DNA of 64,000 bases. It comes from Pseudomonadota bacterium (lineage in GTDB: Bacteria > Pseudomonadota > Alphaproteobacteria > Micropepsales > Micropepsaceae). Positions 1 through 64,000 of the stretch are shown here, piece by piece; the first letter of the stretch is position 1, and every line of letters begins with the position of its first letter. The stretch lies in NCBI GenBank assembly GCA_021804785.1, contig JAJZGY010000001.1, positions 62,001 to 126,000 on the forward strand, written 5' to 3'. Made by a program: the position numbers and the translations under genes. The notes below the pieces were generated by a model, which did no database searches, was not told the DNA's origin, and was given only the letters and a program-made list of their open reading frames with translations.

Positions 1-1
1 T

Positions 2-262
2 TTGCGCCAATGCTGGCAGGAATGTGTGCTGTTGACTGCACTGTTGAGCGGGATTGCGTCAATGATCCTGGTGACGATGCCGCAGAGTATGCGTGGGTTC
101 AATGATCCGGCGTCCGTGTTGTGGACCAGCATGCTGGCCATCCAGTCGCTGCCTTATCTTGCGACAGTGATAACGGCCGCCATCAGCGCCTGGTCCTATG
201 GCCATCCTGGACGTAAGAAAGCTCCGGCTTTGGACAGTTCGGAACTTGCCGAGGCGGCCTGA
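2..262 (+). CDS. hypothetical membrane protein, C-terminal part (may be truncated by window start)
   Basis: ORF starting at the window edge; hydrophobic segments LLTALLSGIASMILVTM and LATVITAAISAWSY. Confidence 0.4.
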   Translation: MRQCWQECVLLTALLSGIASMILVTMPQSMRGFNDPASVLWTSMLAIQSLPYLATVITAAISAWSYGHPGRKKAPALDSSELAEAA

Positions 263-291
263 ACAGTTGGAAGATAACCCTGTCGCAAATA

Positions 292-1701
292 CTAAAGCGC
301 CAGGACCTTTCCGGGATTGAGTATATTATTGGGATCCAGCGCGCGCTTCAGAAGCGCCATGGTGCCAAGTTCAGCCGACGACTTATATCGGGTTATCTCC
401 AAGACCTTCATCACGCCAAGGCCATGCTCGGCGCTGATCGATCCGCCGAAATCGGCTACAATGTCGTGCACGATCCGGCTGATTTCCTCCCACCGAGCAA
501 GAAACGCAGCGCTGTCGGCTCCCACGGGTACCGACAGGTTAAAATGAAGATTGCCATCTCCTATGTGACCAAAGGGAACGGGACGGATTCCGGGTACCAG
601 TGCCCGCACCCTTTCTTCGGCTAGCTCAAGAAAGTCCGGTATCCGGGAAAGCGGCACGGAAACGTCGTGCTTGATCGATCCGCCTTCATATTTTTGCGCT
701 TCAGACATGTCCTCCCGCAATCGCCACAGCGCTAACCGCTGTGCTTCGCTGTCGGCAAACACAGCGTCTTCAACGAGTTTCTCCTGCGATGCGGAGACAA
801 GGGCCGTCTCAATGCTTTCACGCAGGGGAATCTGCGCGCCGCTCTGAGCTTCGACAAGCACATACCATCCGTGAGGACTGGTAAGCGGATCCCGTACACC
901 TTGCATATGTCGCAGAACAAATTCGAGTCCAATCCGGGGCATAATCTCAAACGCCGTGATTAAACCTCCGGTAGCAGCGTTAAGGCGATGAAGGAGATGA
1001 ACTGCAGCAGCCGGGCCCGGAACCGCGCAAAGCGCTGTCACGTGCTGGTCGGGCTTGGGATAGAGCTTGAGCACTGCCGCAGTGATTATGCCAAGCGTAC
1101 CTTCAGCGCCGATAAACAGGTGTTTGAGGTCGTAGCCAGTGTTGTCCTTGCGCAAACTACGCAGCATGTTGAGCACGGTACCGTTGGCAAGCACAGCTTC
1201 AATACCCAGTACCTGTTCACGGGCATTGCCGTAACGCAGCACGTTGACACCACCTGCGTTGGTCGAAAGATTGCCACCAATGGTGCAGCTGCCTTCGGAG
1301 GCAAGGCTGAGCGGGAAATAGCATCCCACTGCGGCGGCGGCCTGCTGTACTTCAGCAAGGATGGTACCGGCCTCCACCGTCACAGACATGGTTTGGGAAT
1401 CGATTTGACGGATGGCGTTCATGCGTGCCAGCGATAGCAGTATCTCCCCGTGAAACGGAATCTGACCGCCGACCAGGCCAGTATTTCCTCCCTGCGGTAC
1501 AACAGCAGTTTTTGTTTGATCGCAGAGCGACAGAACTGCTGCGAGCTCCTCTGTGCACTTGGGTCTGATGAGGAGTGCACAATGGCCGTGATAACGTCCA
1601 CGCCATTCCTCGAGATGAGGTGCGATCTGCTGTGGATCTTCAGAAAATCCATCAGCACCGAGAATGGCTTTGAGCCGCTCTAAGGTGTCGGTCGCTATCA
1701 T
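292..1701 (-). CDS. FAD-linked oxidase / D-2-hydroxyacid dehydrogenase (GlcD-like)
   Basis: VVPQGGNTGLVGGQ FAD-binding motif, SLASEGSCTIGGNLSTNAGG, C-terminal SAEHGLGVMK and LDPNNILNPGKV. Confidence 0.93.
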   Translation of the reverse strand: MIATDTLERLKAILGADGFSEDPQQIAPHLEEWRGRYHGHCALLIRPKCTEELAAVLSLCDQTKTAVVPQGGNTGLVGGQIPFHGEILLSLARMNAIRQIDSQTMSVTVEAGTILAEVQQAAAAVGCYFPLSLASEGSCTIGGNLSTNAGGVNVLRYGNAREQVLGIEAVLANGTVLNMLRSLRKDNTGYDLKHLFIGAEGTLGIITAAVLKLYPKPDQHVTALCAVPGPAAAVHLLHRLNAATGGLITAFEIMPRIGLEFVLRHMQGVRDPLTSPHGWYVLVEAQSGAQIPLRESIETALVSASQEKLVEDAVFADSEAQRLALWRLREDMSEAQKYEGGSIKHDVSVPLSRIPDFLELAEERVRALVPGIRPVPFGHIGDGNLHFNLSVPVGADSAAFLARWEEISRIVHDIVADFGGSISAEHGLGVMKVLEITRYKSSAELGTMALLKRALDPNNILNPGKVLAL

Positions 1702-2645
1702 GAAGCATCCTTAGGTGCGGCCGCGCGTGTCAGACGGTCATTGATCGCTTCGCCCAGCCCGTGGGCGGGGATGGGTACAACTGCGATCTTTGCCGACACC
1801 GCGTCAGCGGCGCGCAGCATTGCGAAAAGATTGGCTGCAGCCTCGCGCAGATCTGCCCCTGCGCTCAAGTTGAAGACATGGCTGGCGCCGGAAGGAAGAT
1901 CGCCTCCAAAGCCTATCAGTGCCTCACTGCTATCGACGCTGCGCGCACCAAGACGCAACTTCGCTTTGGGTGCGTAATGACTGGCCAGCTGACCGGGGGA
2001 CTGGATGCCCCCCTGAGCCCGTGCAAGAGGTCCCGCGATGGCTTCGATCGCTTCGCGGGCAATGGCACCGGGCCGGAGCATGACCGGATCATCACCCACG
2101 CACCCGATAACTGTCGATTCGAGACCAAGTGGGCTCGCCCCTCCATCCAGGATGAGGTCCACCTGTGTCCCGAGGCTCTCCGCCACGTGTTCCGCGGCGG
2201 TTGGCGAGATCTGTCCAGAACGGTTGGCACTGGGGGCAGCGATCGGACGACGGCTTTCCGCCAGTAGGGCCCGAACCACAGGGGCCGATGGCACGCGCAA
2301 CGCCACGGTTTCAAGACCAGCGCTGACCAGAAGTGAGAGCTTTATTTGCGGACGGCGGGGGACGACCAGGGTGAGCGCTCCCGGCCAAAAATGCCGCGCG
2401 AGGCGCCGCGCGGTGTCGGAAAAAATGCCCAGCTGTTCGGCTTGGCTGAGGTCCGAAACGTGTACGATGAGGGGATTGAAGGAGGGCCGCCCCTTGGCAG
2501 CAAATATGCCCGCAACCGCAGTGTCATTGGTTGCATCTGCGCCAAGGCCATAGACAGTTTCAGTCGGAAAAGCGACGAGCCGCCCTGCGCTTAGCAGTTC
2601 GGCGGCCCTCGCAATTGTAGCCCGATCAGCGGCAAACACCGGCAT
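1698..2645 (-). CDS. L-threonylcarbamoyladenylate synthase (Sua5/YrdC)
   Basis: GRLVAFPTETVYGLGADA, APSANRSGQISPT, plus C-terminal Sua5 domain (SPGQLASHYAPKA). Overlaps the next gene by 4 nt. Confidence 0.95.
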   Translation of the reverse strand: MPVFAADRATIARAAELLSAGRLVAFPTETVYGLGADATNDTAVAGIFAAKGRPSFNPLIVHVSDLSQAEQLGIFSDTARRLARHFWPGALTLVVPRRPQIKLSLLVSAGLETVALRVPSAPVVRALLAESRRPIAAPSANRSGQISPTAAEHVAESLGTQVDLILDGGASPLGLESTVIGCVGDDPVMLRPGAIAREAIEAIAGPLARAQGGIQSPGQLASHYAPKAKLRLGARSVDSSEALIGFGGDLPSGASHVFNLSAGADLREAAANLFAMLRAADAVSAKIAVVPIPAHGLGEAINDRLTRAAAPKDAS

Positions 2646-2690
2646 GGCAATGAACTTAGGCCAGCACGCGCCAAAGCGCGAGCCCGTTCG

Positions 2691-3281
2691 TCACAGCCAA
2701 GGCACCATGCGTGCGAGGAGGCCATCGCGCCGAATGAACTGATGGTACAATGCCGCTAGGACGTGCAGAACAATCAGGACAATCATGACCCAGGCCAACG
2801 TCACGTGCACCTGGGCAAAATTCTCGGCCAGATGGTGGCGGTCCGGTGCTGCCATGCCCTGATAGAACCAGAATTTGGGCCAATTGAAGAGGCCGAACCA
2901 GGACAAGGGCTTTGGGGCTCCCGAAGTCAGCAGCCAGCCGGCCAGGGGCGTGGCGATGATCAGCACGTAGAAAAGCAGGTGGGTGGCGCGTGCCGCCAGG
3001 CGCAAGGGCGCGGCTAGACCTTCCGGCGGAGGCAGGAACGGGTTCATCAGGCGCCAAATCACTCGCAGGACACTTACCGCAAGCACCGTCAGGCCAACTG
3101 ATTCGTGAAGGTCAAGGAAGGCCCCTCTCATCGGGTCCTGGCGTGGAAAGTCGCCCATGGTAAGTCCAAGGACGATATTGAGCACGACCAGCGCCGCTAT
3201 CAGCCAATGGAGGGTCATTGCGACCAAATCATAACGCAGCTGTGTGTCATTGGGCACCCGGCGCGCGGGGATCGTGCTCAT
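2691..3281 (-). CDS. cytochrome b561 family protein
   Basis: Multi-TM; histidine-bearing helices (VAMTLHWLIAALVVLNIVLG, DLHESVGLTVLAVSVLRVIWRL, HVTLAWVMIVLIVLHVLAALYHQF). Confidence 0.9.
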   Translation of the reverse strand: MSTIPARRVPNDTQLRYDLVAMTLHWLIAALVVLNIVLGLTMGDFPRQDPMRGAFLDLHESVGLTVLAVSVLRVIWRLMNPFLPPPEGLAAPLRLAARATHLLFYVLIIATPLAGWLLTSGAPKPLSWFGLFNWPKFWFYQGMAAPDRHHLAENFAQVHVTLAWVMIVLIVLHVLAALYHQFIRRDGLLARMVPWL

Positions 3282-3425
3282 TCTATCCTCGTACTATGTG
3301 TGGATATTGCGAGGATCGATTTTAGGCGGAGGGGAGGGGAGTTGTCACCTTGGCATTCTGTGATCTGCGCTTGACCGCTGCGCTCATAGCTTTTCATAGT
3401 TCAAATGAGCAACCTGAGGATCGTC

Positions 3426-4484
3426 ATGACTGAAACGGCAGCCCGGACCCGACCGGGTCAGAATCTGGACTACCCTTTTTCGGATCGTCCCGAAACTGGC
3501 GCCTATATTGAAGTCGTTAAGGGGGTCTATTGGGTACGCATGCGTTTGCCCTTTCAGCTCAACCATATCAACTTATGGCTGCTCGCGGACGGGGATGGCT
3601 GGACGGTTGTAGACACCGGCGTGCGTGACGAACCCACGGCTCAGGCCTGGACGGAGCTGTTCGACAAGGTGATGCTGGGAAAACCCGTAAAGCGGGTGAT
3701 CGTGACCCATCTGCACCCGGATCACGTGGGTATGGCCGGATGGTTGGTACGCCGCTTTGGCTGCATGTTATGGATGAGCCGCACCGATTATCTTATGTGC
3801 CGCAACTTATGCTTCGATACCGGACTCGAGGCACCAGAAGAGGGTATTCGGTTCTATAAGGCCGCGGGCTTTCCTGAAGATGCGCTGGAGCAGTACCGCA
3901 CGCGCTTTGGCGGCTTCGGCAAGGGCGTTTACCGACTGCCAAACTCCTATCACCGCATGATTGACGGCGATCAGATTGAGATCGGAGATTATTCTTGGGA
4001 GGTTGTTGTAGGGCGGGGACATGCCCCAGAGCATGTGTGTCTGTGGTGTAAAGAAGCGGGTGTATTTATTTCGGGGGATCAGATTTTACCCCGTATTTCC
4101 TCCAATGTTTCCCTTTTCCCTACTGAACCAGAGGCCAATCCTCTACAGGACTGGCTTGATTCCTGCGCCAAGCTTGAAGGCATGGTCGGCGATGATGTGC
4201 TCATTCTACCCTCCCACAATGAGCCCTTTCGAGGTGCAAGGATGCGTTTGCGCGAGCTCATCGAGGGGCATGAGACCAGTCTCTCGGCACTGCACGTGCT
4301 GTGTAGAGAACCCAAGCGTGCGGTTGACTGCTTCCCAGCACTTTTCCGAAGCCGCATTACGGCCGGAAATTTTGGCATGGCCACAGGCGAAAGCCTGGCT
4401 CATCTCAGTTGCTTGATCGCACGGGATCAGATGCGACGCGAACGCGACAAGCACGGCGTGGATTGGTACACCAGTCTCGACTGA
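3426..4484 (+). CDS. MBL-fold metallo-hydrolase
   Basis: THLHPDHVGMAGWL metal-binding motif, DTGVRDEPT, FISGDQILPRIS, LPSHNEPF. Start chosen at internal ATG (ORF opens at 3405). Confidence 0.92.
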   Translation: MTETAARTRPGQNLDYPFSDRPETGAYIEVVKGVYWVRMRLPFQLNHINLWLLADGDGWTVVDTGVRDEPTAQAWTELFDKVMLGKPVKRVIVTHLHPDHVGMAGWLVRRFGCMLWMSRTDYLMCRNLCFDTGLEAPEEGIRFYKAAGFPEDALEQYRTRFGGFGKGVYRLPNSYHRMIDGDQIEIGDYSWEVVVGRGHAPEHVCLWCKEAGVFISGDQILPRISSNVSLFPTEPEANPLQDWLDSCAKLEGMVGDDVLILPSHNEPFRGARMRLRELIEGHETSLSALHVLCREPKRAVDCFPALFRSRITAGNFGMATGESLAHLSCLIARDQMRRERDKHGVDWYTSLD

Positions 4485-4551
4485 TGAGGAGCTGGCGACA
4501 TGCTCGTCGGCAACTCTTTGCTGAACTCCGCTCGGCCTATGGCTCGTCGCG

Positions 4552-5547
4552 TCAGCGCGGCGGAGTTGACTTTGGCATGAGCTCCGCTTGTGGGGATAAA
4601 GAAGGAGTACTGGCGCCTGACACGTCCCGAAACTGGACGACGTGTTGAGGGTAGGGAATGGTAATTCCGGCTTTGTCGAGCGCGAGCTTGACCTTCTTTT
4701 GCAGATCAAAAAGTACGGTCCAGTAATCTGAAGTTGCAGTCCAGCAACGCACGATGATGTCGACCGATGACGCCCCCAAAGAGCCGACAGGGGTTATTGG
4801 AGCCGGATCGTGCAAAATTCGTGGATCGGAGGTGAGCAGGTCAAGAATGATAGCCTGAGCTCTTTCGATATCGTCGCCGTAATCGATACCAACCGTGAAG
4901 TTTATTCGCCGTATAGGTTCACGAGAGTAGTTGATGATAGTACTGGAAAAGATCTTAGAGTTAGGTACTGAAATGTAAATCAGGTCAGCATCGACAAGAA
5001 CCGTGGTAAAAAGACCAATTTCACGTACTGTACCGCCTGCATCAGCGGCACTGATGTAATCGCCAACCCGAAATGGTCGCAAAAACAGGAGCATTGCTCC
5101 AGCCGCTACGTTGGAAAGCGTCCCTTGCAGCGCAAGACCCACAGCAAGGCCAGCTGCACCTAATACGGCAATCAGGCTCGTAGTCTGCACGCCAAAGCGG
5201 CCGAGTACAGCGATCAGCGTTACTGCAATGATGCCATAACGAACAGTAGTGGTTGAAACCGGGACTAGCGTGGCATCGATGCGCCGACTGTGGGTCAAAG
5301 TGCGCTCCAGCCACCGTCCCATCCAGCGCGAGAGCACAAAACCGAAAATAAGAATGACGACGGCTGCGACGAGATTGCTCGCAGCGCCAAAGAGAAAATC
5401 CTCGAGCCGATCGGGGGTGGACAGCACTGGGGCAAGTGGCAGCGCCGCGACAAGGGCTTTGGGGGACATCGCAACCTCCGGGGTTATGCAGCTCTTAGGT
5501 ACATGCAGAACGAACCATACGGGCATGGACTGCCCAGATGTGGTCAA
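4552..5547 (-). CDS. mechanosensitive ion channel (MscS family)
   Basis: MscS pore/beta-domain pattern GAAGLAVGLALQGTLSNVAAGAMLLFLRPFRVGDYI; start may be downstream (MSPKALVAALPL). Confidence 0.93.
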   Translation of the reverse strand: MTTSGQSMPVWFVLHVPKSCITPEVAMSPKALVAALPLAPVLSTPDRLEDFLFGAASNLVAAVVILIFGFVLSRWMGRWLERTLTHSRRIDATLVPVSTTTVRYGIIAVTLIAVLGRFGVQTTSLIAVLGAAGLAVGLALQGTLSNVAAGAMLLFLRPFRVGDYISAADAGGTVREIGLFTTVLVDADLIYISVPNSKIFSSTIINYSREPIRRINFTVGIDYGDDIERAQAIILDLLTSDPRILHDPAPITPVGSLGASSVDIIVRCWTATSDYWTVLFDLQKKVKLALDKAGITIPYPQHVVQFRDVSGASTPSLSPQAELMPKSTPPR

Positions 5548-5597
5548 CCGACCTTACAGGAGAAAATGCGAATTAGCTCCGTGCACCCTGCAAGCAA

Positions 5598-5626
5598 CAA
5601 AAAGCCCGGGCAAAGCCCGGGCTTTG
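5598..5626 (-). terminator. Rho-independent terminator downstream of carD
   Basis: On the minus strand: AGCCCGGGC-TTT-GCCCGGGCT followed by TTTT, about 20 nt after the CarD stop. Confidence 0.85.
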
Positions 5627-5644
5627 GGGTATCTGGATATGGTA

Positions 5645-6199
5645 TCAGGCTGCCTTTTTAAGCAGCACGGTTTCGACGCGCTTGATTGCCGCCTGTTCAT
5701 CAATGCGCTCTACCGCCGCAACTTCGCGGGCCATGCGGGCCAGGGCGGCCTCATAAAGCTGACGTTCAGAGTAGGACTGCTCAGGCTGCCCTGACGCCCG
5801 GTGCAGATCCCGCACCACTTCGGCGATAGAAACCAAATCGCCCGAATTGATCTTGGCTTCATATTCCTGCGCGCGACGCGACCACATGGTGCGCTTTACC
5901 CGGGCCCTTCCCTTGAGGGTATTCAGCGCCGTCGCCACCACGTCCGGTGAGGATAGTTTACGCATGCCCACGGACTTGGCCTTGGCGACAGGAACCCGAA
6001 GGGTCATCTTGTCTTTTTCGAAGGTAATGACAAACAGCTCAAGCTTGAGGCCGGCAACTTCCTGCTCCTCAATTCGCATAATTTTGCCAACGCCGTGGGT
6101 TGGGTAAACCACGTGATCATTGGACTTGAATTCGGGCTTCTTGTTGGAGTTGGCAGGAACTTTCTTCTTAGTTGTCGCTGCAGCGGTCGTCATATCCAT
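5645..6199 (-). CDS. carD: CarD family transcriptional regulator (CdnL-like)
   Basis: NDHVVYPTHGVGKIMRIEEQEVAG...VPVAKAKSVGMRKL; C-terminal helical SGDLVSIAEVVRDLHR. Confidence 0.95.
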   Translation of the reverse strand: MDMTTAAATTKKKVPANSNKKPEFKSNDHVVYPTHGVGKIMRIEEQEVAGLKLELFVITFEKDKMTLRVPVAKAKSVGMRKLSSPDVVATALNTLKGRARVKRTMWSRRAQEYEAKINSGDLVSIAEVVRDLHRASGQPEQSYSERQLYEAALARMAREVAAVERIDEQAAIKRVETVLLKKAA

Positions 6200-6606
6200 C
6201 CATATCCTCGCGAAAAAAAGCGCTCCGCCCGATCAGCCGCCCAACCGCTGCGAAGTGCGTCGCATTTGAAGGCGCCGCATGCTGCAGCGCAAAAGACCCC
6301 GCTTTTCAGAAACACGGCACGCATCGATTTGCGCTAGGTCCTGGGTTCAGGATTCGGGGACGTCCTGAGGTCAAACACACAAATCTGGCGGGACAGATGC
6401 CTGGGGCGCACGTATTGTGCCGGTCGGACTGCCAAATGCCAATAATGAAGACTATCACGATCCTGGGAAAAAGGGAAGGACGAATCATCGAAGCCGTTGA
6501 AAATACGGCCTTAATTATAGCTTTCGGCGAATTCCCTCAAGGATTACGGCAGCTTGGCAGTCAGCCCCATCACGCGGCAGCGTTCCTTAAGCCCCCGGCG
6601 CGTGGC

Positions 6607-6945
6607 TTAGCTACCCGTTCCCGGGTTGGGACTAAAGTGTGCCTCGAACTTACCCTCGACCCCATCCCACTCCTTCGCATCTGCGGGAGGAGTGCCCTTC
6701 TGAGTAATGTTGGGCCAGGCCTTGGAATATTCCGCATTGAGACTCAGCCATTTCTCCAAACCCGGCTCAGTATCCGGCTTTATGGCCTCGGGCGGGCATT
6801 CCGGCTCGCAGACGCCGCAATCGATACAAACTTCCGGATCGATCACCAGCATGTTCTCACCCTCGTAGAAGCAGTCCACCGGGCAGACCTCGACGCAATC
6901 CATGAATTTGCATTTGATGCAGGCATCCGTGACGACGAAGGTCAT
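6607..6945 (-). CDS. fdxA: 7Fe/FdxA-type ferredoxin
   Basis: [55 protein letters not shown], full cluster ligand pattern; start chosen at MTFVV. Confidence 0.95.
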
Positions 6946-6987
6946 AAGGCGACTCCGAAGCAAAGGGTGAGGGGCGCGGCAAGCTCC

Positions 6988-7278
6988 TTAAGGCGCTGTC
7001 GCGCTCGGATCAAGCACCGTTTCGACCATCACCTCATAGAGCTGCCTGGCTTCAGGCGCAGACCCGCGACGCTCTCCAAGTCCGAGGACCCTTATCGCCG
7101 CAACCTCGCGACCCAGAGGCAGTGTGACGATGTCCCCACAGCGCAAAATAACAGCAGGCTTTTCCACACGTTGGCCGTTTAGGCGAATGAACCCGGCCAT
7201 GCAGGCGCGCTGGGCCAAAGGCCGGGTGCGGTAAAACCTGGCATGCCATAGCCATTTGTCGATGCGCATGTGGTCCAT
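6988..7278 (-). CDS. RNA-binding S4 domain protein (Hsp15-like)
   Basis: MDHMRIDKWLWHARFYRTRPLAQRACMAGFIRLNGQRVEKP. The 231-aa ORF is an over-extension; the true start is probably ATG at 7278, 5 nt after the helicase stop. Confidence 0.9.
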   Translation of the reverse strand: MDHMRIDKWLWHARFYRTRPLAQRACMAGFIRLNGQRVEKPAVILRCGDIVTLPLGREVAAIRVLGLGERRGSAPEARQLYEVMVETVLDPSATAP

Positions 7279-7282
7279 TGCG

Positions 7283-9892
7283 TCAATCCGCCGCAATAAG
7301 TGCCCGAAGTTCCGCGAACGGAGAATCGGCAGCGCGCTCAGCACCTGCTCGGCTTGAACCTGGACGCCCATGGCCGCGCTTGTCCGACTGTGACTTTGGC
7401 AATGCTTCGCGCCCGCGCGACCGTCGCCATACAGGCTCGCTTCCGGCAACTTCGACCCGCCGCCAGCCAAGACCATCGAGGACATCCTCGACTGCTCTTC
7501 GGTCACAGCCGAGCAATGAGGCAAGGCGTGGCATCGCCGCCTGTGCTGACTGTCCGCCGGCCGCAGCGTCTTCCAGCGTCTCTTCCAGCCGCTCGAGTAT
7601 ATCCAGGCGAATGATGCGGGCGCGGATACGTCGAAACCCGGCCGCGGCCAAAAAATCCTTCGGCAGTTCATCATCGTTTGCAAATGAGGTCACTCCGGCG
7701 GCCGGGGGACGGGGGATGGCGGTCAGTCCCCTCGAAACCGACCACAGCAAGGCCAGCAGGTGTGCACTGTCCGGGCGCAGAAGTCGCGGCACGAAGATGG
7801 CGTGACGCCCAAAGCTGATGCCGAATGGGCGCAGTGCGTGCGCGACCGCTCGCTCGTCTGCGTGCAATGAGGCCTGACTTCGATCCACGGCTCCTAGATG
7901 TTCGACGAGCAGATAGGCCAGTCCGCGTGCTGCAGCTGGAAGGGGGCGCGCCGCATTAGGTCGAGCCTCGCTTGCATCCCTGAGAGCAAATAGGACCGAC
8001 AGGTGATCATGGAGATAGCTTTCCAGCCACTGAACAAGCCTTAGGCTTAGGCGGTTGCGCGTTTCGGCACGCAGGTGTTCGTCGACCACCAGGGAAATTC
8101 GTGGCGCGAGTACCGAGGAACCCGCCTCGAGCTGACCAATAACCGCGCCCTCCCACCAGATGCGACCGTGTTCGCTCAAGCTCAGTGCGTTGTCGCCAGC
8201 ACCCAAGAGCGCCCGTTCGCGACGGGCAAATTCCCCCTCCAATGCTTTTAGAGCTGCCGCTCTCAGAGTACGCCCCTGAAACGAGCGCTCACGGTCACCG
8301 GGAACGAAGACAAAGCCTTCCAATTTGCCGACATTTTCTCCGTCGACCGTAACAGCGCCGGACTCGTCGACACTGAGATCGCAGTCATCGTCCTTAAGCG
8401 ATTTCATCAATATCGCCGTGCGTCGATCGATGAAGCGTTGTGTCAGGCGCTCATGCAGGGCATCCGAAAGCCGATCTTCTACCGATCGGGTCTGAGCTTG
8501 CCAGAATGGTGCGTCCTTGAGCCAGTTCGGGCGGTTTGCCGTATAGGTCCAGGTACGAATCGCAGCCAACCGTCCCGACAAGGTGGCAACATCGCCATCG
8601 ACCGTATCGAGCCGACCGATTTGGTTGGCAAACCAGTCTTCGGGCAAAACCCCCTCGGAACTCATGAGGTATCGGTAGATCTGCCCGACAAGGCGGACAT
8701 GATCCTCATCGGAAAGCCGTCGAAAATCGGGAAGCTGACAGGTCTCCCACAACAGGCGTACGGCAGCGGAGGAGTCTGCCATCGCACGGATGTCGGCATG
8801 ACTTGCAAGAATGCGTAGCGCTATCACATCCTGTGCCGCACGAGCTTTAATGAGACCACGCTGAGGCGCTGCAGCGTCCAGCGCGCTCAAAAGTCCGTCC
8901 AGGGAATGATATGGGAGACTGGAATTTCGCCACTGAAGCAGACGAACTGGGTCGTAGTGGTGATTTTCAATGCGCTTTATTAGCTCTGGTTCGAGCGTCT
9001 CCGCATCGGCAGTCATACCAAAAGTTCCATCATTCATATGACGACCGGCACGACCAGCTATCTGACCAATCTCATCGGCCCGAAGGGCGCGAAAGCCAAC
9101 GCCATCGAATTTACTTAATGACGAAAACGCGACATGGTCGATTTCCATATTTAGACCCATGCCAATCGCATCGGTCGCCACTAGAAAATCGACCTCTCCA
9201 CTTTGATAGAGCCCAACTTGGGCATTACGTGTGCGCGGAGAAAGCGCGCCCAGAACCACTGCAGCACCGCCGCGTTGGCGACGGATGAGTTCGGCGATTC
9301 CGTATACCTCTTCGACAGAGAATGCGATTACAGCCGAACGCCGGGGCAGTCGCGTGAGTTTTTTGCTGCCCGAAAAGGCAAGGTCAGAAAACCGCGGGCG
9401 AGTTATGAACTGGGCGTGCGGAATGAAGCGCTGGATCACTCCACGCATGGTCTCTGCACCAAGCAGAATGGTTTCTTCTCGTCCCCGCGCGAAGAGGAGG
9501 CGGTCGGTGAAAATGTGGCCGCGTTCGAGGTCAGCACAGAGCTGGATCTCATCGATCACGAGACAGGCAACATCGAGGTCCAGCGGCATCGCTTCGACGG
9601 TGCATACAAAATACTGCGCGGAACCAGGAACGATTTTTTCTTCCCCCGTGACGAGGGCTACGGTCTGCGCGCCTTTAAGCTGGACGATGCGCTCGTAGAC
9701 CTCGCGGGCCAAAAGTCTCAATGGCAGACCAATGATTCCCGAGCGGTGCGCCGTCATCCGCTCAATGGCAAAATGGGTCTTCCCGGTGTTTGTGGGACCC
9801 AGCACAGCGGTTACCCGCCCGCCGCCCTGCATGGGCGCTGTCCAGTTGGGAGGATGTGGGCTCACCCTGGGCCGTGGCTGGTGCTGCATCAT
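7283..9892 (-). CDS. SUV3-like ATP-dependent RNA helicase
   Basis: Walker A VLGPTNTGKTHFAIERM, DEIQ box, VATDAIGMGLNM, QIAGRAGRH. Start chosen at MMQHQ (ORF opens at 10024). Confidence 0.92.
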   Translation of the reverse strand: MMQHQPRPRVSPHPPNWTAPMQGGGRVTAVLGPTNTGKTHFAIERMTAHRSGIIGLPLRLLAREVYERIVQLKGAQTVALVTGEEKIVPGSAQYFVCTVEAMPLDLDVACLVIDEIQLCADLERGHIFTDRLLFARGREETILLGAETMRGVIQRFIPHAQFITRPRFSDLAFSGSKKLTRLPRRSAVIAFSVEEVYGIAELIRRQRGGAAVVLGALSPRTRNAQVGLYQSGEVDFLVATDAIGMGLNMEIDHVAFSSLSKFDGVGFRALRADEIGQIAGRAGRHMNDGTFGMTADAETLEPELIKRIENHHYDPVRLLQWRNSSLPYHSLDGLLSALDAAAPQRGLIKARAAQDVIALRILASHADIRAMADSSAAVRLLWETCQLPDFRRLSDEDHVRLVGQIYRYLMSSEGVLPEDWFANQIGRLDTVDGDVATLSGRLAAIRTWTYTANRPNWLKDAPFWQAQTRSVEDRLSDALHERLTQRFIDRRTAILMKSLKDDDCDLSVDESGAVTVDGENVGKLEGFVFVPGDRERSFQGRTLRAAALKALEGEFARRERALLGAGDNALSLSEHGRIWWEGAVIGQLEAGSSVLAPRISLVVDEHLRAETRNRLSLRLVQWLESYLHDHLSVLFALRDASEARPNAARPLPAAARGLAYLLVEHLGAVDRSQASLHADERAVAHALRPFGISFGRHAIFVPRLLRPDSAHLLALLWSVSRGLTAIPRPPAAGVTSFANDDELPKDFLAAAGFRRIRARIIRLDILERLEETLEDAAAGGQSAQAAMPRLASLLGCDRRAVEDVLDGLGWRRVEVAGSEPVWRRSRGREALPKSQSDKRGHGRPGSSRAGAERAADSPFAELRALIAAD

Positions 9893-10301
9893 GGGCGCTT
9901 TTACGAGGAGCCAAGGACGTCGACAAGGCCGAGCCTTGAGCCCATACCGCAAAGCCAAACGGTTGCTAAGCCGTTGTTCTACATATGAAAGAATGGAGTT
10001 GCCCTGTGGATGGCATGCACGCAACTGAGAACAGTGACCGAACGAATCGTGTTCGAATCACTAACCCTGTTCGATTCGGTCTTTGTTCTCATACTAGCAG
10101 TGTAAAGTCAACGATTCGTTTTTCCATATGTAGGGGGCGCCACACAGACTGGCGGTAGAGGACGTGGAGTTGTGGATATCCGCCCCAGGCGCAGGACTGT
10201 CCACATTTGCGGGGCTGAGCGGTGGCTTGGTACCAAATCTGCAGTTTGACGATGATTTCGCAACTGCGATACTGGCCCATCAGAACTGGCCTGGAGGGCC
10301 C

Positions 10302-12449
10302 ATGAGTACCAATGACGTGAAGCTGCCTCACGAATGGGCGGCGCTGGCGTGCAAAGAGTTGAAGACCGACAAGGTCGATAGCCTCAACTGGACGACGCCC
10401 GAGGGATTCGTCGTCAAGCCGCTTTACACCGCCGCTGATCTCGAAGGTCTGAACGCCGACACCCTGCCAGGAATGGCGCCCTTCACCCGCGGCGTCCGTG
10501 CCACCATGTATTCTGGCCGTCCGTGGACCATCCGCCAGTACGCGGGTTTCTCCACCGCCGAAGAAAGCAACGCATTTTACCGAGCTAATCTGGCAGCCGG
10601 ACAGATGGGACTGTCGGTGGCTTTCGACCTGGCCACCCATCGCGGCTACGACAGTGACCATCCACGAGTTGCCGGAGATGTGGGTAAGGCCGGTGTCGCC
10701 ATCGACTCCGTCGAAGACATGAAAGTTCTGTTCAGGGGGATACCTCTCGACAAAATGAGCGTGTCGATGACCATGAACGGGGCAGTTATACCAATCATGG
10801 CCAATTTCATCGTCGCGGCAGAAGAGCAGGGGGTCAGTGCGGAGAAACTATCCGGTACCATTCAAAACGACATTCTTAAAGAATTTATGGTGCGAAATAC
10901 CTACATTTACCCGCCCGCACCGTCTATGCGAATCATTGCCGATATCATTGAATTTACGGCAAAGAAGATGCCCAAATTCAATTCGATCTCGATTTCCGGC
11001 TATCACATGCACGAAGCCGGAGCGACCGCTGTACAGGAACTCGCGTACACCTTAGCGGATGGCATGGAGTATGTACGTGCTGCGATGAAAAAAGGTCTAG
11101 CGGTGGATGATTTTGCACCACGGCTATCCTTTTTCTTCGGCATCGGCATGAATTTCTTTATGGAAATTGCCAAGTTGCGTGCAGCCCGCACGTTGTGGGC
11201 GCAAATCATGAGTGATTTCGGAACACATGCGCCCAACTCTCTGATGCTCCGCACGCATTGCCAGACTAGCGGTGTCTCACTGACCGAGCAGGACCCCTAT
11301 AATAATATTGTACGCACCGCGTTCGAAGCCCTTTCAGCAGTGCTCGGTGGCACTCAATCCCTGCATACCAATTCCTTTGATGAAGCGATCGCTCTGCCTA
11401 CGGATTTTTCCGCCCGCATCGCGCGCAACACCCAACTGATCCTCCAGCACGAGAGCCAGGTGACACGCGTTATTGATCCCTTGGCAGGGTCTTATTATCT
11501 CGAGTCGCTTACCGCATCGCTTGCCAGAGAGGCACGCGGAATCATCGATGAGGTTGAAGCGATGGGGGGAATGACCCGCGCTGTCGAAGCCGGCATTCCA
11601 AAACTACGGATCGAGGAAGCTGCGGCCAAACGTCAAGCGCGCGTTGACCGCGGTGAAGACGTTATCGTCGGCGTTAATCGGTTCAAGCTAAAAGATGAGC
11701 CACCCGTAGACGTGCGCGATATCGACAATGCGGCAGTTCGCGAGGCGCAGATTGGCCGCCTCAAGAAGATCCGTGGCGAACGGGATCAAAGCCAGTGTGA
11801 TGCAGCGCTTGCGGCGCTCAGCAATGGTGCCAGCGGCGACGCCAACCTACTGGCGTTGGCAGTGGAGGCGGCACGGGCCCGTGCCACAGTGGGAGAGATC
11901 TCTGCTGCGATGGAAAAAGTTTTTGGCCGTCATCGTGCGGAAATTCGATCCATAGCTGGTGTCTATGGCAAGGCCTATGAAGGCGATGCTGATTTCACCT
12001 CTGTTCAACGCGAAGTCGAACGGTTCGAGGCCGATGCTGGACGGCGCCCGCGCATTCTTGTTGCCAAGATGGGCCAGGATGGCCATGACCGCGGTGCCAA
12101 AGTTATTGCAACCGCATTCGCCGATTTAGGCTTTGACGTCGACATTGGCCCCTTGTTTCAAACCCCGGAGGAGGTCGCTAAGGACGCCATAGAGGCTGAC
12201 GTACACGTCGTCGGCATCTCAAGTCAGGCTGCGGGCCACAAGACGCTGGTACCGCAGCTGATTGATGCCCTCGAGCGCCAAGGTGGTGACGATATCCTAG
12301 TGATCGTGGGCGGCGTGATACCACCACAGGATTATGCATTTCTGCAGCAGATAGGCGTAGCAGCGATTTTTGGACCAGGTACCAATATTGTCGAAGCAGC
12401 AGACAAGGTTTTGCGCCTCATACGTAGCCGCGCTAAAATCGCAGCTTGA
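10302..12449 (+). CDS. scpA: methylmalonyl-CoA mutase (catalytic plus B12-binding domains on one chain)
   Basis: [40 protein letters not shown]12-binding [36 protein letters not shown]. Confidence 0.97.
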
Positions 12450-12459
12450 TTATGAGCCT

Positions 12460-12930
12460 CTAAGGCGGCTCACCTGGGTGCATCCGGTCAGCATCAATCT
12501 CACGCGCCCGGGCTTCGAAGGCATCGCTCATGCGTGTCAGAACATGGGTGAATGCCTGACCAGCGATCACGCCAAGCAGGCGGTTCTTGAATTCAAACTC
12601 GATGGCAAAGTTTACCTGACAACGCTCACCATCCGGTACAAACGCCCAGTCGTTACGCAGATAACGGAAAACGCCCTCGGTTTGTGAAACAACAATAGTC
12701 CTGGCGACTGGATCGAGCACAATCCGGCTCGTGTAGCGTTCACGAAATGCTTTAAACCCGACGATCATCTCGGCCCTGATGATCTCACGCGGATCCTCGT
12801 ATTGGCGTGAAAGAACGCGCAGGCCGATGCACCAAGGCAGAAATTGCGGATATCGCTCGACATCCGCAACGACCGCATACATGAGGTCGGCTGAGTATGG
12901 AACGGTTCGCGTTTCGTTGTGTGCAGTCAC
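12460..12930 (-). CDS. COQ10/RatA-like SRPBCC (START) family ubiquinone-binding protein
   Basis: TRTVPYSADLMYAVVADVERYPQFLPWCIGLRVL. A GTG at 12930 gives a start that does not overlap lipA. Confidence 0.9.
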   Translation of the reverse strand: MTAHNETRTVPYSADLMYAVVADVERYPQFLPWCIGLRVLSRQYEDPREIIRAEMIVGFKAFRERYTSRIVLDPVARTIVVSQTEGVFRYLRNDWAFVPDGERCQVNFAIEFEFKNRLLGVIAGQAFTHVLTRMSDAFEARAREIDADRMHPGEPP

Positions 12931-12940
12931 GTGCAGGCTA

Positions 12941-13900
12941 TCAGTTCTGACGCGCGGCCTGGGCGGCTCGCAAGCGCGCAAAGTCCGCATCTGCATGGTA
13001 CGAAGATCGCGTCAGCGGGCTTGCAGAAACCATCAGAAATCCCTTGGCACGTGCGATAGCTTCTAACCCCTGAAATTCTTCCGGTGTCCAGTAGCGTTCA
13101 AGCGATGCATGGCGCCTGGTTGGCTGCAGGTATTGGCCGATCGTCAAGAAGTCGACACCCGCGGTACGCAGATCGTCCATGACCTGCATGATCTCATCAC
13201 GGCTCTCACCTAGCCCAACCATAAGTCCTGATTTGGTGAACACCTTGGGGGTGAGTTCCTTGGCTCGTTCCAGAAGGCGAAGGCTTGCAAAATAGCGCGC
13301 CCCGGGACGCACCTTGAGATACAATCGGGGCACGGTTTCCAGATTGTGGTTAAAGACATCCGGGGGCGTTTGCATAAGGCGCTCGATGGCCCCCATCTTC
13401 CGCAAAAAGTCCGGGGTCAATACCTCGATGGTGGTCCCTGGACTAGCCTCGCGGATTGCCAGAATCGTAGCGGAAAAGTGTCCCGCTCCGCCGTCAGCCA
13501 GATCATCTCGGTCCACAGACGTGACCACCACGTGTTTCAGCCCAAGCTCCGCCACTGCTTTGGCAACGTTTGCTGGTTCCAGGGCATCAAGTGCCTGAGG
13601 CAGCCCGGTCTTTACGTTGCAGAAGGCACAGGCCCGGGTACAGGTGTCCCCCATGATCATCATCGTGGCGTGATGCTGGCTCCAGCACTCACCGATATTG
13701 GGGCATCCTGCCTCCTCGCATACCGTGTGAAGGTTGTTGGTGCGCACAATTGCCTTGGTTTCACCGTAGACGGGGCTACCAGGCGCCTTTACGCGGATCC
13801 AGTCGGGTTTGCGCAACACCGCGCTTTCGGGCCGGTGAGCCTTTTCCGGGTGACGGAGGGTGCGCCGCTCGGCGGCGGCCTGATCGAATACGGTAGTCAT
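12941..13900 (-). CDS. lipA: lipoyl synthase
   Basis: [13 protein letters not shown] radical-SAM cluster, [37 protein letters not shown]. Confidence 0.98.
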
Positions 13901-14002
13901 GACCCTACATAGAGCGACGGAACAAGAAAATCACCTGCCTGTCAGACCTAACAGGGCATTTTGTCCGGCCAGGGGCTAGGCTAACCTGTCGCAGAGTCGG
14001 CC

Positions 14003-15622
14003 GTGGGATATGCCAAAGGAGCAACCTTGACTGTCGCCAGTGTCGCTGCAGCCTCCGGCGAGGAGGCATTCGGGTTTGACCGCAACCGGGTCGAAAGGCC
14101 GGTTTTTCATGCCCTTATGGAGGCGCGAGCGAGGTTCGGCGGGCAGCGGCCGATCCTCGTGGACGGCGATGAACGAGTACTCGTCTACGACGAAGTCGTG
14201 CGGGCGGCCTTGGCTCTTGGTCACGCATTGCGCCGAGGTAGCCTCCCGGGTGAGGCGGTAGGGGTCATGCTTCCCACCAGTGCCGCATCCATAATCGCCT
14301 TTTTCGCTCTTTCAGCCTATGGCCGCGTACCCGCTATGCTGAATTTTACGGCGGGGATTAACGGCGTAATTTCGGCGACGCGAATTGCCAAGGTGCGACG
14401 TGTGATCACCGCGCGTCGCTTCATTGAATTGGGAAAGCTCGACGATTTCATCCCCGCACTCAGTAAAGAGGTTGAAGTTGTTTATCTTGAGGATGTCCGC
14501 GAACAACTGAACCTTGCCAACAAGGGTGCAGCGGCAATTGGCCAATTTGCCCCTGCGCTGATCGCAGCGCGCCCGGACCACGACAAACCTGCGGTTCTGC
14601 TCTTTACCTCAGGAACAGAGGGAGAGCCTAAAGGTGTTGCACTCAGTCATCGCAATCTATTGAGCAATGTTGAACAAGTCCGGCTTCATATTGCTCTCTA
14701 TGAGAACGACATTTTGTTCAATCCTCTGCCGACATTCCATTGCTTTGGGCTCACGGTCGGAGCCCTGATGCCAATGATGTTGGGTATCAAGGTTGTGTGT
14801 CATCCCACACCGCTGCAACCCAAGGAGATTGTTCGGCGCGTTCGAGCCTGTGGAGCAACCATTTTGCTTTCAACAGATACTTTTATTTCACAATATGGCC
14901 GCGCAGGTGAAGCGGGGGATCTTAATTCATTGCGTCTGGCCGTTTGCGGGGCCGAACGACTACGCGATGAAACGCGCGCATTGTTGCGCAAGAAATACGC
15001 TATTGAGCTACTTGAGGGCTACGGGGTTACAGAGGCTTCACCGGTTATTGCCGCCAATCAACCGGGCGCTAACCGCTCTGGTACCGTGGGCCGCCTTATG
15101 CATGGAATGCAATACCGTCTTGAGCCGGTCGAAGGTATTCCTAACGCGGGGCGGCTCTTTGTACGTGGCCCCAATGTCATGCTTGGCTACATATCTGGAC
15201 AAAACCCTGGTGTCATCATGCCACCCAAAGATGGCTGGCACGATACGGGAGACGTCGTCAGTATTGACGAAGAGGGATTTATTGCCATTCGTGGAAGGCT
15301 CAAGCGCTTCGCGAAGGTCGGTGGTGAGGTCGTATCCCTCGCTGCAGTCGAAAGCTGTGCCTATGCGCTATGGCCTGATCATAACCATGCGGCGATCGCC
15401 ATAGCAGATGCCCGCAAAGGTGAACAAATCATTCTGGTGACCACAAATCCTCAGGCTGAACGTTCGGATCTGCTTGGATGGGCCCACAATCATGGGGTGC
15501 CTGAGCTCAGTGTCCCGAGACGTGTGGTTGTCACGGATGAGATTCCCGTGCTCGGTACTGGCAAGACAGACTACAGCAAAGTGCAAAAGTTCGTTGCCGC
15601 GCTTCCAGCCCCATGCGGTTGA
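14003..15622 (+). CDS. AMP-dependent acyl-CoA/acyl-ACP synthetase (Aas C-terminal-like)
   Basis: LLFTSGTEGEPKGVALSHRNLLSN, EGYGVTEASPVIAANQP, GWHDTGDVVSIDEEGFIAIRGRLKRFAKVGGE. Confidence 0.93.
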   Translation: MGYAKGATLTVASVAAASGEEAFGFDRNRVERPVFHALMEARARFGGQRPILVDGDERVLVYDEVVRAALALGHALRRGSLPGEAVGVMLPTSAASIIAFFALSAYGRVPAMLNFTAGINGVISATRIAKVRRVITARRFIELGKLDDFIPALSKEVEVVYLEDVREQLNLANKGAAAIGQFAPALIAARPDHDKPAVLLFTSGTEGEPKGVALSHRNLLSNVEQVRLHIALYENDILFNPLPTFHCFGLTVGALMPMMLGIKVVCHPTPLQPKEIVRRVRACGATILLSTDTFISQYGRAGEAGDLNSLRLAVCGAERLRDETRALLRKKYAIELLEGYGVTEASPVIAANQPGANRSGTVGRLMHGMQYRLEPVEGIPNAGRLFVRGPNVMLGYISGQNPGVIMPPKDGWHDTGDVVSIDEEGFIAIRGRLKRFAKVGGEVVSLAAVESCAYALWPDHNHAAIAIADARKGEQIILVTTNPQAERSDLLGWAHNHGVPELSVPRRVVVTDEIPVLGTGKTDYSKVQKFVAALPAPCG

Positions 15623-15928
15623 GCATTGGGGAGCTTCCATCGACCGGCGAATCACAAGACATCCGAGCTGCACACATTATCTGATGCGATCAAGTCATTA
15701 TCGCTAAACCGTGCGCCCATGCTTCCACTTCAGAATAATGTAATCATAGAAAACATCGAAATCCGGATGGCGACCGGTGTGGCCACCGGGGTGATTAACC
15801 TGACAGGGAACATTTCGGTCTATGACTCCTGCAGAAATCATTTCGCCATGCAGCACGAATAGCCTAGCCTGAATCGAACGTCATATTCCGCCGGCACGCC
15901 GCACACTTCTAACAAACCAGGAACATCG

Positions 15929-17146
15929 ATGCTGTATGCAACCTATCAAAGCTCCAACGATCTGCTCACCCCTTGGCGCAGGGCCGCCGAACTTCTCGAG
16001 CATAGTATTCGGGGGTCTGCACCGTTTTGGTGGATGGAGCACGGGCTGCGGAGCGTAGGAGCAGCTGCGGAATTGCTCAGCAGATACCGGCTCCGGCATG
16101 ACCGCCCAGAGTTTGGCATCAGCCAGATTGCGGCTGGCGGGCGCACTCTGCGGGTAGAGGAAGAAGTGGTTCAGTCAGGTGACTTTTCCCAATTGCTGCA
16201 TTTTCATAAGGAGACAGACGCAGCCCAACCACGCGTATTACTGATTGCGCCCTGGGCGGGTCATTTTTCTACTTTGCTGCGGGACACTGCGACAACGCTG
16301 CTTGCGGATCATGATGTGTACCTCACGGATTGGCGAAATGCTCGCGATGTTCCGCGCTCGGCTGGATCCTTCGGCCTTGATGACTACATCGCCCAGCTGA
16401 TCACCTACCTCGCATATTTGGGCCCGGACACACATGTGGTTGCGGTATGCCAACCCTGTCCTGCAGCTCTGGCGGCGGTCGCGGCGATGGCTGCCGCAGA
16501 TCATCCTGGCCAGCCGCGCAGCATGACCCTGATGGCGGGACCAATCGATACACGTGTTAATCCAACCGTAGTCAACGAACTCGCGACATCCCACCCGATC
16601 TCTTGGTTTGAGCGTAATCTGATTTCAACTGTGCCATATCGCTATCCCGGTGCAACAAGGCGGGTTTATCCTGGTTTCATGCAGGTCGGGGCATTTATGT
16701 CGATGAATCCGCTGCGTCACTGGCAAGCCCATATGGACCTCTTCGCGCAGGCATCCCGAGGTAATGCCGGGAGTGCCAAGTCGATACGGGAATTTTACGA
16801 CGAATATTTATCGGTTCTTGATTTGCCAGCGGAATTTTATCTGGAAACCGTGGAGCGTGTGTTTCAGGATTTCCAGCTGCCGCGAGGGCATTTCATCTGG
16901 AAAGGTGATCGAATTGAACCGGCCGCAATTAGAAACACGGCACTACTCACCGTTGAGGGCGGACGTGACGATATCTGTGGTGTAGGACAGACCAGCGCTG
17001 CACACGCACTGTGCACGTCAGTGCCAGCCACACGCAAGCAACACTATTTTCAGCCAGAGGCTGGTCATTACGGCGTATTTTCGGGTCGCCGCTGGCAGCA
17101 AGACATATACCCGACGATTAGGCACTTCATCGCCCGCAACGCATAA
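15929..17146 (+). CDS. intracellular polyhydroxyalkanoate depolymerase (PhaZ-like)
   Basis: MLYATYQSSNDLLTPWR, HVVAVCQPCPAALAAVA lipase-like box with Cys, QHYFQPEAGHYGVFSGRRW. Confidence 0.93.
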   Translation: MLYATYQSSNDLLTPWRRAAELLEHSIRGSAPFWWMEHGLRSVGAAAELLSRYRLRHDRPEFGISQIAAGGRTLRVEEEVVQSGDFSQLLHFHKETDAAQPRVLLIAPWAGHFSTLLRDTATTLLADHDVYLTDWRNARDVPRSAGSFGLDDYIAQLITYLAYLGPDTHVVAVCQPCPAALAAVAAMAAADHPGQPRSMTLMAGPIDTRVNPTVVNELATSHPISWFERNLISTVPYRYPGATRRVYPGFMQVGAFMSMNPLRHWQAHMDLFAQASRGNAGSAKSIREFYDEYLSVLDLPAEFYLETVERVFQDFQLPRGHFIWKGDRIEPAAIRNTALLTVEGGRDDICGVGQTSAAHALCTSVPATRKQHYFQPEAGHYGVFSGRRWQQDIYPTIRHFIARNA

Positions 17147-17149
17147 TTT

Positions 17150-18133
17150 TCAAGAATGCTGAAATGCTTCGACCAGATTACGTGCCGCGGCATGAGGCAG
17201 CACCCGGCTGGCGAGGACGTCCTCTTCGATACGCCTTGCTGCCTCGGCACTGCGCGGATCATGGAGGATCTTTTCAGTGAGAGCACTCCGGACCTCACTC
17301 CAAAACCAGCCGCGGGCCTGCTCCTGGCGTAACTGCTGCAGGTGGCCTTCTCGCGATAGCCTGCTGTGAAGGGCTTCAATCGCTGTCCATGTTTCCCCGA
17401 TAGCGACACCTTCATGGGATGAAATCGCCAGTACGTCGGGCGCGATTGATGGATATTTAGGACGCATCAGGTGCAAAGCCATGCGGTAATCCGCGACAGC
17501 TCTGCGGGCCGCCGGCGCAAGATCGCCATCGGCTTTGGTTACGAGCACCAGATCAGCTAATTCCATCGCCCCCCGCTTGATACCTTGGAGTTCGTCTCCT
17601 CCTCCAGGGTTCGCCAGCAAAACAAAAACATCCACCATTTCAGATACGGCGGTTTCGGACTGTCCGACTCCAACCGTCTCAATTATGACCACATCGAAGC
17701 CCGCCGCTTCCGTGAGCAGCATCGCCTCGCGTGTACGGCGAGCAACGCCACCCAGCGTTGTACCCGCCGGGGAGGCACGGATGAAGGCGTCGGGATCCCG
17801 CGACAGGTTTGCCATTCTTGTCTTGTCGCCAAGGATGGAACCTCCGGAGCGCTGCGACGAAGGGTCGATCGCCAGCACAGCAACCTTATGTCCCAAACCG
17901 GTCAAGTGCTTACCAAATACCTCGATGAAACTTGACTTGCCTGCACCAGGGGCTCCCGAAATACCGAGGCGGCAGGCGTTCCCGGTCCGTGGTAGCAATC
18001 CGGTCAGCAAGTTCTCGGCATCGCTCGCATCGCCCGGGCGCCTCGATTCGACGAGCGTAATGGCCCGTGCCAGCGCCCTGCGGTCACCGGAACGAATTTG
18101 TAACGCCAGGTCGTGAAGGCCTCTATCGGTCAC
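17150..18133 (-). CDS. meaB: methylmalonyl-CoA mutase-associated GTPase MeaB
   Basis: LGISGAPGAGKSSFIEVFG, AVLAIDPSSQRSGGSILGDKTRM, IETVGVGQSE, LVTKADG. Confidence 0.96.
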   Translation of the reverse strand: MTDRGLHDLALQIRSGDRRALARAITLVESRRPGDASDAENLLTGLLPRTGNACRLGISGAPGAGKSSFIEVFGKHLTGLGHKVAVLAIDPSSQRSGGSILGDKTRMANLSRDPDAFIRASPAGTTLGGVARRTREAMLLTEAAGFDVVIIETVGVGQSETAVSEMVDVFVLLANPGGGDELQGIKRGAMELADLVLVTKADGDLAPAARRAVADYRMALHLMRPKYPSIAPDVLAISSHEGVAIGETWTAIEALHSRLSREGHLQQLRQEQARGWFWSEVRSALTEKILHDPRSAEAARRIEEDVLASRVLPHAAARNLVEAFQHS

Positions 18134-18210
18134 GCTAGAACCACAATCCCTTGCCTAAGATTTTTCCCGGGCCCCAGTGTGGCCAATCGAAAGCTTGAAC
18201 GGAAGCGCAA

Positions 18211-19062
18211 ATGCGGCAAATTCTGTGGGCGGTCGCGACACTGCTGGCTATAGTCTCTTCAGTCTCGGCGGGTGCAGCAAGGTCCAAAACCCAGCTGCTG
18301 CCTAACACCACTAGCCGGGTCGACATCAGCTATGAACTGCGCTTCTGGTTCATGCCATTTGGACATACCAATTATCACGTTACCTACGAGAACCGAGCCT
18401 ACCAAGCTACATCCCAGTTTAACACCAGCGGGCTTGTTAGCGTGTTCTGGCAGGCCCAGATCAATGCTGGTGTCAGCGGCTGGCTTAGCGGCCATAAACT
18501 TTTACCCTTTATTTATGAGTCCTTCTCACGTCGTTCGTCGGGAAAAATTCAGCAGGTCAAACTTTCCTTTCAACAGCATGGTCCTCCGCTATTGTTAGCT
18601 AATCCGCCTTACAACACTAAGCGGTATCCAGTTTCAGCAAAGGAGCAGGAAGCGGGAATTGATCCGATGAGTGCAATTAGCTTTGTCCTGACTGGTGCAT
18701 CGGCCACGTCTGAGCAACCGTGCGGGAAAATTGTGCATGTGTTTGACGGACGCAGAAGGTACGACATCGTATTCACCTACCTTCATGACGAAAAATCTAA
18801 CCACGACCGATTTCCGGGGGCGGGCCCGGTGCATATCTGCGCTCTGCATTATTTCCAGATCGCCGGGTTCAAACCTAATCTGCTACGTGGCAAAAATCAC
18901 TGGCCCCCCATCTATGCACGTGTTGCTGACATTGCGAGACCAACTGCGCCACTGGGAAACTATGTCATCCCTCTGCAAATATGGGCAGACACGGAATGGG
19001 GTGAGGTAAGCGCGCACCTCACAAATCTACGTATTGATGGCCGGACCATGTTGAAACACTAG
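18211..19062 (+). CDS. DUF3108-type exported protein
   Basis: N-terminal signal-like segment; YELRFWFMPFGHTNYHVTYENRAYQATSQFNTSGLVSVFW pattern. Confidence 0.7.
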   Translation: MRQILWAVATLLAIVSSVSAGAARSKTQLLPNTTSRVDISYELRFWFMPFGHTNYHVTYENRAYQATSQFNTSGLVSVFWQAQINAGVSGWLSGHKLLPFIYESFSRRSSGKIQQVKLSFQQHGPPLLLANPPYNTKRYPVSAKEQEAGIDPMSAISFVLTGASATSEQPCGKIVHVFDGRRRYDIVFTYLHDEKSNHDRFPGAGPVHICALHYFQIAGFKPNLLRGKNHWPPIYARVADIARPTAPLGNYVIPLQIWADTEWGEVSAHLTNLRIDGRTMLKH

Positions 19063-19547
19063 AGCATCGTAAGCAAAAGTTGCAGCGCGGCTTCCATCGT
19101 CTTTATTCTCACTTGGCCGCGACCGATGTCGCCAAATCGGTGAGCTTCATGTCGTATCGATCGGTTCTCGCGGGCAACCGCAATGTGAACAAGGCCTATG
19201 GGCTTGAGCGGCGTCCCCCCGGAGGGTCCTGCAATGCCAGTAACGGCGACAGCCAGGTGAGCGTTAGAATTTGATAACGCGCCTTCCGCCATCAAACGGG
19301 CCACCGGCTCCGAAACCGCGCCCATGTCCGCAATGATGTCTCCTGGCACACCAAGCAGATCTTTCTTCGCACGATTGGAGTACGCGATGAAACCTCGATC
19401 GATAACATCAGATGAGCCTGGGATTTCGGTCAGTAATCCACCTATCAGTCCGCCCGTACAGCTCTCGGCAGTAGCAATACGTACGCCTTGGTCACGGGCC
19501 TCAGCCAGTACCCGCTCGGCTAACCGCAGCTGGGATGAAGTAAACAT
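19059..19547 (-). CDS. CinA/PncC-type nicotinamide-nucleotide amidohydrolase
   Basis: IATAESCTGGLIGGLLTEIPGSSDVIDRGFIAYSNRAK; VAVTGIAGPSGGTPLKPIGLVHIA. Confidence 0.95.
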   Translation of the reverse strand: MFTSSQLRLAERVLAEARDQGVRIATAESCTGGLIGGLLTEIPGSSDVIDRGFIAYSNRAKKDLLGVPGDIIADMGAVSEPVARLMAEGALSNSNAHLAVAVTGIAGPSGGTPLKPIGLVHIAVARENRSIRHEAHRFGDIGRGQVRIKTMEAALQLLLTML

Positions 19548-19566
19548 GGAAAGCCTCCTTGCAGAC

Positions 19567-20019
19567 TCACACCAACCCCGTGGCATGAATCGCCGCTACT
19601 AAAATTGCGGCCATCAAGCCGGCGACCAGATCGTCCAGCATGACGCCGAGCCCACCGGGCGCACGTTCAGCCGCGCTCGCTGGCCACGGCTTCAAGATAT
19701 CAAACAGACGGAAGGCGCCGAACGCCAGAACATATCCGGGCAATGTGAGGGGGGCTGCCATGCACGCAAGCAATTGGCCTGCGACCTCATCAATGACGCA
19801 CTCAGAAGGGTCGTGCCGGCCGGTGGCTCGCACATGGATGTCACAAACCCAAATTCCCAGGACACTCACTGCAGCTACCGCTGCACCTAAGAACCCCAAA
19901 CCGCCAGCATGCATCAGCCCGAATGCCGGGACGAGGGCAAGCATACTTCCAAACGTTCCAGAGGCAAATGGGATGTAGCCGACCCCAAACACCGATGCTA
20001 TGAACGAAGCAAGTTTCAT
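19567..20019 (-). CDS. pgpA: phosphatidylglycerophosphatase A
   Basis: FASGTFGSMLAL, DPSECVIDEVAGQLLA, FDILKPWPASAAERAPGGLGVMLDDLVAGL. Confidence 0.95.
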   Translation of the reverse strand: MKLASFIASVFGVGYIPFASGTFGSMLALVPAFGLMHAGGLGFLGAAVAAVSVLGIWVCDIHVRATGRHDPSECVIDEVAGQLLACMAAPLTLPGYVLAFGAFRLFDILKPWPASAAERAPGGLGVMLDDLVAGLMAAILVAAIHATGLV

Positions 20020-21167
20020 ATTGGCATCTTCACTGTAACCAAAGATTCCGCGGCGAGCCCTTCACGGCGTCCAGTGAATCCAAGCCCTTCTGTAGTGGTA
20101 GCTTTGACTGATATCCGTCCGATACTAACACCAAGAATTTCGGCCATGCGCGTGCGCATAGCCTCCCGGTGCGGACCAATCTTGGGGCGCTCGCAAATCA
20201 GTGTTACGTCGCCATGTACGAATTGCCCGCCGGCTGCACGCAGCAAGGACATCGCATGAGCGAGAAAGCGATCTGATGATGCGTTTCGCCAGCGGTCGTC
20301 CGTTGGCGGGAAATGTTGGCCTATATCTCCAGCTCCGATTGCACCCAAGATTGCGTCAGTCAATGCGTGGAGGCCTGCATCAGCATCGGAATGGCCCTCC
20401 AAGGCATGGCTGTGGGCTATGCGGACACCGCAAAGCCAGACATGATCGCCCTCTTTAAAGCGATGAACATCAAATCCGGACCCAGTGCGAAACTCAAAGC
20501 CCCCCGCCAGAAGACGTTCGGCAATGACGAGGTCATCCTGGGTTGTGATTTTCATATTGCTCTCTTCGCCATCTACTCTCGTGATGGTCAGGCTGGCGGC
20601 TTCAGCTAAAGCCATATCGTCGGTGACGGGCACGGCTTTGAACTGACGGTGCGCGTTCAAGATTTCAGCAAAGTGGAAGCCCTGTGGTGTTTGTGCCCGC
20701 CAGACGCCGTCGCGTGGTACCAACGACCAGCTGCCGTCCGCAGCCTGCCGACGCAGCGTGTCAGCGACGGCGACCATGGGGATCGCAGCCGATGCCCCGC
20801 CTTCAAGCGCCGAAAGGATTCGCGCGATGAGTGCGTGGCTGATCAAAGGCCTGGCAGCATCGTGAATAAGGACAAAATCTGGGGACATCGCGGTCAGAGA
20901 TTCGAGCCCATAACGGACCGATTCCTGACGCGTCGCACCACCTAGGACCGGCTCTGGCAATTCCAGGCCGGCGGTAGCCGTATTGTAATTTTCCAGATGA
21001 TCTGGATTTACGACGACGTGAATGAGGCCATTGGCGATACCGGACAAGGCCTGAATCGTACGGCGCAGGACCGGCTGACCAGCCAGCAGGCGGTATTGTT
21101 TGGGCAAACCACCGCCGAAGCGTTCGCCTCTACCGGCAGAGACAATCAAAATGGCAACCGAGGACAT
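20016..21167 (-). CDS. ispDF: bifunctional IspD/IspF
   Basis: IspD SAGRGERFGGGLPKQYRLLAGQPVLRRT fused to IspF RTGSGFDVHRF...GHSDADAGLHALTDAILGA; start at MSSVAIL. Confidence 0.97.
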   Translation of the reverse strand: MSSVAILIVSAGRGERFGGGLPKQYRLLAGQPVLRRTIQALSGIANGLIHVVVNPDHLENYNTATAGLELPEPVLGGATRQESVRYGLESLTAMSPDFVLIHDAARPLISHALIARILSALEGGASAAIPMVAVADTLRRQAADGSWSLVPRDGVWRAQTPQGFHFAEILNAHRQFKAVPVTDDMALAEAASLTITRVDGEESNMKITTQDDLVIAERLLAGGFEFRTGSGFDVHRFKEGDHVWLCGVRIAHSHALEGHSDADAGLHALTDAILGAIGAGDIGQHFPPTDDRWRNASSDRFLAHAMSLLRAAGGQFVHGDVTLICERPKIGPHREAMRTRMAEILGVSIGRISVKATTTEGLGFTGRREGLAAESLVTVKMPI

Positions 21168-21349
21168 GGGACCCATCGCAGCTGGACGGGCGTTTCTAGC
21201 AGAAGCGGGGACCATGTCTGTAGCCGCCAGGTTCCAGGTAAGAGCAGTCTTCCATGAGGGTGTATTTGGCAGGAGGCCTGAGAAAGGCCCTTGCACTAGA
21301 AATTGCCTAGTTTATGATCAATTTATGAAATGCCTATTTTGTGAGCACG

Positions 21350-22444
21350 ATGCTATCTCGACACACCGTAGAGCAAGCGCAACAGACCTACGCCCGCCAT
21401 ATCGCGGTGGCGCTACCGTCCGCTTTGCTCATGGTGAGCCTTGACGATGCGATCATTTACGCCAATCCGGCGGCTGAACAGTTCTTTGGACTAGGCCTTC
21501 CATTATTGTTGAAGCAGCCATTCCATACTCTACTGCCATTTGGCTCGCCGCTACTGCCCCTCCTCGAGCAGGCGCGTGAGCGTGGTGCGACAGTCGGCGA
21601 ACGGGACCTCGACCTTTCAACCCCAAAGCTCGGCGAGAGACTAGCCGACGTGACCGCGACACCCCTGCCGGAACCTCCGGGTGCGGTCGTGCTAATGCTT
21701 CAGGAACGGGGGCTTGCACACCGGCTTGACCGCCAAATCCTGCATCGTGGTGCAGTGCGCTCACTTTCCGGCATGGCGGCAGTTCTGGCCCATGAAATCA
21801 AAAACCCCCTCGCAGGCATCCGGGGCGCCGCTCAACTCCTGGAGGAGGCGGTTCCAGTACAGGAACGGAACCTTACCGAGCTGATTTGTGCTGAAAGCGA
21901 TCGTATTCGGGGCCTGATTGATCGCATGGAGGCGTTCGGAGATACCCATGTCGCTGCCCAAGACGCCGTCAACATTCATGAGGTCTTGGATCGCGTCCGC
22001 AAGGTAGCCATCTCTGGCTTCGCGCGTCACATCAGATTTACCGAGTCATTTGATCCATCCTTACCGCCCGTTCTGGGCGACTTCGACAGCTTGGTACAGG
22101 CGTTTCTTAACCTTGTAAGAAATGCGTCCGATGCCGTGGCAGACGACGGTGGAGAAATAGTGCTGACGAGCGCCTATCGACCGGGGATGCGGATGCGCGC
22201 GGGACCAGGCAGCATCAGTGTCCCGCTAGAAGTGACTGTTCGCGATAATGGCAGCGGTATCCCAGCCGATCTTTTACCGCACATCTTCGATCCCTTTGTG
22301 ACAACAAAATTAAGGGGTTCCGGGCTTGGCCTCGCCTTGGTGGCCAAAATCATCGGGGACCACGGTGGGGTCATAGAATGTGACTCCGGACCAGGGCGAA
22401 CCCAGTTTCGCATTCTTTTACCTAAAGCAGGTGAGCCCCGATGA
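21350..22444 (+). CDS. ntrB: nitrogen regulation sensor histidine kinase NtrB
   Basis: PAS-like N-terminus, H-box [21 protein letters not shown], ATPase [34 protein letters not shown]. Confidence 0.95.
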
Positions 22445-23886
22445 CCAAAGGTCAAGTCCTAGTTGCCGACGACGACTCCGCCATCCGAACCGTGGTTTCT
22501 CAAGCCCTGGGACGGGCAGGCTATGACGTCCGAACAACATCCACCGCTGCCGGCCTCTGGCGCTGGGTGGCGGCCGGCGAGGGCAATGTCGTGATCAGTG
22601 ATGTCGTGCTTCCGGACGAAAACGGGTTTGATCTCATTCCCCGTATCAAGCGCAATCGTCCGGAATTACCGGTCATTATGATGAGCGCTCAAAATACCAT
22701 TTTGACAGCGATCACGGCAGCCGAACGCGGCGCGTTTGACTACCTACCAAAACCATTTGATCTCAAAGACTTAATATCCGTTGTTCAAAGAGCACTTGAA
22801 TTACCTCAGGCCCAGCGCAGCAGCCCTTCAGAGGAGGGCGCTGAAGAACGGCTACCGCTGATTGGGCGCTCTCCGGCGATGCAGGAGATCTACCGCATCA
22901 TCGCTCGCCTGACCCAAACGGACTTAACCGTAATGATCACTGGGGAAAGTGGTACGGGAAAAGAGCTGGTCGCGCGTGCACTCCACGATTACGGCAAGCG
23001 CCGTAGGGGGAGCTTTGTCGCTGTAAATATGGCGGCAATTCCAAAGGAGCTCGTAGAAAGCGAGCTCTTCGGTTATGAGCGCGGAGCCCTCGCCGGCGCC
23101 ACACACAGAGGAATAGGGCGCTTCGAGCAGGCCGAAGGAGGCACTCTTTTCCTCGACGAAATCGGCGACATGCCCTTGGAGGCCCAGACCCGGTTGCTCA
23201 GGGTTTTACAGCAGGGCGAATACACCACGGTCGGTGGACGATTGGCGATCAGGACCGATGTCCGTATTATTGCCGCGACCAATCGCGATCTGCGGCAGCT
23301 TATTGCCCAAGGGCTCTTTCGAGAGGATCTTTATTACCGGCTCAACGTGGTACCCTTGCGCCTGCCACCCTTGCGGGAACGCGCTGAAGACATCCCGGAC
23401 CTCGTGCGACACTTCCTCCGCAAGGCCGAAGAGGAAAACTTGCCCACCAAAAGGCTGGATGCGGATGGCCTCGAGCTTTTGAAGCGCTACCGCTGGCCGG
23501 GCAATGTCCGAGAGCTCGAAAATGTCATTCGGCGCCTTGCTGTTTTGCATACTGGGGAGACGATCACTGCCGATGTCGTCTCTGGTGAGCTGAATGAGCC
23601 GGTGCGCCCACGTGCTGCGGAGGACACGGAGGTTACGACCCTGGCCGAACTCCTGGAGAAGCGGCTAGCAGATGTTTTCGCTGAATATGCGCCACAATTA
23701 CCTCCGCCCGGCCTCTATGACCGGGTACTGGTAGAAATGGAACGGCCACTCTTCTCCCTGGCACTCGCGGCGACGAGAGGTAACCAGATAAAGGCTGCCC
23801 ATCTGCTTGGCCTTAACCGCAATACCCTGCGCAAGAAGTTGCGCGAGCTCGGATTGGACGTGGTGAGGGGCGTCAAGAGCGCTTGA
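22441..23886 (+). CDS. ntrC: NtrC-type response regulator (bEBP)
   Basis: REC + AAA+ ([28 protein letters not shown]) + Fis-type HTH ([16 protein letters not shown]); ATGA overlap with ntrB. Confidence 0.95.
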
Positions 23887-23995
23887 CTAGGGCGCCTTCC
23901 CCCGGCAGGCCTGTTGCGATTGAGGCACGCAGCATTCTTGCAACACGCTGTGTCTTCGCTACACTAAGCCTTCCACTATAGTTTCACGCTGTGGC

Positions 23996-26284
23996 GTGAA
24001 TAGGAACTGGATGGCAGCGACCAGCACGATTGAGGGCCCACGGGGTAAGATTTTGGCCCAGTTGGCGACGGCCTCCCGGCCTTCGTTGATTGCGTTTGCG
24101 GTCGCCATCTTAAGCGTCCTGTCTGGCATGGCGACCTACGGGTTGCTTACCGGCCTCATTCCATTCTCGCTGAGTACGGCCGGTCTGATTGCGGTCATGC
24201 TCGTCAATTTTGTACTCGTCCTGACATTGGGGGGGCTCATAGCGTGGCGCCTCGCCAAATTGTGGGCGGAACGGCGTTCTGGAATCGCTGGAGCGCGACT
24301 GCACGTACGACTGGTGGCTTTGTTTGCCGCGGTTGCCATTGTCCCGACCATTCTTGTTGCGGTCTTCGCGGCCGTAACACTCAACCTCGGAATGGAGGCA
24401 TGGTTCTCAACGCGGGTTCAGTCCGCACTGAGCAGTGCCATTCAGGTGGCAGAGGATTATGAGCACGACCACGAGACGGTGATCTCAACTGATGCTGTAG
24501 CCACTGCCAATGCGATTGCTCAGGATCAGCAGCTTTACCAGGGAGGTAAAGTCAACACTCCACTTCTGTTCGCCAAACTCCAGGACATTACCAATGACCG
24601 TGGGATCCTGGCTTCATACATTCTGAGTTCCAAAGGCAGGATTATCGGGAGCACGATACCCATCCAATCCACCCAGGCACTCAAAAAGCCTACGCTGCCC
24701 TCGCCGGGAAATTTTGCCGAAGCCGCCAAAGGTAAGGTGGTGATTGATGCCAGCAGCAGGTTGGGAATCGAACGGGCCCTGATCCGTTTGCCGATGTTCA
24801 CCGACGCCTATTTGCTTGTAGTACGGCCGATCGATCCACAGGTTCTGAACTATTTCCAGCGCACGACGGATACTGTCGCCGAATATAACCGGTTGAAGCA
24901 AAATCGGGCCGACGTAGAACTGGTATTTGCCTTACTTTACGGAATCGCGTCGCTGCTCATCCTTCTCGTCGCAGTCTGGCTGGGGATTTGGGCTGCGAAA
25001 GAACTCGTTAATCCAATTTCGCAACTTATCGGTGCAGCCCAGCGCGTCTCTGAAGGTGATCTGCGAGCTCAGGTTGCTGTGACACATCAGGATGATGAGC
25101 TTGGGCGTCTTGGACATGCGTTTAACCGGATGACAATGCAGATATCCGCGCAGCGCGATGAGCTCATCGCCGCGAGTCATCAGATTGATGCCCGAAGACG
25201 CTTTATGGAAGCGGTCCTGACCGGAGTTTCGGCAGGTGTCATAGGCCTCAATTCCGAAGGATTAATCACGCTTGTTAACCGAGCTGCGGCGCGTCTTCTC
25301 AACGCAACACCTGAAGAAATGGAAGGTCATCATTACTCTGAGGCGGTGCCGGAACTTGCAGGACTGATTCGAAGGGCAATGGGCGAACCTGTTGGTCGGG
25401 CCAGCGGCGAGGTGGTTGTCAAACGCGCTGGAGCAACGCAGACGCTGAGCGTGCAGGTTGACAGCGATTCAGCCGGTGATTTCGTAGCGACCTTCGATGA
25501 CATAACAGATTTGGTCTCGGCCCAACGAACCGCGGCATGGGCAGATGTAGCTCGCCGCATAGCCCACGAAATCAAAAATCCGCTGACGCCCATTCAGCTA
25601 TCGGCTGAACGATTGAAGCGCAAATACACGCGCGAGGTGGAAACCGACCCGGAAATCTTCGCGCAGTGCACTGACACCATCATTCGCCAGGTCGGTGACA
25701 TTGGACGTATGGTCGATGAATTCTCGTCGTTTGCACGCATGCCAGCACCGGTAATGGCAACGCAAAATTTCCAGGAATTGCTGCAACAGTCCGTGTTTTT
25801 GCAGCGAGTCGCAAATTCCCAGATCGAATTTTCGATAACGGCGCCAGCCGATCCAATCCGCATTGTCTGCGATGGGCGGCTGCTTTCACAGGCGCTCACC
25901 AACGTCCTCAAGAATGCGACTGAGGCTATTAGTGCCCGCCTTGCAAAAGGAGAGGAATTTTCTCCCCGTATCGACGTCATCGCAAGCGCACTTGACACGC
26001 AGCTTCGGTTGCAAATCTCCGATAACGGCATCGGACTTCCTACAGAGCACCGCAACAGGCTAACCGAGCCCTACGTAACGACGCGGGCGAAAGGTACGGG
26101 GCTTGGTCTTGCCATAGTACGCAAGATAATTGAGGACCATGGTGGCGAAATTGCGCTCGGCGACCGGTCTGATGATGGAGTCGGGGCGCAAGTTAATATC
26201 ACCCTACCGCTACAACGTCCTTTGGGGCGGATAGTGGAAATGGAAGGCGAGCATGAGCAAGCACGGATCGCGGATCGCGCCTGA
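23996..26284 (+). CDS. ntrY: sensor histidine kinase NtrY
   Basis: N-terminal TMs, HAMP-like, PAS, H-box [43 protein letters not shown]. Confidence 0.95.
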   Translation: MNRNWMAATSTIEGPRGKILAQLATASRPSLIAFAVAILSVLSGMATYGLLTGLIPFSLSTAGLIAVMLVNFVLVLTLGGLIAWRLAKLWAERRSGIAGARLHVRLVALFAAVAIVPTILVAVFAAVTLNLGMEAWFSTRVQSALSSAIQVAEDYEHDHETVISTDAVATANAIAQDQQLYQGGKVNTPLLFAKLQDITNDRGILASYILSSKGRIIGSTIPIQSTQALKKPTLPSPGNFAEAAKGKVVIDASSRLGIERALIRLPMFTDAYLLVVRPIDPQVLNYFQRTTDTVAEYNRLKQNRADVELVFALLYGIASLLILLVAVWLGIWAAKELVNPISQLIGAAQRVSEGDLRAQVAVTHQDDELGRLGHAFNRMTMQISAQRDELIAASHQIDARRRFMEAVLTGVSAGVIGLNSEGLITLVNRAAARLLNATPEEMEGHHYSEAVPELAGLIRRAMGEPVGRASGEVVVKRAGATQTLSVQVDSDSAGDFVATFDDITDLVSAQRTAAWADVARRIAHEIKNPLTPIQLSAERLKRKYTREVETDPEIFAQCTDTIIRQVGDIGRMVDEFSSFARMPAPVMATQNFQELLQQSVFLQRVANSQIEFSITAPADPIRIVCDGRLLSQALTNVLKNATEAISARLAKGEEFSPRIDVIASALDTQLRLQISDNGIGLPTEHRNRLTEPYVTTRAKGTGLGLAIVRKIIEDHGGEIALGDRSDDGVGAQVNITLPLQRPLGRIVEMEGEHEQARIADRA

Positions 26285-27692
26285 GATTTTGGTTGTCGAC
26301 GACGAAGAGGACATCCGCGATCTCATTGCGGGCATACTGAAGGATGAGGGGTTTGAGACCCGGGTGGCTGGCGATTCAGATTCGGCGCTGAACGCTGTAC
26401 GGCAACGCCGTCCTCAACTCGTAATCCTCGATATTTGGCTACAAGGAAGCCGCCATGACGGAATTCAGATTCTTGACAATCTAAAGCGGGATTACCCGGA
26501 CTTACCGATCGTCATGATTTCCGGGCACGGCACAATTGAGACGGCTGTTTCCTCGATCAAGAAAGGCGCTTACGACTTTATCGAAAAGCCGTTCAAATCC
26601 GATCGGCTCATTCATGTATGCGAACGTGCACTTGAGTCGGCCCGCCTCAAACGTGAGATCGAAGAACTGAAGCTGCGCGCCGGCGATGATATGGACATGA
26701 TTGGTCAATCTTCCTCTATGTCGCAACTACGCCAGACCATTGACAAGATTGCCCCTACCGGTAGTCGGATACTGATCACCGGTCCCTCTGGCTCTGGCAA
26801 AGAAATGGTCGCCCGACTGATCCACGCCCACTCTCGAAGGAGCGCAAATGCATTCGTGGCAATCAACTGTGCCACAATGGCGCCCGAGCGCATCGAAGTG
26901 GAGCTTTTCGGAGAGGAGGGCGGAGACGGCCCGCGCAAGATCGGTTTATTCGAATTAGCCCATAACGGTACGCTGTTTCTTGACGAAGTCTCCGATATGC
27001 CGATGGAAACGCAAGGAAAAATCTTGCGTGTTCTCGTAGAACAAACGTTTCAGCGGGTGGGAGGTAACTCACGCGTTCAGGTTGATGTTCGAGTGGTATC
27101 GTCAACAGTACGAGATCTGCGTTCAGAAATAGTCTCGGGGCGATTCCGAGAAGATCTTTATCACCGGCTTAACGTTGTACCTGTGCGAGTACCATCGCTT
27201 GCTGAACGGCGCGATGATATCCCATTGCTCGTGAGCCATTTTATGAAGCGTTTATCAGTGGGCGGTGGCCTGCCGCTTCGCGATATTGGTGATGACGCTA
27301 TGGCCGTCCTTCAGGCTCATGACTGGCCAGGAAATGTCCGGCAATTGCGCAATGTCGTGGAACGTCTTTTGATTCTTGCCAGTGATGATGCCACACAGGC
27401 AATTTCGGCAGATCTTCTGCCGGCAGATCTGGGAACGGCTGCGCCATGGAATAATGGTGGTAAGGGTGATCTCGTGATCTCACTTCCCTTGCGCGAGGCC
27501 AGAGAGATTTTTGAGCGGGAATATCTTCTAGCTCAGATCAACCGCTTCGGAGGAAACATCTCGCGGACTGCGGCATTTATCGGGATGGAGCGGTCGGCCT
27601 TGCACCGTAAGCTCAAATCGCTTGGCGTGGGCACCAATGGAGCGACAGCGCAGATCGCTGGTGGGCCTCGCGATCAGCTTGCGAATGCATGA
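26253..27692 (+). CDS. ntrX: response regulator NtrX
   Basis: REC + AAA+ (TGPSGSGKEMVARLIH) + HTH (RTAAFIGMERSALHRKLKSLGV); overlaps ntrY by 32 nt. Confidence 0.95.
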   Translation: MSKHGSRIAPEILVVDDEEDIRDLIAGILKDEGFETRVAGDSDSALNAVRQRRPQLVILDIWLQGSRHDGIQILDNLKRDYPDLPIVMISGHGTIETAVSSIKKGAYDFIEKPFKSDRLIHVCERALESARLKREIEELKLRAGDDMDMIGQSSSMSQLRQTIDKIAPTGSRILITGPSGSGKEMVARLIHAHSRRSANAFVAINCATMAPERIEVELFGEEGGDGPRKIGLFELAHNGTLFLDEVSDMPMETQGKILRVLVEQTFQRVGGNSRVQVDVRVVSSTVRDLRSEIVSGRFREDLYHRLNVVPVRVPSLAERRDDIPLLVSHFMKRLSVGGGLPLRDIGDDAMAVLQAHDWPGNVRQLRNVVERLLILASDDATQAISADLLPADLGTAAPWNNGGKGDLVISLPLREAREIFEREYLLAQINRFGGNISRTAAFIGMERSALHRKLKSLGVGTNGATAQIAGGPRDQLANA

Positions 27693-28600
27693 ACATGACG
27701 AAATCCCGATTTCACGGCTGGCCACAGCGAATGCCATCGGCGCGCTGGGCATATGTCAATGGCGAATATCTCCCGCATGCGATGGCTGGAGTTCACGTTG
27801 AGGACCGCGGCCTGCAATTCGCCGATGCAGTATACGAGGTCTGCGCCATCATCGATCAGCGGCTTATGGATGAAGAAGAGCACCTAGACCGCCTAGAACG
27901 TTCATTGCGTGAGCTCGAAATCCCAATGCCAATGGCTCGAGCCCCGCTGAAGCTAGTGTTCCGCGAATTGGTTCGCCGCAATGGCTTGCGCAATGGCATC
28001 ATTTATCTTCAGGTAACACGCGGTATCGCTCGCCGCGATCACGCTGCACCTTCGGGACTTCGGCCGACACTCATTCTGACGGCCCGCCCGGTGAACGCCG
28101 CCGCACTCGTGAGCCGGCGACAACATGGGGTGATTGCCATCAGCCATCCGGACGAGCGTTGGGCGCGCTGCGATATCAAATCGACAGCCTTGCTCCCCAA
28201 TACCCTCGCCAAAACAGCAGCTCGCCGGCAGGGCGCCTTTGAGGCCATCCTTGTGGACGGGGAGGGGTATGTGACCGAGGGCGCATCAACCAATGTCTGG
28301 ATCGTGACCAAAGAGGGGGAGATTGTAACCCGCGACCTATCGCATGACATTTTACCTGGGGTAACGCGCAGAGTGATTTTCGACGCCGCGGCCGAAGCGC
28401 AAATGCGAATCACTGAACGCAAATTCACCCTCGAAGAGGCAAAATCGGCGCGAGAAATCTTCCTAACCGCGGCCACTCTGGGCGCGACCGCGGTCGTGGA
28501 GCTAGATCTGGTCGCGGTCGGGGAGCGTCGCCCGGGCCCGATAAGTCAACGAATTCAAGGTCTTTACGCGGATCTGGCGCAGCGCAGGTCAGTCCCCTGA
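27689..28600 (+). CDS. dat: D-amino acid aminotransferase (class IV aminotransferase)
   Basis: VEDRGLQFADAVYEV, DIKSTALLPNTLAK, EGASTNVWIV, LPGVTRRVI; ATGA overlap with ntrX. Confidence 0.92.
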   Translation: MNMTKSRFHGWPQRMPSARWAYVNGEYLPHAMAGVHVEDRGLQFADAVYEVCAIIDQRLMDEEEHLDRLERSLRELEIPMPMARAPLKLVFRELVRRNGLRNGIIYLQVTRGIARRDHAAPSGLRPTLILTARPVNAAALVSRRQHGVIAISHPDERWARCDIKSTALLPNTLAKTAARRQGAFEAILVDGEGYVTEGASTNVWIVTKEGEIVTRDLSHDILPGVTRRVIFDAAAEAQMRITERKFTLEEAKSAREIFLTAATLGATAVVELDLVAVGERRPGPISQRIQGLYADLAQRRSVP

Positions 28601-28705
28601 GGCCTGCGGTGCATCTAACCCTTTCGCTTCTGCAGCAAATCACCCTATGCTGACCTATATATGCTTTGACCCGCTCCCTGGCGGGTGAGGCAACAGGCCG
28701 GAAAA

Positions 28706-28969
28706 ATGGGCTCACCCATGAGTGAAAAACAACAAAATCTGCAGGACACCTTCCTCAACGCCGTGCGTAAAGCAAAGGCACCTGTCACCATCTTTTTGGT
28801 CAATGGGGTAAAACTGCAGGGCAACATAACTTGGTTCGACAATTTTTGCGTTCTGCTTCGCCGGGACGGCCAAGTGCAGCTCGTTTACAAGCATGCGATC
28901 TCGACCGTCATGCCGCTGGCTCCCATCCAGTTGCAGGAAGCCGAGATCTCCGCACTGGAATCGGCCTGA
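28706..28969 (+). CDS. hfq: RNA chaperone Hfq
   Basis: [59 protein letters not shown]. Confidence 0.98.
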
Positions 28970-30306
28970 ACCAGCTTGGCCCACATAACCCATCCCGCGC
29001 ACGTCGGGCGATCGTCCTGCATGTAGCCTTCAAGGGCCGCAGCGCGATGGAGCTAGCTTGGCGAGACTCCCAAGCTCGCCTCGAAGAGGCGGTTGGTTTG
29101 ACCGCTGCAATTGGACTTGTTGTTGTTTCCGCTCAGATCGCAAATATTGCCCGGCCGGTCCCGGCCACGCTGATCGGGAGTGGCAAGTTGGATGAAATTG
29201 CCCAAGCCGTACGTGAGTTCGATCCGGAGGTTGTCATTGTCAACGCCCAATTGACTCCGGTGCAGCAACGCAACCTAGAGCGTGCTTGGCAGACCAAGGT
29301 GGTCGATCGTACTGCACTAATCCTGGAGATTTTTGGCGAGCGGGCAAGTACCCGGGAGGGCCGTCTGCAGGTCGAATTGGCTCATTTGACCTATCAGCGC
29401 AGCCGCCTTGTTCGGAGCTGGACCCATCTTGAGCGACAACGCGGTGGATTTGGCTTTCTTGGAGGACCAGGTGAAACCCAGATCGAAACCGACCGCCGGC
29501 TAATCGGGGAACGTCTGGCCAAGATCCGGAAGGAGCTGGAAAGCGTCAAACGTACGCGTGGCCTGCACCGGGAGGCGCGCCGACGCGTACCGTACCCCGT
29601 TGTCGCGCTGGTCGGCTACACCAATGCGGGTAAGTCCACACTCTTTAACACTCTGACCAAGGCACAAGTAATAGCCGAGAACCTTCTCTTTGCCACACTC
29701 GACCCCACCATGCGCGCGATCAAATTACCTGACCGTCGTCAGATCATTCTGTCCGATACAGTAGGATTTATCTCAGATCTACCTACCGAACTTGTGGCTG
29801 CATTCCGCGCAACCCTCGAGGAGGTGCTGGAGGCAAATCTGATCGTGCATGTACGTGATACCTCACACCGCGAAAGCGAGGCGCAAAAAGCTGATGTACT
29901 CAAGGTCCTTTCCGATCTGGGAATTGATGCGGGGGGCGAGCGGTTGCTCATTGAGGCCTTAAACAAAATCGATCTGCTACCTGAGGAAGCGCGAGAGGGG
30001 CTCCTGGCGCAGAACCGGATCAATTCGGATGCCCCCATTGCCATATCAGCGGTTAGTGGTCTTGGTCTTGATATATTGCTTGAACGTATAGCGCTAATAC
30101 TCGGTAAAGAAAGAATTATTCTTTTCTTGAAACTTGATGCAGCCGACGGCGAGGGCCTCGCGTGGAGCTACGCGCACGCCCACGTACTCTCGCGCCGCGA
30201 CACGGAAAATGGCCCGCACCTCGAGATTGCTGTAGATCCTTACGAGCTGGAGCGCTTCTCCATGAAGTTTGGAGAAAGGCTAAAAGCAGTGCCGACATCT
30301 GTCTGA
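28966..30306 (+). CDS. hflX: GTPase HflX (start uncertain: CTG 28966 or ATG 29047)
   Basis: [12 protein letters not shown]..., [58 protein letters not shown]. Confidence 0.92.
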
Positions 30307-30410
30307 CGTCCAGACCGACGGCGAGGACGGCACCAGACTGAACTCGGTGAAGCACCCATTACCCGCTACAGTCTCAACTTAAGTATGCCAGATCAGGCAA
30401 GAGGGCCCCT

Positions 30411-31211
30411 TTACTCGCTGAGTTTAGCCTGTTGCCAGATTGCTTCCATTTCGGAAAGCTCGGCCTCATCCAAACGCCGCCCTTGCTCGCGCAGTGTCCG
30501 CTCAATTACTGAGAACCGTCTGATAAATTTGGAATTTGTGCGCCTCAGTGCATCTTCTGGGTCAACCTTCAGATGACGTGCAAGGTTGACAATGACAAAT
30601 AGCAGGTCACCAATTTCGCCTGCCACTTGTTCTTCGGACGCACCATCACGACACGCCGCCACAATTTCATCAGCTTCCTCGCGTACCTTATCCAGCACCC
30701 GCTCAGGACTGTCCCAATCGAAACCTACTGTCGCGGCACGCTTTTGCAGTTTCAGCGCGCGCATGAGCGCGGGCAGGGCGACAGGAACATCATCGAGCAA
30801 GCCTTTGCCATGAGGGGATCTTTCCTGACGCTCAAGCGCCTTATGCTCCTCCCAAGCGATGGCCTGCGCTTCAGCACTTTCGATGCCCGCCACCTGGCCA
30901 AATACATGCGGATGGCGTCGTATCATCTTCGTTACGACCGTTTCTACGACATCCGCAAAATTAAAGACGCCAAGTTCCTCTGCCATACGGGCATGGAAGA
31001 CGGTCTGAAACAGAAGGTCGCCGAGTTCCTCCCTTAATCCCGCCCAATCCTTGTCCTCAATCGCCCCGGCGACTTCGTATGCTTCTTCAATAGTGTAAGG
31101 TACGATCGAGGAAAAATTTTGGGCAAGGTCCCAGGGGCAACCGCCGGTGGGGTCGCGTAAGCGCGCCATGATGGAGACAAGCGTGGCGATGTCACGGGAA
31201 TTATCTGTCAT
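30411..31211 (-). CDS. mazG: nucleoside triphosphate pyrophosphohydrolase MazG
   Basis: LRDPTGGCPWDLAQNFSSIVPYTIEEAYEVAGAIE...ELGDLLFQTVFHARMAEE; start at MTDNSRD. Confidence 0.96.
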   Translation of the reverse strand: MTDNSRDIATLVSIMARLRDPTGGCPWDLAQNFSSIVPYTIEEAYEVAGAIEDKDWAGLREELGDLLFQTVFHARMAEELGVFNFADVVETVVTKMIRRHPHVFGQVAGIESAEAQAIAWEEHKALERQERSPHGKGLLDDVPVALPALMRALKLQKRAATVGFDWDSPERVLDKVREEADEIVAACRDGASEEQVAGEIGDLLFVIVNLARHLKVDPEDALRRTNSKFIRRFSVIERTLREQGRRLDEAELSEMEAIWQQAKLSE

Positions 31212-31266
31212 GACCCGGTTGGACCATGAGGATAGGGGCCAGCGCAAGATCACCAAAGCAAACAAG

Positions 31267-32037
31267 CTAAAGTCCGGCAGCGGTCATCGCCCTCCCTATA
31301 AAGGCAAAGATCTCGGCATTGAGCGGCAACCGAGCCGCTACCGCCGGATCGGCCAAGGCGTCCTTCCAGACAGCACCGGCCCGCGAAAGCATCTGCGGGT
31401 CGCCATCGGTGAAGAGGTCAATCAGGGCTTTCCAGCGACGGGCCAATTCCACGGCCTCCTTAGAAGCCGGATCATCAAGTTTACTCAACCGCTTAGCTTC
31501 GGTCATTAAAATGTTCCATTGCTTACTCACCTCGGCCTGGTCATACGCCCTTTGGTCCAAGACGCTGCGCTCCACGCGTGAGAAATGGCGATTGATGATC
31601 GGTTTAAAAATCGCCTCGAGCTCGGTATCGCTGAATTTGGAGGTCCGTGCCGTTTCTCTGCCGAGATTCACTAGGGCCTCGAGCGACAGCTCCTCGCCAG
31701 CGTTCAAGCGATGTCGCGCCTTGCGAACCAATTTTAACGCGCCGGTCAAGCGTGCGCGCTCCTCTAGGAGTGCGCGTTCCTGGACCTCGAGGATCTCGCC
31801 AAGAGAGGATCCACGCAAGAGGTCCGCAATACGGGTAAGGCTGAGGCCTAAGGCCTTGAGAGCAAGAACCTGATGCAACCGTGCGACCTGTTCTGGGCTG
31901 TAGACACGCCAGCCAGACGCCGATCGTTGAGGGGAAAGAAGGCCATACCGCTCGTATAGTCTCAAGGCCTTGATACTGACGCCAAGCAGCTTCCGGAGCT
32001 CAGCCGGACTGAGGTGAGGCCCAGACACTGGGCTCAC
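31267..32037 (-). CDS. MerR family transcriptional regulator
   Basis: ELRKLLGVSIKALRLYERYGLLSPQRSASGWRVYSPEQVARLHQVLALKALGLSL. Confidence 0.93.
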   Translation of the reverse strand: MSPVSGPHLSPAELRKLLGVSIKALRLYERYGLLSPQRSASGWRVYSPEQVARLHQVLALKALGLSLTRIADLLRGSSLGEILEVQERALLEERARLTGALKLVRKARHRLNAGEELSLEALVNLGRETARTSKFSDTELEAIFKPIINRHFSRVERSVLDQRAYDQAEVSKQWNILMTEAKRLSKLDDPASKEAVELARRWKALIDLFTDGDPQMLSRAGAVWKDALADPAVAARLPLNAEIFAFIGRAMTAAGL

Positions 32038-32468
32038 GGCAGAATGGTCTCGCGCATCACGGCCTCAAATTCGCGCTGTTTAAGCGGTCCGAAGGTGAAG
32101 GTGAGGGCAAAACCATCCGGGTCGAGGAGTGTGAAATCACGCGCATTCCAGGGCCGGTCGCCAATATCATTGAAAAATGTCGCGCCAATATTCTTGGCGC
32201 GTACTGCCAGGGCGTCAATATCATGCTCAACCATGAAATTGAGCGTCATTCCACGGCCCCTTGCGCCTTGTGATGTCGAAGTTGGGCGCAAGAGCACATC
32301 CGCATAGCGGATCCAGCGCATATGGGCGAATACCAGGGCGCTGTCCGGGCCGGGCATCGCAAACACCGTCGTAAACCCTATGGCTTCGTACCAGCGCTGC
32401 GAGGCGACCATGTCTGCCACTTCGAGGGTTACGAACAGCGGCATGGGGTAGGTTTCTGGCGTGCTCAT
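32034..32468 (-). CDS. VOC/glyoxalase-bleomycin-resistance family protein
   Basis: PLFVTLEVADMVASQRWYEAIGFTTVFAMPG...DPDGFALTFTF; ATGA overlap with the merR start. Confidence 0.88.
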   Translation of the reverse strand: MSTPETYPMPLFVTLEVADMVASQRWYEAIGFTTVFAMPGPDSALVFAHMRWIRYADVLLRPTSTSQGARGRGMTLNFMVEHDIDALAVRAKNIGATFFNDIGDRPWNARDFTLLDPDGFALTFTFGPLKQREFEAVMRETILP

Positions 32469-32601
32469 GGAGGGCTCTCGGCTCAGCTTCGTTAGACCTT
32501 GTGAGGCCGGTCCTTGGGGCCGGTGCAATGCCCATTTGTGCACCTTTTGCTGGCTTTGGCATCAAGAAATTTCGTATAAGCTATATTATGAGAACTAATA
32601 T

Positions 32602-32627
32602 AGCGATTGTATACTTGACACATGCAA
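32602..32627 (+). repeat. left terminal inverted repeat of IS1595-family element
   Basis: AGCGATTGTATACTTGACACATGCAA, pairs with 34503-34528. Confidence 0.88.
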
Positions 32628-32666
32628 TGGCGGTGCTTACTTAAGCTTCATAAGGAGTTAACCGCC

Positions 32667-33620
32667 ATGGTTGCCAAACTGCCAAAGCGATTTACCGACG
32701 AAGCCGCTGCCCGCGCGCACCTTGAAGCGCTCCAGTGGCCAGATGGTCCGGTTTGTCCGCATTGTGGCACCTTGGACCGCGCGTCGCGCATTGCTGGCGG
32801 TCGTGCTGGCCTCTTGTTCTGCAATGCCTGCCGCAAGCAATTCTCGGTCACGGTCGGCACCGTCTTTGAGGGCTCCAAAGTTCCGCTCAACATATGGCTT
32901 TATGCCACGCACCTGCTTTGCAGTTCCAAGAAAGGCATTTCCAGCCAGCAACTTAGCCGTATGCTTGGCGTCACCTATAAGACCGCTTGGTTTATGGCTC
33001 ATCGTATCCGCGAAGCCATGTCGCCTGTTGGGTCCGATGCTGGCCCGCTTGGGGGCGAAGGAAAGGTCGTTGAAGCCGACGAAACCTATATTGGCAAGAA
33101 AGACGGCAAGCGTGCCAAAACTGGCGGATATGGCCATAAGCGCGCCGTCCTAAGTCTTGTTGAGCGCGGCGGCAAAATACGTTCCTTCAAGATCGGAGCG
33201 CCTACCCGCGACGAAATCGGCCCCGCTATTTGCCAGAACGTGGACCGCACCAGCGTCCTGCATACCGACGGCGCCCAAGTTTATCGTGGCGTGTTTTCGG
33301 TCGCGGCTCACGAGGCCGTAGACCATTCCAAGGAATATGTCCGCCAGTCAGACATTCCAAACCTGACGGGCGCCGAGTGGCCGAAGGTCCATACAAACAC
33401 CGCAGAAGGCTTCTTTTCGGTCTTTAAGCGCGGCATGGTCGGGACCTACCAGCACTGCGGCGAGCAGCATTTGCAGCGCTATCTGGCGGAATTTGACTTC
33501 CGCATGAACCACCGCATCAAGCTCGGCTATTCCGACGACATGCGTACCGACAAGGCGCTGGAAGGCATCAAGGGCAAGCGTTTGACCTATCGGCGGACTA
33601 ACGAAGCCGCAGTCGGTTAG
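32667..33620 (+). CDS. IS1595-family (ISXO2-like) transposase
   Basis: N-terminal zinc ribbon CPHCGTLDRASR...CNACRKQFSVTVGTVFEGSKVPL, EADETYIGKK, HTDGAQVY, HTNTAEGFFSVFKRGMVGTYQH. Confidence 0.96.
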   Translation: MVAKLPKRFTDEAAARAHLEALQWPDGPVCPHCGTLDRASRIAGGRAGLLFCNACRKQFSVTVGTVFEGSKVPLNIWLYATHLLCSSKKGISSQQLSRMLGVTYKTAWFMAHRIREAMSPVGSDAGPLGGEGKVVEADETYIGKKDGKRAKTGGYGHKRAVLSLVERGGKIRSFKIGAPTRDEIGPAICQNVDRTSVLHTDGAQVYRGVFSVAAHEAVDHSKEYVRQSDIPNLTGAEWPKVHTNTAEGFFSVFKRGMVGTYQHCGEQHLQRYLAEFDFRMNHRIKLGYSDDMRTDKALEGIKGKRLTYRRTNEAAVG

Positions 33621-33670
33621 ACAGCAGGCGCTGGCCTTTATCCGCTGGCGCCGTGCCCGAGGCTACGAAG

Positions 33671-33838
33671 TTACTCCTTTTCGCCGTCCGTTTTGGGGGC
33701 GTCATGGCTGGAAGAAGTAGCCGAATCATCCCGACTCGGCTTCTTCTTACCCTCAGCTTTGTGAGGCGTCGGTGGTGTTTTGAGTAGCCGCCGAATTACT
33801 TCGTCCTCTTGGGAATTTTGATCAGGTTCGTCGGCCAT
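33671..33838 (-). CDS. 55-aa hydrophilic micro-protein inside the IS (not in the supplied ORF track)
   Basis: Own translation of the minus strand: MADEPDQNSQEDEVIRRLLKTPPTPHKAEGKKKPSRDDSATSSSHDAPKTDGEKE*. ATG at 33838, stop at 33671-33673. Confidence 0.55.
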   Translation of the reverse strand: MADEPDQNSQEDEVIRRLLKTPPTPHKAEGKKKPSRDDSATSSSHDAPKTDGEKE

Positions 33839-34487
33839 GGTAGTGCTCCAACATCGAGAAAAACTCAGAATGTCTCGGCGGTGGGGTCCGAGACAACACG
33901 ATATGATTCAGCGCTATTCCAAGGAGGTAGGAGAAGTAGCCGTAGCATGGAATAGCTTCCACTTTCTTCTGCAATGCATTTTCTGCGCCCTTGTGGAACG
34001 AGAAAACATGGCTCCAGGGGTCGCCATTTGGAATGCTATCAAAGCTGATGCTTTGCAGCGAGACCTTCTTGTAGCCCTTGCAAAAACGCGGCTTACATCC
34101 AATAGCCGTCTTTTTAAAAACATAATCTGGGTAACAGCCCAAGCCACTGAACTGGCGAAATTCCGCAACGACGCTATTCACATGCCCGTCGAAACTCCTG
34201 AAGTGTCCAGAGACGTCGTTCCGTGGCACATAGCTCGCCCAGCTTCCATGGAGCGCGTCACAAAACACGGCTACAAGAAACTGTTTCGAACTCTAGTAGG
34301 CGACCTCAACCAATTGTACGTTTACTCTGTGTATCTGAATGAAGTGCTTGCTGGTCGCGGCAATGAGCTAGCATCGCTACGAAGACCTCTACTGCGATGT
34401 TCTCAGCTATTTCAGGAGAAATCCCGTAAAAGCGGTCCTCGTCGGCAGAAACCAAGGCGCCGGCGCCAGCCGAACGCATCTCCTTAG
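33837..34487 (+). CDS. IS passenger gene: HEPN-like helical protein (RNxxxH motif)
   Basis: Lies between transposase and IRR. VAVAWNSFHFLLQCIFCALVE helix and LAKFRNDAIHMPV (R-N-x-x-x-H). Start may be ATG 33837 or 33870. Confidence 0.7.
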   Translation: MVVLQHREKLRMSRRWGPRQHDMIQRYSKEVGEVAVAWNSFHFLLQCIFCALVERENMAPGVAIWNAIKADALQRDLLVALAKTRLTSNSRLFKNIIWVTAQATELAKFRNDAIHMPVETPEVSRDVVPWHIARPASMERVTKHGYKKLFRTLVGDLNQLYVYSVYLNEVLAGRGNELASLRRPLLRCSQLFQEKSRKSGPRRQKPRRRRQPNASP

Positions 34488-34502
34488 TTATTTTGACCGA
34501 AT

Positions 34503-34528
34503 CTGCATTTCTCATGTACATAATCGCC
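34503..34528 (-). repeat. right terminal inverted repeat of IS1595-family element
   Basis: Reverse complement GGCGATTATGTACATGAGAAATGCAG pairs with IRL. Confidence 0.88.
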
Positions 34529-34615
34529 ACTAATATATGGGTGCGGAAGGTTGCCAGTCACTGCGCACCTCCCGTAGCTTCGTCGCTCGTAGCTCATCAC
34601 TCGGACTTAACCCGT

Positions 34616-36175
34616 ATGAAATCCGCCTTTGCCGCCGCATTTGTCTTGCTGCTCACACTGTCAACGCGTGCGATGGCCGCAGACGCAACCGGGCCATTCA
34701 AACCGACGTCCGTAAAAAGTACAGGGTCTGTAGTTATCGGTGGGCACAGGATCGATTATCAGGCGGTAGCGGGCACGCTGGTGGTCCATGCCAAGAGATG
34801 GAGCCATACCCCGGCTACAAAGACTGACGATAAGGCCGGGACCTCCGACGCCGAGGCCTCAATGTTCTACGTCGCCTATTTTCGGAGAGACACAAATTTA
34901 GTTCACCGGCCTATCACATTCATCTTCAACGGCGGCCCTGGCTCATCGAGTGTATGGCTGCACATGGGTGCGTTTGGTCCTGTGCGCGTAGTCACTGCCG
35001 ACCACACGCACACTCCCGCCGCACCGTACACGGTTGTCAACAATGGCCAGAGCCTGCTTGATGCCTCAGATCTTGTGTTTATAGACGCACCAGGTACGGG
35101 GTATTCCCGCATAACCGGTAAGGATGCGGACAAGCAGTTTTACGGCGTCGATCAGGACATACGCGCCTTTGCGGAGTTCATTCGTGAATTTCTGAGCAGA
35201 TATAACCGTTGGAATTCGCCTAAGTTCCTGATCGGCGAGAGTTACGGAACAATGCGCGCCGCGGGCCTACCGTTGGCACTGGAACGCGAAGACATTGACC
35301 TCAACGGCGTTGGCCTTCTGTCGTGCATTCTTGATTGGGACCTGATGCCGGATAATCCGGAACTTAATCCGTCAGTTGATCTTCCTTATGAAGTAGCCCT
35401 CCCCAGCTATGCTGCAACGGCATGGTATCACCACAAATTATCTCTAAAATACAAATCCCTGAATCAGCTCATGAAGAGCGTCGAGCATTTCGCCATGAAT
35501 GACTATGCATTGGCGCTACAAGAGGGTAACAGTCTATCATCGCAGCATCGACTTGCTATTGCCCAACGCCTGTCAGCCTATACTGGATTGTCAGTCTCCT
35601 ATCTGCTGCGTGCAAATCTGCGCATACCGTATGGAGCATTCCAAAAGGCGCTGCTTGAGAATCAGGACCTTACTACAGGAACTCTCGATACGCGTTTCAC
35701 TGGACCAACGATGGATCCGCTATCCAAACTTGCGGAATATGACCCGCAAAGTGCCGCTATAGGCTCGGCGTATGTCTCATCCTTCAATCGATATGCGAGA
35801 ACGACGCTGCATTACAGAACATCAGAAACCTATAGGCCAGAAATCCCGATTTACAGCAGCTGGGATTACAAACATAAGCCACCAGGTGCCAGCCATCCTC
35901 TGATTATGCTCCCAAACGTGTTACCGGATCTGGCCGCCGCCATGAAGCGCAACCCAGATCTTAAAATTTTTGTTAACGGCGGATATTTTGATATATCAAC
36001 GCCCTTCTACGAAGGTTGGTTTGAAACACATCATCTGCAAATTCCGCCGTCTTTGCAGAAAAACATCACATACCGGTATTATCGAACCGGACACATGATC
36101 TATGTTCATGTGCCAGCTCTCAAGGAGCTTCATCGCAGTATGGCTGCGTTCATCAAAAGCGCGTCCAAACACTGA
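34616..36175 (+). CDS. S10 family serine carboxypeptidase-like protein, exported
   Basis: Signal peptide MKSAFAAAFVLLLTLSTRAMA; FNGGPGSSSVWLHMGAFGP, GESYGTMRAAGL, NGGYFDISTPF, YRTGHMIYVH. Confidence 0.93.
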   Translation: MKSAFAAAFVLLLTLSTRAMAADATGPFKPTSVKSTGSVVIGGHRIDYQAVAGTLVVHAKRWSHTPATKTDDKAGTSDAEASMFYVAYFRRDTNLVHRPITFIFNGGPGSSSVWLHMGAFGPVRVVTADHTHTPAAPYTVVNNGQSLLDASDLVFIDAPGTGYSRITGKDADKQFYGVDQDIRAFAEFIREFLSRYNRWNSPKFLIGESYGTMRAAGLPLALEREDIDLNGVGLLSCILDWDLMPDNPELNPSVDLPYEVALPSYAATAWYHHKLSLKYKSLNQLMKSVEHFAMNDYALALQEGNSLSSQHRLAIAQRLSAYTGLSVSYLLRANLRIPYGAFQKALLENQDLTTGTLDTRFTGPTMDPLSKLAEYDPQSAAIGSAYVSSFNRYARTTLHYRTSETYRPEIPIYSSWDYKHKPPGASHPLIMLPNVLPDLAAAMKRNPDLKIFVNGGYFDISTPFYEGWFETHHLQIPPSLQKNITYRYYRTGHMIYVHVPALKELHRSMAAFIKSASKH

Positions 36176-36306
36176 CTTCAGTTCCTGGGTAAGTGGCATA
36201 GCCTTAGAGATATGTTGCGATCGACGGTTGTTTCGGTTCATATGCGTCCGCATTGGCTCTGCGGGGCATTGGGTAGATCGCCTCGTTATCAGCCGCGTCG
36301 GCTTAC

Positions 36307-36960
36307 TCACGATGTTAGATTAACCGCCGCGTTGACTGCCATTGCTATGATCGCCGTATTGAAAAAAAACGATACCATAGAATGAGCGAGCGCAGCTCTG
36401 CGCAGCCGTGTAGATGCGATTTGTACGTCGGATACCTGGAAGGTCATGCCGATCACGAAAGAGAAGTAGACAAAATCCCACGTGCCCGGCGTCTCTGTAC
36501 CAGGAAATATGAGCCCCTGCGACTCATCAGATGAATTGCCGTTGTGCACGGGTCCGTAAAAGAGATTGGCATAGTGGTATGCCGCAACCGTGTGTAACGT
36601 TGCCCAGCCCAACGGTATGGCTGCAATTGCCAGCACGGATGGCACGGCTCCAAGCGCTGTCTTAAGGCTCAATACAGAAAATACGGCCGCACAGCTAAAG
36701 CTGATAGCCAGGAGCACCACCAAGAAAATGAGCGCCATGCCTTCGTCTTCATCCCAGGCCCTCGCCCTGAGTTCCTCTGACGTCATCGCTATCGTGGTTA
36801 CAGTGGTTGCCACGAGATAGCTGGCGAAGAAAGCGTCTCCCGCGGCTAGTGCGCGGACGTCTCCCGAAACAGGGGCAACAGCAAAGCAGGCCGCTCCAAG
36901 CAGAGCAGCAAAATAAAAGCGTAAATGATGGCGCAGATGCGCGCGGGATTTCCCGAGCAC
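36307..36960 (-). CDS. DUF1345 membrane protein
   Basis: Multi-TM; FFASYLVATTVTTIAMTSEELRARAWDEDEG and GTWDFVYFSFVIGMTFQVSDVQIAS patterns. Confidence 0.85.
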   Translation of the reverse strand: MLGKSRAHLRHHLRFYFAALLGAACFAVAPVSGDVRALAAGDAFFASYLVATTVTTIAMTSEELRARAWDEDEGMALIFLVVLLAISFSCAAVFSVLSLKTALGAVPSVLAIAAIPLGWATLHTVAAYHYANLFYGPVHNGNSSDESQGLIFPGTETPGTWDFVYFSFVIGMTFQVSDVQIASTRLRRAALAHSMVSFFFNTAIIAMAVNAAVNLTS

Positions 36961-37028
36961 CCACCTCTCCTACCGGCGATTCACCCCTTCATGCCATGAG
37001 TCGGCCAATTCGCGCAGAAGGTATGTGC

Positions 37029-37538
37029 TCAAAGACGGAAGCGGATCTGATCAATCCAGAAGCGCTCCAAACGGCGTAGACTGGAATTCACCGCTTCAAG
37101 CTCTGGGAGGCCAACATTACCAACTGGCTCCAACGCACCCAAATGTCGCTCAAAAAGTCCCCTGAGCATATCGCGAACGGCTTCGCCTTTCCGTGTTAGG
37201 CGAACCAACACCGAGCGGCGATCCGATTCTGAGCGCTCATGATGTACATAACCTTCCTCAACCAGCTTCTTCAGATTGTAGGACACGTTCGATCCCAGAT
37301 AGTGTCCGCGTGTGCGCAACTCGCCTGCCGTCAATTCCTGGTCCCCGACATTGAACAGCAAGAGTGCCTGGACACTGTTGATGTCACGCTCATCCTTGCG
37401 ATCAAGTTCATCCTTGATCACATCAAGCAGCTGACGATGAAGCCGTTCGATTAAATTTAAGGCCTCGAGGTATTGTCTGCTCATGCTCTGCGTAGAATTG
37501 AACGCTGCCGCCTCTTGCGGTTTAGCCAACGCCGTCAT
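37029..37538 (-). CDS. MarR family transcriptional regulator (LdtR-like)
   Basis: INSVQALLLFNVGDQELTAGELRTRGHYLGSNVSYNLKKLVEEGYVHHERSESDRRSVLVRLT; start at MTALAKPQ. Confidence 0.88.
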   Translation of the reverse strand: MTALAKPQEAAAFNSTQSMSRQYLEALNLIERLHRQLLDVIKDELDRKDERDINSVQALLLFNVGDQELTAGELRTRGHYLGSNVSYNLKKLVEEGYVHHERSESDRRSVLVRLTRKGEAVRDMLRGLFERHLGALEPVGNVGLPELEAVNSSLRRLERFWIDQIRFRL

Positions 37539-37654
37539 CGCTTTTCCCCTGCGGTTTGCGCAGGGCCCACCTGTTGTGCAGTTGGCGCACGTTGGCACCA
37601 ACCCGTTATCACACAAGGTTACGTCCAAGGTTTTAAGAGGTCGTAAATGGCTTT

Positions 37655-38278
37655 TCAGACAGGGCCAAAGTTAACCAGAAGCATGCGAACTGCGTACGCA
37701 ACATTACTGCGAATGAGCGTGTCATCAGGTTTTGGCCCGATATTAAACAGACGCTTCTGGTGCAGATCGGCTAAGCAAAGATGTATAAACATCCGTGCCA
37801 TAGCAAGCGTGTCGGTCGGACGCAGTAGTTTTTTCTCGATCGCATCTCGGAAAAAGATCGACAGCTTAGTTTGTCCCAAAGCGGGACCCGACTCATAGAA
37901 AGTTTGGCCGATTTTGGGAAAACGGGCGCATTCGCCGATCATCATACGATAGCTCGCCACTGCGTTGTCGGCGAGCACAAGGTTTAAAAATTGTTCACCA
38001 AAGCGCTGGAGCTGTAACTCTAGATCCTCCGCTACGTCCAACTCCTGGTCAAATAGTATAGCAATCTGGTCACAGCGATCGCGGACGACTGCAAGGAATA
38101 GTTCTTCTTTTGAAGGAAAATAATTGTAGAGCGTGGCTTTAGAGCCCCCGCAACGCGCCGCGATGGTAGACATCGAGGTCGCCGCATAGCCTTCCGACAG
38201 AAAGGCATCGTGGGCGATTTTCAATATCGCAGCCCGCCTTTCATCTTTGCCGGGCTTGAGTCCACGATCTGAATCCAT
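37655..38278 (-). CDS. TetR/AcrR family regulator, divergent from efflux operon
   Basis: RRAAILKIAHDAFLSEGYAATSMSTIAARCGGSKATLYNYFPSKEELFLAVV. Confidence 0.93.
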   Translation of the reverse strand: MDSDRGLKPGKDERRAAILKIAHDAFLSEGYAATSMSTIAARCGGSKATLYNYFPSKEELFLAVVRDRCDQIAILFDQELDVAEDLELQLQRFGEQFLNLVLADNAVASYRMMIGECARFPKIGQTFYESGPALGQTKLSIFFRDAIEKKLLRPTDTLAMARMFIHLCLADLHQKRLFNIGPKPDDTLIRSNVAYAVRMLLVNFGPV

Positions 38279-38298
38279 AACCGTACCGTACAGTTGAC
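38279..38298. promoter_or_regulatory. putative TetR operator, half of a pair
   Basis: AACCGTACCGTACAGTTGAC, near-palindromic, directly abutting the TetR ATG. Confidence 0.6.
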
Positions 38299-38332
38299 AA
38301 AGGTGTTGCACAGACTTAACCGATAGATATAT

Positions 38333-38350
38333 GACTGTACTGTACGGTTA
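38333..38350. promoter_or_regulatory. putative TetR operator, second copy upstream of the efflux OMF gene
   Basis: GACTGTACTGTACGGTTA; its reverse complement TAACCGTACAGTACAGTC matches the 38279 site. Confidence 0.6.
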
Positions 38351-38371
38351 CGTATTGGTCCAGAGGGCTGG

Positions 38372-39826
38372 ATGAAAGAACGCATTCGAACGCTCCGCCT
38401 GGCTGCGTTGGGGGTTATTGGTCTGGTAGCGGCCTGCGCACCCAATTTGGGTCCATTGCCGACCTTGCCGGACGCATCTGGCTTTGCCACGACTCGCAGC
38501 TTCTCGGTCGCCAAGGCTCCTTGGCCCACCAGCAATTGGTGGGTGCAGTTCCATGATCCTGAGTTGACCGCACTTATCACGGAGGGCTTGAAAGGCGCAC
38601 CCGATCTAAAAATTGCCGCGGCGCGGCTGAGGTTGGCAGCAGCTGCAGCCGAAGAGGCAGGTGCCTCGGAACTACCCTCACTGAACGGCACGGCGTCCGT
38701 GATGGAAACCAAACCCAACGTCAACAATGGCTTTCCTCAGTCTATCAAGCCCTACCTGCCACATAGCTGGCATACCGAGATCAGCACCTCGCTGAATTTT
38801 AGTTACGACTTTGATTTTTGGGGAAAAAACCGTGCAGCGTTGGCTGCCGCCACATCCCAAGAAGAAGCTGCAGCTGCCGACGTCGCCGAGGCACGGTTAA
38901 GCCTGTCGACAGCCATAGCCAGCTCCTATGCCCATCTCGTGGCGCTTGAAACGGACCTGCGCACACAGCAGCAGGCGGTTCGCGTACGAGAGCAAAGTGC
39001 CAACCTGGTCCAGCGCCGAGTCGCACACGGCCTGGAGAATGAGGGTCCGCTGGCCCAGGCAAGGGCAGAAGTCGCCATTGCGAAAGGCCAGTTGGCGCAG
39101 ATCACTGACGAGATAGCGCGCGCACGTCACCAAATCGCCGCCTTACTGGGAAAGGGGCCGGACGCTGGCCTTGCGATTTCTCCCCAGGAGACCGTGCAGT
39201 CGTTGGCCTATGGTCTGCCCCCTGCCCTGCCGGCCGACTTGATAGGGCGGCGACCTGATGTCGTTGCTGCACGACTCGACACAGAAGCAGCTGCCCAGCG
39301 CATAAAAGTGGCGAGGGCCGGCTTCTATCCTGATATCAATCTAAGCGCTGAAATCGGCAACGAATCGCTCGATCCTCGAGACTTTTTCGACAAGGGGTCG
39401 ATCATGGGTGCGGTCGGGCCCGCGATCCATCTGCCAATTTTTGAGGGTGGTCAGCTTGAAGGTGCCTATCGCGGAGCTCGGGCTCGCTATGAGGAAGCCG
39501 TCGCAAGCTACGATAAAACCCTGTCCCATGCACTTGAGCAGGTGGCAGACGCACTCACGGATGCCAAGGCGCTTTCCGAGCAAATTTCCGATGCCGGCGT
39601 AGCGCTAAAGGAAAGCTTGCGTGCTTACCAGGTCGCAAAGATTCGTTACCGCGGCGGTCTTTCACGTTACCTGAATGTTTTGACCGCGGAAAATACAGTG
39701 CTCCAGCAGCGACGCGCGCTGGCCGACCTCAAATCCGAAGCCTTTTTACAGAACATCGCGCTGATCCGTGCCCTTGGTGGTGGCTTCAATGTCCATGCCT
39801 CGGTGCATGCTAGTCGCACAGATTGA
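38372..39826 (+). CDS. efflux outer membrane factor (NodT/OprM-like)
   Basis: LVAACAPNLGPLPTLP lipoprotein-type N-terminus; WWVQFHDPELTALI, RRPDVVAARLDTEAA, YRGGLSRYLNVLTAENTVL. Confidence 0.95.
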   Translation: MKERIRTLRLAALGVIGLVAACAPNLGPLPTLPDASGFATTRSFSVAKAPWPTSNWWVQFHDPELTALITEGLKGAPDLKIAAARLRLAAAAAEEAGASELPSLNGTASVMETKPNVNNGFPQSIKPYLPHSWHTEISTSLNFSYDFDFWGKNRAALAAATSQEEAAAADVAEARLSLSTAIASSYAHLVALETDLRTQQQAVRVREQSANLVQRRVAHGLENEGPLAQARAEVAIAKGQLAQITDEIARARHQIAALLGKGPDAGLAISPQETVQSLAYGLPPALPADLIGRRPDVVAARLDTEAAAQRIKVARAGFYPDINLSAEIGNESLDPRDFFDKGSIMGAVGPAIHLPIFEGGQLEGAYRGARARYEEAVASYDKTLSHALEQVADALTDAKALSEQISDAGVALKESLRAYQVAKIRYRGGLSRYLNVLTAENTVLQQRRALADLKSEAFLQNIALIRALGGGFNVHASVHASRTD

Positions 39827-39844
39827 TAGCCCAGGAGCTTTTCC

Positions 39845-40903
39845 ATGGCCGATGCTCAAGCTGAGCCCAGTACGCGTGCGGAATCCACTCAGCCGCGCCG
39901 CCTAAGAATGCGCCAGCGCCTCCTTATCGGGCTCGGTACGTTTGTCGCGATCGCCGCGATTGCATACGGGTTATATTGGTACCTCGTAGGCTCACATTAC
40001 GTCTCGACAGACGATGCCTATGTCCATGCGTCGCTGGCTCAGATCACGCCGCGCATTAGCGGAACGGTGATCCTCGTACCAGTTTACAACACCGAACACG
40101 TTAAGGCTGGTCAAATTCTTGTCAAACTAGACCCTGCAGATGCGCGCATCGCACTCGATCAGGCTGAAGCCAACTATCAGCTCGCACGCCGTCAGGTTGA
40201 GCAAAGCACAGCGAGCAAGGCTGCCGCTCAGGCTGAAGTGTCAGCCCGTCAGGCCGACCTCATACGTGCGCGCCTGGACTATCGTCGACGCGCAGCCCTG
40301 GCCCGCACTGGCGCCGTATCCGCTGATGAAATAACCGCGGCCCGCCAAGCCTATGCGGCAGCCCGGGCCAATCTCATTGCGGCACAACAAAGGGAAGCCG
40401 CGCTCGCGGCTATCGTCGGAAACACTGATGTGGATCACAATCCCACAGTACTGGCGGCCAAGGCCGCTCTTGATACGGCTAGGCTGGATCTCGAACGCAC
40501 TGTCATCCGTGCACCAATATCGGGTGTCATCGCTCAAAAGCAAATCCACGTTGGTCAACACGTTGACGCTGGCGCTAGGCTCATGAGTGTGGTCCCCATC
40601 TCGAAGGTGTATGTTGATGCAAATTTTAAAGAAAGTGAGCTGAATGACGTACACATTGGGCAACCTGCAACGCTTACCTCAGACCTCTATGGTTCGGGAG
40701 TAGTGTTTCATGGTCGCGTCGCTGGACTTGCCGGAGGAACAGGAGCTGCATTCGCCATTATCCCTGCCCAGAATGCCACTGGAAACTGGATCAAGGTAGT
40801 TCAGCGTCTTCCGGTCCGTATCGCGATCAATCCGAGAGACCTGGCCAGGAATCCCTTGCGCGTGGGCTTGTCGATGAGCGTGACTATTAAGATATCTCCC
40901 TAG
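39845..40903 (+). CDS. emrA: HlyD/EmrA-family membrane fusion protein
   Basis: STDDAYVHASLAQITPRISGTVILVPVYNTEHVKAGQILVKLDP; RTVIRAPISGVIAQKQIHVGQHVDAG. Confidence 0.94.
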   Translation: MADAQAEPSTRAESTQPRRLRMRQRLLIGLGTFVAIAAIAYGLYWYLVGSHYVSTDDAYVHASLAQITPRISGTVILVPVYNTEHVKAGQILVKLDPADARIALDQAEANYQLARRQVEQSTASKAAAQAEVSARQADLIRARLDYRRRAALARTGAVSADEITAARQAYAAARANLIAAQQREAALAAIVGNTDVDHNPTVLAAKAALDTARLDLERTVIRAPISGVIAQKQIHVGQHVDAGARLMSVVPISKVYVDANFKESELNDVHIGQPATLTSDLYGSGVVFHGRVAGLAGGTGAAFAIIPAQNATGNWIKVVQRLPVRIAINPRDLARNPLRVGLSMSVTIKISP

Positions 40904-40911
40904 GCCGCGTA

Positions 40912-42459
40912 ATGAACGAACCCCTTCAGAGAAGCACACCTGAGGACTCTGTCTACGTCACGGGCTTCATACTCTGGCCGACAATAATCGTGCTCGCGTT
41001 GTCGAATTTCATGGCTGTTCTGGACATGACGATCGTCAATGTTGCGGTACCCCATATTGCCGGAAGCCTGGCGGTATCCCCCAATGAAGGCACCTGGGTA
41101 ATCACCTCCTACGCCGTTGCCGAAGCGATCACCGTTCCCCTTACTGGCTGGCTTGCTGCCCGCTTTGGCGCTTTACGCATGTTTCTGCTCTCAGCCTTTG
41201 GCTTTGGCGCTATGTCTATGATGTGCGGCCTGGCACCATCGCTTACCTCGCTCGTCATATTTCGCATCCTGCAGGGACTTGCCGGTGGGCCATTAATGCC
41301 AATGTCCCAGACGCTGATTATGAGGATTGCACCACCCGACAAGCAGACCATGGGATTGGGAATTTGGACCATGACCACGATCATCGCACCCATTGCCGGC
41401 CCGCTGATTGGAGGTACGATTTCTGACTCAATTGGTTGGCCCTGGGCGTTCTTCATCAATGTGCCGGTCGCGATTTTCATTGTTGCGGGAGCGTCGTTCT
41501 TGCTCGCTGGCAGGGAAACCCCCATCGTTCGACGCCCTATTGATTACGTAGGTCTGATTCTCCTTGTCATCTGGGTGGGATCACTCCAGATGGTCCTCGA
41601 CAATGGACAGAACAAGGATTGGTTTGGTTCAGCTGAGATTGTAGCGTTGACCATTATCGCAGTAATCGGCTTTGCTGCATTTCTGATTTGGGAGCTCACC
41701 GACGCCCATCCGATCGTTGATCTGCGGGTATTTCGGCATCGTGGATTCGCTGCTGCATCCGTGGCAATGACGCTAAATTTTGGCGCGTTCTTTGCGACAG
41801 TTGTTCTCATTCCCCTTTGGCTGCAGGCAAATCTCAACTACACAGCAAGTTGGGCCGGTTACGTAACTTCCTTCAACGGCGTACTTGGAGTATTTATGGC
41901 GCCTGTGGTTGCGATTCTGATGAACTATTTTGACCCACGAAAACTTATCACCTTCGGCTTATCCATAGTTTCAGCAACAGTGCTCGTCCGCGTGTATTTC
42001 AATACCGACATGGCGCTTTGGCAATTGATCTTGCCTCAGCTCATACAGGGTATCGGAATGCCGTTTTTCTTTGTGCCATTGATTGGCATGGCCATGAGTT
42101 TCGTCCGACCTGAGGAGACCGCGTCAGCCGCTGGCCTGATAAATTTTCAACGCTCCATGGCAGCCGCTTTCGGCACCGCTCTTGTGACGACTGCGTGGTC
42201 AAACGCCACCATTACCAGCCACTCGGATCTTATCGGTATTCTGCATGACCCAACCGGAACTCTTAGCCAATTGCAGCACCTTGGCATGTCACCATCCCAG
42301 GCACTCGATGCCCTCAATGGCATGGTACAGAACCAGTCAATTATGCTCGCGGCCATCCACGTCTTTTTCCTGGCGGGTATATGTGTACTAGTCGCAGCGG
42401 TATCTGTATGGCTCGCTCCCAAGCCTCCTGGTCCGGTTAGGATGGGTCCCGGCCACTAA
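40912..42459 (+). CDS. emrB: DHA2-family MFS multidrug efflux permease (EmrB-like)
   Basis: NFMAVLDMTIVNVAVPHIAGSLAVSPNEGTWVITSYAVAEAI; multiple TM segments. Confidence 0.95.
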   Translation: MNEPLQRSTPEDSVYVTGFILWPTIIVLALSNFMAVLDMTIVNVAVPHIAGSLAVSPNEGTWVITSYAVAEAITVPLTGWLAARFGALRMFLLSAFGFGAMSMMCGLAPSLTSLVIFRILQGLAGGPLMPMSQTLIMRIAPPDKQTMGLGIWTMTTIIAPIAGPLIGGTISDSIGWPWAFFINVPVAIFIVAGASFLLAGRETPIVRRPIDYVGLILLVIWVGSLQMVLDNGQNKDWFGSAEIVALTIIAVIGFAAFLIWELTDAHPIVDLRVFRHRGFAAASVAMTLNFGAFFATVVLIPLWLQANLNYTASWAGYVTSFNGVLGVFMAPVVAILMNYFDPRKLITFGLSIVSATVLVRVYFNTDMALWQLILPQLIQGIGMPFFFVPLIGMAMSFVRPEETASAAGLINFQRSMAAAFGTALVTTAWSNATITSHSDLIGILHDPTGTLSQLQHLGMSPSQALDALNGMVQNQSIMLAAIHVFFLAGICVLVAAVSVWLAPKPPGPVRMGPGH

Positions 42460-42558
42460 AGACGGGATGCGTCTCAGTTGAGCTGCCCTTGGCAGGTTGG
42501 AGGCTTGCCATCTCAGTGTTCAAATGGCTAGATCTGGTTTGGCCATTAACCTATGTAA

Positions 42559-43557
<999 letters not shown>

Positions 43558-45018
43558 CTAGTGTCCAATTACGGACGTCGCTTCCGCAGTAGTATCTCGA
43601 TTACGATCTGGATGCGCCTGCGCGATCACGCGTTCAAGTAATGCGTCATAGATCGGAGTTGTCCGCAGCAGGTGGGCAATAAGCATCGCAGAAAAGCACG
43701 CCGCCAGCATCGGAAGCAGTGTTGTGAAGGCTGCCGTCATTTCGGTAACAAGCACAATGCCTGTCACTGGAGCCTGAACCATACCGGTGAAAAATGCAGC
43801 CATGCCAACGATGGCAAAGGCCTCTGGCTGAATGCCGAGATGTGGAAACAGCCTGGCGGAAATGAGGCCGCAGAATAGGCCCAGTTGGGCGCCCAGAACT
43901 AAAAGTGGGGCGAAAAGACCCCCAGGCGTGCGAGCTGCGTAGGACAGAGGACCAAGTACAAAGCGGACCAGAAACGCCAGTGGGATTGCGCTAAAGACCA
44001 CGCCTCCCGAAAGGACACTTTGTGTAATAGAGTCACCCCCGCCGATGAGGTTAGGGGAAAACCAGCCAACTATACCAACCACCGCGCCAACGGCTGCCGC
44101 TTTTGCCTCAACTGGAACGCGATCGAGCCGCTGATTGAGAGTTAGAGCACCAAGAATGCCACGATTGTATATGCTCGCCGCGACTCCAGTGACGATACCG
44201 AGGACAATGAAAAGTATCCAGCTGGCTTCCGGAATGTACGGAAGCGATCCTGTACCCGTCAGCATGGGTACCTTGATCGCGACGTGGAAATCCGGTTCAT
44301 CCCCGAGGAAGAAACGTGAAACAAGAATCGCAGTTGAAGACGCGCCCAGTGCCACGATTGTCATGCGCGCCTCAAAGCGACGCACGAGCTCTTCCAGCAC
44401 AAATACAGCGCCAGCGATCGGTGCATTAAATGCTACCGCAAGCCCTGCACCGGCCCCGGCGGCAAGTAATAGCCGGAGTTCCTCCTCCGAGTGACGAAAC
44501 CATTGACCAACAAGGTGGGCAACCACCGCTCCCATCTGCACACTGGGTCCTTCTCGGCCCAATGCAAGGCCCCCACCGATGGCAGAGAGACCGCCAAGAA
44601 ACTTTACAGGAAGGAGTCCCGGGGGTGTCGGAGTTAGTTCATTGTTGAGTGCGGCTTCAACTTGAGGGATGCCACTACCCGACGCGTGGGGCGATAAACG
44701 GCGGACAAGAAGGGCTCCAAACCCGGCAGTCAGGGAGCAGCCTGCAACCACCAGTATAAACCCAATCACCGGGGTACCGTGGGCGAGCGCGATCAGAGAA
44801 TTGCGCAGACCATCAGCTTGTTCCAACGCGATTCGAAAGATGACATCAACTAAACCCGCGCCGGCGCCCACAACCGGGGCCAGAAGTGAAACCATGAGCA
44901 AGCGACGCAAACTGCGATCGCGACGACGCATCCGATGCCGGGCTTCAGTATACCCTTCACGCTTCTCAGCTTCTGGGTTTACTCCCGGAGTATAGGGTGT
45001 TGGCGACGGCTCACTCAT
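43558..45018 (-). CDS. ClC-family chloride channel / antiporter
   Basis: GSGIPQVEAALN, GREGPSVQMGA, AFNAPIAGAVFVLEEL. Confidence 0.95.
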   Translation of the reverse strand: MSEPSPTPYTPGVNPEAEKREGYTEARHRMRRRDRSLRRLLMVSLLAPVVGAGAGLVDVIFRIALEQADGLRNSLIALAHGTPVIGFILVVAGCSLTAGFGALLVRRLSPHASGSGIPQVEAALNNELTPTPPGLLPVKFLGGLSAIGGGLALGREGPSVQMGAVVAHLVGQWFRHSEEELRLLLAAGAGAGLAVAFNAPIAGAVFVLEELVRRFEARMTIVALGASSTAILVSRFFLGDEPDFHVAIKVPMLTGTGSLPYIPEASWILFIVLGIVTGVAASIYNRGILGALTLNQRLDRVPVEAKAAAVGAVVGIVGWFSPNLIGGGDSITQSVLSGGVVFSAIPLAFLVRFVLGPLSYAARTPGGLFAPLLVLGAQLGLFCGLISARLFPHLGIQPEAFAIVGMAAFFTGMVQAPVTGIVLVTEMTAAFTTLLPMLAACFSAMLIAHLLRTTPIYDALLERVIAQAHPDRNRDTTAEATSVIGH

Positions 45019-45507
45019 GCAAATATCCTGCCGAGATCCATCTTCACCGCGTTATCCATGCCCTAGCCCACCGACTGACCAGTACAGGCGAAGTCCATGC
45101 ATTGGGCCAAAGTCGGACCCGGACCGCTGGAACGCGCGGTAGCCCTGCCAGCCGATTTGAGTCTTCACCCTTCTGCGGAAGACAGGCGGGCACACGACAA
45201 CACGCGAGAAAATGTGGCGTTGCGTATAAGCGGTCCCAAAGTGACCTTGCCAGTCCAAATCCGCCTAAATCCTGCAGGAAACGTCCGCGTTAACATCGAT
45301 TCATTATTTAGAAAGTTTTCAGACATGTTAATTTCATCGAGATCGGACATTATGCAACCTCCCTTCCCCACATCGGCCTGAGACAGTATCGCCTAAGTTC
45401 ACCCGAGCCCCCACCCTCGCGCGCCCGGAGGCACACCCCAGCCTTAGGCGGGTGCACACCCTGCCTCAAGCTCCCAACTATCAGCGCACCATCGTCTCCG
45501 AGGGCGC

Positions 45508-46080
45508 CTAGGCAACAAGACTGCGCAAAAGAATTTCAGCACGCGAGGGGAGGATTTCAAAACCCGTCCGACGTTGGCCAAGATCTACCACATCTTCAAG
45601 TACAAGCATCGCCAGGCCGTGGACGGCTCCCCACACGGCGAGCCCCTGCGCGGCATCACCCACCGCGGCACCGATCGCCTCTCCAACACCGTCCGCAGCA
45701 GCCTTCAACTCTTCGAACGCATTACGCTTCGACATTTGAGGTCCGAACATCAGACGCGCCAGCGCAGGTCTGCGGGCGACAAATCGCATGTAGGCTGCGC
45801 CGATGCTCGCGATTCGATCGGCGCGAGCTCCTAGCGCAGATGCGGCATTCACCAGGTCTTCTCGCAGCTCAATGAAACCCTCTGTAGCCAATTCAGCCAA
45901 CAGTGCCTCGTGATTGGGAAAGTGCCGATATGGAGCTGCGTGACTCACGCCGACCCGTCGCGCGACTGCACGCAGACTCAACGCTTCGAGCCCCTCCTCT
46001 TCTAGAATTGCACGGGCTGAACTGCGCAAGGCATTACGCAGATCTCCATGATGATACGCACCGTTACGCTGCTCACTCAT
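45508..46080 (-). CDS. TetR/AcrR family regulator
   Basis: YHHGDLRNALRSSARAILEEEGLEALSLRAVARRVGVSHAAPYRHFPNHEALLAELA. Confidence 0.92.
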   Translation of the reverse strand: MSEQRNGAYHHGDLRNALRSSARAILEEEGLEALSLRAVARRVGVSHAAPYRHFPNHEALLAELATEGFIELREDLVNAASALGARADRIASIGAAYMRFVARRPALARLMFGPQMSKRNAFEELKAAADGVGEAIGAAVGDAAQGLAVWGAVHGLAMLVLEDVVDLGQRRTGFEILPSRAEILLRSLVA

Positions 46081-46958
46081 ACTCGTCCCTTCCTCAACAT
46101 CTCCATGCGCGCGAACAAGCTGGACGTATCCCAACGGGCGCCATTCATTCGTTCAACTTCGGCGTAAAACTGATCCACAAGGGCTGTCAAAGGTAAAGAC
46201 GCGCCATTGGAGCGAGCCTCCTGAAGACATATCCCCAAATCCTTGCGCATCCACTCCACAGCAAAGCCATGATCATAATGCCCTTCCAGCATGGTTTTAT
46301 GCCGGTTTTCCATTTGCCACGACTGAGCCGCGCCTTTTGAAATCACATCTACAACTGCCTGAACGTCGAGACCTGCTGCCCTTGCAAAGCTCATCGCTTC
46401 TGAGAGGCCCTGCACCACACCCGCAATACAGATCTGGTTGACCATCTTTGTGAGCTGACCAGAGCCCACTGGCCCCAAAAGACTAGTCTGTCGCGCATAG
46501 GCGGCCATCACTGGCTGCGCTTTAGCATAAGAATCGCTTCCACCTCCGCACATGATCGTGAGCTGACCATTCTTTGCGCCCTGCTCACCTCCAGACACCG
46601 GTGCGTCGATAAAGCTAAATCCGTTCTCTTCCGCGACACTGCCGAGCCTACGGGCAAGCTCTGCTGACGCAGTCGTGTGATCAACAAAAACAGATCCCTT
46701 GGCCATGGTTTCAAAGGCTCCATCAGAGCCGATAGTTACGGCCTCCACATCCTCATCGCGCCCCACACAGGCGAAGACGATCGCTGCACCTCTCGCAGCC
46801 TCAGCCGGCGTCGTCGCACCTCGCCCGCCATACATATTAATCCAAGAATCACGCCTCAAAGGTCTGCGATTGTAAACCGTAACGTCATGGCCCTTCGCCG
46901 CAAGATGACCCGCCATAGGGAAGCCCATAACTCCAAGTCCAATGAATGCCACGTGCAT
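46077..46958 (-). CDS. NAD(P)-dependent 3-hydroxyisobutyrate dehydrogenase-like oxidoreductase
   Basis: VAFIGLGVMGFPMAGHLAAKGHDVTVYNR, FIDAPVSGGEQGAKNGQLTIMCGG, LTKMVNQICIAG. Confidence 0.95.
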   Translation of the reverse strand: MHVAFIGLGVMGFPMAGHLAAKGHDVTVYNRRPLRRDSWINMYGGRGATTPAEAARGAAIVFACVGRDEDVEAVTIGSDGAFETMAKGSVFVDHTTASAELARRLGSVAEENGFSFIDAPVSGGEQGAKNGQLTIMCGGGSDSYAKAQPVMAAYARQTSLLGPVGSGQLTKMVNQICIAGVVQGLSEAMSFARAAGLDVQAVVDVISKGAAQSWQMENRHKTMLEGHYDHGFAVEWMRKDLGICLQEARSNGASLPLTALVDQFYAEVERMNGARWDTSSLFARMEMLRKGRV

Positions 46959-46972
46959 TTGTACGTCTCCAA

Positions 46973-48526
46973 TTACTCGATGAGTTCGGCTGTTTCCAAC
47001 GCAGCAACTTTGGGTGGAGCCTTCATAATCAAAATCACTATTAAAATTGGAATGCAGGTCAAAAACATAAAAAAGAAATCGTCCGCATAGGCGATTACCG
47101 CTGCATTCTTTTGAACCATTGCATTAAGACCCATCAATCCCGTCGGGAGCTGTGTATTCCAAAACAAGCTCGGCCCATTGAGAAAGAGCGCTCGGTTGAA
47201 AGGGGTAATTTGGCTCGCAAGACTGGCATGAGCGATCTGCATGTTATCCGCAAGCAGCGTTGTTGTCACAGATACTCCTATGGCGCTGCCAATGTTGCGG
47301 ATCAGGTTCAAAAAAGCCGACGCATCGGTTCGTAAGCTCCCTTCGAGTGTTGCGAACGCCACGAGATTGGCCGGGATGAATACGAATCCAAGGCCGATTC
47401 CCTGGGTAAAGCTTACTGAAACCAGAGTATAAACGGAGACTGACGGGTTCCAGTGCGCCATGCTCCACATCGTCCCCAGGATTACCATGGTCCCGAATCC
47501 CAGTAGCAGCCGTGCATCAACACGGTTGGAAATCCTGCCGACGATCATCATCGCGAACATGGTGCCAATTCCGCGTGGAGCCATCAAAAGCCCTGTGTCG
47601 GTTACAGAATACCCAGACAGGTTTTGCAGGTAAGGCGGAAGCAACGCCGAGCTCGCCAGAAGAACTAGCCCAATCAGAAACATTAGCGCTAAAGCTGAGA
47701 CGAAATTGCGATCCTTAAACAGAGGCTTGGGTATAAATGGCTTCGAAGTAGTCACCATATGAACGATGAAGAGATAGAGCCCCAATCCTGCGACCACTGC
47801 CTCTGCCAAGATTTCTACGGAGCTGAACCAGTTCTTGGTCTGACCACGATCAAGCATCAGCTGTAAGGCGCCAATGCCAAACGCGAGGACGACGAATCCA
47901 GACCAATCGAAGCGTAACTTGGTATTGCGTACGGTATCCTTCAGGTAAAGCCAAATGCCAGTGGATGCAGCTACACCAAACGGTACATTGACGTAAAAAA
48001 CCCAGCGCCAAGTGTAATGATCCGTCAGGTAGCCGCCTAAAGTGGGCCCGAGAATGGGTCCTACCATGATACCCATGCCCCAAATTGCCATAACCTGACC
48101 ACGTTTCTCGGCCGGGTAGAGATCGAGCATGATGGACTGCGACAGCGGCGCCAGTGCGGCGCCAAACACTCCCTGCAGTAAGCGGAAGGTGACAATCTGA
48201 TCCAGGTTCTGCGCCATCCCACAGAGCATCGACGTCACGGTGAAGCCCAGGAGACTGATGATGACAAACTTCTTGCGACCGAAACGCGCAGCGAACCAGC
48301 CCACGGGCGCCGTCATGATGGCAGCCGCGACGATATAAGACGTGAGAACCCAGGTGATCTGATCCCGGCTCGCCTGTAGCGAACCTTGCATGTAAGGAAG
48401 CGCTACATTGGCAATAGTCGTATCGAGCGCCTGCATCAACGTGCCAGCCATGGCACAGAGCAGAACGATCATCAGTTCAAACTTGTTTTCATACGCCTCG
48501 GACGATCCGAGCGTACTTGACATCAA
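46973..48526 (-). CDS. emrB: DHA2-family MFS efflux permease (EmrB-like), second copy
   Basis: AGTLMQALDTTIANVALPYMQGSLQASRDQITWVLTSYIVAAAIM. Confidence 0.95.
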   Translation of the reverse strand: MMSSTLGSSEAYENKFELMIVLLCAMAGTLMQALDTTIANVALPYMQGSLQASRDQITWVLTSYIVAAAIMTAPVGWFAARFGRKKFVIISLLGFTVTSMLCGMAQNLDQIVTFRLLQGVFGAALAPLSQSIMLDLYPAEKRGQVMAIWGMGIMVGPILGPTLGGYLTDHYTWRWVFYVNVPFGVAASTGIWLYLKDTVRNTKLRFDWSGFVVLAFGIGALQLMLDRGQTKNWFSSVEILAEAVVAGLGLYLFIVHMVTTSKPFIPKPLFKDRNFVSALALMFLIGLVLLASSALLPPYLQNLSGYSVTDTGLLMAPRGIGTMFAMMIVGRISNRVDARLLLGFGTMVILGTMWSMAHWNPSVSVYTLVSVSFTQGIGLGFVFIPANLVAFATLEGSLRTDASAFLNLIRNIGSAIGVSVTTTLLADNMQIAHASLASQITPFNRALFLNGPSLFWNTQLPTGLMGLNAMVQKNAAVIAYADDFFFMFLTCIPILIVILIMKAPPKVAALETAELIE

Positions 48527-48565
48527 CCTACTCCAATTGCTAGCGACGATTTGCGACTGAGAGCG

Positions 48566-49708
48566 TTACTTTCCGAGTAGACGCTGCCAACGGTAACGTC
48601 CTGTATCGACGGTGACGACCGCGCTCATGCCTACCCTCAAGGGGGGATCATCAGCTTGGTGATCAATGGCGATCTTGACAGGAATGCGCTGAACGACCTT
48701 GACCCAGTTGCCGCTGGCATTTTCCGCGGGCAGCACGGAAAATGCTGCCCCCGTGCTCGCACTAATGGCAAGAACATGTCCGCGCCAAGTGTGTTCAGGA
48801 TAAGTATCGAGTGTGAAGGTGACCGGTTCGCCGACACGGACGTGGGTCAGATCGGTTTCCTTCATGTGGGCGGTAACCCAATCATCTTGCGTAGACACGA
48901 GTGCTACGGCACTTGTGGTGCTAAAGGAGCTCATTGCCGAAATTACGAGAGTACCGGGCTGCAAGGAATCGACCTCTGCCACCACTCCCGGAAATGGCGC
49001 GCGCACTATAGAATGGCGCAGCTGGCGCTCATCTTCCCTCACAACCGCCAGAGCCTGCTGATATTGAGGGTGGTCCTCGACAGGCAAATTGATGCTGCCT
49101 CCAAGCTTTGCCAATTGCGTCGCAGCTGTATCCTTAAGCGCAGCGAGTTGGTATTTGGCGCTCTGCAGCGTAGCCTCCGCCGTATCATAAGTAGATCTCG
49201 AAATCGCATTGGCATTTAGCAGCCTGACGTCGCGGGCATAATTGCGTTGGTCAAGATCAACCTGAGCCCTTTGCGCAGCCATTCCGGCAAGCATGCTCTG
49301 GTAATCCTTTTTCATTGAATCAATAGTCAAGCCTGTCAGCGCCAATTGAGCCTTGGCATTGGCCAATGCGATGCGAAAGGGTTTGGGGTTTAGGCGAAAC
49401 AGTACCTGGCCCTTCTTCACGTGTTCCCCGTTAACAACATCCACGTCCTTGACCAGACCGGAAACATCTGTGGAGACCATGAGTTTAGCTGCGCCCACAT
49501 ATGCGTCGTCGGTCGAAACGTAACGCCCTCCCATCAACCAGAAGCCACCCGCCGTGACCGCAACCAGCGCGACACCACCGATCATCAGAATTCGCCGCAA
49601 TAACGCGCGATCAGATTTCAAACGAGTAATAGCTCCGCCAGTTGGCTGCACGTAGTCGGGCGAGGCGGCCGAATAAGAGTTTGTGTTGCTAGAGTCCATC
49701 GACGCCAT
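48566..49708 (-). CDS. emrA: HlyD/EmrA-family membrane fusion protein, second copy
   Basis: GGRYVSTDDAYVGAAKLMVSTDVSGLVKDVDVVNGEHVKKGQVLFRLNP. Confidence 0.94.
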   Translation of the reverse strand: MASMDSSNTNSYSAASPDYVQPTGGAITRLKSDRALLRRILMIGGVALVAVTAGGFWLMGGRYVSTDDAYVGAAKLMVSTDVSGLVKDVDVVNGEHVKKGQVLFRLNPKPFRIALANAKAQLALTGLTIDSMKKDYQSMLAGMAAQRAQVDLDQRNYARDVRLLNANAISRSTYDTAEATLQSAKYQLAALKDTAATQLAKLGGSINLPVEDHPQYQQALAVVREDERQLRHSIVRAPFPGVVAEVDSLQPGTLVISAMSSFSTTSAVALVSTQDDWVTAHMKETDLTHVRVGEPVTFTLDTYPEHTWRGHVLAISASTGAAFSVLPAENASGNWVKVVQRIPVKIAIDHQADDPPLRVGMSAVVTVDTGRYRWQRLLGK

Positions 49709-49713
49709 CTTCT

Positions 49714-50181
49714 TTAGCCTTCAGCCGCCTGCAGTTTGGTGCCACCACTTACGTCCAAGGCCAGCTTCTCTTTAATATTGACCAGCATTTCAGTAATCTG
49801 AGACAGACCTTCCGCAGTCAAACCCTCAACCAGTTCTGCGTTCAGCTCGCTTCTATACGCGGTGATTTCCTCGATAATTGGGGCAGCTGCAGGCAGAAGC
49901 TTGAGACGCCAAACACGGCGGTCGGAGGGGTCAGAACAACGAGCCACCAGTTCGCGTGCTTCAAGCCGATCGACCAGCCGACCAATGGTTATGGGTTCGA
50001 CCTCGCAAATCGCAGCCAACTCGTTTTGTGATATTCCCGGCTGCTTAGAGAGCCGGGCCAAAATGATCCACTGCGCGCGTGTCATGCCATGCATGCGCGC
50101 AGCACGGTCCGTCCGCGTGCGCAGTATCCGCGCCACATCGTGCAAAAGGATCATCAAATCACGGTCGAAGCTTTGCTGCAT
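49714..50181 (-). CDS. MarR family transcriptional regulator
   Basis: MTRAQWIILARLSKQPGISQNELAAICEVEPITIGRLVDRLEARELVARCSDPSDRRVWRLKL. Confidence 0.93.
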   Translation of the reverse strand: MQQSFDRDLMILLHDVARILRTRTDRAARMHGMTRAQWIILARLSKQPGISQNELAAICEVEPITIGRLVDRLEARELVARCSDPSDRRVWRLKLLPAAAPIIEEITAYRSELNAELVEGLTAEGLSQITEMLVNIKEKLALDVSGGTKLQAAEG

Positions 50182-50373
50182 CGCACAATCTCATAAGCGA
50201 TGATAAGATAAGCTACGTTACTTTTTCAGCAAGGACAGGCGACAAGCTGGCGCACCCTCCCTCAAAAGCCTAAGCATGCGTTTTAAATAGATAATTTTTA
50301 CCCTCACCCCTTAGCAATGATGCGCATGTCTGCCATGCAATTAACTCATATCTGTTCGGCTCGGCATTTGGGC

Positions 50374-50406
50374 AAAAAAAGGGGTGATACGCAGCGTATC
50401 ACCCCC
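50374..50406 (-). terminator. Rho-independent terminator downstream of porin gene
   Basis: Minus strand GGGGGTGATACGC-T-GCGTATCACCCC followed by TTTTTTT. Confidence 0.92.
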
Positions 50407-50446
50407 ATCTGATTCGTAAATTTTGGCTGGGCCTTTAGCCTTCACC

Positions 50447-51547
50447 CTACCACAGGAATTGGCCCCACAAACCGATCTCGCTATAGCTGCCGCGGCCATT
50501 GGAATTCGGACCGACAATTCCGCCGATATTTCCGTTGGTGGTGGAGAGGAAACCGCCAGTGGCTTGGTCGTGCTTGTACACGAGCGCAAAGTTGATCATC
50601 TTGTATGGCGAATACTGGACACCGACGTTGTAATAGTCGTCCTTTACCGATGCGCCGGTTGTCTTGGGGTTTACGTAATCGTAGCGACCGAATACGCTCC
50701 ATTTGGGCATAAACTGATATGCCGCAAACGCAGAGTACCCGTCAGCCGAATCCGTCGTTGTCGATCTGACGCTCTTCCAATCGTTCGCCCTGAAATATTC
50801 CACGCCAATGCGCATGCCGTGGTCGATATATGCAGCCATCGCATCAAAGCGTGTGGCAGTATGATAGGTGGTAACACCTTGTGGCGCACCAAGCTTGCCA
50901 TCATAGCCGCCAACCGCCAGGTTGACGCCATGCCACTTCAGGCTCACGCGACCCGCAAAATCCATACCTTGGCCACGCGTGGGATTTTTGTAGCCGTTGC
51001 CGTTCACCGCCGCGATCTTGTACGATAACAGCCCGTGGGCAAATTGACCCAAAACAAACGCACCCCAGTCAACAGAATTTGCGAAGTGGGTGCGATCCAC
51101 CAAAGTATTCTCGACGTAACGGTATCCATAGATCCCTTCCATATACGGAATCCAGGGCATGTTGGCGGCGCCGACGCGAACGACAAAGGCCGGATTAAAG
51201 TGCGCCTGCAAGAATGCCGTCTTTATAAAAATCTGTGTCGCACCAGCGTTCTTGTCATAAAGAAAATCGGTCGTAATGTTGGCTGAAAAGATGTCATTGA
51301 ACTTGTGATTAATACCAACATAGAAGCGCTTGATATCGTAGCCGGTACCGTTCTGGTCTGCGCTAGATAGGGCACCTTTCTGCTTAACACCGGCGGCGTC
51401 ATAGTAGCTCTGGCTGATATTGGTGAGATCATAGAACATTTTTCCGCTGATGCTGGTGTTTTCCCACCACTGCGCGGCATTGGCTGGCACAGCAGCGCCA
51501 GCGGCGAGCGCAAATGCGCTGGCCCAAAGAATAGTCTTCCCCTTCAT
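50447..51547 (-). CDS. outer-membrane porin-like protein
   Basis: Signal peptide ending AVPANA; alternating beta-strand pattern; C-terminal YSEIGLWGQFLW ends in an aromatic residue. Confidence 0.75.
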   Translation of the reverse strand: MKGKTILWASAFALAAGAAVPANAAQWWENTSISGKMFYDLTNISQSYYDAAGVKQKGALSSADQNGTGYDIKRFYVGINHKFNDIFSANITTDFLYDKNAGATQIFIKTAFLQAHFNPAFVVRVGAANMPWIPYMEGIYGYRYVENTLVDRTHFANSVDWGAFVLGQFAHGLLSYKIAAVNGNGYKNPTRGQGMDFAGRVSLKWHGVNLAVGGYDGKLGAPQGVTTYHTATRFDAMAAYIDHGMRIGVEYFRANDWKSVRSTTTDSADGYSAFAAYQFMPKWSVFGRYDYVNPKTTGASVKDDYYNVGVQYSPYKMINFALVYKHDQATGGFLSTTNGNIGGIVGPNSNGRGSYSEIGLWGQFLW

Positions 51548-51789
51548 GATCGACTCCGTTCTGAACCTATTTGACGGGGACGTAGGGGTCGGGGGGGAGC
51601 GCTTCTATGTGGCGCTTGGTCCAGACTTAAGTCCCGGTTGCGGAGCCATGCATGCCAACCAGCGTTGGCGCTTCTGTTACAGGTTTGCAAAGCTTTAATG
51701 ACGATGACTGGGATGGTCTACTTCGGGAGCTATCGTGGCAAAAAGGGCACGCTATCCACGCACGACTGCAGCCTCAAGCTGCCTTACCC

Positions 51790-52275
51790 CTAGGCCAGAG
51801 CCCCGTACTTTCCCTGGTAGAACACCAGTGGAGCGCCAGCTTGCCGGCGGGCAAAGCGTAACACATGGCCCAGCAGGATTGCGTGATCCCCCGCGTCGTG
51901 AATGCCATGCGCAGCACATTCGAATACTGCCAAGGCATCGGCGAGGGCCGGAGGACCCAATTCCGTGGGCAGCAGAGGGATATGGTCCAGACTGTGGGCT
52001 CCTGGGCGGGCAAGTTGTGAGGACACTTCCTCATGGGCGGTACCAAGGACAGAAATCACGAATGCTTCACTAGAGGTAAAGGTCGGATACCGTTCGGACC
52101 TCTTGTCCAGGCACCAGAGGACCAAAGGGGGATTGAGCGAGACTGAGGTAAATGAATTGACAGTCATGCCGATGGCCCCCCCTCTTTCTCCACGGGTGGT
52201 GACCACGGCAACTCCAGTTGGAAAACATCCCAGCGCCTGACGAAACGCCTTGGTATCAAACTCGCTCGAGCTCAC
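51790..52275 (-). CDS. flavin reductase family protein
   Basis: FRQALGCFPTGVAVVTTRGERGGAIGMTVNSFTSVSLNPPLVLWCLDKRS. Confidence 0.93.
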   Translation of the reverse strand: MSSSEFDTKAFRQALGCFPTGVAVVTTRGERGGAIGMTVNSFTSVSLNPPLVLWCLDKRSERYPTFTSSEAFVISVLGTAHEEVSSQLARPGAHSLDHIPLLPTELGPPALADALAVFECAAHGIHDAGDHAILLGHVLRFARRQAGAPLVFYQGKYGALA

Positions 52276-52411
52276 ATCGCCTCCGGTCATTGGCACGCGC
52301 AACGAATGTTTAAGCCCTTCATGCGCATGATTTAAACAAAACTAGGCGAGGTTTAGGGTCTGGAAAAGCCCCGCTAGCTCTGCTCCCCGGACATTCTTGA
52401 TTGGGATTACC

Positions 52412-53344
52412 ATGGCCTCCGAAAATCCCATTATCATCAAACGCATAAAGAAGGGTGCCCATGGCGGACACCATGGTGGCGCTTGGAAAGTTGCCTACGC
52501 CGATTTTGTGACGGCGATGATGGCGTTCTTTCTGCTCATGTGGTTGATCAACACCACCACTCCGGAACAAAAACGGGGTATCGCCGATTACTTTGCAGCC
52601 CAGAGCATATCCCAGAGCACAAGCGGGGCCGGTGGCGTCCTCGGAGGAACTGTTCTTGGACCGGTTGGTGGCAAGGCCGGCGGCACCATGTCAGTGGTCC
52701 AAAATCAGAATCCGACCGTGCATAATACAGAGCATGCCCAAGCCCGCTCTCACTTACGGGGCGGAGCTACACAGGCCCAAGGTCAGGACCCAGCATCCCA
52801 AAGCCATAGTGCGGACCATCTTCAGCCAGCGCTCCCCTCGGCGCAGGATGGAGCCTTTGCGAGCGCCGCCGAAGCTATTCATCAGGCGATGCAGACTATG
52901 CCTGACATCGCCAAGCTCTCGCGCCAGGTTATAGTCGATCAGACACCCAAGGGGCTGCGGATCCAGCTTGTCGATCAGGACGGCCAGCCCATGTTTCGGG
53001 CCGGTTCTGCAACGCCAATGCCCTATACAGTCAAATTGCTCAGAGCCATTGCCAAGGTCATTGCAGCCCTGCCCAATCGTGTTGCAATCAGCGGCCATAC
53101 TGATGGGCGCAATATTGACGGACCCAATGGTATGACCAATTGGGAATTGTCGGCTGACCGGGCCAACGCTGCCCGGGCAATTCTGACCCAAAGCGGCATC
53201 CCCAATGACCAAGTATATGAAGTCGCTGGTAAAGCGGGGTCAGAGCCCCTGTTACCGGAAGATCCCGATGCCCCGGCCAATAGACGCATTTCTATTGTGG
53301 TCATGCGGGGTTCACCACCTGCCCCCCCCCATATCCACCCCTAA
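52412..53344 (+). CDS. motB: flagellar motor protein MotB
   Basis: AWKVAYADFVTAMMAFFLLMWLINTTTPEQKRGIADYF (TM with Asp) and OmpA-like ISGHTDGRN...NWELSADRANAARAIL. Confidence 0.93.
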   Translation: MASENPIIIKRIKKGAHGGHHGGAWKVAYADFVTAMMAFFLLMWLINTTTPEQKRGIADYFAAQSISQSTSGAGGVLGGTVLGPVGGKAGGTMSVVQNQNPTVHNTEHAQARSHLRGGATQAQGQDPASQSHSADHLQPALPSAQDGAFASAAEAIHQAMQTMPDIAKLSRQVIVDQTPKGLRIQLVDQDGQPMFRAGSATPMPYTVKLLRAIAKVIAALPNRVAISGHTDGRNIDGPNGMTNWELSADRANAARAILTQSGIPNDQVYEVAGKAGSEPLLPEDPDAPANRRISIVVMRGSPPAPPHIHP

Positions 53345-53448
53345 TTCTGTAGTCAGAACCCTGCCGAGCGGGCAAAGCCTATGGCGTAAACCCATTAGGT
53401 CTTGCCATACTCTGGCCTGGCAATAGCCGTGTTTGCGGACGGGACCCC

Positions 53449-54186
53449 TTGAACGAACAGCGCAGCAACCGCTTACCGCAGTTTTTTCTGACCCCAGGCG
53501 GCCCCTGCCCCTATTTGCCAGGCCGGGTCGAACGAAAGGTATTCGCCCGGCTTTCCGGCAGCCTTGCTCGCCCTCTCAACGATGCCCTCACCCACTCCGG
53601 GTTTCGTCGCAGTCAGATGATCGCCTACCGTCCTGCCTGTGATGGTTGTAACGCCTGCATCTCCGTACGTATCCCTGTCGCGGAATTTGACGTGTCGCGC
53701 AGTCAGAAGCGCATTCTCAAGCACAACCAGGATCTGCTGCGCCAGGAAGTGCCCGCGCAAGCCACGCGGGAACAATTTGCACTACTTCGCACCTACCTCG
53801 ATGCCCGGCACGCGGGAGGGGGCATGAGTGATATGGGTCTCTTCGATTACGTAGCAATGGTAGAGGAATCTCCCGTTCAGACCCACATCGTCGAATATCG
53901 CCGGATGCGTGCCGACGGTACTCCCGGGATGCTGATGGGATGCGCGCTCAGCGATGTCCTCGCCGATGGGTTGTCGATGGTCTATAGCTTCTACCATCCT
54001 GGCGAGACCGCGCGCAGCCTTGGAACACAGATGATCCTTGATCATATAGCCTCAGCGCGGGCACGTGGACTCGCTTACGTGTACCTCGGCTACTGGGTTC
54101 GCGGCAGCAACAAGATGGATTACAAAGCGCGCTTCAAACCGCTGGAGGCGCTTGGCCCAGAGGGATGGGTAGCCCTTCAGCTTTAG
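53449..54186 (+). CDS. bpt: aspartate/glutamate leucyltransferase (Bpt/ATE family)
   Basis: YRPACDGCNACISVRIPVAEF, YSFYHPGETARSLGTQMILDHI, YLGYWVRGSNKMDYKARFKPLE; TTG start. Confidence 0.95.
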   Translation: MNEQRSNRLPQFFLTPGGPCPYLPGRVERKVFARLSGSLARPLNDALTHSGFRRSQMIAYRPACDGCNACISVRIPVAEFDVSRSQKRILKHNQDLLRQEVPAQATREQFALLRTYLDARHAGGGMSDMGLFDYVAMVEESPVQTHIVEYRRMRADGTPGMLMGCALSDVLADGLSMVYSFYHPGETARSLGTQMILDHIASARARGLAYVYLGYWVRGSNKMDYKARFKPLEALGPEGWVALQL

Positions 54187-54232
54187 CTGGCGGGCAGAAG
54201 CACAGGGTCCGGCAACCGGAGCAGCGGTGGCG

Positions 54233-55939
54233 TTATTCTCCGCCAAATCGCGCCTTCCACGCTTCGATCTGTTCGTCGCCAATTTTGGAAAATAGCACTT
54301 CGGGAACTGTAACCTTAAGACCCGGCTCAAGCTGGTTAAGCGCTTGTCCCATGTCACCATCGGGCCATGGGATCACCTCGGGAGAAGGCTGAATGGCATT
54401 ATGAATGATGCGCGCTGCATTTGGGATAAATGGCCATGCGTAATGCGCAAAAATGTGAACAAGATTCAGTCCCATGCGCACTGCTGCCGCGGCACGCGCG
54501 CGATCATGCTTTATATGTGTCCAGGGTGCAGCTTTCGTAAGGTACTCGTTACCAGCCACCCAAATGGCACGTAACTCGGCTGTCGCCTTACGAAATTCCA
54601 TCGCCTCCAAATAATTAGTATACTGATTAACTCGGACACTGAGTTCCTCTGCCACCGCGTGCTCGTCAGCACCATAGACGCCCTCATCCGGCACCCTGCC
54701 ATCGAAGCGGGCATGGGTGAACTTGAGGATCCGATTGACAAAGTTTCCTAATACATCAGCGAGATCCTTATTTACGACCGACGCAAAATGCTCCCAGGTA
54801 AAATTCGAATCTGCACCTTCCGGTGCATTAGCCATAAGATAGTAGCGCCAGTAGTCAGCGGGTAGTATTTCCAAAGCAGCGTCCATGAATACGCCACGTT
54901 TGGCCGACGTGGAGAACTTTCCACCATAATAGTTCAGCCAGTTGAAGCCCTTGATCTGATCTGCCAATTTCCAAGGCTGTTCGGAACCCATTATGGTGAC
55001 GGGGAATCCTACTGTGTGAAATGGTACGTTGTCCTTGCCCATGAATTGTACATATCTTACATCCTGGGCAGCCGCGCCAAACCACCAATCCTTCCAACGT
55101 CGATTGCTGGAAGCATTGGCCCATTCATGAGTCGCGCCGATATACTCAATCGGAGCATCAAACCATACATAGAACACTTTGCCGGACAGCTTTCCCTCGG
55201 CAATATCCTCTGGGACCGGAACACCCCATTGTAGGTCTCGAGTGATCCCTCGATCCTGAAGTCCTTCATCTAGCCACTTTCTTGCAATGGATAAAACCAG
55301 CGGTGACCAATCCAACGCGTGCGTGTCAATCCACTCCCGCAAGCGCGACACAAATGCTGACTGACGTAAAAACAGGTGCGCACTGTCACGTATCTCAATT
55401 TCAGCAGAACCCGACAAGGCGGAGCGCGGGCTTATCAGATCTGTAGGATCAAGCACACGCGTACAATTTTCACATTGATCGCCGCGTGCACGCTCATAAC
55501 CGCAGTGAGGGCAAGTTCCGATAACATAACGATCAGGTAAAAAACGCTTATCCGCGTGAGAATAGACTTGACGGGTGGTACGCACCTCCAAATAGCCATT
55601 ACGCCACAGCGCCCGCGCAAATTCCTGGGTAAGCGTCCGATTTTCTTCACTCGATGAACGACCAAACCAGTCCCATGAAAATCCAAATCCTTCGCCCAGC
55701 CGCTTTTGAATTTCATGTTGCTCAGCACAATATGTTGCCACTTCCTGGCCAGCTTCCAACGCGGCGAGTTCCGCCGGAGTCCCGTGCTCGTCCGTCGCAC
55801 AAACAAAGAGGGTGTCATGCCCAAGGGAGCGTTGGAAACGAGCATAAACATCGGCGGGCAACATCGATCCGACGAGGTTGCCTAAATGCTTGACGCCATT
55901 AATATAGGGAAGTGCGCTAGTGATAAGAATTCGTCTCAT
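54233..55939 (-). CDS. metG: methionyl-tRNA synthetase
   Basis: [59 protein letters not shown]. Confidence 0.97.
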
Positions 55940-56017
55940 GTCTGCCGTCAAATTGAAAGGAACACCTTAAGATTACCGGCTCAGGAGCGCCGCTCCAAGC
56001 AGATCGCGGGATACCCC

Positions 56018-56404
56018 CTAAAGTCCGGCGACTACCGTGTGCGACAGAAAAGCCACAAGTGCAAATCCCAAGATTACAAGGAGCCCTGCCAGCGCCAGAT
56101 CCAGTCGAGCTCCTCCGGGGACCTCCTCCGCACTCTCGATCGCCTGCCTTAATCGCAAGAAGCGGATGGCTGCCAGTGCCACGATCAGCACGCCTGCCGC
56201 CGTCACTGCCACGCCCGCGACGCCACCCAATCCGCTGTTAGACAGGGGTGCTTGCCGGTATCCCCTCAGGCTAATTTGAGCGAGACTGAGGAAAACATTG
56301 AACTTAGCGATCAGAAAGCCGAATGCCATAATCGCTATTGCCGTCCGTACCCAAGCCAGAAAAGTCCGCTCATTTGCGGCGTGATCAGAGAAGTTTCGGA
56401 TCAT
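56018..56404 (-). CDS. DUF202/YidH-family membrane protein
   Basis: [32 protein letters not shown] plus further TM segments. Confidence 0.88.
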
Positions 56405-56632
56405 AGGTTTGGTCTCGCCTTTGACGGATCTTGGGGACACGGACTTACGTCGACCGCCACTTCTGTGACCAAGGCCCAACCCCCAATTTTGGCAGGCAAG
56501 ACGTTATTACCATGGACACAAGACGATACCAGGGAGATTTGTTGCATTGACGGTTGACGGGGAAGGTCGGCAACGTCATTTTCCCCACACCAGCCAATGC
56601 CCCCGTGTCCACGGCAAAACCTTGGGCAGATC

Positions 56633-56708
<76 letters not shown>

Positions 56709-56906
56709 TTACCTGGCGTTGTTGCCCCCTGTCACAAGGGTACCTAAGTCCGAGTGCACTCATCCACCAAGCGCAACAATGCGGATCAAGTCTGTTCATT
56801 TATGACTTCCCAAGGTAACTTCATCCCATAAGTCAGATCAAGCTTATCGCTCATTTAATTGGGTAATCGGCTAATCCGCGGCGGAGACTTTGGTTGCAGA
56901 GTAGTA

Positions 56907-57179
56907 TCATTTCTGCCCTCGTGATCGACCGCTTCCAACAAAATAAACGGCACTTCTAGCCTGCGTGATATCGTAGACGAATTGACGCCACAAGCTGACG
57001 ATCCGAGGCTGTACGCCCACCTCCTCGGCGATCGCACGCGTGCTCAAGCTGTCAGCTGCCAAAAGCACAATCCGAGCCCGCTTCAGATCACGCTGTATCG
57101 TCCGTGGTGAACGGCACCGAGCCTCCAGCTCCCTGCAGTCTCCACGGAAAAGTCGAACTTCTCTTGCTTCAAGTATCAC
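56907..57179 (-). pseudogene. truncated HTH fragment of IS630-like transposase
   Basis: RTIQRDLKRARIVLLAADSLSTRAIAEEVGVQPRIVSLWRQ resembles the IS630 N-terminal HTH; no DDE catalytic domain follows. Confidence 0.6.
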
Positions 57180-57253
57180 CCTTATCTTGAATCACGGATC
57201 ACACTTTGTGAAAAGTTGGTACTAGTATAAAGCCGATCGATGCAAGGAAACCC

Positions 57254-57451
57254 ATGCGGCGCTACTATGCGCGCGAAGGGTTTTCTTATTATTCTGTGTC
57301 CGGTCGAGTACCCCACTCGGCGATGTCTAAAGTTATTGACTTTCAGACCTTGGTCCTGGGCCGGACGAGTGACTGGTCTAACGAGACTGCCTTTCGTCGG
57401 CAACTGCAGCAACATGCACTTTGGATTGCGCAACCACCACAGTTGAAATAA
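57254..57451 (+). CDS. orphan small ORF, 65 aa
   Basis: Not antisense to any recognisable gene; AAGGA 6-8 nt upstream of the ATG. No recognised family. Confidence 0.3.
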   Translation: MRRYYAREGFSYYSVSGRVPHSAMSKVIDFQTLVLGRTSDWSNETAFRRQLQQHALWIAQPPQLK

Positions 57452-57459
57452 ATATCAAC

Positions 57460-59349
57460 TCATAAGCGAGCGGCGAGTTCGGCGGGATCTGGCGTAACAT
57501 TCGCCGCCGCCGGAGGCGGCAGAGCTTTAAATGTACTAGCGGCCGCCTGTGCGGCCGCCACGTCCGCAGAACTCATGTGGGCTGCAAGCATATCAAGGCG
57601 GGCTTTCGACTGTGCATCGCCTTGGGCCGCTGCGATGGAGTACCACATGAATGCATTTTTAAGGCTCGGGGCCACACCAGAGCCTCGTTCAAAGAGCACA
57701 GCAAGGTTAAACTGTGCATCAACAACACCATACTGAGCCGCGGCCACAAACCATTTGGCTGCTGAGGTGAGGTCAGGTGTACCACCCCAACCTTCAGAGT
57801 ATCCTACGCCCAACCTATACATCGCCTTAGCGTTGCCGGCAGCAGCAGCCTTTGCGTACCATTGTTGCGCCAGAGCAAAATTTTGCGGCAGTCCCAGACC
57901 GCGTTCATAGAGTGTCCCCAGCCAATAATCGGCTACCGGCTGATTTTGCAGCGCAGCCTGCCGTAGCCAATAAGCTGCGCCGGGAATATCCGTCGCAGTG
58001 CCGTCACCGTTTAGCAATTTGAGGCCAACGACAAGTTCGGCATTTGCGCTCCCCGCCTTGGCCATGGCCACTATGCGGGCATCCACGGTCGTGCGCATCG
58101 GAACAGTGGTCACTTGCGATGCTGGGCCGAATCCTGGGGGGAGGAGATGCAAATCTATCAGTGCGCCAACAGCACCTATCGCCAGCAAAACTGTCAAAGA
58201 AAGTGCAACCACCCATTGCTTTCGCGGCAACCAGAGAGTGCGTCGTCCCGCGGTCTGCTTGGATTGACGACTCTTTGTCGAACGATCATGGCGAGCTGCG
58301 ATCGAGGAGGCCCCCTGGGTATGCGCCTCCTGTGAATTGAGCGACTGCGCCCCTTGGTCTTCAGCAGCGTTGGGTATTCTAGCTGTTCGCGCCAGCCAGT
58401 TTTCTACCGCGCTAATTCGACCCGTCAGTTCTTTGACATACATGCGAAGGTCTGCGACCACCAGCGCATGCTGCTCGTTGCGTTCCAAAAGTGAGCGATG
58501 GGAGGTTCCCAGGGCCTCGGCCATCTGGTTCGTCAGCCGACCCTGTTCTTCCTCGAGTTTTGCTCGTGTTTCTTCAGATTCTTGAACGAGGCGATCAATC
58601 CGTCCCTCTACAACGGTCAACCCTCTCTCGAGGCTGTCCAGACGTCGAACCAGTTCCACATGCACAGTTCCACGCTCTAGCCGATGGATGCGAGACTGAA
58701 GATGTACGATGCTCTGTTCAATATCCTGCGGATCCACCCTACCGGCTTTCTCTGTGCTGCCCTGCCAATCACCCCTTGGTTCCATCTCACGTAGACGCAC
58801 CTCCCCGAGTGCTGAAACGGACGCCTCCCCTTCCTGCACGATCTCCTCGGGAAATGCATCAGGAATGGGCTCGGGGTTGGAGCTGGGATCGGCAAGAAAC
58901 TCGTCCGCCGATTGACGTACGACGCCGAGCGCCTGTTCCAGTTCCACGAGAGATTGCGGCCCACGGGGCGAAGAAGCAGGGGGCTTAGAAAACGTCAGGG
59001 CATCGAAATTCGACCCTGAGATTGGCATAGAAGCACTCGGCTGCTGATCTTTTGCGTCCAGAGTAGGTCCGGTCCCCTTGCCAGTACCGTCGCGCATGAC
59101 CTCGGCGATGGTCTCCAGATCATCGGCAACCAGGGCAAGATGCAGATCGTCCTTTGTCACAAAATAGGTGTAGACGACAGTGGCGGCGAAGCCCGCTTCA
59201 GCCGCTACCCGGCCCAGGGTTACCGCATCGATACCTTCACGCGCGGACAGCCGCCGGGCCGCCGCCAGGATCGCCTGCCGGGTGTTATCCTTTTTCCAAT
59301 GATCGACGTCTTTTGGGTCTGCGCTGAGTTCGGACATGGCAACCACCAT
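57460..59349 (-). CDS. TetR-type HTH / coiled-coil / TM / Sel1-repeat fusion protein
   Basis: aa 22-70 TetR_N-like; aa about 205-320 heptad-rich; aa 377-399 TM (QWVVALSLTVLLAIGAVGALIDL); aa about 424-590 Sel1-like repeats (VADYWLGTLYERGLGLPQNFALAQQWYAKAAAAGN). Confidence 0.88.
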   Translation of the reverse strand: MVVAMSELSADPKDVDHWKKDNTRQAILAAARRLSAREGIDAVTLGRVAAEAGFAATVVYTYFVTKDDLHLALVADDLETIAEVMRDGTGKGTGPTLDAKDQQPSASMPISGSNFDALTFSKPPASSPRGPQSLVELEQALGVVRQSADEFLADPSSNPEPIPDAFPEEIVQEGEASVSALGEVRLREMEPRGDWQGSTEKAGRVDPQDIEQSIVHLQSRIHRLERGTVHVELVRRLDSLERGLTVVEGRIDRLVQESEETRAKLEEEQGRLTNQMAEALGTSHRSLLERNEQHALVVADLRMYVKELTGRISAVENWLARTARIPNAAEDQGAQSLNSQEAHTQGASSIAARHDRSTKSRQSKQTAGRRTLWLPRKQWVVALSLTVLLAIGAVGALIDLHLLPPGFGPASQVTTVPMRTTVDARIVAMAKAGSANAELVVGLKLLNGDGTATDIPGAAYWLRQAALQNQPVADYWLGTLYERGLGLPQNFALAQQWYAKAAAAGNAKAMYRLGVGYSEGWGGTPDLTSAAKWFVAAAQYGVVDAQFNLAVLFERGSGVAPSLKNAFMWYSIAAAQGDAQSKARLDMLAAHMSSADVAAAQAAASTFKALPPPAAANVTPDPAELAARL

Positions 59350-59629
59350 AGATGATTCTCGGTGTTAACACGCCGCTAATCGCCTAAAAGAGATATACCC
59401 TCAACCGCTTAAGATGAAGTTAGACCAATAATCAGTTTTTAAATTGTTTTGTCAGAGTGCACCGATAAACCATCTAGAAAGCTGAATTTCCCTTTGTAAT
59501 CTCGGGTATTGAAGAGACAAAGCAGTTCCAGCATACCTTACGTACGCACCGGTCTGAACGAGCTTCAAACCTCGTCCTCGTTTTGTCCCCAGCAAGCCCT
59601 AGGTGCTGTCCCAAATCCTGAGCTTAGTA

Positions 59630-60853
59630 TCATGTTTGGCTGGCATTGGGCGGGGCTTCAGAGATTTGTCGCCCCAACGCCTCTACGATCGGAATAGCGT
59701 CGTCGGACAGCGGCATCATTTTTCTTTTGCGCGCAAAAGCCTGTTCAATATAGGGCGCAAGCTCTTCATCCTTTTGCAGCAATCTCGCCGCTTCATTCTC
59801 CTTGAATTCAGGCATGACCTCTGACGCAAAAAGTTCCAATGCTTCACAGATATGCTCATGGCGATTGCGCCCGCCTTGCTGGATGAATGCGACCTGATCA
59901 ACGCCGGATTCTGCAAATTTGCGCAGATGGGTGCGCATCACCTCAGGCGTGCCAATACCACGCGCTCCTGCGTTTTCAGGTAGCCTATCCTTGACCTGCT
60001 CGAATGCCTTCCAGATATCGGTGCGCCCAGGCTGGTGTTGTCCAAAAATATAATGATGTCCAAGAGCGTAGCCAAAGAAATTGAAGCCATCAATACCGCG
60101 GCGCACAGCTTCATCGTGGCTATGATGCACTGAAAAACCCGTCACCATACATACATTCGCATTTACCGCATGGCCGATCGGGACGCATTCCTCTTTAAGG
60201 ATGCGATAGTAGTCATCTACCCATTGACGTGCTTCAGCCGGATCAACAAAGGCAAAGGTTAGGGCCCCGATACCAAATCGTGCAGCCATCTTGATAGTCT
60301 CGCGGTTAGAACAAGCTACCCATACCGGTGGGTGAGGCCGCTGCACGGGTTTGGGAACAATGTTGCGACAGGGCATCTCGAAAAATTCGCCCTTGAAGCC
60401 GGGATAGGGGGCCATAGCAAGCATATTCAAGCACTGCTCGGTAGCCTCGCGCCACATCGCACGCTTTTTGTCTACAGGCACACGATAACCAGCCAATTCC
60501 AGTGCTGCCGATGATTCTCCTGTTCCGAATTCCACGCGACCACCAGACACCAAGTCGAGTGTCGCTATACGCTCGGCGACCCTGGCTGGATGATTATAGC
60601 CAGGAGGCATAAGCACGATGCCGTGCCCTAGACGGATGGTCTTGGTGCGCTGCGAGCAGGCTGCTAGAAACACCTCGGGCGCAGATGAATGAGAGTATTC
60701 CTCAAGAAAATGGTGTTCGACCTCCCACGCGTGATCGATACCCAGCCGGTCGGCCAGCTCTACCTGATCAAGCGCGTCCTGAAACAGTTTCAGCTCCGCG
60801 CCCTCTACCCACGGGCGCGGCAGCTGGTGTTCATAGAAAATGCCGAACCTCAC
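59630..60853 (-). CDS. LLM class (luciferase-like) flavin-dependent oxidoreductase
   Basis: LADRLGIDHAWEVEHHFLEEYSHSSAPEVFLAACSQRTKTIRLGHGIVLMPPGYNHPARVAERIATLDLVSGGRVEFGTG. Confidence 0.95.
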   Translation of the reverse strand: MRFGIFYEHQLPRPWVEGAELKLFQDALDQVELADRLGIDHAWEVEHHFLEEYSHSSAPEVFLAACSQRTKTIRLGHGIVLMPPGYNHPARVAERIATLDLVSGGRVEFGTGESSAALELAGYRVPVDKKRAMWREATEQCLNMLAMAPYPGFKGEFFEMPCRNIVPKPVQRPHPPVWVACSNRETIKMAARFGIGALTFAFVDPAEARQWVDDYYRILKEECVPIGHAVNANVCMVTGFSVHHSHDEAVRRGIDGFNFFGYALGHHYIFGQHQPGRTDIWKAFEQVKDRLPENAGARGIGTPEVMRTHLRKFAESGVDQVAFIQQGGRNRHEHICEALELFASEVMPEFKENEAARLLQKDEELAPYIEQAFARKRKMMPLSDDAIPIVEALGRQISEAPPNASQT

Positions 60854-61743
60854 TTACGATCACCGGCCTGCACCGTTGGTATGGGCGCCCAACTTTTTAC
60901 CGCTGCCAATGCAGGACTACGTTCGGCCTGATCAAACGCCGACATAATCGCTGAAAACCTCGCAGCCAAAATCTCGCGCATACCCGGGTGGGTAAAGATG
61001 TAGAGCTCCCCCCCTCTCACAGCTTCAAGGACTCGCGCGCCTACCACGTCCGGATCGATTCCGGAGAGCACGGCCTGAGCGGATTCACTGCTGCCCTGCC
61101 CTAAGGCATCAACTTCGCCCGAGCCACCGTATTGCTTTTGACGAGCCCGTCCACTCTCATGAATTCGGGTACGCACAAAGCCAGGACACAGCACGGATAC
61201 ACCGATATTTTCCGGCGCAAGCTGCTGGGACCATCCTTCACTCATTGCGACAACCGCAAATTTTGTAGCGCAATAAGGTTCCATACCCGGCGGACTAACC
61301 ATGCCGGCCATAGATGCCGTATTGATGAAGTGCCCACCTTCCTTGTGGTTGCGTATGTGGGGCAGAAATACCTTCATCCCATGGACAACGCCCTTCAGAT
61401 TGACATCAATGATCCAATTCCAGTCTGAGTCACTGACACTGCTGATTTCACCGCCAACAGCCACTCCGGCATTGTTGCACACGACATGAACCTTACCGAA
61501 CACTGCTAAGGTCTGCGCCGCAGCCGCAGCTAGGCTATCGTGGTCGACGACATCACAGCTGACCGCATGGGTCCGGATTTGCTCCTTCGACAGGGTATGG
61601 GCAGCCTCCTCTGCGGCAGAACGATCGATGTCGGCTAGCACCACATTCATGCCTGCCCGTCCGAAACTTCTGGCCATAGCCAAACCGATGCCACTTCCGC
61701 CACCGGTAACAAATGCTGTCTTCCCATGAAATTCTTCAATCAT
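60850..61743 (-). CDS. SDR family oxidoreductase
   Basis: HGKTAFVTGGGSGIGLAMARSFGRAGMNVVLADID, CNNAGV, PYCATKFAVVAMSE; 4-nt overlap with the LLM gene. Confidence 0.95.
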   Translation of the reverse strand: MIEEFHGKTAFVTGGGSGIGLAMARSFGRAGMNVVLADIDRSAAEEAAHTLSKEQIRTHAVSCDVVDHDSLAAAAAQTLAVFGKVHVVCNNAGVAVGGEISSVSDSDWNWIIDVNLKGVVHGMKVFLPHIRNHKEGGHFINTASMAGMVSPPGMEPYCATKFAVVAMSEGWSQQLAPENIGVSVLCPGFVRTRIHESGRARQKQYGGSGEVDALGQGSSESAQAVLSGIDPDVVGARVLEAVRGGELYIFTHPGMREILAARFSAIMSAFDQAERSPALAAVKSWAPIPTVQAGDRK

Positions 61744-62099
61744 CGGGCCTTCCCTCACTGTGTTATAATTAAGAGCTTGTCGTGCGACTGCGACGAGCCG
61801 GGTGGATCGGCGCTGAGAATTTGTCAGTTTTCGGTCTCTGTCAATCATGCTGGGAGGACGGGGAATCATTAGATTAATGCCTATAAAGGCCGCCAAGCCT
61901 TAGATGGGCTGAGCCATCACTTTCGCCGATCTGCCTACCAGGCGTCGGCCACGAGCGCCTCTATCCCGTGCACCCACCGTATGGCACTAAGCTACCATAC
62001 GCGCTTTCCAAATCGCACAGACAGATCGCCTCAGTGCTGGGGCATGCCCCTTTCACCGCGATTGACGCTACTTAACCTAACAAGCCAAACTTTTAAGCT

Positions 62100-62753
62100 T
62101 TATGGTTCCAGCGCACGCACAAGAAACCTTGCAAGATTATCAACGACCTCTGAGCGCGACCTACCTGCGCGCCACCCCTCGCTTGACGCCTGATGCACAG
62201 CACCAAGAATGGCCTGCCCGACGATGTGGGAATTATACCCCTTGGCCATGCGCCCTTCACCAACATTTTCGCGCACAAATTCTGCCCAGTCGTTACCCCA
62301 GCGTTGCAACAACGGTGTCGAAGGGTCCCCCTCAGCGTCGATGACTGCCTCGTCAGTCATCGCCGCATTAAGTACGCCTGGGTGACTCTCTGAATAATCG
62401 TAGATCGCATTGAGCAGACTCTCGATTAGAGAACGCAACGAGGAGGTAGCCGGTGTGCGCTCACGTACGTAGCTATCAAGTTCCGTCCGCGCGTCCTCAA
62501 CAAAGGCAAGGAAGCAGGCCCGCTTGTCCGGAAAGTGCAAATAAAATGTCCCGTGACCAACTCCAGCTTCGCGAGCAATATCTTGAGGCCGGGTGGCATG
62601 ATAGCCACGCTCGACAAAGAGCTTACGCGCCGCAAGTCGCAATTTTGCGAGACTTTCAGGCTTGCGACGAGTTGCCCGCGGATTGTCAGCCTTCGCTGGC
62701 TTCACGGCATCACGACTAGACATTGCCGCGGTCTTCTCCACTGCTCTGGCCAC
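62100..62753 (-). CDS. TetR/AcrR family regulator
   Basis: LAKLRLAARKLFVERGYHATRPQDIAREAGVGHGTFYLHFPDKRACFLAFVE. Confidence 0.93.
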   Translation of the reverse strand: MARAVEKTAAMSSRDAVKPAKADNPRATRRKPESLAKLRLAARKLFVERGYHATRPQDIAREAGVGHGTFYLHFPDKRACFLAFVEDARTELDSYVRERTPATSSLRSLIESLLNAIYDYSESHPGVLNAAMTDEAVIDAEGDPSTPLLQRWGNDWAEFVRENVGEGRMAKGYNSHIVGQAILGAVHQASSEGWRAGRSRSEVVDNLARFLVRALEP

Positions 62754-62765
62754 CTTTAAATAAAA

Positions 62766-64000
62766 TCACGCGAGAGCCGCAGTATTGAGCGCTCGCCATA
62801 CCTTTTCCGGTGTAGCAGGCATATCGATATGGGACACTCCGCAGGCATCAGCTACAGCGCTGATCACCGCAGGCATAGCGCCTACCGTACCAGCCTCACC
62901 ACAACCTTTAGCACCCAGTGGGTTAGTCTTGCAGGCGATCTCCTGGTACCCAAACACAATGTCCGGGACATCATCCGCGCGTGGCATAGCATAATCGCTG
63001 AAGCTTGCCGTCAACAACTGACCACTCTCCGGATCGTAGACACAGTTCTCAAGCAGAGCCTGACCGATTCCTTGCACTACGCCGCCTTGGACTTGTCCGC
63101 GGACAAGCATGGGATTGATCACGCGTCCAAAATCATCCAGGACGCTGTAACGGACAATTTCGACCTTCCCAGTTTCCCCATCAATTTCCACTTCGCAGAC
63201 ATGACAACCATTGGGAAAAGTGGATGCCTCGCCATTGAAAAGCCCATCGCTGTCCAACCCATCTTCAAAGCCCGGAAGGCGATCGCGCTTAAGGCCAATA
63301 GCCAACTCTGTCAGGCTCATGCTTTGCTCTGTACCACTGACAGAGAAACGCCCAAGCCCTTCGACGACGTCAAAGAAAACCTCACGGCTACCAGCCTGTA
63401 GCACCTGAGCCGCAGCTTGCTTGCCTTTGCGAATAACTTCATCAGACGTAACAAGGATCGCCCCTCCCGCCATGTTGAGCGAACGAGAGCCCCCTGTACC
63501 ACCGCCGTTGACCCAGTCTGTATCACCTTGTCGGATACTTACGCTCTCGAAGGGAACCCCCAGACGCTCCGCAACTACTTGAGCAAATGCGGTCTCGTGC
63601 CCCTGTCCATTTGACTGCGTACCAACGTAGACATCCACCCCACCATTATCAGTAAAACAGATCCGCGCTGGCTCCGAGCCGGCTGCGGCAGTGATCTCTA
63701 CGTAATACGCTATTCCAAGTCCGCGACGCTTACCGCGTGCCTCACTTTGTGCCTTGCGCGCTTCGTAGCCCTCAACGTCGGCCTGTTTGAGGCCCTCTTG
63801 CAGCATGTGAGGATAATCACCGGAATCAAAGGCTACGCCGTGCCAGTTTTTAAAGGGCAACTCTTGTGGCGTAGGTAGATTGCGTCGACGTAGCTCTACA
63901 CGATCGATGCCCGTAATCTCAGCGGCCGCATCCATCAGCCGCTCCATCAGATAGGCCGCCTCTGGACGACCTGCACCTCGATAGGCATCCACTGGTGCGG
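62766..64000 (-). CDS. xanthine dehydrogenase-family molybdopterin-binding subunit (partial, runs off window end)
   Basis: Frame stays open to 64000 (...APVDAYRGAGRPEAAYLMERLMD); QSNGQGHETAFAQVVAERLG, GAKGCGEAGTVGAMPAVISAV. Confidence 0.93.
   Translation of the reverse strand, partial: APVDAYRGAGRPEAAYLMERLMDAAAEITGIDRVELRRRNLPTPQELPFKNWHGVAFDSGDYPHMLQEGLKQADVEGYEARKAQSEARGKRRGLGIAYYVEITAAAGSEPARICFTDNGGVDVYVGTQSNGQGHETAFAQVVAERLGVPFESVSIRQGDTDWVNGGGTGGSRSLNMAGGAILVTSDEVIRKGKQAAAQVLQAGSREVFFDVVEGLGRFSVSGTEQSMSLTELAIGLKRDRLPGFEDGLDSDGLFNGEASTFPNGCHVCEVEIDGETGKVEIVRYSVLDDFGRVINPMLVRGQVQGGVVQGIGQALLENCVYDPESGQLLTASFSDYAMPRADDVPDIVFGYQEIACKTNPLGAKGCGEAGTVGAMPAVISAVADACGVSHIDMPATPEKVWRALNTAALA

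Follow-up and report, generated by a model that had tools for sequence, protein, structure and literature searches.

A complete IS1595-family element with a conserved companion micro-ORF, two cargo slots and a probable HEPN-like passenger

The window, i.e. the whole stretch of 64,000 nucleotides analysed here, holds a complete IS1595-family element (32602-34528; 1927 bp) with the gene order transposase (plus strand), 55-codon micro-ORF (minus strand) and 216-aa passenger (plus strand). With moderate confidence, we interpret it as a modular transposon with a fixed companion, encoded by the micro-ORF, and two swappable cargo slots, one of which usually carries a HEPN-like gene, the companion most likely serving the transposition or expression module. 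The fixed parts of such a transposon would be the inverted repeats, the transposase and the small companion protein. Instead of being a dedicated antitoxin, the companion may act as a partner of the transposase, or regulate how transposase and cargo are expressed. The first-pass annotation had already described an IS1595 element carrying HEPN-like cargo and a divergent micro-ORF; our analysis supports this and adds the exact ends and the 8-bp duplication.

The ends of the element were located by searching for 8-bp duplications flanked by inverted repeats. Two identical copies of the target-site duplication, ACTAATAT, lie at 32594-32601 on the left and at 34529-34536 on the right. The left terminal inverted repeat AGCGATTGTATACTTGACACATGCAA (32602-32627, plus strand) is identical to the right end at 16/22 positions, and the right repeat, GGCGATTATGTACATGAGAAATGCAG when read from the right end inwards, occupies 34503-34528 on the minus strand. 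The 317-aa transposase (32667-33620, plus strand) matches DDE_Tnp_IS1595 (PF12762, 7.9e-31) and Zn_ribbon_IS1595 (PF12760, 1.7e-12), both above cut-off; AAGGAG is found upstream of the start at 32667, and a longer frame begins at 32622. The element thus combines the features that define the IS1595 family, a DDE transposase with N-terminal zinc ribbon, inverted repeats and an 8-bp duplication, and it is single-copy in its own genome. Most of the relatives have terminal inverted repeats of the same class (GGCGATTATATACTTGAC), and perfect 8-bp duplications were found in 63 of the related elements examined.

The companion micro-ORF (33671-33838, minus strand; 55 aa) encodes the core DEVIRRLLKTPPTPHK and a charged tail, with GGAG upstream of its ATG. 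For comparison, 80 relative loci were gathered with the transposase alone as query, the companion not being used, and their frames were searched with the 55-aa peptide and then with an iterated profile. A homologue with the core DEVLRRMLKTPPKPHK was present in 76 of the 80 loci, a sample biased to the clade of the window and drawn mostly from Alphaproteobacteria, on the minus strand between transposase and right end. The core follows the consensus DEVL(R/K)R(M/L)LKTPPKPHK, and in an alignment of 77 copies the R is kept in 70, the next L in 71, the T in 70 and the two prolines in 68 and 72. The association of an LLxTPPxPH-like motif with IS1595 transposases, which had been mentioned in the first-pass annotation, is right. 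In 16 of 17 independent pairs pN was lower than pS, and close pairs had a median dN/dS of 0.41; by this substitution pattern the companion core is under purifying selection, while the tail was not conserved in the 19 pairs compared. The conserved frame, its homologues and the excess of synonymous change argue for a real gene, as had been proposed, and the same 16/17 pairs reject antisense noise. Whole genomes provided a second sample of about 22 elements whose transposase is closely related; 12 of these have the same companion, and several others encode different small proteins. The micro-ORF of the window had no match in Pfam or NCBIfam, nor did the companions tested against NCBIfam match any family there.

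Two cargo slots flank the companion gene: slot A lies between it and the transposase, and slot B reaches from it to the right end. When all elements were compared as DNA, both slots proved to be replaced wholesale between related elements. In the pairs L018/L022, L061/L065, L080/L083 and L034/L052, little is shared beyond the transposase, a stretch of about 75 nt in the companion core and, in most cases, the right end; slot B alone differs in L034/L045, L036/L050 and L036/L056, and slot A alone in L052/L058 and L040/L043. The window element shares 83-84% DNA identity over the transposase with L008 and L009, while the HEPN proteins of all three are unrelated. A rightward passenger, defined as an ORF on the plus strand with 130 aa or more that starts at or near the micro-ORF start, with gene starts assigned mechanically, is present in 56 of 77 elements, and 21 elements retain the micro-ORF without a long rightward passenger. 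Other cargo, often resembling toxin-antitoxin or defence genes, matched an ImmA/IrrE-like (M78) peptidase, Abi_2, SocA/Panacea, DUF6932 and a trypsin-like domain, and a plasmid relative carries a PIN-domain gene. Elsewhere the companion gene closes an operon that runs leftward, or comes first upstream of leftward cargo. Slot B of L016, L021, L032, L080 and L086 holds a leftward pair of about 170-180 aa and 245-260 aa, one of them DUF1829-like, and in several of these elements the last frame extends a few bases over the micro-ORF start.

The passenger of the window (33837-34487, plus strand) occupies slot B and contains RNDAIH (34164-34181; residues 110-115), which fits the R(N/D/H)xxxH motif. 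This motif, noted at the outset in the window passenger, proved to be conserved among relatives: it is present in 46 of the 56 rightward passengers, mostly at residues 84-115, whereas 500 shuffles gave 2.8 on average and at most 9. The passengers are barely alignable, with 10-24% identity to that of the window. R110 and H115 occur in 46/46 aligned passengers; since this alignment was selected on the motif, their invariance adds nothing to the count of 46/56. When genomes, plasmids and phages were searched with the window passenger, the only relatives to emerge were distant ones, from five genomes of its family. Five distant relatives, found without use of the motif, all carry it (HRNDIAH, YRNIAAH, SRNNAIH, GRNNAVH and RRNDALH). 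A few passengers weakly match Pfam HEPN families, namely RiboL-PSP in three (best 8.8e-6) and DUF4145, Apea, LA2681 and Cthe_2314 in one each, and a few gave weak matches to the PADLOC models for Csx1 and CARF-HEPN. The best curated-profile relative, L056, reaches 26.2 bits and stays below the RiboL-PSP-HEPN cut-off of 28.4. The window passenger itself matched no Pfam HEPN family at any strength, and nothing in Pfam, PADLOC or NCBIfam.

AlphaFold predicts mainly helical structures both for the window passenger (mean pLDDT 76.8) and for the L056 passenger (mean pLDDT 90.6). R110 and H115 lie in helix 90-115 of the former, R91 and H96 in helix 71-96 of the latter, and in both models the motif is predicted at the C-terminal end of the helix preceding the loop to the last helices. 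In HEPN proteins the domain consists of helices only, and helix 3 ends with the motif (PMC3710099), so the position of the motif in the two models agrees with HEPN. Foldseek comparison of the same two models with the PDB gave no significant match and no HEPN structure, and a PDB sequence search with passenger profiles brought up designed helical bundles for the most part, besides ApeA matches that were very weak. On the question of a HEPN fold the outcome is mixed, with predicted topology and motif position in agreement and no HEPN structure retrieved by Foldseek. Taken with the marginal Pfam matches in relatives, motif and modelled motif position make the passenger probably HEPN-like. HEPN proteins with such a motif are metal-independent RNases with roles as toxins or in abortive infection (PMC3710099), and by analogy the slot-B gene of the window would encode a HEPN-type metal-independent ribonuclease serving as toxin or abortive-infection effector. 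A second class of slot-B passengers occurs in L025, L027, L045, L057, L082 and L084; it contains the motifs IHNLRSALDH and DKHR and falls in no Pfam family.

Since the companion core diverges at synonymous sites like the transposase, its type follows the transposase tree and it persists without a rightward passenger, it is inherited with the backbone of the element. The same 19 pairs gave a pS of 0.447 for the core and of 0.444 for the transposase, despite replacement of the cargo between the two. On the transposase tree, which includes only ten rows with a companion type other than A, companion type required 5 changes (shuffled mean 9.8, minimum 8), whereas cargo class, which is scattered over the tree, required 29 (32.1 on average in shuffles, 31 of 200 being as low). 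We also considered that the core is conserved as DNA, either as promoter or as recombination site. This is not supported, since the synonymous rate of the core is not reduced, which argues against constraint on it as DNA. From the pattern of inheritance, the companion most likely works with the transposition or expression module, a reading less certain than that of the slot-B gene as a HEPN-type ribonuclease.

The same pattern bears on the suggestion that a HEPN toxin and a charged micro-protein antitoxin form an addiction module that stabilises the transposon, which we regard as unlikely. Partners of type II toxin-antitoxin systems are co-inherited with the toxin and lie in one operon with it; here the companion goes with the transposase rather than with the cargo, and micro-ORF and passenger are divergent on opposite strands. 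The two genes adjoin, and the putative antitoxin is small and charged, but it is retained where HEPN genes are absent and next to unrelated cargo, and its core tracks the transposase in both synonymous divergence and type. HEPN proteins do act as toxins in known toxin-antitoxin systems (PMC3710099), toxin-antitoxin-like genes are found among the cargo of relatives, and toxin-antitoxin pairs are integral parts of Tn3-family transposons (PMC7157771); however, cognate antitoxins do not look like this, with a single conserved helix set against dozens of HEPN proteins that are unrelated to each other. A role of the companion as antitoxin is possible but not favoured, and it might neutralise several kinds of cargo. 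Among the options listed in the first-pass annotation, a transposition regulator is better placed than addiction, since the companion follows the transposase.

The ATGs of passenger (33837) and micro-ORF (33838) overlap within CCATGG, as had been pointed out before, so that the two divergent start codons share CATG (33836-33839). This arrangement recurs in relatives: 46 of the 56 elements with a rightward passenger, the window included, have the mechanically assigned passenger start exactly on the shared CATG, and the G completing CATG is present in 47/52 elements with a rightward passenger (ATG start) versus 8/17 without one. An in-frame ATG at 33870 is an alternative candidate start of the window passenger; because the overlap recurs, we favour 33837. 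Most passengers of the IHNLRSALDH/DKHR class also start on the same CATG. The overlap would put the initiation region of each gene inside the other gene, and therefore the 5' end of one mRNA should be complementary to that of the other, which, speculatively, could make the expression of companion and passenger mutually antagonistic.

Such an arrangement could mean that the companion serves above all to regulate the expression of cargo, the product of the leftward transcript or an antisense RNA restraining the divergent cargo until transposition or stress. We consider this improbable. The start overlap in 46 elements implies that transcript 5' ends must overlap, and Shine-Dalgarno-like motifs precede 28/47 micro-ORF starts and 24/47 passenger starts, as compared to 20% of random positions. 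Antisense control, however, cannot work where the companion ends a leftward operon or precedes leftward cargo, the companion core is without excess nucleotide constraint, and a promoter scan gave no convincing site near the overlap. It is hardly credible that the micro-ORF arose as an open frame by chance and that the HEPN motif is coincidental: the micro-ORF is short and without Pfam or NCBIfam match, but 76/80 loci, 16/17 pairs with pN<pS and a motif count of 46/56 versus 2.8 in shuffles contradict it.

Some IS1595-family members carry passenger genes. The window element resembles IS1595-family insertion sequences in transposase domains, terminal inverted repeats and 8-bp duplications; what it has beyond known IS1595 sequences is the companion micro-protein, conserved among relatives, a pair of cargo slots and the start codons that overlap in CATG. 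In the open-licence literature we found no description of these three features, nor of IS1595 with toxin-antitoxin genes, HEPN passengers or a small companion, and an earlier account elsewhere is possible. The passengers share with the HEPN superfamily (ApeA, RiboL-PSP-HEPN, DUF4145, Csx1 and integron-cassette HEPN; PMC3710099) the Rx4H motif with N/D/H after the R, and in the models its place at the terminus of the helix that leads into the last loop. They differ from it in that they fall below curated Pfam cut-offs, gave no PDB fold match with the two models and reside in slot B of an IS1595 element. HEPN genes have already been described as mobile-element passengers in integron cassettes (PMC3710099). 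The toxin-antitoxin pairs embedded in Tn3-family transposons likewise place toxin-type genes near transposition genes, and their survey includes one HEPN/MNT pair (PMC7157771). In contrast to these, the window element has a different transposase family and no MNT gene, and its constant small gene follows the transposase, not the toxin. In HEPN/MNT toxin-antitoxin systems (PMC7641770, PMC4621449), the presumed toxin is likewise a HEPN RNase-type protein. In the window, the gene next to the passenger encodes a short, charged protein and lies on the other strand; no nucleotidyltransferase (MNT) gene was found between 32602 and 34528.

More tentatively, and with somewhat less confidence than in the modular transposon as such, we propose that these IS1595 elements are two-component mobile platforms, in which a transposase and an obligatory companion with a helix and a basic tail would be combined with two slots for hyperdiverse HEPN-like ribonucleases and toxin or defence genes, slot B being joined via CATG, and in which other IS1595 clades would use sequence-distinct analogues. 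The companion looks like a fixed part of the transposon that has so far gone unrecognised, and not just like the antidote to one toxin. If so, a large and mostly alphaproteobacterial transposon group has a third fixed gene hidden by the usual length cut-offs, and its elements are compact natural collectors of RNase-type toxin or defence genes, in which a single companion family stands opposite dozens of HEPN-like proteins unrelated to each other. It would then be testable whether transposons carry such genes for persistence, for phage defence of the host or for control of their own movement, and the elements would offer a handle on how cargo slots are exchanged with neighbouring parts kept in place.

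The four loci without a homologue of the micro-ORF have other small charged proteins, a variant downstream on the plus strand in L044 and a protein of the RFIxTARELGxDE type in L067, L077 and L078. Analogous small charged proteins of differing sequence were seen in other IS1595 elements, namely in L119, L126, L130, L131, L135, L067, L077 and L078, in L149, L151 and L154, and in L155; the types are RFIxTARELGxDE (plus strand), ALKEGKLEEFIREHE and FFPDAWKRFEAAVD, and the start of the FFPDAWKRFEAAVD-type companion also overlaps a HEPN-like start in CATG. The flanks of some loci contain a second companion gene (L021 6822-6950, L050 6047-6214, L058 6459-6587 and L060 2014-2163), and L118/L122 are two transposases head to head on one contig; because of these, the elements may cluster or nest.

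A search of Rfam gave no match. The target duplications of the window and the 63 relatives are strongly A+T-rich (20% G+C versus 60% in the loci) and roughly palindromic, with A first and T last, and often lie next to A or T runs: a run of four A or T was found at most 14 nt from the left end in 26 elements, versus 5.6% of random positions per 14 nt. Intergenic or terminator sites are possible targets. The right side of the window element is adjoined by a serine carboxypeptidase gene (Peptidase_S10, 34617-36175) with a likely signal peptide; its mechanical ORF start at 34493 falls within the element, and 34617 is the likely start.
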